A program made the translations under genes and the position numbers. The notes beneath the pieces were generated by a model. The model worked only from the letters and a program-made list of their open reading frames with translations, made no database searches and was not told where the DNA came from. A stretch of 36,160 nucleotides of DNA from Candidatus Zixiibacteriota bacterium (lineage in GTDB: Bacteria > Zixibacteria > MSB-5A5 > SM23-73-2). Within the stretch, counting starts at the first letter, position 1. Each line of letters starts with the position of its first letter. Shown here piece by piece: positions 1 to 36,160 of the stretch. The stretch is from NCBI GenBank assembly GCA_030615745.1, contig JAUWYR010000025.1, positions 1 to 36,160 of the forward strand, in the 5' to 3' direction.

Positions 1-175
1 TCTTGGTCTTTTCGGTAAGTCTTTTAAGTATTTTGTTAAATATCAAAACAACTAATTTAGATAGTAATAAAAAGATTAAAAAAATCAGGAGTGCCTGAAC
101 CCAGCTTTTTCCCAAGATAAAGCCCAAGCTTGAACTCTTTAGACCCTCAAAGATGTTTTGGAAAAAATTCATCAT
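1..175 (-). CDS. N-terminal part of a membrane protein, possibly a mechanosensitive (MscS-type) channel; runs off the window
   Basis: Reading the minus strand from an ATG at 175 gives an open frame to the window edge: MMNFFQNIFEGLKSSSLGF, then a strongly hydrophobic stretch (about residues 25-45) ending in NKILKRLTEKTK. An AAAAGG ribosome-binding site lies just upstream, about 6 bases before this ATG; an in-frame ATG at 181 is too close to it. One membrane helix followed by a basic, Lys/Thr-rich segment resembles the region before the channel domain of small MscS-family proteins. Only 58 codons are visible, so the family is a guess; the existence of a gene is better supported than its name. 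Confidence 0.45.
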   Translation of the reverse strand, partial: MMNFFQNIFEGLKSSSLGFILGKSWVQALLIFLIFLLLSKLVVLIFNKILKRLTEKTK

Positions 176-310
176 CACCATCCTTTTAAAATTTCGACCT
201 CTTTAAGATTATTATTTTTACGCGATAAAAATTAAAAGAAAAAAAAAGACGATGTCAAGAGGATAAAGTGATGAAAAAAGATTTAGGACGATTTTTTTCC
301 GAAAGAGTAG

Positions 311-401
311 CTCGATTTTCCAAAATCGAGTTTTATTTGTTTGGAGTGTAAAGCCTTGGCTTTACTTTTAAGGATTTTATTGTCGAGATTGGAATCTCGA
401 C
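311..401. repeat. Cluster of three short palindromes downstream of the glcF-like gene
   Basis: There are three inverted repeats. At 311-330 the arms are CTCGATTTT and AAAATCGAG. At 348-365 the arms are GTAAAGCC and GGCTTTAC. At 382-401 the arms are GTCGAGATT and AATCTCGAC. The first and third share a TCGA-N-TCGA layout with the pair at 1817-1865 but have different inner stem bases. The rest of the 176-401 gap is plain AT-rich DNA with no gene. The structures could also stop transcription leaving the glcF-like gene. Confidence 0.75.
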
Positions 402-1703
402 CTACAAGCCATAGGCATCGCATAAGATCTCGATCGGATGCTTTACTTTCATCGGGATATTTTCTTGTAAAAATGTCTCCTCAAATCTCATCATACATCC
501 GGGGCAACCTGAGACTAAAGTGTCAACATCAATTTTTTTGATGTTTTTCAGCTTGTGCTCCATTATTTTCTTTGATGTTGGGTAATATTTCAAATTGAAA
601 GAACCTCCTCCTCCACAGCAACGGTCTGCTTCTTCCATCTCGAAAAATTTAACATTTGGAAGGAGTTTGAGCAATTTTCTTGGCTGGTCTTTTATTCCCT
701 GTCCGCGATTCAGATGACAGGGGTCATGATAAGTCAGTTTGTACGTAGCATCTTGAGGATGCGGAGCATCTTGAGGATAATAATGACTATCTTTAAAATC
801 CTTTTTTAAATCGATGTGGTCTACTAAAAACTCAGATATATCGTATACTGGCACCTTGAATTTTCCAGCTTTCAAAAGCTCAGGATATTCTTTTTTCAGA
901 GTCAATCCACCTGAGGCACAGGCGACCACAATGCAATCGATGTCTAATTTATCAAACACTTCTAAATTCTTTTGTGCATGTTTTATCCCGCTTTCAAAAT
1001 CCCCGGAATTATAAATAGAGGTTCCACAGCATATCTGGTCATGTGGTATGACCACCTCTATATCGTTGTGAGTAAGAACCTTTATTAAAGCGTCTGCAAT
1101 ATTAGGATAGACCATATTTGTGCCACATCCTACGAAATATCCCACTCTCATTTTTGGATTTTTAACCTTAACCACCTCTGGATAGGTGTCCATCACAGTT
1201 TTTTTCGCTATCTTCGGATAGATTCTCTCTTTCCATCCATCTGGAAAGGGCAAAAACAAAGTTAGAGGGTTTTTTTCCGGCAATATCTTATTAGCCAGAG
1301 TTCCCATAAAAGTAGCCCATTTAGCAACTGGTGGCAGAAGCCTCCCTCTTTTCAAAAGGAACCTGAAGATGAATCTCTCAATGTAGGTTATTTTACCTCT
1401 ATCAACAAGCTCTGCCCTTGCTAAAAGGATCAAATCGTCTCCTCTCACTCCAGAAGGGCAAGCGTCAACACAAGCTTTACAGTTCAAACAAAAAGAGAGC
1501 CTTTTGCGGAAGACCTCGGACAGGTCTATATTTCCTTTATAAGCTTGCTCGATCAAAGCGACTCTTCCCCTGGGTGCTGCTTGTTCATATTTAGTCTCAG
1601 CATAAATAGGGCACACAGAGAGACATTTTCCACACTTTAAGCATTTGGAAAGATCTTCATATTTCTGTTGGATGCGAGGCATTTTTGAAGTGACTTTGTT
1701 CAT
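402..1703 (-). CDS. Fe-S oxidoreductase, glycolate/lactate oxidase iron-sulfur subunit (GlcF-like)
   Basis: 433 residues, usual length for GlcF. Two 4Fe-4S ferredoxin motifs lie near the N-terminus: C21-x2-C24-x2-C27-x3-C31-P and C72-x2-C75-x2-C78-x3-C82-P. Two CCG cysteine-rich domains follow, with CCG motifs at C225-C226 and C362-C363 (CCGGGG). Such subunits pass electrons from a flavin dehydrogenase oxidising a 2-hydroxy acid to the respiratory chain. A divergently transcribed GlcE-like flavin gene starts 324 bases away, so the two may work together. The start has a good AAGGTGAG site. Two oddities: residues about 310-319 (PQDAPHPQDA) are coded by an in-frame direct repeat, and the TAG stop is formed by the edge of a palindromic repeat. 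The substrate cannot be told from sequence; glycolate and lactate are the usual ones. Confidence 0.85.
   Translation of the reverse strand: MNKVTSKMPRIQQKYEDLSKCLKCGKCLSVCPIYAETKYEQAAPRGRVALIEQAYKGNIDLSEVFRKRLSFCLNCKACVDACPSGVRGDDLILLARAELVDRGKITYIERFIFRFLLKRGRLLPPVAKWATFMGTLANKILPEKNPLTLFLPFPDGWKERIYPKIAKKTVMDTYPEVVKVKNPKMRVGYFVGCGTNMVYPNIADALIKVLTHNDIEVVIPHDQICCGTSIYNSGDFESGIKHAQKNLEVFDKLDIDCIVVACASGGLTLKKEYPELLKAGKFKVPVYDISEFLVDHIDLKKDFKDSHYYPQDAPHPQDATYKLTYHDPCHLNRGQGIKDQPRKLLKLLPNVKFFEMEEADRCCGGGGSFNLKYYPTSKKIMEHKLKNIKKIDVDTLVSGCPGCMMRFEETFLQENIPMKVKHPIEILCDAYGL
748..778. repeat. 13-bp direct repeat with hairpin character inside the glcF-like gene
   Basis: GCATCTTGAGGAT occurs at 748-760 and again at 766-778, an 18-base period. 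Each unit, with its flank, can fold as GCATC-TTGAG-GATGC. The repeat adds a PQDA-containing in-frame insert to the coded protein without breaking it. Confidence 0.7.
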
Positions 1704-1816
1704 TTTTTCTCACCTTTACCTTGAAATTTCAAGCCAATATATTAACCGAATGAATTTGTGTCAAGCCTAAAAAATAACCCTTTTCATTTTAACATAATTT
1801 ATACGAAAGATAGTAG

Positions 1817-1950
1817 GTCGAAATTCCAATTTCGACAAAACAAATGTCGATTTTGGAAAATTGACCTACAAAACTTGTCTCGAGCGTGAGCGAGGGAACT
1901 CGACGAAGCCCCGCCAATGGCGGGACCACGCCCTTCGGGCTCGCAATGAC
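1817..1950. repeat. Intergenic repeats between the divergent glcF-like and glcE-like genes
   Basis: Two palindromes come first: 1817-1836 (arms GTCGAAATT and AATTTCGAC) and 1846-1865 (arms GTCGATTTT and AAAATTGAC). They are bounded by GTAGGTC and GACCTAC. A GC-rich element follows at about 1877-1950. It contains a hairpin with arms CCCGCC and GGCGGG, another with arms GCCC and GGGC, and ends TCGCAATGAC, a layout widely seen as dispersed intergenic repeats in bacterial genomes. No gene or clear promoter is seen in the 1704-2027 gap. Confidence 0.75.
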
Positions 1951-2027
1951 AAAAAAACATACTTTTTCAGCTCTCGTTAAATTCACTTGACACCAGAAAT
2001 TATAAAAATATATTTAGCTTCAATGTT

Positions 2028-2771
2028 ATGTTCGAAAAAAGACTAATTGACCAGATTGCAAAAATAGTCGGGGATAAAAACATAAGCTTGAGTTTGGACA
2101 GGCTCTATGCTTATCCAGAGGACTCTGGCGTTATCCTTAAAGTCATAGGTCTGGCAAAAGAGAGTAAGTTCAAAATAATACCTGTCGGGTCTGAATCGAA
2201 AATAGATTATAACAGAGCTTTAAGGGATAACACCTTAATTTTAAGCCTTACTAAAATAGACCAAATCAAAAAAGTTGTTCCTGAAGACCTTTATGTGATC
2301 TCAGAACCTGGAGTTCTGCTTAAAGATTTAAATAAAAATTTAGAACCTTTTGGTCTTTTTTATCCTTTTTCAGATATCCAGCAAAAAGGCACAATAGGAG
2401 GAAGTATTGGCGCAGGATTAAAAGGAATGTGTGATCAAAGGATTGTCCATACTAAGGATTTCACATTAGCATTAGAAGTTATGCTCTCAACCGGTGAGAA
2501 ACTCAAGACCGGGGCGAGGGTGTTCAAAACCGTGACCGGATATGACCTGCCGAGACTATTTGTCAACTCCTGGGGAAGCTTGGGAATAATAACTGAGGTA
2601 TCTTTAAGGCTTCATCCTCTTGGGAGGAAAAAGGATTTTGAAAATATAAGCTTTGCTTCAATGGTAAAGAAAAAAGTTGATAGGGGAGAAGATAATCCTA
2701 AGTTTCATCTGAACCAAAAGATTAAACAGGCTTTGGATCCCCTCAGCATTTTCCCTGACTTCAATTTCTAA
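2028..2771 (+). CDS. Short FAD-binding (PCMH/FAD_binding_4) oxidoreductase subunit, GlcE-like, lacking most of the C-terminal domain
   Basis: 247 residues. Residues about 40-200 are a typical PCMH-type FAD-binding domain: IIPVGSES, then VISEPGVLLKDLNKNLEPFG, GTIGGSIGAG, FKTVTGYDLPRLFVNSWGSLGIITEVSLRLHP. GlcE proteins are usually near 350 residues and GlcD near 470-500. Here the FAD domain passes through about 20 linker residues straight into IKQALDPLSIFPDF, which resembles the normal extreme C-terminus of this family. This suggests loss of the middle of the C-terminal domain. The stop overlaps the end of the opposing response-regulator gene by three bases (2769-2771 against 2768-2770). No strong ribosome-binding site precedes the ATG. 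It is probably a partner of the divergent GlcF-like protein; whether it is active is uncertain. Confidence 0.75.
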   Translation: MFEKRLIDQIAKIVGDKNISLSLDRLYAYPEDSGVILKVIGLAKESKFKIIPVGSESKIDYNRALRDNTLILSLTKIDQIKKVVPEDLYVISEPGVLLKDLNKNLEPFGLFYPFSDIQQKGTIGGSIGAGLKGMCDQRIVHTKDFTLALEVMLSTGEKLKTGARVFKTVTGYDLPRLFVNSWGSLGIITEVSLRLHPLGRKKDFENISFASMVKKKVDRGEDNPKFHLNQKIKQALDPLSIFPDFNF

Positions 2772-3139
2772 TCCACACTCATTATATCTTTTATCATTTC
2801 ATCAATTTCAGATTTGCTAAAGGGTTTTTTCAAGAATTTTTTAGCCCCAGCATTTAGTGCCAGCTCCACCTCCAGGGTTCCGATGTGTCCGGTGATTACC
2901 ACCACCTTGGCATTCTTATCTATCTCAAGTAGCTTTTGAGTCAAATCTATACCATCCATTCCGGGCATGGAGATGTCAGCTAAGACCAGATCGGATTTTT
3001 CTTTTTGATAAATCTTTAATGCTTTTGGGGCATCATAGGTAACAGAAACCTTATGTCCATCGATCTCTATTAAACTTCCTAAAATATCAGCAACTGCTTT
3101 TTCATCATCGACAACCAGTATTTTCAGTTTCTTTTTCAT
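2768..3139 (-). CDS. Single-domain response regulator (CheY-like receiver)
   Basis: 123 residues forming one receiver domain and nothing else. The acidic pair D11-D12, phospho-acceptor D55 (LVLADISMPGMDG), T83 (VVVITGH) and K105 (FLKKPF) are all present, so it should be phosphorylatable. It lacks any DNA-binding or enzymatic output domain, so it should act by protein contact or as a phosphate relay. It lies 26 bases downstream of the hybrid kinase gene on the same strand and its sequence resembles that kinase's own receiver, which suggests an operon and a shared origin. The start is preceded by a G-run that can act as a weak ribosome-binding site. Confidence 0.9.
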   Translation of the reverse strand: MKKKLKILVVDDEKAVADILGSLIEIDGHKVSVTYDAPKALKIYQKEKSDLVLADISMPGMDGIDLTQKLLEIDKNAKVVVITGHIGTLEVELALNAGAKKFLKKPFSKSEIDEMIKDIMSVD

Positions 3140-3165
3140 AGCCCCCCCGTTTAACGTAAAAGAAT

Positions 3166-6030
3166 TTATTTAAAAACGAGCTCAGAGATAGTTTGATAAA
3201 GCGTTTGATTTTTAAATGGTTTTATTAAAACTTCGTTTGCCCCAGCCTCTTTGGCTTTTTTCTGCAGTTCTCTGGCGATGTGACCGGTTAATACTATGAT
3301 CTTCGATTTCTCATCTTCCTTTTTCATCTTTTTTATCAATTCTATTCCATCCATATCCGGTATAGTTATGTCGGACAATACTATGTCGAACTTATTTTTT
3401 TTGAAAAGTCCTAATCCTTCTTTGGCTCTCAAAGAAGTAGTTACTTTATGACCTTTGGATTCCAAAAATTTCTTTAAGGTGATGCAGATTGGTCTTTCAT
3501 CGTCAACCAAAAGGATATTTAATTTTCTTTTAATCTCTTTTGTGGATTTTATCTCTGTTTCGAGAAGAGACTTGCGAGGTAAGTTTTTGGAGACAGGGAT
3601 TAAAATAGTGAATTTGGTTCCAACTCCTTCTCTTGATTCTACCTCGATTTTGCCTTTATAGCTATCTATTATTCCGTGGGTGAGAAAAAGTCCCAGCCCG
3701 GTTCCGGGAATATCACTTCCCCCTAAAGGTCCTTTGGTGGTAACAAAGGGGTCAAAGATTTTTCCTTTTATATTTTCTGGAATACCGCATCCAGTATCCT
3801 TGAAAACGATCCGGATGTCGTCCTTATAAGGTTCAACCTTAACAGTCAAAGTCCCTCCTTTAGGTCTCATAGCATCTCTTGCATTAGTAAGCATATTTAA
3901 AAAGACCTCGGAGAACTGACCTTGGTCACAGAAGATTTTGGGGATGGGTTTGAATTTTTCAACTATTTTAATATTTGCTTTTTCTAATTCCCTATGGACT
4001 AAAGATAAAACACTTTTTAAAGGTTCGGTAATATCATTTAATTCTTTTTTCACATCTTTCTGTTGGGTAAAAGGTAAAAGGTTGCTGGTGATACTTGAGG
4101 CTCTATAAGAGCACTCTACGATTGACTCAAAGCATTTCTTTTTTTGTTTAGAATCCCTGATGAACAACCCCAACTCTGCATTAGCCAAAATCCCGGCTAA
4201 GATATTATTGAATTCATGAGCGATTCCATAAGCTAAAGTTCCTACTGCGACTAATTTCTCGGATTGGATCAACTGTTGCTGGAGTTTTCTTCTTTCGGTG
4301 ACATTTCTAAAAATTCCCCTTGTCGCAACAAATTTACCGTCCTTTATCTTGGGGTTAACCGAACCGCTAACAAAAATCTCTTTTCCTTCCTTTGTTATAA
4401 AAACTGTGTCAACATTGTCTAATGTCTCACTACTCACAACCTTTTTAAATAAGTCCATACAATGAGGAACTTGATCTATTCTTAGAATATCAGTCAAATT
4501 GAGCTTCTTAATCTCTTCATCAGAATACCCCATAACCTGTTTCCATTTTCTATTCACATAAACAAATTTACCATTTGCGTCAACACTTTGTATTAAATCA
4601 TTGGCATTTTCAAATAAATCTCTGTATCTTTCTTCCGACTCCCGCAGTTCCTCCTCCGCCCGCTTCCGCTCGGTGATGTCGGTATGGACTACAACCCAAA
4701 CTCTGCCGTGCTCAGGATGATCGAACATAGAAACACTCGCATAGCACCAGAAAGGCGTACCATCTTTTTTTATGTTATTGATTTCCCCTCGCCAAAAACC
4801 ATGTTTATTTATGAACTCCATGATTTCCTTTGCCGTCTCTTCAGGACTCTTCTCAGTGGGGGCATTCACGATAGAGACGTGCTTCCCAATCATTCCACCA
4901 GGACCATAGCCAAATATCTCCTCAAATTTCGGATTAGTGTAGACGATCACACCATCGCTGGCTCGGATAAGATAAACGCCCTCGGACATATTCGCTGCAA
5001 TTTCGCTTTGAAAACGCAGCGCCTCCTCCGCCCGCTTGCGCTCGGTGATGTCACGGACTACCCCCCACATTCCCTCCGGTTTTCCATCTTCATCTCTGAT
5101 CAACCACACCCTGGCAGATACTGGAAATACCGTTCCATCTTTTCTTATGTACTCCTTTTTATATTCGTCAGAATAGCCCCTCTTCAAAATCTGTTCCTTT
5201 ACGATCTTGGCTTCCATTTGATGCCACCGTTTTGGGGTCAGTTGTTGATAGGTTAGATTCTTCAGTTCGTCCTTGGAATAACCAAGCATCTCTGCAAACG
5301 CCTGATTGCACTCAAATATGCCTCCATCCATAGGTCCACCCGCTATTCCGTCTCTGATAGTCTCGTACAAAGTGCGATATTTTTTCTCAGACTCCCGCAG
5401 CTCCTCCTCCGCCTTCTTGCGCTCGGTGATGTCCGTCACGAAGGCGAGTGCCCCTATATAATTCCCGTCATCATCGGTAATCGGCGATGTCTCCAGGCTC
5501 GTATAGACTCGTGTTCCATCTTTTCGAACAAACTCAAAATCGTGCTGTTCTTTGATGCCTTGTTTGCGGCGTTCCAAATTTCGTTTGCAAATCTTTATAC
5601 CTTGTTCATCCATAAATGAAAATAAATGTTTTCCCTGCATTTCATCTACGGTGTATCTCAGTATCTCTGCCATGCGAGGATTGACGAAGGTAGTGTAGGT
5701 ATCTTTATCGATAGCCCAAATGCCTTCCTGCGCATTTTCAATTAGTTGGCGATATTTCTTTTCGCTCTCCCGCAGCGCCATCTCCACCTTCTTTTGCTTT
5801 GATTCAGCTCGGCGGATTAGGCTAATCGCAATCAAGCCAATGAAAAAAGCGGCAATTAAATCGATAATAAATTCTGCCAAATTTATGGGAGTACGGGGTG
5901 CTCCCAAAAGAAGATGGGGGAGGTCTAATATTTCGTGTAATACACTTATGATAATAAAGATGATAAGTGCACCAATTACTATCAGCCCTAATCTTCCCCC
6001 TATGAGCTGTTTCCAATTTTTATATCTCAT
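3166..6030 (-). CDS. Membrane hybrid histidine kinase with four PAS domains and a C-terminal receiver
   Basis: 954 residues. Two membrane helices (about 12-33 and 50-73) anchor the N-terminus. Four PAS/PAC units follow at about 88-205, 212-332, 338-457 and 465-582, each ending in a TDITERKKAEEELRESE-like linker. The kinase core has H605 in GIAHEFNN, N-box LNMLTNARDAM (about 711-721), G1 box DTGCGIP (about 745-751) and G2 box GTGLGLF (about 776-782). The receiver at about 837-954 has D843-D844, phospho-acceptor D887, T915 and K937. All catalytic residues look intact. The PAS sensors are mostly cytoplasmic, so the signal may be a ligand or redox state; it cannot be named from sequence. An AAGGAAG site lies 8 bases before the ATG. 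The following response regulator is the likely phosphotransfer partner. Confidence 0.93.
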   Translation of the reverse strand: MRYKNWKQLIGGRLGLIVIGALIIFIIISVLHEILDLPHLLLGAPRTPINLAEFIIDLIAAFFIGLIAISLIRRAESKQKKVEMALRESEKKYRQLIENAQEGIWAIDKDTYTTFVNPRMAEILRYTVDEMQGKHLFSFMDEQGIKICKRNLERRKQGIKEQHDFEFVRKDGTRVYTSLETSPITDDDGNYIGALAFVTDITERKKAEEELRESEKKYRTLYETIRDGIAGGPMDGGIFECNQAFAEMLGYSKDELKNLTYQQLTPKRWHQMEAKIVKEQILKRGYSDEYKKEYIRKDGTVFPVSARVWLIRDEDGKPEGMWGVVRDITERKRAEEALRFQSEIAANMSEGVYLIRASDGVIVYTNPKFEEIFGYGPGGMIGKHVSIVNAPTEKSPEETAKEIMEFINKHGFWRGEINNIKKDGTPFWCYASVSMFDHPEHGRVWVVVHTDITERKRAEEELRESEERYRDLFENANDLIQSVDANGKFVYVNRKWKQVMGYSDEEIKKLNLTDILRIDQVPHCMDLFKKVVSSETLDNVDTVFITKEGKEIFVSGSVNPKIKDGKFVATRGIFRNVTERRKLQQQLIQSEKLVAVGTLAYGIAHEFNNILAGILANAELGLFIRDSKQKKKCFESIVECSYRASSITSNLLPFTQQKDVKKELNDITEPLKSVLSLVHRELEKANIKIVEKFKPIPKIFCDQGQFSEVFLNMLTNARDAMRPKGGTLTVKVEPYKDDIRIVFKDTGCGIPENIKGKIFDPFVTTKGPLGGSDIPGTGLGLFLTHGIIDSYKGKIEVESREGVGTKFTILIPVSKNLPRKSLLETEIKSTKEIKRKLNILLVDDERPICITLKKFLESKGHKVTTSLRAKEGLGLFKKNKFDIVLSDITIPDMDGIELIKKMKKEDEKSKIIVLTGHIARELQKKAKEAGANEVLIKPFKNQTLYQTISELVFK

Positions 6031-6165
6031 AATTCAAACTTCCTTTTTATATTTTAAGATTGCTCCCATTACTTTTGTCCTGTTTGTTCTTATTTTTTTG
6101 TTTTTTAAAATAGCTCATCAGATTTGTTCTGTCAATCAAAAAAATCTCTAATTATGGTTTATGTT

Positions 6166-6340
6166 AGGGTGGAGGTTATACCTCTACCCTCATTACGGAT
6201 AGGGATACAACCCCTATCCGAACTATGTTGACAATTTTTTTTGATACAAAAATGTTGGATTTAGAAATCTGACTAACCCCTCTTTTTTTTGAAATTGATC
6301 CTTTATTCCAACCTATTTTTGTATATCGGAATTAAGGGAT
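6166..6340. repeat. Copy 1 of a diverged intergenic duplication with palindromes
   Basis: It contains two palindromes, 6166-6190 (arms AGGGTGGAGGT and ACCTCTACCCT) and 6196-6220 (arms CGGATAGGG and CCCTATCCG). Then come a TTTTTTTTGATAC-like string, a TGGATTTAGAAATCTGAC palindrome-like stretch and ATCGGAATTAAGGGATAAAGGATTAG. The same elements recur in the same order at 6571-6760 with many substitutions. No gene is seen. Confidence 0.65.
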
Positions 6341-6368
6341 AAAGGATTAGTGGGTAAATTTCATCTTA

Positions 6369-6483
6369 TGGGGCTGTTGCTCAACCCCATAGTGTCATTC
6401 TGAGTGAAGCGAAGAATCTCATTTTTCCTACGACATAAAAGACCCTTCACTTCGTTTCTTGGCCGGACAGGCAGGGTGACATT
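6369..6483. repeat. Dispersed-type intergenic repeat
   Basis: A palindrome at 6369-6391 (arms ATGGGG and CCCCAT) is followed by GTCATTCTGAGTGAAGCG at 6393 onward and closes with GCAGGGTGACA near 6482. The TGTCATTCTGAGTGAAGCGA start and AGGGTGACA end are the usual boundaries of a repeat seen between genes in many bacterial genomes. It is non-coding. Confidence 0.6.
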
Positions 6484-6570
6484 TGTAGACTTGGCAACAA
6501 ACCCTTATTTTGTATAAAAATTCCCTTTACAAAAAATAATTGATAAGATATAATAAGATAAAAGAGTCTG

Positions 6571-6760
6571 CGGATAGGGGTGCAACCCCTATCCGAACTT
6601 TGAGCATCGGGATAAACAATATCCCGACTCAACGGGAAATTTTTTTGATACGTCAATGTCTGATTTGAAAATCCGACCTATACAGGATCCCCCCTTTAGG
6701 ATGATTATATTAGAATGTTCATTTTATTTATTTATCGGAATTAAAGAGTAAAGAATTAGT
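6571..6760. repeat. Copy 2 of the diverged intergenic duplication
   Basis: A palindrome at 6571-6595 (arms CGGATAGGGGT and ACCCCTATCCG; the middle differs from copy 1) is followed by an extra hairpin at 6607-6627 (arms TCGGGAT and ATCCCGA). Next come TTTTTTTGATAC, a TGATTTGAAAATCCGACC stretch, and TATCGGAATTAAAGAGTAAA. The order matches copy 1 at 6166-6340. The rest of 6031-7038 shows no coding region. Confidence 0.65.
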
Positions 6761-7038
6761 TGACAAGATTTTATTCCCAGCACCGATTGGTAATGTAAAT
6801 ATTTGTGTGTTTGGTCTCTGAAAAAGTCGATTATATTTAGCACTTTGTTCTTTTAGAGAATTTTTTCAAATCAATTATCTATGCCATTCCCTTTTTTCTT
6901 TCTCTTTCTGACATCTTCTTTTGAATCTTTTCATTTATCCTAAAGTTGACAACTCTTTTTGTCAAGCAGTCCTGTGGACAGGCTTGAGCTACAAGATTTA
7001 GCACACTTTTTTGAATCTCATTATAGATGGCTTATTTA

Positions 7039-7329
7039 TCACACTGGTTTTCGAGCTTCGATCTTAAACCCTCGCAGATGCATTGTTATTCCATATTTAA
7101 TAGCAATATCAGGCAATCCGCTTTCGCCGGGTTCTAATGCGTGTCCGCCAGTTTCTGCAAAGTATACTATTTCAAAGCCCACGTTTATGAGACGTTTTTC
7201 ATATCCTTTCCCTGTATCGGGATCGTACCTGCGCCACTGATTTTGAATTTCGTCTGGAAGTTGTTTGAAGCTTTCAGGATGAGGCTCGGCATCCAGCATA
7301 AACAGTCTTCCACAGGGCTTGAGAATCCA
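7039..7329 (-). pseudogene. C-terminal remnant of a class I SAM-dependent methyltransferase
   Basis: On the minus strand, from about 7329 down to a TGA at 7039, the frame reads WILKPCGRLFMLDAEPHPES, continues through RRYDPDTGKGYEKRLINVGF and ends in KIEARKPV. The LKPxGRLFMLD segment matches the region just after motif III in UbiE/COQ5-like class I methyltransferases, where LKPGGRL is usual. Everything upstream (the SAM-binding half) is absent: the frame runs into a fragment of a dockerin gene coming the other way and then a stop at 7345. An internal ATG at 7299 could start an 86-residue frame, but that would lack the catalytic core. Best read as a decayed fragment left by a rearrangement. Confidence 0.6.
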
Positions 7330-7517
7330 TAAATATATCAGATGTCATTTATTTAGCAAACTATCTCCTGAAAGGCGATCCCCCACCACCAAGCTCAATT
7401 TGTGGAGCCAATGCCAATAGGGATGATGTTATCGATCTATCAGATGTGATATACATAGCGAACTATTTGTTGAAAAGTGGTCCTGAGCCACATGATTGCG
7501 GAAACTACCAGCCGTAG
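7323..7517 (+). pseudogene. Orphan C-terminal dockerin pair (remnant of a secreted protein gene)
   Basis: The frame opens after a TGA at 7320 and reads NISDVIYLANYLLKGDPPPP, then SSICGANANRDDVIDLSDVI, then YIANYLLKSGPEPHDCGNYQ followed by P and a stop at 7515-7517. These are two dockerin type I repeats with the same tail (PHDCENYEP in the intact copies) as the proteins ending at 29281 and 32620. There is no start codon, signal peptide or catalytic domain. The same GTAAAC-rich repeat cassette follows the stop as in the intact genes. Confidence 0.75.
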
Positions 7518-7810
7518 ACGGTAAACGGAAAACTGAAAACAGTAAACAGTAAAAAATCCTTTAATGGTTGCGTCAGGAGTTTCCGTTTGAAGCTAAAGGT
7601 TCTGTCAGGAGGTAACTACCGACAGCACTGGAAAAAATCACATTTCCTTTGCTGGCTGTTGGTCTTCTTGACCAACAGCTTGATGGTTTATGAAATCTTT
7701 CTGTTGGTGGAGAACACCAACAGATAACGAAAAAAAATTACATTTTTCTTATTCAATTTCGCAGAGAGATAAACCCTCCCTGGCCGGGCAGGCTGACGCT
7801 TTAAAAAGGT
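7518..7810. repeat. Dockerin-associated intergenic cassette, copy A
   Basis: The order is: GTAAACGG/AGTAAACAGT-type short tandem repeats (about 7519-7551); a degenerate GCGTCAGGAGTTTCC element (about 7569-7585); an imperfect hairpin at 7602-7625 with outer arms CTGTC and GACAG; hairpins at 7655-7679 (arms GCTGTTGGTC and GACCAACAGC) and 7701-7723 (arms CTGTTGGTG and CACCAACAG); and a TTCAATTTCGCAGAGAGATA element with CCTGGCCGGGCAGGCTG (about 7748-7798). Related parts recur at 27224-27467, 29282-29480 and 32621-32941. Confidence 0.75.
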
Positions 7811-7892
7811 TGCCCTTTTTACTAAAATTCTTGAATACAGTTTTTGGTCAATCCCTTGATTATTTATGCTGTTTTAGTATATTAGTTTTCAC

Positions 7893-7921
7893 TTGACCGA
7901 AATCTAATTATATACTATATT
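7893..7921 (+). promoter_or_regulatory. Probable housekeeping-type promoter for the YVTN-dockerin gene
   Basis: TTGACC at 7893-7898 and TATATT at 7916-7921 are separated by 17 bases, close to the sigma-70 consensus. This leaves a leader of roughly 100 bases before the ATG at 8028. Found by eye only. Confidence 0.45.
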
Positions 7922-8027
7922 TGTTATGGGAAAAGGACTTTTCTGTAGAAAGTTACAAATTAATATCTTTTTACAAGAGTCTAAAAAATAATGTGCAATG
8001 TTTATTCACCTTAACTTGGAGGTGCTA

Positions 8028-10295
8028 ATGATTAGCAAGTCTAAAGTTTTTTCAGTAACTTTTCTGATTTTCCTGTTCTTTTTCTTTTCTGGTTTTTCTT
8101 TTGCCCAAAAAGATGTGGTTGAGAAGACCATATGGATTCCGGACAGCTTAAGCCAGGTTCCCTGGCCCAACGCATTAGCCTACAACAGCCAGAACAATAA
8201 GTTGTATGTTGGCGGAGGCTGGAAGATATTGGTTGTTGACGGAACAAGCGGGGAGAAGCTTGCGTTAATTGAGATGAATGGAAGTATCGGAGGGCTTCTA
8301 TACAATCCAAATAATAATAAACTGTATTGCTCCGTTGGTGCTGGAATCGATGAGGTGGTTATTATCGATGGTGAGACAGATATCCAGACAAGCTCAATCC
8401 CTGTAACTGTGGGTCCCGGCGGATTACTTTATAATCCTATTAGCGAAAAAATCTACTGCACAGGGGTATACGAAAGCGTGAGCATTATAGATGCACAAGC
8501 TGAAACTCTTTTAACCACGATTCCACTGGGCATTTATGTAGAAAGCAGAGGCTTCAACTCAACTGATAACAAAGTCTATTTTGGGGGTACACTGGATTGC
8601 GTTCTTGTCATTATAGATGGTGAAAATGATGTGGTTATAAAAAGGATTAGTAAGTGCATCTCGGATATAGCTTATAATCCTGAAGCTAATAAGCTCTACT
8701 GCACAAATCCACCCCATAACCTCCTTATTGTAATCGATGGTGCAACAAATTCTATTATAAATTCTATTGAGGTTGGTGAATGGCCCCTAAGCGTGGTTTA
8801 TAATCCTTCGGAGAACAAAATCTACTGTGCAAACCATCATGAGGGAACGATAAGCGTTATTGATGCTTTTTCCGAGACAGTGATGAACATAATCTCGGTT
8901 GGATACGATCCCACCTCTTTGATCTACAACCCGTTAGACAATAAGGTCTACAGTGCCCACTACGGAAACGGAGTAGTCGGCATAATCGATTGCCAGTCTG
9001 ATACATTGATCAGGATGATCGCAACAGGGTACGGTTCCTGGATTTTGACATATAGTTTGAATACTGATAAGATATATTGTGTTAGTTACGGAAATGCCAC
9101 TTTATCAATCATTGATGGTGAAACTGACCTGAAAACCAAGGCTCTAATTACCGGTAGTTCTCCAAGGGATCTCTTTTACATTCCCTCATTGAATAAAATC
9201 TACGCTTCAGATGGTGCCAGTGATAAGGTATATGTGATCGAAGGAGGAACAAATTCTATTATGAATACGGTTAAGGTGGGTATTTGGCCAACAGAAGTTG
9301 CCTATAATTCGATTAACAATAAGGTTTATTCTCTTACTAAGGATAATGTGAGCGTGATTGATGTGGAAACAGACTCACTTTTGACCACAGTTGAGTTGGA
9401 TGCAAGCCCCTCTTATGTAGTGTATAATCCTTTGAGTAACAAAATTTATGCTTCCAGCTCGAAGGGAAAAAAGTTGTATGTCATTAACGCGGAAGTAGAT
9501 TCGCTGTTGAGAACAATCGATGTGGGAAGTAGTGCCAAAGATTTAGCCTACAATTCAGCTAATAATAAAATCTATCTATCTTCTGGATACGATTGCCTTA
9601 AAATCTATGATGGTGAAACAGATGAATTAAGAGATAGTATTTATCTTGGCTATTTCATTTCCGAGATATTATATAACTCCCTTGAAAACAAAATCTATTG
9701 TTGCGCTGGGGGGCTGAAGGTCTTAGACGGAGAGACAGATTCCGTTCTAACAGAGATTGGAATTTATGACCCAGTAGCTTTGACCCATAACTTTTTCCAG
9801 AACAAAATCTATGCGGGTAGTAGGGATTCTCTTTTCGTCATAGACTGTGTGTTTGATACTCTTTTGAAAAGTATAGAGGCGGAAGGTCCTCCGATCTTGA
9901 CTTATAACCCTACCAATAATAGGGTTTACTATGCCAACATATTGTATGACTATATAAGTGTGATTGATGGTTGGAGAGATGAGTTTATAACTACGGTTGA
10001 AGTTGGTGAGTATCCCAAAGCATTAGTATACAATTCTGAAAACGACAAGATCTATGTGGCCAACAGCAATTCGAATATCTCTGTTATAAAGTGCTCCCGT
10101 CTTTCAGGCGATTTGAATTTGGATGGTGATATTAACATATTAGATCCTGTATTTCTTGCTTATTATCTTTTAAAATCTGGAGAGGCTCCTCTAACCTTTA
10201 AGACTGCGGACCCAAACTGCGATGATAAAATCAATCTGGCAGATGTTATTTACTTAGCGAACTATGTATTGAGAGATGGTCCACCACCCTGTTAA
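8028..10295 (+). CDS. Secreted YVTN-type beta-propeller protein with C-terminal dockerin repeats
   Basis: 755 residues from the ATG at 8028, which has GGAGG five bases upstream; the in-frame ATG at 7998 has no such site and would bury the signal peptide. The signal peptide MISKSKVFSVTFLIFLFFFF ends near FSFA-QKD. About fourteen repeats of roughly 42 residues follow, of the form LxYNPxxNKIYxA...SVIDGxTDSLxxTIxVG, typical of YVTN/NHL-like beta-propellers that mediate surface protein contacts. The last 60 residues are a dockerin pair: DLNLDGDINILDPVFLAYYL and CDDKINLADVIYLANYVLRD. Ending PPPC, it lacks the PHDCENYEP tail of the other dockerin proteins. It stands alone between its own promoter and terminator. 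The binding partner is unknown; a cohesin-like domain is coded at 28049-29281. Confidence 0.85.
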   Translation: MISKSKVFSVTFLIFLFFFFSGFSFAQKDVVEKTIWIPDSLSQVPWPNALAYNSQNNKLYVGGGWKILVVDGTSGEKLALIEMNGSIGGLLYNPNNNKLYCSVGAGIDEVVIIDGETDIQTSSIPVTVGPGGLLYNPISEKIYCTGVYESVSIIDAQAETLLTTIPLGIYVESRGFNSTDNKVYFGGTLDCVLVIIDGENDVVIKRISKCISDIAYNPEANKLYCTNPPHNLLIVIDGATNSIINSIEVGEWPLSVVYNPSENKIYCANHHEGTISVIDAFSETVMNIISVGYDPTSLIYNPLDNKVYSAHYGNGVVGIIDCQSDTLIRMIATGYGSWILTYSLNTDKIYCVSYGNATLSIIDGETDLKTKALITGSSPRDLFYIPSLNKIYASDGASDKVYVIEGGTNSIMNTVKVGIWPTEVAYNSINNKVYSLTKDNVSVIDVETDSLLTTVELDASPSYVVYNPLSNKIYASSSKGKKLYVINAEVDSLLRTIDVGSSAKDLAYNSANNKIYLSSGYDCLKIYDGETDELRDSIYLGYFISEILYNSLENKIYCCAGGLKVLDGETDSVLTEIGIYDPVALTHNFFQNKIYAGSRDSLFVIDCVFDTLLKSIEAEGPPILTYNPTNNRVYYANILYDYISVIDGWRDEFITTVEVGEYPKALVYNSENDKIYVANSNSNISVIKCSRLSGDLNLDGDINILDPVFLAYYLLKSGEAPLTFKTADPNCDDKINLADVIYLANYVLRDGPPPC

Positions 10296-10338
10296 ATCTT
10301 TCCATAGAATCAAGTTAAGAAATATCAAGGATTTTTTT

Positions 10339-10376
10339 AAGCTGGGTTTTAAAAGCCCAGCTTTTCATTTTTTTAT
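10339..10376 (+). terminator. Rho-independent terminator after the YVTN-dockerin gene
   Basis: Arms AAGCTGGG and CCCAGCTT form an 8-bp stem closed by a short AT-rich loop, followed by TTTCATTTTTTT. It lies 44 bases after the stop at 10295. Confidence 0.8.
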
Positions 10377-10429
10377 TGACTCGAATCAACTTATTTAATA
10401 AGTTTAACTGACTTTCAAAAAGATTTTTT

Positions 10430-12106
10430 ATGAGAATCCCGCGAATAGACAAAAGATACCGGCACCTCAAAAGGTACAGAGAGATCGCAAGGGTTTTGAT
10501 AAAATATGGTTTCGGGCATATTTTATCGAGGATGAGAGTTTTTGCTCTTTTGAGAATAGGGAAAAAGATAAAAGAAAAACCTGAATTTGAGGAGTTAACT
10601 TATGCCAAAAGGATTAGATTGGCGATGGAGGAGCTGGGTCCAACTTTTGTGAAGCTTGGTCAGGTCCTTTCAACTCGTCCCTTTTTAATACCTCTGGAGC
10701 TGGTTATAGAGCTAACCAAGCTTCAGGATGAGGTAGCGCCCTTTGATTTTCATCAAGTAAAATATATAGTTGAGCACCAACTGAAAGCTACACTTGACCG
10801 ACTTTTTCCCGAGTTCAGCCATATCCCTATAGCATCAGCATCTTTGTCTCAGGTGCATAAAGCCAAGACTATGAAGGGGGAGGGGGTAGTGGTTAAAGTT
10901 CAGCGTCCAGGAATAAAAAGGATTATCGATACTGATATGGAGATTTTAAAGGATTTGGTTAGCCTTTTAGTAAGATATGTTCCGGAAAGCAGGCAGTATG
11001 ACCCAAAAGGAATGGTAGAGGAATTAGTCAAGACCTTTAGAAAGGAGATCGATTTCAAAAATGAGGGGAGAAACATTGAAATTTTCTCTTCTAATTTCAA
11101 GGATGACCCAACCATCTTTGTCCCAAAAGTATTCTGGGACCTGACCACCTCCAAAGTTCTGACTATGGAATGTATCCATGGAGTTAAGGTCTCAAATTTA
11201 GCTGAGATAGAAAGAAGGGGTCTGGATAGGAAGATAATTGCTAAAAATGCCGGACGTGCGGTTTTCAAGCAGATATTTTTAGATGGATTTTTCCATGCTG
11301 ATCCTCATCCAGGAAATCTTTTTGTTTTGGAAAACAACGTGATCGCTCCCCTAGATTATGGGATGATGGGAAGGTTATCTGAGAGCTTGATGGATGAGAT
11401 TTCGGACCTTTTAGTAAATGTTGTTACCTGGAATCCCAAAGGGATAGTTAAGGTTTATCAAAAAGCTGGTGTTTTAACTGATAGGACTGATTTAAAGATA
11501 TTGGAGTCCGACCTCACTGAATTTTTATATCGCTATCATAAAATCCCTTTATCGAGGATCGATATGAAATCGATTATAAATGATGCTTTTGACATTATCC
11601 ATAGACACGATATTCAGATTCAGTCTGAGCTTATGCTTTTTGGAAAAGCTATGGTTACCTATGAAGAGGTGGGAAAGATGCTCGACCCTGATTATGATCT
11701 GGTAACTGAGGCAATTCCTTTTGTAAAAAAGCTTTCAAAAAGAAAATACCAACCAAAAATTATTTTAAGGGATATAGTTACTGCACTTCAGGACTTGCGG
11801 GATTTTTTAGTCCCTCTTCCATTTGACCTTCAGAGGATAACTCAGAAACTGACTCGAGGGGAATTTAAGTTTTCGCTCGAACATCTGGGGTTGGGAAAAT
11901 TTATCCTTCAGATGGAGCGTTCTTCTAACAGGATATCATTTTCTTTGATAATAGCAGCACTAATTGTTGGGTCATCTTTGATTATGAGACTTGATGTGGG
12001 ACCCTTTCTTTTGGGTTACCCTTTGATAGGAATTTTAGGATACATATTTGCAGGGATATTAGGGGTCTGGCTGGTTATTGCGATTCTGAGGTCGGGAAGG
12101 ATATAA
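10430..12106 (+). CDS. ABC1/UbiB-family (AarF) protein kinase-like membrane protein
   Basis: 558 residues, usual length. UbiB-family signatures are in order: KLGQ (residues 75-78, the KxGQ motif), the SASLSQVHKA Ala-rich loop (136-145), VVVKVQRPG with nucleotide-binding K156, HADPHPGNLF (about 289-298) and LDYG (about 308-311). Two C-terminal membrane helices (about 503-525 and 527-552) anchor it. Family members support ubiquinone or other isoprenoid-lipid metabolism through an atypical ATPase activity; no quinone biosynthesis gene is nearby, so the pathway here is open. The ATG has no clear ribosome-binding site, but the N-terminus aligns with the family. It is not obviously co-transcribed with the gene upstream, which ends in a terminator. 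Confidence 0.9.
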   Translation: MRIPRIDKRYRHLKRYREIARVLIKYGFGHILSRMRVFALLRIGKKIKEKPEFEELTYAKRIRLAMEELGPTFVKLGQVLSTRPFLIPLELVIELTKLQDEVAPFDFHQVKYIVEHQLKATLDRLFPEFSHIPIASASLSQVHKAKTMKGEGVVVKVQRPGIKRIIDTDMEILKDLVSLLVRYVPESRQYDPKGMVEELVKTFRKEIDFKNEGRNIEIFSSNFKDDPTIFVPKVFWDLTTSKVLTMECIHGVKVSNLAEIERRGLDRKIIAKNAGRAVFKQIFLDGFFHADPHPGNLFVLENNVIAPLDYGMMGRLSESLMDEISDLLVNVVTWNPKGIVKVYQKAGVLTDRTDLKILESDLTEFLYRYHKIPLSRIDMKSIINDAFDIIHRHDIQIQSELMLFGKAMVTYEEVGKMLDPDYDLVTEAIPFVKKLSKRKYQPKIILRDIVTALQDLRDFLVPLPFDLQRITQKLTRGEFKFSLEHLGLGKFILQMERSSNRISFSLIIAALIVGSSLIMRLDVGPFLLGYPLIGILGYIFAGILGVWLVIAILRSGRI

Positions 12107-12141
12107 ATTCAAAATTCAAAGTGCAAAATTAAAAATTAAAA

Positions 12142-12858
12142 ATGAAAAAAGGTGAAGTGGAGAAAAGATTAAAAATTTTCGTTAAAAGAATGAGAAAAGA
12201 TTATGGAGGGAATTTGACCTTTATTATTCATCACGGTTCCTGGGCAACAGGGGAGGCTAAATCTGATTCTGACATTGATATCTTAGCTGGGCTAAAAAAA
12301 ATAGGAAGAGTTGAATTGGTGAAATTAAAGGAGATTTTAAAAAATAAAGAGTTCAAGGATTTCAATGTCCTTTTTTTCTCAGAGCTTGATATGGAAAACT
12401 ACATTCCTTATGGAAGGCATCAGTTTCATTATGGGGCAAAACTATTATATGGAAAATGTTCTTTGCCTAAGCCAACAAAAAAACAGGAGATTTTGGAGAT
12501 TCAAAAGCATGCAGATGAGATCGGTTTCTGGGGAAGATATCTTTATACTCATAAGCATCCGAGGGAAAGGGTGGTGAGAAGCATCTATTGGAGATTGAAA
12601 GAGGTTATAATCTGCTTGAAAGTATGGGTGAGTTTGAAAAAGAATAAATATCCTCGAACAAGAAAAGAGCTGAAAAAATATCTTGATTCAAAAGACAAAG
12701 AACTTGTTGAGATCTCTGAGAACTGGAAAAAATATAAGTCAGGATTTTCGAAAAATCCTGATTCTGTGCTTTTGGAACTGGCTGAGTTTTCTCAGAGAAT
12801 CTTGGAAAGGGTCAAGATGCAAGTTGCAAGATACAAGTCGCAAGATACAAGAAAGTAA
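12142..12858 (+). CDS. Nucleotidyltransferase-domain protein (Pol beta superfamily, MNT-like)
   Basis: 238 residues. HHGSWATGEAKSDSDIDILA (about residues 30-49) is the Pol-beta nucleotidyltransferase signature: G32-S33 followed by metal-binding D44 and D46. The rest is mostly helical and charged and has no recognised domain; WRLKEVIICLKVW at about 150-162 might be a HEPN-like helical stretch, but this is weak. Both ends sit in low-complexity repeats: upstream AAAATTCAAAGTGCAAAATT-type DNA, downstream GCAAGTTGCAAGATACAAG units that code the last residues (QVARYKSQDTRK). No ribosome-binding site is visible. The substrate is unknown; relatives include antitoxin-like MNT proteins and aminoglycoside adenylyltransferases. 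Confidence 0.7.
   Translation: MKKGEVEKRLKIFVKRMRKDYGGNLTFIIHHGSWATGEAKSDSDIDILAGLKKIGRVELVKLKEILKNKEFKDFNVLFFSELDMENYIPYGRHQFHYGAKLLYGKCSLPKPTKKQEILEIQKHADEIGFWGRYLYTHKHPRERVVRSIYWRLKEVIICLKVWVSLKKNKYPRTRKELKKYLDSKDKELVEISENWKKYKSGFSKNPDSVLLELAEFSQRILERVKMQVARYKSQDTRK
12817..12853. repeat. Short tandem repeat over the end of the nucleotidyltransferase gene
   Basis: Units of GCAAG(T/A)TACAAG type occur as GCAAGTTGCAAGATACAAG followed by TCGCAAGATACAAG. Such strings are common as intergenic tandem repeats; here they form the last codons of the gene. Confidence 0.6.
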
Positions 12859-12885
12859 ATTAAGAAAATTCAAAAAGGAGGTTTT

Positions 12886-13185
12886 ATGCCAAAGAAAAAA
12901 GTGGGTTCTAAAAAGATTCCCGATATTAAAGTTGAAATTAAATCTGTAAAAGGTGAGTGTGCTTTGGGACATAAGGTTGGTGATGTCTTTTACTTTAGAG
13001 GTGGAACAACACCACCTGATTTATGCGTTGAAGCTATGCTTACTGTTATCCCTACTGCGAGGACTTTGATGTTTAAAGGAACACATTTCTGGGTCTCGGA
13101 CCCTGATGCTATTGATGTGTGCTGTCCTGATCCAGTGAACCTGGTGGTCTTCGAAGTTAGGAGGTTAAAGAAAAAGTTGAAATAA
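12886..13185 (+). CDS. TIGR04076-type small protein
   Basis: 99 residues. The pattern VKGECALGHKVGDVFYF, then a proline-rich turn and C-V-E-A-M, then RTLMFKGTHFW, DPDAIDVCCPDPVNLVVFEV and a basic end, matches the TIGR04076 family of small conserved proteins of unknown function. Cysteines at C25, C47 and the C83-C84 pair are typical of the family. AAAAAGGAGG lies just upstream of the ATG, a strong ribosome-binding site. It follows the nucleotidyltransferase gene by 27 bases, so co-transcription is likely but a shared function is not evident. Confidence 0.8.
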   Translation: MPKKKVGSKKIPDIKVEIKSVKGECALGHKVGDVFYFRGGTTPPDLCVEAMLTVIPTARTLMFKGTHFWVSDPDAIDVCCPDPVNLVVFEVRRLKKKLK

Positions 13186-13264
13186 AATATCTAATTGCTT
13201 TTCGTTTAACAAGTTAGCTGTTAATTGTTAGGTTCTTTTGGTAAACTTTGAAAGGAGATCGTAG

Positions 13265-15682
13265 ATGAGAAAAGTTGTAATGATCTTAGCAGTTTTGGTC
13301 GTCGTTGCCAATATTTCTTACTCCTCCTATGAGAAGAAAGTCCTGACAGTTAAGGATCTGCTCAGCTTTAAGAGAATAAGCCAGTTTTCCTTATCTCCTT
13401 TTGATTCTAAGATTGCTTTTGTGGTTAAAGAGCCCGATTTTGAAAAGAGTAAATATAATCAGGATATCTGGGTGGTGGATGTATTTAAAAAAAAGACTTT
13501 TAAATTTGCTTTCTCTTCTGAAAATGAGACCAACCTTTTGTGGTCTTCTGATGGAGGGTATTTAGCTTTTCTTTCAGATCGGGGTAAAAGAGAAGATAAA
13601 GAAGATGATGAAGAAGAGCTAAAAAATCAAATATGGATAATTCCAACAAATGGTGGGGAAGCACAAAAGCTTACATCTGCTGAGATGGGTGTTTTGGATT
13701 ATAGATGGATGCCTGATGGGAAAAAGATAATCTATTTGACCTTAGAGTCTTTATCATCTGCTCAAAAAAAGAAAAAAAAGATGGATAAAGAAAAGAAATT
13801 CGATGTAACCATTGTTGATAAAGAGAAATTTAAAAAGGAGTTCTGGGAAATAGATTTGAAAAATAAAGAATCTAAAAAAATCTTTGCAGGAGATTACGGT
13901 ATATCTGAATTTGAAGTTTCCCCTTGTGGTGAAAAGATTGTATACTCCACCAATTATTCAGGAGAGGAAAACGATTACACTGAATTTGACCTATGGGTTC
14001 TGAATTTAAAAACAAAGAAAGCTTTTCAACTCACTTTTCGGGAGGGAGCAGAGGAGGGTCCTTTGTGGTCACCTGATGGAGAAAGAATCGCTTTTATTGC
14101 TCCTTTTGATTCATCCTTATCTTTTTCTCAGCCGGATATATGGATAATTGATTCGAATGACGAAAACCTAAAAAATCTAACTTTGGATTTTGACCGTTGC
14201 GTGGATGAGATAGAGTGGAGCAAGGATGGAAAATACATTTATTTTGTTGCGGAGGATAAGACCAATAATTTGCTTTACAGGATTTCTTTAAGGGATAAAA
14301 AAATAAAAGAAGTGATCTCAGGTAAAAAATTCTGTTATGATATGAGATTGGGAAAAGAGAAAATAGCGTTTGTTAGCGGTGATTCTGTTTCCACTTTTGA
14401 GGTTTTTTGTTCGACTTTAAAAGGTAAACGGATGACTAAACTTACAGATTTGAATCCTCATTTAAAGGATTTTTATATCAACCCTCAAGAGATTATTAAA
14501 TGGAAAAGCAAAGATGGATTAGAAATTGAGGGGCTTTTGGTCAAGCCATATAATTTTTCTGAAGGTATAAAATATCCAATGATAGTCTTTGTGCATGGAG
14601 GTCCATTCGGAAGAGTTGGGAATTATTTTCTGTCTGTAAGTCGTCAATATTATGCTTCTTATGGGTATGTTGTATTTGCTCCTAATTTCAGAGGAAGCTC
14701 TGGTTACACAAATGAATTTGGAGTGGCTAACAAAGGGGATTTAGGTGGTGGAGATTTTCAAGATATAATGAGCGGGATTGACTATGTAATAAGCTTGGGC
14801 TTTGTTGATCCTGAAAAAATTGGAATCACAGGTGGCTCATATGGCGGCTTTTTGGTGAATTGGGCAATTACCCAGACCGATAGGTTCAAGGCTGCTGTTT
14901 CAGAATTTAGGATTTTTGACTTTAAAAGCGATTATGGAAATACTTATATTTCAAGATGGGACAGGGAATATCTTGGGGCCTACTACTGGGAGAATATGGA
15001 GCCATATAAGAGATTTTCTCCCTCAACCTATGTTCAGAATGTGAAAACACCTGTTCTGATCTTACACGGAGATGAGGACCCTAATTGTTTTATCAGCAGT
15101 TCAAAAGAACTATATCGTGCCCTAAAGGATTTAGGTCAAACAGTTGAATTTGTCAGGTATCCGAGAGAGGAACACGGTTTTTCAGAGCCGAATCACATAG
15201 TGGATGAGGAAGAAAGGATCATCTATTGGTTCGATAAATATCTTAAAAAGACTAAAGAGGTATTTTTAGGTGTAAAAAAGCCGAAGATTGGACAGGAAGT
15301 TAAATGGGATGAGAAAATTTTAAAAGTGGAAAATATGGATGTTGTCGATTCTTATTTTGGAGTAAAGCCAAAGGGAAAATTTTTAGAGGTGGAGTTTTTT
15401 ATTTCCGGAAAAAGAGAAAAAGATTTCAGCATAAACTTCGATCAGGACATATTTCTTTTGACAAAAGACTATGAAAAAATCTTAATCTCAGGAATACCAC
15501 AAGATACAGGTGAAGGGAAAAAAATCCTTTTGACAGGTGATGGTTTATCTGTGAGCACAAAAAAAAGCCAGACCCAGGAACTTTTCAAAAATATTTATCG
15601 AGTGGTTTTCGATGTTGATAAAAATCTTCATTTTGCAGAGTTTTGTTTAAGTGGATTTCCAAAAATTGAGCTTGAATTTTAA
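13265..15682 (+). CDS. Secreted S9-family prolyl oligopeptidase-type serine peptidase (acylaminoacyl/dipeptidyl peptidase-like)
   Basis: 805 residues with a strong AAAGGAGA site. Signal peptide about 1-20 (MRKVVMILAVLVVVANISYS). Residues about 35-390 are TolB/PD40-like propeller blades (LLWSSDGGYLAFLSDRG, GPLWSPDGERIAFIAPFD, EIEWSKDGKYIYFVAED). The alpha/beta-hydrolase domain is about 410-660, with nucleophile S525 in GGSYGG, D605 in HGDEDPN and H637 in EEHGF, a complete triad; the oxyanion HGGPFGR segment is present too. About 140 residues after the hydrolase form an extra C-terminal region without recognised motifs. It probably degrades peptides in the periplasm or outside the cell. Confidence 0.9.
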   Translation: MRKVVMILAVLVVVANISYSSYEKKVLTVKDLLSFKRISQFSLSPFDSKIAFVVKEPDFEKSKYNQDIWVVDVFKKKTFKFAFSSENETNLLWSSDGGYLAFLSDRGKREDKEDDEEELKNQIWIIPTNGGEAQKLTSAEMGVLDYRWMPDGKKIIYLTLESLSSAQKKKKKMDKEKKFDVTIVDKEKFKKEFWEIDLKNKESKKIFAGDYGISEFEVSPCGEKIVYSTNYSGEENDYTEFDLWVLNLKTKKAFQLTFREGAEEGPLWSPDGERIAFIAPFDSSLSFSQPDIWIIDSNDENLKNLTLDFDRCVDEIEWSKDGKYIYFVAEDKTNNLLYRISLRDKKIKEVISGKKFCYDMRLGKEKIAFVSGDSVSTFEVFCSTLKGKRMTKLTDLNPHLKDFYINPQEIIKWKSKDGLEIEGLLVKPYNFSEGIKYPMIVFVHGGPFGRVGNYFLSVSRQYYASYGYVVFAPNFRGSSGYTNEFGVANKGDLGGGDFQDIMSGIDYVISLGFVDPEKIGITGGSYGGFLVNWAITQTDRFKAAVSEFRIFDFKSDYGNTYISRWDREYLGAYYWENMEPYKRFSPSTYVQNVKTPVLILHGDEDPNCFISSSKELYRALKDLGQTVEFVRYPREEHGFSEPNHIVDEEERIIYWFDKYLKKTKEVFLGVKKPKIGQEVKWDEKILKVENMDVVDSYFGVKPKGKFLEVEFFISGKREKDFSINFDQDIFLLTKDYEKILISGIPQDTGEGKKILLTGDGLSVSTKKSQTQELFKNIYRVVFDVDKNLHFAEFCLSGFPKIELEF

Positions 15683-15793
15683 AACTGAATCTGAACAAAA
15701 TGATGGTGCTTTTAATTAACATAACAAAGTTGCAAACGTATAGTTTTATAGTGCAATTTAAGTTGTTGTATAGCTTGGTATTTGAGGAGGGTT

Positions 15794-16825
15794 ATGGTCT
15801 TTGAGGATTTATCTCAAAGGGGGAAAAGTGTATTTGGAGCCATAATAGATCACTATGTTTCCACAGCTCAGCCAGTAGGTTCAAGGGTGATTGCTGAGAG
15901 ATACAATTTCGGAATTTCCCCTGCAACTATCAGAAATACCATGCAGGAGCTTGAGGAGATGGGTCTGGTCGAACAACCTCACATATCTTCTGGTAGGGTT
16001 CCCACTGATAAAGGATACCGGGTCTATGTGGACCAGCTTTTAGAGCCGGAGAAGCTTTCTAAACCAGAGTTGAAAAAGATTAAACAGAAAATAGAAGTCG
16101 ACTACAAAGCTATCGAGGAGCTTTTGGAAAAGACCTCAAAAGTTTTGGCAGATGTCTCCAAACAATTAGGAGTTAGCCTGGCTCCGAGATTCGACAAAGG
16201 TATTTTAACCAATGTTGATCTGATGCAAGTTGCTGAGAAAAAGCTTTTGGTTGTCTTGGCGGTCAAATCCGGTTTGGTTAAAACAATTCTTCTCGAAGCA
16301 GAATCAAGCCTTAAAAGCTCAAGTTTGGAAAGGACTAAAAGAATCTTAAATGAGAGATTATGTGGTCTCTCCCTGAAAGAGATTTTTGATTCTATGGACC
16401 AGAGATTAAAGGAGACATCCATCGCTGATCTGAAACTTATCAAACTTTTTCTTAATTCAAAAGAAGCTTTTCTTTCATTTCAACAGGAGGAGAATATCCA
16501 TTTAGGTGGAACCACAAATATACTTAATCAACCTGAATTTAAAGATCAAAGGATGCTAAGCTTTTTAATTGAGCTTCTTGAGGAAAAAAAGACTTTAGCT
16601 GAGCTTGTTTCTGCTAAAGAGCTCAAAGAGGGGATTACTATAACCATTGGAAAAGAACTAATGCATGGGGATTTTTGTTCTTTGAGTCTGGTTACCTCAT
16701 CTTATCAAGCAAAAGATCTCAAAGGGACAATCGGGATTATAGGTCCAAAAAGAATGAAGTATGCCAAATTGGTCTCTTTAGTTGACTATACCGCAAAACT
16801 TCTCTCAGAAATTCTTTCGAGATGA
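15794..16825 (+). CDS. hrcA: Heat-inducible transcription repressor HrcA
   Basis: 343 residues from the ATG at 15794, preceded by GAGGAGG; a TTG at 15782 would add four residues but has no site before it. The N-terminal winged helix is diagnostic: DHYVSTAQPVGSRVIAERY, then ISPATIRNTMQELEEMGLVE, then QPHISSGRVPTDKGYRVYVD. The C-terminal GAF-like domain contains GTTNILNQPEF and ends GIIGPKRMKYAKLVSLVDYT. HrcA represses chaperone operons by binding CIRCE operators, with GroEL as cofactor. It begins the hrcA-grpE-(RAYT)-dnaK cluster. No CIRCE (TTAGCACTC-N9-GAGTGCTAA) can be seen upstream of it or of either dnaK. Confidence 0.95.
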   Translation: MVFEDLSQRGKSVFGAIIDHYVSTAQPVGSRVIAERYNFGISPATIRNTMQELEEMGLVEQPHISSGRVPTDKGYRVYVDQLLEPEKLSKPELKKIKQKIEVDYKAIEELLEKTSKVLADVSKQLGVSLAPRFDKGILTNVDLMQVAEKKLLVVLAVKSGLVKTILLEAESSLKSSSLERTKRILNERLCGLSLKEIFDSMDQRLKETSIADLKLIKLFLNSKEAFLSFQQEENIHLGGTTNILNQPEFKDQRMLSFLIELLEEKKTLAELVSAKELKEGITITIGKELMHGDFCSLSLVTSSYQAKDLKGTIGIIGPKRMKYAKLVSLVDYTAKLLSEILSR

Positions 16826-16838
16826 AAAGGAGGTGGAT

Positions 16839-17513
16839 GTGAAAAAAGACGAAAATGAAAAAAAACAAAATGAAGTTAAATCCTCAGATCAAGAAATTGA
16901 AAAGGTGACGGAAAAAAAGGAAAAAGGGGAAACTCCTTTAGGAGAAATTACTATAAAACAACAAAAAGAGATGCAGAAAGAGATGACTGAGGTGCAGGTC
17001 TTAAAGGAGCGTTTGGATGAGAGTGAAAAGGAGTGCAAAAAGCTTGAGGACAGACTTCTTCGTGTGGCGGCTGATTTCGATAATTTCAAAAAAAGAACAG
17101 CAAAGGAATTTGCTAATTTGATAAAGTTTGCTAACCAGGATTTGATAGCCAAGTTAACCGACACATTGGATAATTTTGAAAGAGCCTTAGATTCAGCAAA
17201 AAATTCTTCTGATTTTGATAGTTTTCATAAAGGAGTGGAACTGATTTATAATCATCTAAAGGATATTTTAACCAAAGACGGTTTAAAGGAGATAAAGACA
17301 AAGGGTGAGAAATTTGACCCTAATCTTCATGAGGCGGTTTCTCAGATTGAGTCGGATGGATATCCAGAGGGAGTGATCGTGCAGGAAATCTCGAAAGGAT
17401 ATATCTTAAAGGACAGGGTGATAAAGGCACCGAAGGTTATTGTTTCAAAAGGGAAAGTTAAAGAAAAGAAGGGAGAAGAGAAAAAAGCGGAGAAAAAGGA
17501 AAGAAAAGATTAA
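16839..17513 (+). CDS. grpE: Nucleotide exchange factor GrpE
   Basis: 224 residues from a GTG at 16839, chosen because AAGGAGG (16827-16833) lies five bases before it; starting further upstream would overlap hrcA. The first 60 residues are charged and low in complexity, then a long coiled coil (about 60-110, ending RLLRVAADFDNFKKRTAKEF, a GrpE signature), then the beta domain with FDPNLHEAVSQIESDGYPEG and GYILKDRVIKAPKVIVSKG. It releases ADP from DnaK. The Lys/Glu-rich C-terminal tail (EKKGEEKKAEKKERKD) is longer than usual. It sits 13 bases after hrcA in the same operon. Confidence 0.95.
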   Translation: MKKDENEKKQNEVKSSDQEIEKVTEKKEKGETPLGEITIKQQKEMQKEMTEVQVLKERLDESEKECKKLEDRLLRVAADFDNFKKRTAKEFANLIKFANQDLIAKLTDTLDNFERALDSAKNSSDFDSFHKGVELIYNHLKDILTKDGLKEIKTKGEKFDPNLHEAVSQIESDGYPEGVIVQEISKGYILKDRVIKAPKVIVSKGKVKEKKGEEKKAEKKERKD

Positions 17514-17539
17514 AATTGAGGATGTATTTTTTATTGTTA

Positions 17540-17615
17540 CTGCATTATAAATGCAGCAACAACGTCGGTTTGTTGGTGTTTTTTACCTGTTGGTGCTGGA
17601 TTTTTAATCCAGCAC
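17540..17615. repeat. REP-like double palindrome upstream of the RAYT gene
   Basis: Hairpin 1 at 17540-17556 has arms CTGCATT and AATGCAG. After CAACAAC and a GTTGGTG spacer comes hairpin 2 at 17593-17615, with arms GTGCTGGATT and AATCCAGCAC and a 3-base loop. The same order recurs at 18193-18253, downstream of the transposase gene, as a direct repeat. Confidence 0.85.
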
Positions 17616-17631
17616 AAAAAGAAAGCGCATA

Positions 17632-18180
17632 ATGAGACATAAAACCTTATTTGATAGAGATCATTTATATTTCATAACAACCTCGACGATAAAGAAAAGA
17701 AACATTTTTCAAAATAATGATTATTGTGACATAATCGTCTGTAGTTTAAATTATATCAGAAAGGAAAAATGGGTGAAATTATATTCTTATGTGATTATGC
17801 CTAATCACCTTCATATGATTGTTAAGTTCCTGAATTCTTATGACCAATCAAAAGTAATGAGGGATTTCAAAAAGTTTACTTCAAAAAAGATCGCTAAAAT
17901 GGCTGAGATGCTTAAGGACGTGAAGAGCCTTGAGTTTTTCAGAAAATGCGCTAACCACAAAAGACAGAAGCATAAAGTTTGGGAGGATGAATTTCAAGAT
18001 CGAAATATTTACAGCACCAGATTTTTATTTCAAAAGATGAGATATATCCATAACAATCCCTTGCAGAAAAAATGGAGGTTGGCAGAAAAACCGGAGGATT
18101 ATAAATATTCGAGTGCAAGAAATTACATTCTTAATGATAATTCAGTTTTGGAAATTGATCATTTTGAGGAACTATTTTAA
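17632..18180 (+). CDS. REP-associated tyrosine transposase (RAYT, Y1_Tnp/IS200-like)
   Basis: 182 residues, typical length. The HUH motif is H59-L60-H61 in SYVIMPNHLHMIVKF, and the catalytic tyrosine is Y138 in KMRYIHNNPLQKKW. The RAYT C-terminal pattern EDYKYSSARNY is also present, so the enzyme looks intact. RAYTs are single-copy domesticated relatives of IS200/IS605 transposases that cut single-stranded REP palindromes. Here palindrome pairs flank the gene on both sides in the same orientation, and single palindromes of the same type occur near 20306 and 27137-27181. The gene lies between grpE and dnaK with no good ribosome-binding site (the ATG follows AAAGAAAGCGCATA), suggesting insertion into the heat-shock operon. 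Confidence 0.9.
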   Translation: MRHKTLFDRDHLYFITTSTIKKRNIFQNNDYCDIIVCSLNYIRKEKWVKLYSYVIMPNHLHMIVKFLNSYDQSKVMRDFKKFTSKKIAKMAEMLKDVKSLEFFRKCANHKRQKHKVWEDEFQDRNIYSTRFLFQKMRYIHNNPLQKKWRLAEKPEDYKYSSARNYILNDNSVLEIDHFEELF

Positions 18181-18192
18181 TAATTAAATTTT

Positions 18193-18285
18193 GCTGCATT
18201 GAAAATGCAGCAACAACATCCGTTTTGTTGGTGCTGGATTTTTAATCCAGCACAATGTTCTGTTGTATTACTAATGTAATAACAA
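18193..18285. repeat. REP-like double palindrome downstream of the RAYT gene, plus a third hairpin
   Basis: Hairpin 18193-18211 has arms GCTGCATT and AATGCAGC. Hairpin 18231-18253 has arms GTGCTGGATT and AATCCAGCAC. A third imperfect hairpin at 18263-18285 has arms TTGTATTAC and GTAATAACAA. The first two match the pair upstream of the transposase gene. All lie in the leader of dnaK. Confidence 0.85.
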
Positions 18286-18322
18286 AAAACAAAAAAGATG
18301 ATTTAAAGGAGGATGAAATAAA

Positions 18323-20227
18323 ATGGCAAAAGTTATAGGTATTGATTTGGGGACTACTAATTCTTGTGTGGCTGTGATGGAGGGAGGGGAGACTAAGGTT
18401 ATTCCCAATGCTGAGGGTTTGAGGACTACTCCTTCTGTTGTAGCATTTACTAACACCGGTGAAAGATTGGTCGGGCTTGTTGCAAAAAGGCAGGCGATAA
18501 CTAACTCGGAGAACACTGTCTTTTCAATCAAAAGATTCATGGGAAGACGCCATCACGAAGTATTGGAAGAGGAAAAACTGGTTCCATATAAGATAGTTGA
18601 AGTACCGAACGGAGATGTCAGGGTTAAAATTCAGGACAAAGAATATTCACCTCCTGAGATCTCCGCTATGATTTTGCAAAGTATGAGAAAAACAGCAGAG
18701 GATTATTTAGGTGAGGAAGTAATCCAGGCAGTTATAACTGTTCCTGCATATTTCAATGACTCCCAGCGCCAGGCAACCAAGGATGCAGGGAAAATAGCCG
18801 GATTGGAAGTTTTGAGGATTATCAATGAACCCACAGCTGCGAGTTTAGCTTATGGATTGGACAAAAAAAGTAATGAAAAAATAGCGGTTTTTGATCTGGG
18901 TGGTGGGACTTTCGATATATCAATTTTGGAATTGGGTGAAGGTGTTTTCGAAGTTAGATCAACCAATGGTGATACCCATCTGGGTGGGGATGATTTTGAC
19001 CAGAGAATAATTGACTTTTTAGCAGAGGAGTTTTTAAAACAGCAGGGAATTGACTTAAGAAAAGATAAGATGGCATTACAAAGATTGAAAGAGGCGGCTG
19101 AGAAAGCAAAATGCGAGCTTTCAACTACCATGCAAACCAATATTAATCTTCCATTCATTACTGCTGATTCCTCTGGTCCCAAGCATCTGGACATCGCTTT
19201 AACCCGTGCTAAATTAGAGCAATTGGTAGACGATTTAATCCAGAGGACAGTGGGTCCTTGCAAGCAGGCATTAGCGGATGCAAAACTTTCGCCCTCGGAT
19301 ATCAATGAGGTTATTTTGGTTGGGGGGCAGACCAGAATGCCCAAGGTTCAGGAGGTGGTTAAAGAGCTTTTCGGAAAAGAGCCACATAAAGGAGTAAATC
19401 CAGATGAGGTGGTTGCTATAGGTGCGGCAATTCAAGCAGGGGTCTTAGCAGGGGAGGTTAAAGATGTTGTGCTTTTGGATATTACTCCTCTTTCATTAGG
19501 GATTGAGACCTTAGGTGGGGTGATGACCCGTTTGATCGAGAGAAATACCACCATTCCCACCACAAAGTCCCAGATATTCTCCACTGCAGCTGATAATCAA
19601 CCAGCGGTTTCGATCCATGTTCTGCAGGGTGAGAGAGAGATGGCTATCGATAATAGAACCTTAGGAAGGTTCGATTTAGTGGGTATACCACCAGCACCCC
19701 GAGGTGTTCCCCAGATCGAGGTTGCCTTTGACATCGATGCTAATGGGATTGTGCATGTCTCAGCTAAAGATTTAGGAACAGGAAAGGAGCAGAAGATAAA
19801 GATTGAATCCTCAAGTAGGTTATCCGAAGAAGAGATTAAAAAGATGGTAAAAGATGCTGAAGCTCATGCAGAGGAGGATAAAAAGAAAAAGGGTTTGATC
19901 GAATCAAGAAACAAGGCTGACCAGATGGTTTATACTACTGAGAAAACTTTAAAGGAATATGGTGATAAGATCTCAGTTGATGAGAAGAAAAAGGTTGAGG
20001 AAGCAATAGAAAAAGTCAAAAGCGTAATGAAAGGTGACAATAAAGAGGAGATAGATAAAGCAGTTGAACAGATGCTTTCTGCATCTCATAAAATAGCTGA
20101 GGAGATGTATAAGAAGACCGCGGCCCAGACATCATCCCCACCTCCAAAAGAAGAGAAAGAGAAAGGAGAAAAGAAAAAAGAGAAGGGGGAAGGAGCGGTG
20201 GATGCGGATTATGAGGTGGTGGAGTAG
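18323..20227 (+). CDS. dnaK: Chaperone protein DnaK (Hsp70), copy 1
   Basis: 634 residues, complete, with AAAGGAGG before the ATG. The ATPase domain has the phosphate-1 motif [14 protein letters not shown] (5-18), [32 protein letters not shown], the [13 protein letters not shown] phosphate-2 motif and [14 protein letters not shown]. The substrate domain begins [19 protein letters not shown] and the lid ends in a charged tail closing VDADYEVVE. It folds and refolds proteins with GrpE (coded upstream) and DnaJ (no dnaJ is in this window). The RAYT insertion lies between it and grpE, so its expression may depend on read-through or on a promoter in the 18181-18322 leader; none is clear by eye. 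A second, closely similar dnaK starts at 34227. Confidence 0.97.
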
Positions 20228-20535
20228 GCAGTAGACGGTAAACGGTAAACAGAAAACAGTAAACAGTAAACGGAAAACAGTAAACAGAAGATAGTATGTC
20301 TGTTGGTGCTGGATTTGTAATCCAGCACAACATATTAATATTCAGTAAACAGAAAATTTGTTGGTTCGGGTACCTTACCCCGAATTATAAACGGTCAAGG
20401 GTAGGAGTACCTTTGACCAACATGGAGGTAATCTTTTAATAAAAATATTTTTTTTAAAACGATTTCGCGAGGATGAATTCCCCGCTCTATATTGAAAGAG
20501 CTGTATCTCATAGAAGCGGGAATTTATCCCACCTT
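20228..20535. repeat. Repeat-rich gap after dnaK copy 1
   Basis: About 20228-20290 holds irregular short repeats of AGTAAACAGTAAAC type; their complement gives a spurious VYCFPFTVYCFLFTVYR frame. Hairpins follow: 20306-20328 (arms GTGCTGGATT and AATCCAGCAC), 20365-20384 (arms TTCGGGTA and TACCCCGAA), 20393-20418 (arms GGTCAAGGGTA and TACCTTTGACC) and a long imperfect one at about 20472-20532 (GGATGAATTCCCCGCT against AGCGGGAATTTATCC). No gene is seen in 20228-20686; 20536-20686 is plain AT-rich DNA. Confidence 0.75.
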
Positions 20536-20686
20536 TTTTATAATTCATTAAATTCTTAAGGATCAAAAAAATTTCTTGCGGAGATTTTTTGAGGATGTAA
20601 ATTAATTTTCGACTTGTAATTTTGGTAGAAATCCGATGTTTAAAACAAAAGCTTTATAATTCTCGATTAATATTGGGAGAATCAAA

Positions 20687-21124
20687 ATGACTTCGAAATA
20701 TCATCACACTCAAATCGGTTGGGTTGTCATTTTATTTTTGGGAGCAGGCATTCTCATTATTGCATTGGTCATCCTATTAGTAAAATTTAATTGGATTGCC
20801 TTCGGCGTTCTCCTTATCCTTTTAGGCTGTCTTTTTTTGTTTCCCACCCTTACAGTGAAATGCGATGAGCAAAAATTGGAGGTTCGATTTGGTCTGGGGC
20901 TCATTCGGAAAAGGCTTTTGTATAAGGACATCCATTCATGCAAGGTAGTCAAAAACCTCTGGATTTATGGATTTGGAATTAGGCTTATTCCTTCTGGTTG
21001 GATGTTCAATGTGTCCGGACTTTCCGCTTTGGAACTTCAGTTTAAAAACGGCAAAAAGTTTCGAATTGGAACTGATGATTCAGAAAAACTTTTTGAATTT
21101 GTAAATCAAAAAATTAACAAGTAA
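20687..21124 (+). CDS. Small membrane protein with a bacterial PH-like domain
   Basis: 145 residues with a GGGAG site before the ATG. Two hydrophobic segments (about 10-32 and 35-56) form a membrane hairpin. The remainder, LTVKCDEQKLEVRFGLGLIR, KRLLYKDIHSCKVVKN, then LELQFKNGKKFRIGTDDSEK and LFEFV, has the strand pattern and closing helix of bacterial PH-like domains found after membrane hairpins. The fold call rests on this pattern only. No partner gene is adjacent; the next gene starts about 200 bases later. Function unknown. Confidence 0.65.
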   Translation: MTSKYHHTQIGWVVILFLGAGILIIALVILLVKFNWIAFGVLLILLGCLFLFPTLTVKCDEQKLEVRFGLGLIRKRLLYKDIHSCKVVKNLWIYGFGIRLIPSGWMFNVSGLSALELQFKNGKKFRIGTDDSEKLFEFVNQKINK

Positions 21125-21333
21125 AAAAGTTGATTTCAAAAGTTATAGGCTTTTTTTGTTTGACATCTTTATTTTTTTCATTAATTTTAAAATAAGTTTA
21201 GTTTTAATAAAAAACTAAAAGCTTTTTTTGGATTATATTTTCAAATGATTTTATCTCAAGCGCACACAATTTATTTTTACAAAGCTTAGATTTGCAATGC
21301 AACAGATTATAGAATCTTAGAAAAGGTGTGAAG

Positions 21334-22899
21334 ATGAGAAAAAAGGCTTTTTTATTCTTAATTTTTCTTTTGATTTTATCTTCGAGTTGCAGCAAAAAAA
21401 TCTTTAATTACTATACAATAGAAGAAAAAGGTGGTTTAGTAGGGGTGGTCTATCCAAAAGATAGTGGTGCCAGGGTATCTGCCTGGCAGGGAATAGAGGT
21501 TGCCTGGACCTATATAGATTCAACAGGATATTTTAAGATAGAAAATCTTCCGGTGGGAACCTACACAGTTAAAGTTGAAGCAGAAGATTATTATACGTAT
21601 GAAAGCAATGAGGTATACACGATCTATGGAGGGGGAACGACTACAATTGGAGTAGTCAAACTTTACAAAATACCAGGGATTATAAGGTCCACCTACCCTT
21701 CAGATGGCGCAACTGATGTGACTTTGAATGTTTTGATCACTATCACTTTTTCCAAAAAGATGAATATACCAAGTGTGGAAAATGCTTTTAGTGTTGATCC
21801 TCCTACAGATGGAAGTTTTGGCTGGACGGTGGATAAGGAAAATCCTGAGTATGGAACCTATATGCAGTTTGCTCCCTACTGGAATCTGAAGGCTAATACG
21901 GTTTATACCATAACTTTGGATACCATAGCTCATGACATTTCTGGAGTTAGTCTTTCTGAACCTTTCATCTTCTCTTTTACCACTCGGGGTGTCAAGGTGG
22001 TTCATTTTTATCCACAAGATGGGAGCATAGATGTGCCAACAGGTTATTCAATTTATATCCGTTTCAACTCAACTATGGATCAGAAAAGTGTATTGGATGC
22101 CCTGAGTATTGATCCACAGGAAGAGTATGATTTTAATTGGTCCAATGATAACATCTCCCTTCATATCCGACCTGAGAGCGGATACTGGCGAACAAATACT
22201 CTGTATACAGTTAAGCTCGATACCACAGCCAGAGATACCTCAGGGGTTAGTCTTTCTGATTCTTTAGTATTTTCCTTTACAATAGAAGGTGTCAAAGTTA
22301 GTTATCACTATCCTTATGATAAAAACATAGATGTAGGTACTCACACCTATATCCGGATAAGATTTAATACTCTAATGAATCAACGCTCTGTGGTTGAAGC
22401 TTTTTCTATTTTCCCAACAACTGAAGGAGAGTTTTTTTGGTCTGATCTTTCTGAATTTCACTTTTACCCTGAGAGTGATTTAGCGTCAGATTCCAATTAT
22501 TCAGTAAAAATTGATACCACCGCTTATGATCTCTATGGCTCAAATTTAGAAAAAGAAATTTCTTTTGGTTTCAGAACTGAGCCGATAAGAATAATAAGCG
22601 AAAGACCTGAAAACGGCGAGACCTATGTTGACCCTAAAACCAGTATATATGTTTGTTTCAACACCAGTATGGATCAAGCCTCTGTAGTGAATGCATTTAA
22701 GATGGTAAATTCTGACTCAATTGAAGTTATGGGAAGTTTTAGCTGGAACGGGCTAAGAGGTATGACATTTTATCCTGATACCACCTTAGAGAACAATAAA
22801 GAATATCTTATCACCATAAACACTCAGGCTAAAGACCTTCATGAGGTTTTTCTGCCAAAGCCGTTCGTTTTGTGGTTTAAGACAAAACCATCTGAATAG
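21334..22899 (+). CDS. Probable lipoprotein with a carboxypeptidase-regulatory-like domain and four Ig-like (Big_5/SbsA) domains
   Basis: 521 residues from the ATG at 21334, preceded by AAAAGGTG; a GTG at 21328 is in frame but too close to that site. The N-terminus MRKKAFLFLIFLLILSSSCS looks like a lipoprotein signal with Cys20, though Ser at -3 is less usual than Leu. Residues about 28-105 resemble a carboxypeptidase-regulatory domain (GYFKIENLPVGTYTVKVEAE). Four repeats of about 100 residues follow, each with a start like YPSDGATDVTLNVLITITFS, a KKMNIPSVENAFSV-type segment and an end like VFSFT, matching the Ig-like Big_5 domain. It is probably an envelope structural protein; the four copies clearly arose by internal duplication. 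Confidence 0.8.
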   Translation: MRKKAFLFLIFLLILSSSCSKKIFNYYTIEEKGGLVGVVYPKDSGARVSAWQGIEVAWTYIDSTGYFKIENLPVGTYTVKVEAEDYYTYESNEVYTIYGGGTTTIGVVKLYKIPGIIRSTYPSDGATDVTLNVLITITFSKKMNIPSVENAFSVDPPTDGSFGWTVDKENPEYGTYMQFAPYWNLKANTVYTITLDTIAHDISGVSLSEPFIFSFTTRGVKVVHFYPQDGSIDVPTGYSIYIRFNSTMDQKSVLDALSIDPQEEYDFNWSNDNISLHIRPESGYWRTNTLYTVKLDTTARDTSGVSLSDSLVFSFTIEGVKVSYHYPYDKNIDVGTHTYIRIRFNTLMNQRSVVEAFSIFPTTEGEFFWSDLSEFHFYPESDLASDSNYSVKIDTTAYDLYGSNLEKEISFGFRTEPIRIISERPENGETYVDPKTSIYVCFNTSMDQASVVNAFKMVNSDSIEVMGSFSWNGLRGMTFYPDTTLENNKEYLITINTQAKDLHEVFLPKPFVLWFKTKPSE

Positions 22900-23052
22900 A
22901 TTAGTTCTGGGGCACGATTTTAGAAGGTTTTTTGAAATTTAGGTAAAAAAGTAGATAAAAAGCGATTAATAGAGTTTTTAAATACAAAAAATCTGGACTT
23001 TTCTCCGATTAGATAATAAAAAGGGTAGATTCGTATTAATATTGTGCGTATG

Positions 23053-23077
23053 CCGAAGGTCAAGAGACATCAAGAGA
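23053..23077. repeat. 25-bp leader repeat, copy 1
   Basis: The stretch CCGAAGGTCAAGAGACATCA plus AGAGA is identical to 25931-25955. Both copies follow a GCGTATG string and lie just before a signal-peptide ATG (23104 and 25957). Confidence 0.85.
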
Positions 23078-23103
23078 AAAGAAACAATTTTTTATTTTTT
23101 AAG

Positions 23104-25902
23104 ATGAAGCTTACAAAAATTAGCTGGTTTGTTTTTTTTATTATTTTATTAGCAGCTACAACGGCTGATGCTCAATACTACTTCGGGAAAAACAAGGTTC
23201 ATTACACCATTTTTGATTGGCAGGTTCTTTCCACCCCCCATTTTGAGATATATTTCTATCCTGAGGAAAAAGAGGTCGCTGAGATCGCAGGAGGACTGGC
23301 TGAGGAAAGCTACCGCTTTCTGGAGAATAAGTTCAATCATCATGTAGAAAAAAAGATCCCACTTATTATATATAGCTCCCCTTCCTATTTTCAACAAACA
23401 AATGTTATCCCCAACATCCTTCCTGAGAGTATTGGAGGATTTACTGAGTTTCTTAAAGGAAGGGTAGTTATTCCTTTTAATAAATCACACTCATTTTTTT
23501 CTCGAACCATAAGACATGAGCTTGTGCATGTCTTTTCTTATGATAAGCTTTCAAAAGTGATGAAGGCTCATAAAAAATATAATTTTAGCGCTCCTCCTCT
23601 ATGGTTCGAAGAAGGGCTGGCAGAGCACTGGTCAGGAACACAGGATTCAGATGCGGAGATGATTTTAAAGGATTTAGTGCTCTCCGGAAAACTGGTGAGC
23701 CTAAAAGATATTGGACAAGTTTATGGGACTTACATTATGTATAAGGAGGGAGAATCCTTTTGTAATTTCCTTTCAAAAGAATATGGGGACTACAGATTAG
23801 CTTTAATCTATGAGAATTACTGGAAGGAAAGGGACTTCTCCAAGACTATAAAGATAACTTTTGGCAGGTCACTTGAAAAGTTAGGAGAAGAATGGGAATA
23901 TTATTTGAAGAAAAAATACTTTCCTCATATAGAAAATGCGGATCTTCCTGATAAGGTAGCAAAAAAATTAACCTTTGATGGGATTAATCTTAAGCCGGTG
24001 ATAGTGAAAAGAGGTTCTGAGGATTGGATCGCTTTCAAGTCTAATAAATTAGGCTATTCCTCTATCTATTTGATGTCTCCAAATGGTGAAAAAGAAAAGC
24101 TTTTGACTTTGGTCAAAGGTGAAAGGTCATATGAGTTCGAGTCCCTCCATCTTCTCGAGAGCAAGATAGATGCCTCAAAAGATGGGAAAATAGTATTTGT
24201 TTCTAAAAGGAATGAAAAAGATGTTTTGTATATTTATAATATTAAGAAAATGAGGATAGAAAAAGATATAAGTTTTGATTCGCTTGTGGCTTTATCCTCA
24301 CCATCATGGTCAAAAGATAAAAGAAAAATAACCTTTGCGGGGGTAACAGTTAGTGGTTTTTGCGACCTTTATTATTACGATTTAGAAAAAGACTTTCTTT
24401 TCAGGTTAACCTATGATTTTTACCAGGAGAAAGACCCTTGTTTTTCTTTTGATGGAGAAAAAATTATTTTCAGTTCAGATAGAGGAGAATTCGGAGCTTA
24501 TGGGTATCTTAACCTTTTTTGGTATGATTTGAAAAAGGGTAAGATCGAACAGCTCACTTTTGGAAAGCATAACGATATAAATCCTTCTTGGTCTAAACCG
24601 GGAATAGTTTTCTCATCGGATCGGGATGGAGGTTTTGACCTCTTTCTTTTAGATAATACTTCGAATATCTACAAGATAAGTAATTTTATCACAGGTGCTT
24701 TTGACCCTAATTTTTCAGATGAGGGTAAAAATTTGGTTTTCACAGGATTTCAAGATTACTCTTTCCAAATATATAAAATGTCTTTTTCTGATTCTCTGCT
24801 TATACCTTTTCGAAGAATGCTTCGCACATCTGAGAAAAAAAAGAGCGGTTCTGTAAACTTTGAAAATTTTTGGGAACCAAAAAAAATAGCTGGCAAGTAT
24901 CGTAAAGGGACAGTGAAATACAAAAATAAGTTCTCCTTTGATATTGCTCAATCTGCTATCTCATACGATGCGATATATGGACCCATAGGAGGATTCCAGG
25001 GTGCCTTAACAGACGTCTTGGGAGACCATCAAGTCTTTTTCCTTTTAGCTAATACTGCTCAGTCTAAAACAGATTTTTTCAAAAGCTTTAATTTGGGTGT
25101 GACCTATTTGAATAAATCAAGAAGGTTTAACTATGGTTTTGGCGCCTATCATCTTTATGATGAATATTATCATTATGTAAAGGATTTCTATAACTACTAT
25201 ACTGAGCGTCAGTATGGAGGAGTTTTATTTGGTAGCTATCCTTTCTCAAAATTCCGAAGGGTGGAGGCAAAGTTTTTCTTAAGGCAATCCGAAAGAGACT
25301 ATTATATGGAAGGGAGAACAAGGAAAGCTTTCCTTGCCACCAGTTACCTCTCCTTTATCAAGGACACGAGCATCTGGGATGGGGTCGGCCCCATAGATGG
25401 AACAAGATTTAAATTCACTTTGGGACTAACATTTGGATTAAATGACGGCAAAATATATAATAGGTTAGCTCTTTTCGATTTCAGGAAATACCTCCGGCTG
25501 GGGAAATATAGTTGTTATGCTTTCAGATTCACAGGTTTTTCCTCTGACGGAGAGGAGCCGCAGAGGCTTTTTTTGGGAGGTAGCTGGAGTCTGAGGGGTT
25601 ATTCGAGAAGGGCTTTTTATGGAAAAAATCTTGTTCTGGTCAACAATGAGTTGAGGTTTCCTTTAATCGACGATTTATATATAGGATTCCCCATTGGAAA
25701 AGTCGGTTTTCAGGCAATTAGAGGGGCTTTGTTTTTCGATTTAGGAAATGCCTGGGACAGGTATGATGAAGACCTTCATGCAAGCTATGGAGTGGGTGCT
25801 CGTCTGGGTCTTGGGTATCTTGTTGTCTTAAGGTTTGATCTTGCCAGAAATTTAGATTCAAAGGATTGGGTGTTCGACTTCTTTTTCGGCTGGAACTTTT
25901 AA
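23104..25902 (+). CDS. Envelope protein joining a zinc peptidase (MA-like), a TolB-like propeller and an Omp85/BamA-type barrel
   Basis: 932 residues from the ATG at 23104, which begins the signal peptide MKLTKISWFVFFIILLAATT-ADAQ; in-frame GTG 23044 and ATG 23050 would add a basic extension read from a repeat. There is no strong ribosome-binding site. Residues about 25-280 carry the gluzincin motif H138-E-L-V-H142 with the third ligand in FEEGLAEHWSG, as in peptidase MA-like proteins. Residues about 290-560 hold PD40/TolB blades (PSWSKDKRKITFAG, DPCFSFDGEKIIFSSDRG). The last roughly 300 residues form a beta-barrel with the Omp85/D15 ending (FLGGSWSLRGY, then GALFFDLGNAWD). Such a chain could present or process proteins at the outer membrane. 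The reading frame is intact. Confidence 0.85.
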   Translation: MKLTKISWFVFFIILLAATTADAQYYFGKNKVHYTIFDWQVLSTPHFEIYFYPEEKEVAEIAGGLAEESYRFLENKFNHHVEKKIPLIIYSSPSYFQQTNVIPNILPESIGGFTEFLKGRVVIPFNKSHSFFSRTIRHELVHVFSYDKLSKVMKAHKKYNFSAPPLWFEEGLAEHWSGTQDSDAEMILKDLVLSGKLVSLKDIGQVYGTYIMYKEGESFCNFLSKEYGDYRLALIYENYWKERDFSKTIKITFGRSLEKLGEEWEYYLKKKYFPHIENADLPDKVAKKLTFDGINLKPVIVKRGSEDWIAFKSNKLGYSSIYLMSPNGEKEKLLTLVKGERSYEFESLHLLESKIDASKDGKIVFVSKRNEKDVLYIYNIKKMRIEKDISFDSLVALSSPSWSKDKRKITFAGVTVSGFCDLYYYDLEKDFLFRLTYDFYQEKDPCFSFDGEKIIFSSDRGEFGAYGYLNLFWYDLKKGKIEQLTFGKHNDINPSWSKPGIVFSSDRDGGFDLFLLDNTSNIYKISNFITGAFDPNFSDEGKNLVFTGFQDYSFQIYKMSFSDSLLIPFRRMLRTSEKKKSGSVNFENFWEPKKIAGKYRKGTVKYKNKFSFDIAQSAISYDAIYGPIGGFQGALTDVLGDHQVFFLLANTAQSKTDFFKSFNLGVTYLNKSRRFNYGFGAYHLYDEYYHYVKDFYNYYTERQYGGVLFGSYPFSKFRRVEAKFFLRQSERDYYMEGRTRKAFLATSYLSFIKDTSIWDGVGPIDGTRFKFTLGLTFGLNDGKIYNRLALFDFRKYLRLGKYSCYAFRFTGFSSDGEEPQRLFLGGSWSLRGYSRRAFYGKNLVLVNNELRFPLIDDLYIGFPIGKVGFQAIRGALFFDLGNAWDRYDEDLHASYGVGARLGLGYLVVLRFDLARNLDSKDWVFDFFFGWNF

Positions 25903-25930
25903 AATGCGTATGCGCGTATGCGTCAAGAGA

Positions 25931-25955
25931 CCGAAGGTCAAGAGACATCAAGAGA
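25931..25955. repeat. 25-bp leader repeat, copy 2
   Basis: Identical to 23053-23077. It is preceded by GCGTATGCGCGTATGCG and an extra GTCAAGAGAC unit, so the element is itself built of short GTCAAGAGA-type repeats. Confidence 0.85.
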
Positions 25956-25956
25956 T

Positions 25957-27084
25957 ATGAAAACTTTTTTCAAGTTTTTTTTAATTTTCTTTACTCTTTT
26001 CCTTTTATCCTGTAGCTCAAAGCTAAAATTTAAAGATTTAGATTTTAATGAACCTTCTTCTTGGATGAAGTTTCGCGGTGATTTAAAAAATTCCTCTTTT
26101 CTTTCTCAAAAAATTGAGGCTCCAAAAAGGCTTTTGTGGAAAAAAGAGCTGGGAGGAGCTTTAGTTAGCTCACCTGTGGCTACAAGCGGAGTGTTGATCT
26201 TGGGAGGGTTGGACAAAAAGCTTTATTTTATAGATGCTCAGACCGGGGAAAAACAAAAAACTTTCAAGACCCGCTCAAGTATTTCATTTTCTCCTTTATT
26301 GGAGGACTCAATTCTTTATTTTTCATCAGAGAAGGGGGATGGAAACCTTTATGCCTTAAACCTTTCAAATGGTGAGATTTTATGGAAAAAGGACTTAAAA
26401 GATCCATCCACCTCCCCTCTGGTAGTAGATGAGAAGATATACCTGGGCACTTCTGATGGAAGATTTTTCTGCCTGGATAAGATCTCAGGTAAGGTTATGT
26501 GGTTTTTTAAAACCGATGATGTAATAAGGTCTTTTCCTGCTTATGCTGATGGCTCTCTCTTTTTTGGCTCAGCTGGTGGTAATTTTTATTCCCTGGACAA
26601 AGAGTTGGGAAAAAAGGTTTGGAGCTTTGAAACAAAATCTGCGATTTTCTCCTCACCAGCGATAAAAAAAGAGAGTGTTTTTTTCGGATGCCTTGATGGA
26701 AACCTTTATGCTCTTAATAAAGTTAATGGAGATTTACTTTGGAAATTTGAGACCTCAGGGAAGATATTTTCTTCTCCAGCAGTGGATGATTCCACAGTTT
26801 TTATAGGTTCAAATGATGGATATTTGTATGCAGTCGATTTTTTATCGGGGAAAATGAATTGGAGGTTTGATGCTAAATCTGTAATTCGTTCCGCTCCTCT
26901 TATAGTAGGTAATAAAGTGTTTTTTGGCTCTTTGGATGGTAATTTTTATGTTCTGGATAAGGTGAATGGAGAACCTTTGTGGAGCTATAAAGCTGATGGG
27001 ATGATTTATTCTCCTCCGATTTTCTACGATGGCAAGATATATATAGCTACTTTTGATGGTTTTCTTTATTGTTTCGGAAAGTAG
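25957..27084 (+). CDS. PQQ-type beta-propeller lipoprotein (BamB-like)
   Basis: 375 residues from the ATG at 25957. The lipoprotein signal MKTFFKFFLIFFTLFLLSCS has lipobox LLSC with Cys19. Seven or eight blades of about 40 residues follow, each with a pattern such as FGCLDGNLYALNKVNGDLLW then KFETSGKIFSSPAVDDSTVF, the tryptophan-docking PQQ repeat. Without an enzyme domain, such lipoproteins are usually scaffolds like BamB of the BAM complex. It lies only 54 bases after the gene with the Omp85-like barrel, with the same leader repeat, so a shared envelope role is plausible. PQQ binding is not implied. The ATG lacks a clear ribosome-binding site. Confidence 0.85.
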   Translation: MKTFFKFFLIFFTLFLLSCSSKLKFKDLDFNEPSSWMKFRGDLKNSSFLSQKIEAPKRLLWKKELGGALVSSPVATSGVLILGGLDKKLYFIDAQTGEKQKTFKTRSSISFSPLLEDSILYFSSEKGDGNLYALNLSNGEILWKKDLKDPSTSPLVVDEKIYLGTSDGRFFCLDKISGKVMWFFKTDDVIRSFPAYADGSLFFGSAGGNFYSLDKELGKKVWSFETKSAIFSSPAIKKESVFFGCLDGNLYALNKVNGDLLWKFETSGKIFSSPAVDDSTVFIGSNDGYLYAVDFLSGKMNWRFDAKSVIRSAPLIVGNKVFFGSLDGNFYVLDKVNGEPLWSYKADGMIYSPPIFYDGKIYIATFDGFLYCFGK

Positions 27085-27136
27085 ATAGAAGAGTAAGCAG
27101 GTCAACGGATTGAGCGGATATAATTATCTGTTGTTA

Positions 27137-27181
27137 CCGAATTTTTAATTCGGCAATTCTTTGCTGCATTAAAAATGCAGC
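27137..27181. repeat. REP-like palindromes of the RAYT-associated type
   Basis: Hairpin 27137-27153 has arms CCGAATT and AATTCGG; hairpin 27163-27181 has arms GCTGCATT and AATGCAGC. CAACAACA follows, as at the copies flanking the RAYT gene. The first stem differs from the others but keeps the TTTTTAATT loop style. Confidence 0.75.
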
Positions 27182-27223
27182 AACAACACAAGGTCAGGGC
27201 ACCTGGCGTGCACAATATTTTAT

Positions 27224-27467
27224 GGTTCAATTTCGCAGAGGGATAAACCCTCCCTGGCCGGGCAGGCTGCTACGCGTAGAGGAGCCTTTATGGCTCCGAT
27301 ACCTTAAAAATGGCTTGAAAAACCTCAGATTTTGCTTGACAAAATAGTATAAAAACTTGTATTAGACTAAAGAAGCATTTCTTAGACCATCTATATTGCG
27401 GGAGTTCAGATGAATTCACCACGAGCTTTTTTTATCCATTGTGGCGTCAGGAGTTTCCTCCTGACGC
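27224..27467. repeat. Dockerin-associated intergenic cassette, copy B
   Basis: A TTCAATTTCGCAGAGGGATA element (about 27227) is followed by CCTGGCCGGGCAGGCTG and CTACGCGTAGAGG. Then comes a hairpin at 27281-27297 (arms GGAGCC and GGCTCC, loop TTTAT). At 27444-27467 is a hairpin with arms GCGTCAGGAG and CTCCTGACGC. The same elements occur at 7518-7810, 29282-29480 and 32621-32941 in different orders. No gene is seen in 27085-27616. Confidence 0.8.
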
Positions 27468-27526
27468 TAACTATTAAGCTCTGTTGAGAGTAATTTCTGT
27501 TAGCATTGGAAAATCCATGATTTCAC

Positions 27527-27555
27527 TTGATTATTCTATATTTTTGAGTTATAAT
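27527..27555 (+). promoter_or_regulatory. Probable promoter of the broken SBBP-dockerin gene
   Basis: TTGATT at 27527-27532 and a perfect TATAAT at 27550-27555 with 17 bases between them. GGAGG follows at 27607, then the ATG at 27617. The promoter outlived its gene. Confidence 0.5.
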
Positions 27556-27616
27556 TACATTGAGTTTAAATATATTATAATCAGGGAATTTGGTCGGCTT
27601 TAAATTGGAGGCGGAG

Positions 27617-27988
27617 ATGACCAAAAGACCTTTCATCTTGATGATTTTGCTTTTCGTTAGCATCCCTTGCCTTTGCTCAATCCGTTGACACCGCCTAGGT
27701 GAGACGATACAACGGACCAGCAGACTCCACTGATTGGGCTCGAGCAATAGCAGTAGATGGTTCTGGTAATGTTTATGTGACAGGATATAGTTATGGAGAG
27801 AGTGAGACTGGCTATGATTGCTCAGCATAAAGTATGTTCAGTTTCTGCGCGGGGATGTTGACAAAAATGATGTGGTGAATATAGTTGATGTTATTTATTT
27901 GGTTAACTTCTTGTTCAAATCTGGGCCAGAGCCGAACTGTAGCAGATCAAAAATAGTAATACCGGGAGATATGAGAATAAAAAAATAG
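27617..27988 (+). pseudogene. Broken secreted SBBP-repeat protein with dockerin
   Basis: A signal peptide starts at the ATG at 27617 (MTKRPFILMILLFVSIPCLC) and hits a stop after IR. Shifting frame by one restores the expected AFAQSVDTA, then a TAG where SBBP proteins have Trp, then [20 protein letters not shown] and [20 protein letters not shown], a clear SBBP repeat. The frame then stops at CSA. A dockerin repeat follows in yet another register: GDVDKNDVVNIVDVIYLVNF then LFKSGPEPNCSRS, ending at 27986-27988. So there is a frameshift, a nonsense change and a large internal deletion near 27829. It once belonged to the same class of secreted dockerin proteins as its downstream neighbours. Confidence 0.8.
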
Positions 27989-28048
27989 TTAAATAACAAA
28001 TATATTTGTAGATAGAAAGATTATGGTATATATGAGGAGGGAGGTAAA

Positions 28049-29281
28049 ATGAATTCAAACGTATTGTATTTTATAATGGGATCGTTTATAATGACGATCT
28101 TATTATCGGTTGTAGGACTTGACCGTGCATCGACTGTAAGGGTGGATGAAAGTCCGTTTGTTAAACCAAGTGTTACACTGAACATCCACGGAAGTGAAAG
28201 CCTTGGAGATATTGGAATAACTAAAACTACTATGCATGTCGATGATGACAACGTAGCAGTACCATGGGAGAAAACAAAGGAAAATCCCTATCAACGTGTG
28301 CGAGACGAGGAGAATGCTGCAAGTTCTGGTGATACAATCGTTTGTGGTGATGTTAATGGTGTTGGAATTGTGCCGTTTGGAAATGTGACCCTTGCAGACT
28401 GCGTCTATCTCTGGAACTATCTATTAAAAGGAGGACCGCCACCAGTGCCAATGGTATGCGTGGCTGATGTTGATGGTACTGGGTCAGTAAACATTATAGA
28501 CTGGAATGCCCTTACCAAATACCTGTATAAAGACTGTGTTGCGCCAGTAGATAACTGCTGCGAATCAGCTAATACAACACAGCAACCAAGGACTGATATG
28601 TTACTTAATATGGTGAATGCTGGTATATCAGATAATGTTATGATGATAGAGAATACTACTGCCTTTCCTGGTGCTCAGGATCATGTGATTCGCATCAATG
28701 GTTCGTGGAATGTGGAGCTGGGAGCATACGGTATGGTCATGTTTTTTGATACAACTAAGCTTGAGATCGCCAGCGTCTCGTTGGAGGGCACTGTCGCTGA
28801 AGGTGAAGTATTCATTACTAATTCTTTAGGTGGTTCAAGCTGTTTAAAAGCTGCAGCCGCCTTCTATACTAATATTCCTCCAGGTTCAGGTATGTTGTTC
28901 AAAGTATTGGTTAATATAAAGGAAAACGCTCCATTTGGTGAAACTGATCTGATTCTGTTTAACGACCCGGGACCGCCACCTTCAATGTGCGCTTATGCAC
29001 TCTCAGATGGAAGTAATGATGTACTTCCTGAATTGATCGATGGGACTTTGAACATACAATGGATTTGTGGCGATGTCAATGGAGATGGAACAATAAATAT
29101 AGGTGATGTGATCTACTTAGCGAACTATTTTTTGAAAGGCGGAGACCCGCCACCTACCCCAATTTCTCGCGCTAATGCCAATGGGGATGGTGTAATAAAT
29201 CTTGCTGATGTTATATACTTGGCGAACTATCTCTTAAAAAGCGGTCCTGCACCTCATGATTGTGAAAACTACGAACCTTAG
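28049..29281 (+). CDS. Secreted protein with dockerin - cohesin-like - dockerin layout
   Basis: 410 residues with a GAGGAGGGAGG site. N-terminal signal or anchor about 5-25. Residues about 98-165 form a degenerate dockerin pair (CGDVNGVGIVPFGNVTLADC, ADVDGTGSVNIIDWNALTKY). Residues about 185-337 look like a cohesin-type beta-sandwich: PGAQDHVIRINGSWNVELGA, YGMVMFFDTTKLEIASVSLE, a glycine-rich middle, then GSGMLFKVLVNIKENAPFGE and ELIDGTLNI; the FDTTKLEI segment matches the YDPTKLEV-type strand of cohesins. Residues 340-401 form a canonical dockerin pair (CGDVNGDGTINIGDVIYLAN, ANANGDGVINLADVIYLANY), followed by the PHDCENYEP tail. It may scaffold other dockerin proteins. The cohesin assignment rests on pattern recognition, not a profile search. 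Confidence 0.75.
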   Translation: MNSNVLYFIMGSFIMTILLSVVGLDRASTVRVDESPFVKPSVTLNIHGSESLGDIGITKTTMHVDDDNVAVPWEKTKENPYQRVRDEENAASSGDTIVCGDVNGVGIVPFGNVTLADCVYLWNYLLKGGPPPVPMVCVADVDGTGSVNIIDWNALTKYLYKDCVAPVDNCCESANTTQQPRTDMLLNMVNAGISDNVMMIENTTAFPGAQDHVIRINGSWNVELGAYGMVMFFDTTKLEIASVSLEGTVAEGEVFITNSLGGSSCLKAAAAFYTNIPPGSGMLFKVLVNIKENAPFGETDLILFNDPGPPPSMCAYALSDGSNDVLPELIDGTLNIQWICGDVNGDGTINIGDVIYLANYFLKGGDPPPTPISRANANGDGVINLADVIYLANYLLKSGPAPHDCENYEP

Positions 29282-29480
29282 GTAGTAAACAGTAAACAGT
29301 AGACAGTAGACAGTAAACAGTAAGAAACCTTTAATGGTGGCGTCAGGAGTTTACTCCTGACGCTTAAGATTCTATCGGGAGGTAACTCCCAAAAGACTGA
29401 AAAAAAATACATTTTTGTTCTTCAATTTCGCAGAGGGATGAACCCTCCTACGCGTAGAGAAGCCTTTATGGCTCCGATAC
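29282..29480. repeat. Dockerin-associated intergenic cassette, copy C
   Basis: AGTAAACAGTAGACAGTA-type tandem units (about 29284-29323) come first. Next are a GCGTCAGGAG/CTCCTGACGC hairpin (29340-29363), an imperfect TCGGGAGGTAACTCCC element (about 29374-29390), TTCAATTTCGCAGAGGGATG (about 29421), CTACGCGTAGAG and AGCCTTTATGGCT. The order is the same as in copy A after the orphan dockerin tail. Confidence 0.8.
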
Positions 29481-29555
29481 CTTGAAATCTGCTTAGGAAT
29501 TGTATTACCTGGATACAATCTGCTTATAAAGTACAAAATATATATGAAAGCCCTA

Positions 29556-29583
29556 TTGACAAATCGAAAAATTTTGTTAAATT
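29556..29583 (+). promoter_or_regulatory. Possible promoter upstream of the C25 peptidase gene
   Basis: A perfect TTGACA (29556-29561) is followed after 16 bases by TAAATT (29578-29583), a weak -10. It is the only promoter-like pair seen in the 29481-29821 gap. Confidence 0.3.
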
Positions 29584-29640
29584 AATTTAAGAGCATATGA
29601 TGAGTTCATATTAGCCCTAACTTGCAGGAAGAAAAAATTT

Positions 29641-29799
29641 ATGTTTTATCTGGAAGATTTTTTTTACCATGTTGCATCGAAATCTCCTCGCCCCTACCAA
29701 AGTGGTGGGATAGTTTCTGAATTGGCAAAAACTATAATCTCAATGAATGGAGGACAATATAAAAACCTTTTTAATCCGTCATTTCTTGCCGACAAATAA
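29641..29799 (+). CDS. Possible small protein of 52 residues upstream of the C25 peptidase
   Basis: An ATG at 29641 opens MFYLEDFFYHVASKSPRPYQ, continues SGGIVSELAKTIISMNGGQY and ends KNLFNPSFLADK, followed by TAA. AGGAAG lies about 8 bases before the ATG, and the stop is 22 bases before the next gene. The composition is protein-like, but nothing in it is recognised and there is no signal peptide. It could be a real small gene, a leader peptide or a gene fragment. Confidence 0.35.
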   Translation: MFYLEDFFYHVASKSPRPYQSGGIVSELAKTIISMNGGQYKNLFNPSFLADK

Positions 29800-29821
29800 T
29801 CTAACAGATAAGGAGTGAAAA

Positions 29822-32620
29822 ATGACTAAACAAAAATTAATCATTTCATTGCTTTTTGCAGTATCCATTGTGTTTTTTGTTAACCCCCTCTTATCAGAGG
29901 ATGGATATAAAGTCCGTTATGTGGCTGAGTTCTCCATAGATGACCTCTCATTCGATAAAGTGAAGGGATATGATATTATAACACTTAAGAACGGCGATTG
30001 CCTTGCTGAACTTGGGAAACCGATGTTACCGTCAAAGGGGCTAAGAATAGCACTGCCAGGAGGAATGGAAGTGAAGAGTGTGAATGTAATAGATACAAAA
30101 AGCGAGGAAATTCCTGGTGAGTATAATATCTTTCCATCTCAGCCACCGAGAAAAATAGGTTCCTCAGATAAGAATATAGATTTTGTTGAGCCGGACAAAA
30201 AGACTTATACATCCACTCAGCCGTATCCAAAAAAATTAGTGGAGTTTGTTCATCAAGGTGATTTGGCAGGTCAGGGTATCGCTACGCTTCAGATTTATCC
30301 TCTACAATATGTTCCTGGTGAAAAGAGACTCACATTTTACACTTCTATCACCCTGGTTTTAGAAGGGGTTGGCGGATATGAATGTGGTGATTATCTTTCG
30401 CCAAATATCTCAGAGAAAAGCAGAAAAACTTACCAGCGGATGATCAAAGATATGGTGCAAAATCCTGAGGATGTTGAGTTAAAAACAGCTTTTAAGATGG
30501 GTAGCTCAATTTTGCTCCCGGATGGACCATTCGATCACGTGATCATCACCTCCACCTCCTATGCTTCAAACTTTCAGTCCCTTGTTGATTGGCACACCAA
30601 AAAAGGAGTAAGAGATACGACAGTCACTACGACATGGATCACCAGTAATTACGAAGGCGCGAGCAATCAGGAGAAAATCCGCAACTTCATCATCGATGCC
30701 AATTCGAGCTGGGGAACAATCTATTTTCTTTTGGGCGGTGAGCATGGGACTGTTCCCTTTGAGTACAGAATCTACTACGCAGGAGAAAACACACCCAGCG
30801 ATCAATACTATTCTGACTGGGACGATGATTGGACCCACGAGGTTTTCGTGGGCAGAGTTTCAGTAGGAAACACAACTGAAATCAATACATTTGTAAACAA
30901 TGTTCTGAAATACGAAAAAGACCCTCCTCGAACAGACTATCCGCTGGATGTCCTGCTTATAGGGATGGATCTTGATGCTGCCACACATTGTGAAGATCTG
31001 AAGAACACTATTGACAGCTATATTCCTTCAGGGTTTAACGTGACCAAAGTATACGATAGTCATGGCGGAAATCATAGAGACAGTGTTCTCATTGCACTCA
31101 AAGCTGGTCAAAATCTGGTAAATCATGTAGACCATTCCAACGTTGATGTCATGTGCACCGGCGACTGGAACCACGGCTGGTGTATTTCCAGCTATGATGT
31201 GGATCATTTAACCAATCACGATCAGATGTCTGTAGTAGTCTCTACCGGCTGCTATCCAAATGCTATGGATTACAATGATTGCATTGCTGAGCATTTTGTG
31301 TTCTACAATTCTTATGAAGCGGGAGTAGCTTTCACTGGCAACACTCGTGATGGATGGTACACTCCAGGTGAGCCATTCAGCCTATCCAGCTTGTTGGACA
31401 GGGAATGGTGGAGAGGGCTGTTTACCCGTGATGTGTATAAGCTGGGTGAAACTCTTGTGGACAGCAAACATCACTTCAGCACTTCGAGTTCAGTCAGGAA
31501 GCACTGTGAATGGACCTTCAACCTTCTGGGTGAGCCGGAGATGCCGATATGGACTGATGAGCCGGATAGTTTTGCGGTGACCTTTCCATCTCTACTTCCA
31601 ATAGGAACTTCTTCGTTTTTGGTCCATGTTGAGGATTCAACCACGCATGCTCCTGTATACCAGGCTTATGTCTGTTTATGGAAAGGAGATGAGGTCTATC
31701 TGACTGGATATACCGGCACCGGAGGCTATAAGATCTTTAACCCATCTCCAGCTACCCAGGGAACTCTGTATGTAACCGTAACCAAACACAACTATATTCC
31801 ATATGAAGGTGAAGCAATTGTTGCCAGCCCCCTTGTCATTACCCAGCCAGCTACAGATGTAGAAGAGACCAGCGCAACCATTCATGGTTATCTGGAAAAT
31901 GATGGTGGATTGGAGACAACCTGCTGGTTGGTATGGGATACTGACTCCGGAGAGCCTTATGCTAACATAGAATCATTAGGAGTAATGGCAAGCGGTTCAG
32001 AATTCAGCAAGGAACTTAACGGACTTACAGAAGGACAGGTCTACTACTTCAACGCCAAAGCAAATAACAGTGCAGGATGGGGCAGTGACGGAGAACTGAC
32101 GTTTTTGACCAAACCACTACCGCCAACAGAGCTAACAGCGGAGGCAACCAGTTGCAGCACGATATACCTCACCTGGACTAAACACCAATCTGCAGATAGA
32201 ACAGTCATTGAAAGAAATGGAACTCAAACATGGGTGAGAGGAGAAGGAATAGAAATATGCAATGATACAGCTACAAACTGCGAGGACTCAGGATTAGAAC
32301 CCGAGCATCATTACTACTACCAGGCATGGTCATATTGCATAGAAGGAGAACTACATCAATATAGCGACGGCTATATCGAAACAGATGCCATAACACTTTT
32401 TATGTGCGGGGATGCAAATGGAGATAGAGTTATAAACTTATCAGATGTCATCTATTTAGCAAACTATCTCCTGAAAAGCGGAGACCCGCCATCAGACCCA
32501 ACTTGTCGGGCTAATGCCAACGGAGATACAGTGATAAACCTGGGTGACGTTATATTCTTGGCGAACTATTTGTTGAAAGGCGGACCTGCTCCGCACGATT
32601 GTGAAAACTACGAACCTTAG
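29822..32620 (+). CDS. Secreted gingipain-like cysteine peptidase (family C25) with C-terminal dockerin
   Basis: 932 residues with an AAGGAG site. Signal peptide MTKQKLIISLLFAVSIVFFV, cut near residue 25. Residues about 28-220 are a C25-type propeptide (LPSKGLRIALPGGMEVKSVN). Residues about 238-580 are the peptidase: DHVIITSTSYASNFQSLVDW, LLGGEHGTVPF, VGRVSV, catalytic H438 in NHVDHSN and C477 in VVSTGCYPNAMDY. An Ig-like domain (about 582-650) and two FN3-like stretches (about 675-765 and 770-850) follow. The dockerin pair at about 863-925 (CGDANGDRVINLSDVIYLAN, ANANGDTVINLGDVIFLANY) ends in PHDCENYEP, as in the gene upstream. It probably cleaves proteins outside the cell while held by a cohesin-like partner. 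By eye it is richer in G+C than the housekeeping genes. Confidence 0.9.
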   Translation: MTKQKLIISLLFAVSIVFFVNPLLSEDGYKVRYVAEFSIDDLSFDKVKGYDIITLKNGDCLAELGKPMLPSKGLRIALPGGMEVKSVNVIDTKSEEIPGEYNIFPSQPPRKIGSSDKNIDFVEPDKKTYTSTQPYPKKLVEFVHQGDLAGQGIATLQIYPLQYVPGEKRLTFYTSITLVLEGVGGYECGDYLSPNISEKSRKTYQRMIKDMVQNPEDVELKTAFKMGSSILLPDGPFDHVIITSTSYASNFQSLVDWHTKKGVRDTTVTTTWITSNYEGASNQEKIRNFIIDANSSWGTIYFLLGGEHGTVPFEYRIYYAGENTPSDQYYSDWDDDWTHEVFVGRVSVGNTTEINTFVNNVLKYEKDPPRTDYPLDVLLIGMDLDAATHCEDLKNTIDSYIPSGFNVTKVYDSHGGNHRDSVLIALKAGQNLVNHVDHSNVDVMCTGDWNHGWCISSYDVDHLTNHDQMSVVVSTGCYPNAMDYNDCIAEHFVFYNSYEAGVAFTGNTRDGWYTPGEPFSLSSLLDREWWRGLFTRDVYKLGETLVDSKHHFSTSSSVRKHCEWTFNLLGEPEMPIWTDEPDSFAVTFPSLLPIGTSSFLVHVEDSTTHAPVYQAYVCLWKGDEVYLTGYTGTGGYKIFNPSPATQGTLYVTVTKHNYIPYEGEAIVASPLVITQPATDVEETSATIHGYLENDGGLETTCWLVWDTDSGEPYANIESLGVMASGSEFSKELNGLTEGQVYYFNAKANNSAGWGSDGELTFLTKPLPPTELTAEATSCSTIYLTWTKHQSADRTVIERNGTQTWVRGEGIEICNDTATNCEDSGLEPEHHYYYQAWSYCIEGELHQYSDGYIETDAITLFMCGDANGDRVINLSDVIYLANYLLKSGDPPSDPTCRANANGDTVINLGDVIFLANYLLKGGPAPHDCENYEP

Positions 32621-32941
32621 GTAGTAAACGGTAAACAGTAGACAGTAAACAGTGAACGGTAAACGGTAAACAGAAAAAGAAAAAACCTTTGATGGTGGCG
32701 TCAGGAGTTTCCTCCTGACGCCTTGTTGTTTAATTTCGGAGAGGTATAAAACCTCTGCTACGCGTAGAGGAGCCTTTATGGCTCCGATACAATAGAAACT
32801 GAATTAAATCATTCTGTCGGGAGTTACCTCCCGACAGCACGGAAACAAAATTACATTTTCTCATTCAATTCCACAGAGGGATGAACCCTCTGCTAAGCGA
32901 AGCTGCCTGCCCGGCCAGGGGAGCCTTCATGGCTCCGATAT
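32621..32941. repeat. Dockerin-associated intergenic cassette, copy D (two units)
   Basis: AGTAAAC/GGTAAAC tandem units (about 32623-32673) are followed by a hairpin at 32698-32721 (arms GCGTCAGGAG and CTCCTGACGC). A first CTACGCGTAGAGG plus GGAGCC/GGCTCC hairpin lies at about 32757-32785. A hairpin at 32814-32837 has arms CTGTCGGGAG and CTCCCGACAG. A second unit at about 32867-32941 has CAGAGGGATGAACCCTCTG, GCCTGCCCGGCCAGG and a GGAGCC/GGCTCC hairpin at 32920-32936. No gene lies in 32621-33263; from 32942 to 33213 the DNA is AT-rich with TTTGACA-type strings. Confidence 0.8.
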
Positions 32942-33213
32942 CCTACAAACTGCATAGAAATCATAGACCCACCTTGAGGCAAGATAGGCTACCAACCTAA
33001 AATCGTCCTTGAACCGACCTGCTAAGATTTAATATCCCAAATAATAACGACTTTGTCATTTTGACCTCATCTTTGTCAAAATAGCATAAAAATTTGACAG
33101 ATTCTCACTTGATATGCCATTTTGACATTATAGCAGATTCTTATACTTTTCGTCGATTATCATAATCCGTTGAAATTAAACAGCTTATAGAATAAGATTT
33201 TAGATTTACATTT

Positions 33214-33230
33214 TGGCACGGGCTTTGCAT
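33214..33230 (+). promoter_or_regulatory. Sigma-54 (RpoN) promoter upstream of the hsp20-hsp20-dnaK cluster
   Basis: TGGCACGGGCTTTGCAT matches the sigma-54 consensus TGGCAC-N5-TTGCA exactly, with GG (33215-33216) and GC (33227-33228) separated by the required 10 bases. Transcription would start near 33240, giving a short leader of about 25 bases that holds the GGAGG site of the first hsp20 gene (ATG 33264). An enhancer-binding activator would be needed; none is coded in this window. No clear sigma-70 promoter is seen alongside. Confidence 0.8.
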
Positions 33231-33263
33231 TATATATTACAAAAAAATCAGGAGGTGAGAAAG

Positions 33264-33638
33264 ATGAGATTGATTAGCTTTTTACCGATATTTGACTCTT
33301 TTGATTTCAGGAATGGCAATGGATTTGATCCCGATATGGATATTTTTGAAACTGATAAGGATTTTGTTATCGAGGCTGAAATTCCAGGAGTTTCAAAAAA
33401 TGATATGAAGTTAAATGTGGAGAATGATATCCTTACTCTGGAGGTTGAAAAGAAAAAAAAGAAAGAAGATGAGAGTTTTATATTTAAAGAAAGCAGAGAG
33501 GGAAAATTCAAAAAGATATTCTCTCTCCCTAATGATGTGGAGTCTGATAAGATAAAAGCTAAATTTGAAAATGGGGTTTTGAGGATAATAATTCCCAAAG
33601 CCAAGGTTTTAATACCAAGAGAAATAACCCTTAACTAA
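33264..33638 (+). CDS. Small heat-shock protein (Hsp20/alpha-crystallin), first copy
   Basis: 124 residues from the ATG at 33264 with GGAGGTGAG upstream; an in-frame start at 33213 would lie inside the sigma-54 promoter. The N-terminal arm is short (MRLISFLPIFDSFDFRNGNG). The alpha-crystallin domain is about 25-115: FVIEAEIPGVSKNDMKLNVE, NDILTLEVEKKKKKEDESFI, then the AKFENGVLRIIIPKA signature near the end. The last residues PREITLN hold a weak I-x-I-like tail. An ATP-independent holdase that keeps unfolding proteins soluble for DnaK. First gene of the cluster; the second hsp20 follows after nine bases. Confidence 0.93.
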   Translation: MRLISFLPIFDSFDFRNGNGFDPDMDIFETDKDFVIEAEIPGVSKNDMKLNVENDILTLEVEKKKKKEDESFIFKESREGKFKKIFSLPNDVESDKIKAKFENGVLRIIIPKAKVLIPREITLN

Positions 33639-33647
33639 AAGAAAGGA

Positions 33648-34103
33648 GTGATTTATACGGCTATCAGAAGGTGGAGACCTTTCAGAGACATCCTGTCTGT
33701 TCAGGATGAGATGAACAGGCTTTTCGATGAGTTCTTCGGCAGAACTCTTACCAGAGGTGAGGAATTTGAGAGGATGCGGAGTCCGAATGTTGACGTTTCT
33801 GAGACCAAGGATAATATCCTGGTCACAGTAGAGATTCCGGGGATGACAAAAGATGATATTAAAGTTACAGTTCGGGATAACATCCTCACCTTGAGCGGAG
33901 AGAAAAAGCAGGAGAAAGAAGAAAAAGATGCTAATTACCACAGGATCGAGCGCTCTTATGGTTCCTTCTGCCGTTCCTTTGAACTGCCGACAACCGTTCA
34001 ATTCGATAAGGTCAAAGCGGGCTATAAAGATGGCATCTTGAAGATAACTCTGCCGAAGTCAGAAGAGGTGAAGCTCAAGGAGATCCCGATTAATATAAGT
34101 TGA
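33648..34103 (+). CDS. Small heat-shock protein (Hsp20/alpha-crystallin), second copy, with unusual start
   Basis: 151 residues if the GTG at 33648 is used. That GTG overlaps the end of the GAAAGGAG ribosome-binding site, so it is badly placed. An in-frame ACG at 33657 is followed by AIRRWRPFRDILSVQDEMNR and is correctly spaced (8 bases after GGAG); family proteins often start MAxRRWxPF. Either ACG is the start codon or an ATG has changed. The alpha-crystallin domain is complete: DVSETKDNILVTVEIPGMTK, DNILTLSGEKKQEKEEKDAN, FCRSFELPTTVQFDKVKAGY then KDGILKITLP, and a C-terminal IPI motif (KEIPINIS) for oligomer assembly. It is translated just after the first hsp20 from the same transcript. Confidence 0.88.
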   Translation: MIYTAIRRWRPFRDILSVQDEMNRLFDEFFGRTLTRGEEFERMRSPNVDVSETKDNILVTVEIPGMTKDDIKVTVRDNILTLSGEKKQEKEEKDANYHRIERSYGSFCRSFELPTTVQFDKVKAGYKDGILKITLPKSEEVKLKEIPINIS

Positions 34104-34115
34104 TCTCCGGTAAAA

Positions 34116-34160
34116 ATTCTAACCAGCACCCCCGTTTCAGCGGGGGTTCTGGTTTAGAAT
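34116..34160. terminator. Long hairpin between hsp20 and dnaK copy 2 (attenuator, processing site or terminator)
   Basis: Inner arms AACCAGCACCCCCG and CGGGGGTTCTGGTT pair over 14 bases with one mismatch around a TTTCAG loop. The stem extends outward through ATTCT and AGAAT with one bulge. No U-run follows, so it is not a standard terminator; it could reduce read-through or stabilise the upstream hsp20 message. Confidence 0.65.
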
Positions 34161-34226
34161 TAACTTTGAATAGGGTTGAAATTTTATAACATAGATCAAA
34201 TTTTATTGGTAAGGAGGTGAGATAAA

Positions 34227-36122
34227 ATGGGTAAGATAATTGGAATAGACTTAGGAACCACTAACTCCTGCGTTGCGGTTGTTGAGGGAAAAGACCCGGT
34301 GGTTATCTCTAATGCTGAAGGGTCCAGAACAACACCATCTGTTGTTGCTTTTACAAAAACAAAAGAAAGACTTTTAGGACAGGTGGCTAAGCGTCAGGCT
34401 ATCACTAATCCTGATAATACTGTCTTTTCTATAAAGAGATTTATGGGTAGAAAATATGATGAGGTCGCAAATGAGATAAAAACTGTTCCATACAAGGTTG
34501 TCAGAGGATCAGCAGGAGATGCAAAAGTAAAGATTATGGAGAAAGAGTATTCTCCCCCTGAGATATCTGCGATGATTTTGCAGAAGATGAAACAGACTGC
34601 GGAGGATTATCTTGGTCAAAAAGTTACCGAGGCGGTGATCACAGTTCCAGCTTACTTCAATGATTCACAGCGTCAGACAACCAAGGATGCTGGAAGGATT
34701 GCTGGTTTAGATGTTAAAAGAATCATAAATGAGCCAACCGCAGCATCTTTGGCTTATGGACTTGATAAAAAGAAAGATGAGAAAATAGCTGTTTTCGATC
34801 TTGGTGGAGGGACATTCGATATTTCTATTCTTCAATTGGGAGAAGGTGTTTTCGAGGTTATAGCTACTAATGGAGATACTCATCTTGGAGGGGATGATTT
34901 CGATAAAAGGATAATTGACTGGATTGTAGCTGAGTTCAAAAAAGAGAACGGGATCGATTTATCAAAAGATCCAATGGCTTTACAGAGATTAAAAGAGGCT
35001 TCTGAGAAAGCTAAGTGTGAACTCTCAACAACTCTTGAAACCACCATAAACCTACCTTTTATAACCGCTGATGCATCTGGTCCCAAACATCTGAGTCTGA
35101 CCCTGACCAGAGCAAAACTGGAGCAGTTAGTTGATGATTTAATCCAAAGGACTATTCAGCCGGTAAAGAATGCCTTAGCTGATGCGAAGCTTGAACCTGA
35201 ACAAATTGATGAGGTTGTTTTGGTAGGCGGAATGACAAGGATGCCTAAGGTTCAAGAGACTGTTAAAAACCTATTTGGAAAGGAACCTCATAAAGGGGTT
35301 AATCCTGATGAGGTGGTTGCAATTGGTGCTGCTATTCAGGGCGCGGTTTTATCTGGTGAGGTTAAGGACGTATTGCTTTTAGATGTGACTCCACTTTCTT
35401 TGGGAATCGAGACCTTAGGTGGTGTCTTCACTAATTTAATAGAAAGAAATACCACTATCCCTACCAGAAAATCTGAGATATTCACCACTGCAGAGGATAA
35501 TCAGACCTCAGTTGAGATCCATGTTCTTCAGGGTGAGCGCCCCATGGCAATAGATAACAAAACTATAGGAAGGTTTCATCTTGATGGAATTCCTCTTGCA
35601 CCGAGAGGTATGCCTCAGATAGAGGTTGCTTTTGATATCGATGCCAATGGTATTTTAAATGTAAAAGCTAAGGATAAAGCCACTGGAAAACAGCAGTCAA
35701 TAAGAATTGAGGCTTCTTCTGGATTATCTGAGACGGAGATCCAGAAGATGGTCAAAGATGCAGAGGCTCATACTGCTGAAGACAAAAGATGCAGGGAAGA
35801 GGTAGACACTAAAAACAGAGCAGACCAGATGGTTTATGAAACCGAAAAGAATTTAAGAGAGTTCGGAGACAGATTAGATGTTGATACTAAGGCTAAAGTT
35901 GAAGCAGCAGTCGGAAGAGTAAAGGAGGCTTTAAAAAGATCTGATATTTCGGAGATTAAGTCTGCTACCGAAGCCCTAACCCAAGTCTGGCATGAAGCAG
36001 CAGGAAAGATGTATCAGAGGACAACATCAGCCGGGTCAACTCAGCCAAATCCAGAACCACAAAAAGAACAGAAGAAAGATACACAAGAGCCGGTAGATGC
36101 AGATTATGAGGTGATAGATTGA
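34227..36122 (+). CDS. dnaK: Chaperone protein DnaK (Hsp70), copy 2
   Basis: 631 residues, complete, with AAGGAGGTGAG before the ATG. All Hsp70 signatures are intact: [77 protein letters not shown] and [14 protein letters not shown]. It ends VDADYEVID. It aligns with copy 1 almost without gaps and, by eye, is identical at roughly three quarters of positions; differences cluster in the lid and tail (residues 520-620). It sits 123 bases after two hsp20 genes, behind a strong hairpin, and probably belongs to the sigma-54-driven stress cluster, whereas copy 1 belongs with hrcA and grpE. No grpE or dnaJ accompanies it here. Confidence 0.96.
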
Positions 36123-36160
36123 AATACCTACCTATGAATATGGATGTAATTTGAGAGTTA

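Follow-up and report, generated by a model that had tools for sequence, protein, structure and literature searches.

A single-copy RAYT gene bounded by two different REP hairpins between grpE and dnaK of a Zixibacteria genome, probably a REPtron within a small REP array

The question raised by this locus is what kind of element separates grpE from dnaK, and whether it arrived recently or is an old resident of the heat-shock cluster. The window, that is, the whole stretch of 36,160 nucleotides analysed here, is contig 25 of a 2.28 Mb genome assembled in 74 contigs and 98.6% complete (G000), and its hrcA-grpE-dnaK cluster lies at 15716-18323. The features on which the argument turns are the following.

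16839-17513, plus strand: grpE (Pfam GrpE, E 7e-53)
17539-17564, plus strand: A', a REP hairpin with a CAAC head on its 3' side (from the sequence; REPIN model match at 17511-17565 with 30 bits, which is weak)
17589-17615, plus strand: B, left REP of the REPtron, a GTTG head followed by GTGCTGGATT/AATCCAGCAC (from the sequence)
17632-18180, plus strand: RAYT (REP-associated tyrosine transposase), 182 aa (NCBIfam NF047646, Pfam PF01797)
18191-18218, plus strand: A, right REP of the REPtron, TTGCTGCATT/AATGCAGCAA followed by a CAAC head (matches the right half of the dispersed REPIN)
18227-18253, plus strand: B', left half of the dnaK-leader REPIN, identical in the sister species G001
about 18261-18284, plus strand: A'', decayed right half of the B' REPIN (REPIN model)
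18323-20227, plus strand: dnaK (Pfam HSP70)
20302-20328, plus strand: third copy of B, with one loop base different, 3' of dnaK (from the sequence)
about 20360-20423, plus strand: older REPIN-like palindrome pair 3' of dnaK, also 3' of dnaK in G001, with about 81% identity
27126-27189, plus strand: complete two-hairpin REPIN of the dispersed family (REPIN model, 84 bits)

The reading frame of the RAYT gene is uninterrupted over its full length. Its product matches the NCBIfam family REP_Tyr_transpos (NF047646) with 102.7 bits (E 1.6e-29; curated cut-off 80) and Pfam Y1_Tnp (PF01797) with E 5e-9, and the translation has the HUH motif as NHLH at 58-61 (H59-L60-H61) and Y138 within YIHNNP, a Y...NP motif. 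The initial annotation had called an intact RAYT with HLH at 59-61 and Y138 and had placed it, with its hairpins, between grpE and dnaK; the first statement is confirmed by the translation and by the NCBIfam match above cut-off, and the second by the firm Pfam identification of both neighbours. An insertion sequence of the IS200/IS605 type was considered and rejected, as the IS200 profile gives 27.8 bits against a cut-off of 55, YIHNNP stands in place of Y...Q, and the other two RAYTs of G000 are distant relatives in the tree and not near-identical copies. In a PDB sequence search with the RAYT, TnpA-REP (4er8) reached only E 0.26, below chance-like matches. Weak Y1_Tnp matches at contig 25:9291 and contig 53:20045 look like noise, the latter having no convincing similarity to other RAYTs. 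In the tree, the window RAYT clusters with RAYTs from another family of the same order (support 95/88), one of which has a left border, CCCGCTGGATG..CATCCAGCGGG, similar to B. In a scan of named genomes with the RAYT, one Zixibacteria record matched at 43% identity over 58 residues, which gives a lead to the phylum and no more.

G000 holds three RAYTs in total, and the other two are bounded by different hairpins, the one on contig 17 (L010) by GTCAGGAG..CTCCTGAC with GTAG heads and the one on contig 65 (L012) by GTCAAG..CTTGAC with CTAC. Judged by eye from translations, the former gene lies between glutamyl- and glutaminyl-tRNA-synthetase-like ORFs, and the latter adjoins a QueA-like ORF. A RAYT-like match is present in 84 of the 98 relatives, and at 23 of 38 RAYT loci the gene is flanked on each side, at a distance of up to about 120 bp, by a perfect palindrome of at least 9 bp, as compared with 0 of 760 shuffled pairs; across these 38 loci the flanking palindromes vary from one RAYT to another. 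Published surveys have found REPtrons in many phyla (PMC6006769, PMC3733652). The earlier view that RAYT/REP systems are known mainly from gamma-proteobacteria is not supported: given the matches among the relatives and these surveys, the RAYT is ordinary in this lineage, and the element is of a known kind, common in the class.

The architecture of the element is written in its hairpins. Those of B (17593-17615), A (18191-18213) and B' (18231-18253) have perfect 10-bp arms and a 3-nt loop each, and in that of A' (17539-17557) the outermost arm base is mismatched; across the window, 21 perfect palindromes reach an arm length of at least 8, as against 0-4 in mononucleotide shuffles. Every hairpin of the spacer carries a GTTG head on one side, and the two that enclose the gene form an inverted pair, B-RAYT-A, whose GTTG and CAAC heads point outward. 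Because of this outward orientation the unit is taken to be B-RAYT-A, with A' and B' as parts of neighbouring REP units; from its sequence, A' appears to be the right half of an upstream REPIN with a degenerate left half, and the B'-A'' pair matches the REPIN model at 18223-18288 with 52 bits. The feature is thus probably, at about three chances in four, a REPtron in which a single-copy RAYT is bounded by two different REPs, within a small REP array, an arrangement as in Nunvar et al. 2010 (PMC2817692). The initial annotation had described the same two-hairpin unit in direct orientation on both sides of the gene, which is literally correct, but such a unit spans the halves of two neighbouring ones; similarly, of the single hairpins it had listed near 20306-20328 and 27137-27181, the first is single, whereas the second belongs to the full two-hairpin REPIN at 27126-27189. 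The foot of the A- and B-type REPs is GTTG and not the canonical 5' GT[AG]G, which excludes the canonical REP type and not membership of the RAYTs, the REPs of subclass 2.6 being likewise without GT[AG]G (PMC6006769).

Relatives of these hairpins are scattered through the genome. From 20 genome stretches around related palindromes, the dispersed element was delineated as a unit of about 56 nt, GTTG-TTGCCGAATT-nnn-AATTCGGCAA-n5-TTGCTGCATT-nnn-AATGCAGCAA-CAAC. In an alignment of 19 units, with compensatory stem changes, 96% of the stem cells are paired, and nine cells changed on both sides, a figure reached by 0 of 500 shuffles. A covariance model gives 76 two-strand matches in G000, corresponding to about 39 places (21 of them with at least 60 bits), and about six places in the sister G001, both counts being lower bounds, with 136 candidates scored per genome. 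Seventeen of the 19 units checked in G000 lie outside every ORF of at least 90 aa, and their neighbours occur in every orientation. These units are REPINs: two REPs in inverted orientation, separated by a short spacer and with their heads facing outward, recur between genes. The hairpin bordering the RAYT on the right, A, recurs as the right half of the scattered REPINs; its counterpart on the left, B (GCTGGATT), differs from their left half (GCCGAATT), so that the link from this RAYT to the dispersed REPINs extends to the right half only. The genome-wide count of copies that had been suggested gives about 39 related palindrome places; as for the two hairpins forming one repeated unit, A is indeed dispersed in the genome, at the places of the REPIN family, but B is local to the grpE-dnaK locus.

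Other palindrome families share the window and the genome. A second REP family, GTCAGGAG..CTCCTGAC, occurs in the window at 27446-27465, 29342-29361 and 32700-32719, and a pattern search with variable loop counted 40 exact-stem copies of it in G000 and 18 in G001, the reversed-pattern control giving 0. More REP-like palindrome types lie at 382-401, 1817-1836, 7655-7724 and 20360-20423, the types seen being GTCGA..TCGAC with CTAC, TCTGTTGGT..ACCAACAGA and a TTCGGGGTACC/GGTACCC pair; G000 has many palindrome families as against only three RAYTs. In G001 a RAYT is flanked by GGTGTCAGGAGGTAACTCCTGACACC, and G000 contains many GGTGTCAGGAGGTAACTCCTGACACC hairpins, none of its three RAYTs being closely related to that one; from this case, each of the two genomes seems to contain REPs whose RAYT it lacks. 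The window also encodes a second dnaK within 33213-36122, behind two Hsp20-like genes and 72% identical to the first, and G001 too has a second dnaK, on the contig that carries the first. No CIRCE (HrcA site) was found in the window at up to three mismatches, although HrcA is present.

The age of the element can be approached through G001, the only congener searched, which is 86% complete. Of the 118 class genomes searched for GTTGGTGCTGGATTnnnAATCCAGCAC at up to two mismatches, two contain B, namely G000 and G001. In G000 the exact-stem copies start at 17589, 18227 and 20302, all at the RAYT/dnaK locus, and beyond these the search gave a two-mismatch variant on contig 70 as well as a match on the reverse strand to a copy included in this count; in G001 there is one copy, in the dnaK leader. 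The grpE-dnaK spacer of G001 measures 1317 bp and is without a RAYT; it contains a 381-aa ORF (L053 2179-3324) of no clear family, whose relatives elsewhere in the order are all distant. Between the two species the B' hairpin with its head is identical at 27 of 27 positions, and the block around it, TTTTGTTGGTGCTGGATTTTTAATCCAGCACAATGTYCT, at 38 of 39, its distance to dnaK being 69 nt in G000 and 54 nt in G001; outside this block the leader has diverged up to the ribosome-binding-site stretch. A'' is absent from G001 as a hairpin. Seven RAYT-like matches lie elsewhere in G001, the closest 41% identical to the window RAYT, and no counterpart of the latter was found in this genome at its 86% completeness. 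The REPIN pair L035/L127, considered as a control for a single orthologous site, has flanks too rearranged for certainty. Given that the B' block has changed at a single position at the orthologous place, despite a difference at 46% of the four-fold sites of dnaK, comparison of the two sequences makes it most likely that the dnaK-leader REP predates the split of G000 and G001.

This bears directly on the scenario originally favoured, in which a working RAYT element recently entered a compact grpE-dnaK operon, carrying both hairpin units with it. Such an insertion would fit the GC content of the RAYT gene (30%, against 36-43% in the neighbouring genes), the larger number of REPINs in G000 than in its sister, and the fact that no window-type RAYT stands at the locus in any relative with a readable gap. 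It is nevertheless unlikely, since B' with its flanks occupies the same dnaK-leader place in the congener without the RAYT, which is what the initial annotation itself had named as evidence against its reading, namely palindromes beside grpE-dnaK in relatives devoid of the gene. Moreover, B is absent elsewhere among the 118 genomes of the class, and the decay of A'' fits an old unit. The notion that a normally compact operon has been split does not hold for the sister, where another ORF fills the 1317 bp; the comparison of gaps that had been suggested gives 91-193 bp for those relatives of the same order in which the gap could be measured, in agreement with a compact state there, but not in G001. 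In other class members the spacers are mostly 19-220 bp, with one of 743 bp that has another ORF. It is less probable that the leader REP came first, already standing in the genus ancestor, and that the RAYT unit was inserted beside it later, targeted by the matching hairpin. The conservation of B' where the RAYT is missing would agree with this order of events, as would the known tendency of REPs to accumulate near, or integrate with, RAYT genes (PMC2817692); but B is not dispersed and has no exact copy off the locus, so that its match to the left end of a newcomer would be a coincidence. Because B was found at this locus only, the simplest history would be that the REPtron resided in the genus ancestor and that its gene was lost in G001, a reconstruction from one sister genome that is 86% complete.

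By analogy with TnpA-REP of E. coli and its family (PMC8266576), the RAYT protein would recognise the GTTG foot of a REP folded as single-stranded DNA, cleave with Tyr138 and then carry out strand transfer. In this way the 56-nt REPINs, gene-less pairs of inverted REPs, could have been seeded between genes. The grpE-dnaK locus would have held a REP array already in the genus ancestor, of which G001 kept B' and lost the RAYT. Once transcribed, the hairpins may fold in the intercistronic RNA, where, if active at all, they would most likely act as passive barriers to RNA decay and not as terminators. Influences of REPs on neighbouring genes, through termination and mRNA half-life, have been reported in work cited in PMC8049555.

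Whether the leader hairpin has been put to use by the host is a separate matter, compatible with either history. One conceivable reading is that B', a RAYT-derived REP hairpin, was domesticated as a fixed structure of the dnaK leader, regulating or stabilising the mRNA, and was kept by selection letter for letter, while its partner half and the RAYT of the sister disappeared. The identity of B' and its head at all 27 positions, while the right half of its REPIN decayed in both species, speaks for such a co-option, as does the lower identity (about 81%) of the orthologous REPIN-like pair 3' of dnaK. In the window, the 150 nt that lead up to dnaK and extend into it form a strong fold (z -5.0), and a strong hairpin, unrelated to B', also occurs in the grpE-dnaK spacer of the relative G006 (z -5.4). 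We nonetheless regard the proposal as doubtful: it depends on one species pair, taken in its entirety, the G001 leader shows no unusual structure (z -0.6 and -1.5), the B' hairpin alone standing out, most relatives have dnaK leaders that are not unusually structured and are without a leader hairpin, and a recent loss of the RAYT would likewise leave B' intact. It is highly improbable that the hairpins serve as ordinary intrinsic terminators or as attenuators. B' was indeed listed as terminator-like in a terminator scan, but its tail AATGTTCTGT is no real U-run, the scan found 4 sites as compared with 3.3 expected in shuffles, and the hairpin family is also dispersed as two-hairpin units with neighbours in every orientation. 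A promoter scan gave 14 sites against 12 expected, Rfam had no match in the window, and a literature search on a grpE-dnaK intercistronic hairpin or on transposases of Zixibacteria returned nothing useful.

Taken together, these data indicate that RAYT-REP systems are the norm in a class of bacteria (84 of the 98 genomes searched), with a GTTG-footed, A+T-rich type of REP, and they offer a case of a REP outlasting or predating its RAYT at an orthologous site, which bears on models of REPIN persistence. Should the dnaK-leader hairpin prove to be under selection, this would be a tangible example of a host making use of a REP, here in a heat-shock operon.

Among known systems, the window RAYT resembles the TnpA-Y1 subclass 2.6 (Bertels group 5) of Quentin et al. 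(PMC6006769), with which it shares NHLH, YIHNNP, a length of about 180 aa and REPs without GT[AG]G. It has two of the three motifs of the set NH[LIV]H / WQ / YIH[QN]NP, with WE where the subclass has WQ; judged by its motifs (NHLH, WE, YIHNNP and the foot without GT[AG]G), subclass 2.6 would be the nearest, although that subclass is one of Bacteroidetes, from which the window RAYT is not known to come. The dispersed units agree with described REPINs (PMC3116915, PMC8049555) in their two inverted REPs, outward heads, short spacer and tens of copies, and also in that the sister genome has copies without the matching RAYT; they differ in measuring about 56 nt, with a spacer of just about 5 nt, and in their moderate number (about 39 places). 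The element as a whole is closest in plan to the yafM REPtron of E. coli, whose rayt gene has BIMEs on either flank (PMC2817692, PMC3733652, PMC6006769). Both consist of a single-copy gene with HUH and Y...NP motifs between two different inverted REPs, lie amid further REPs, and are accompanied by REP doublets scattered between genes. The window element differs from its E. coli counterpart in the GTTG foot that replaces GT[AG]G, in its perfect A+T-rich stems with 3-nt loops, in having one boundary REP, B, that is not dispersed, and in its location between grpE and dnaK.
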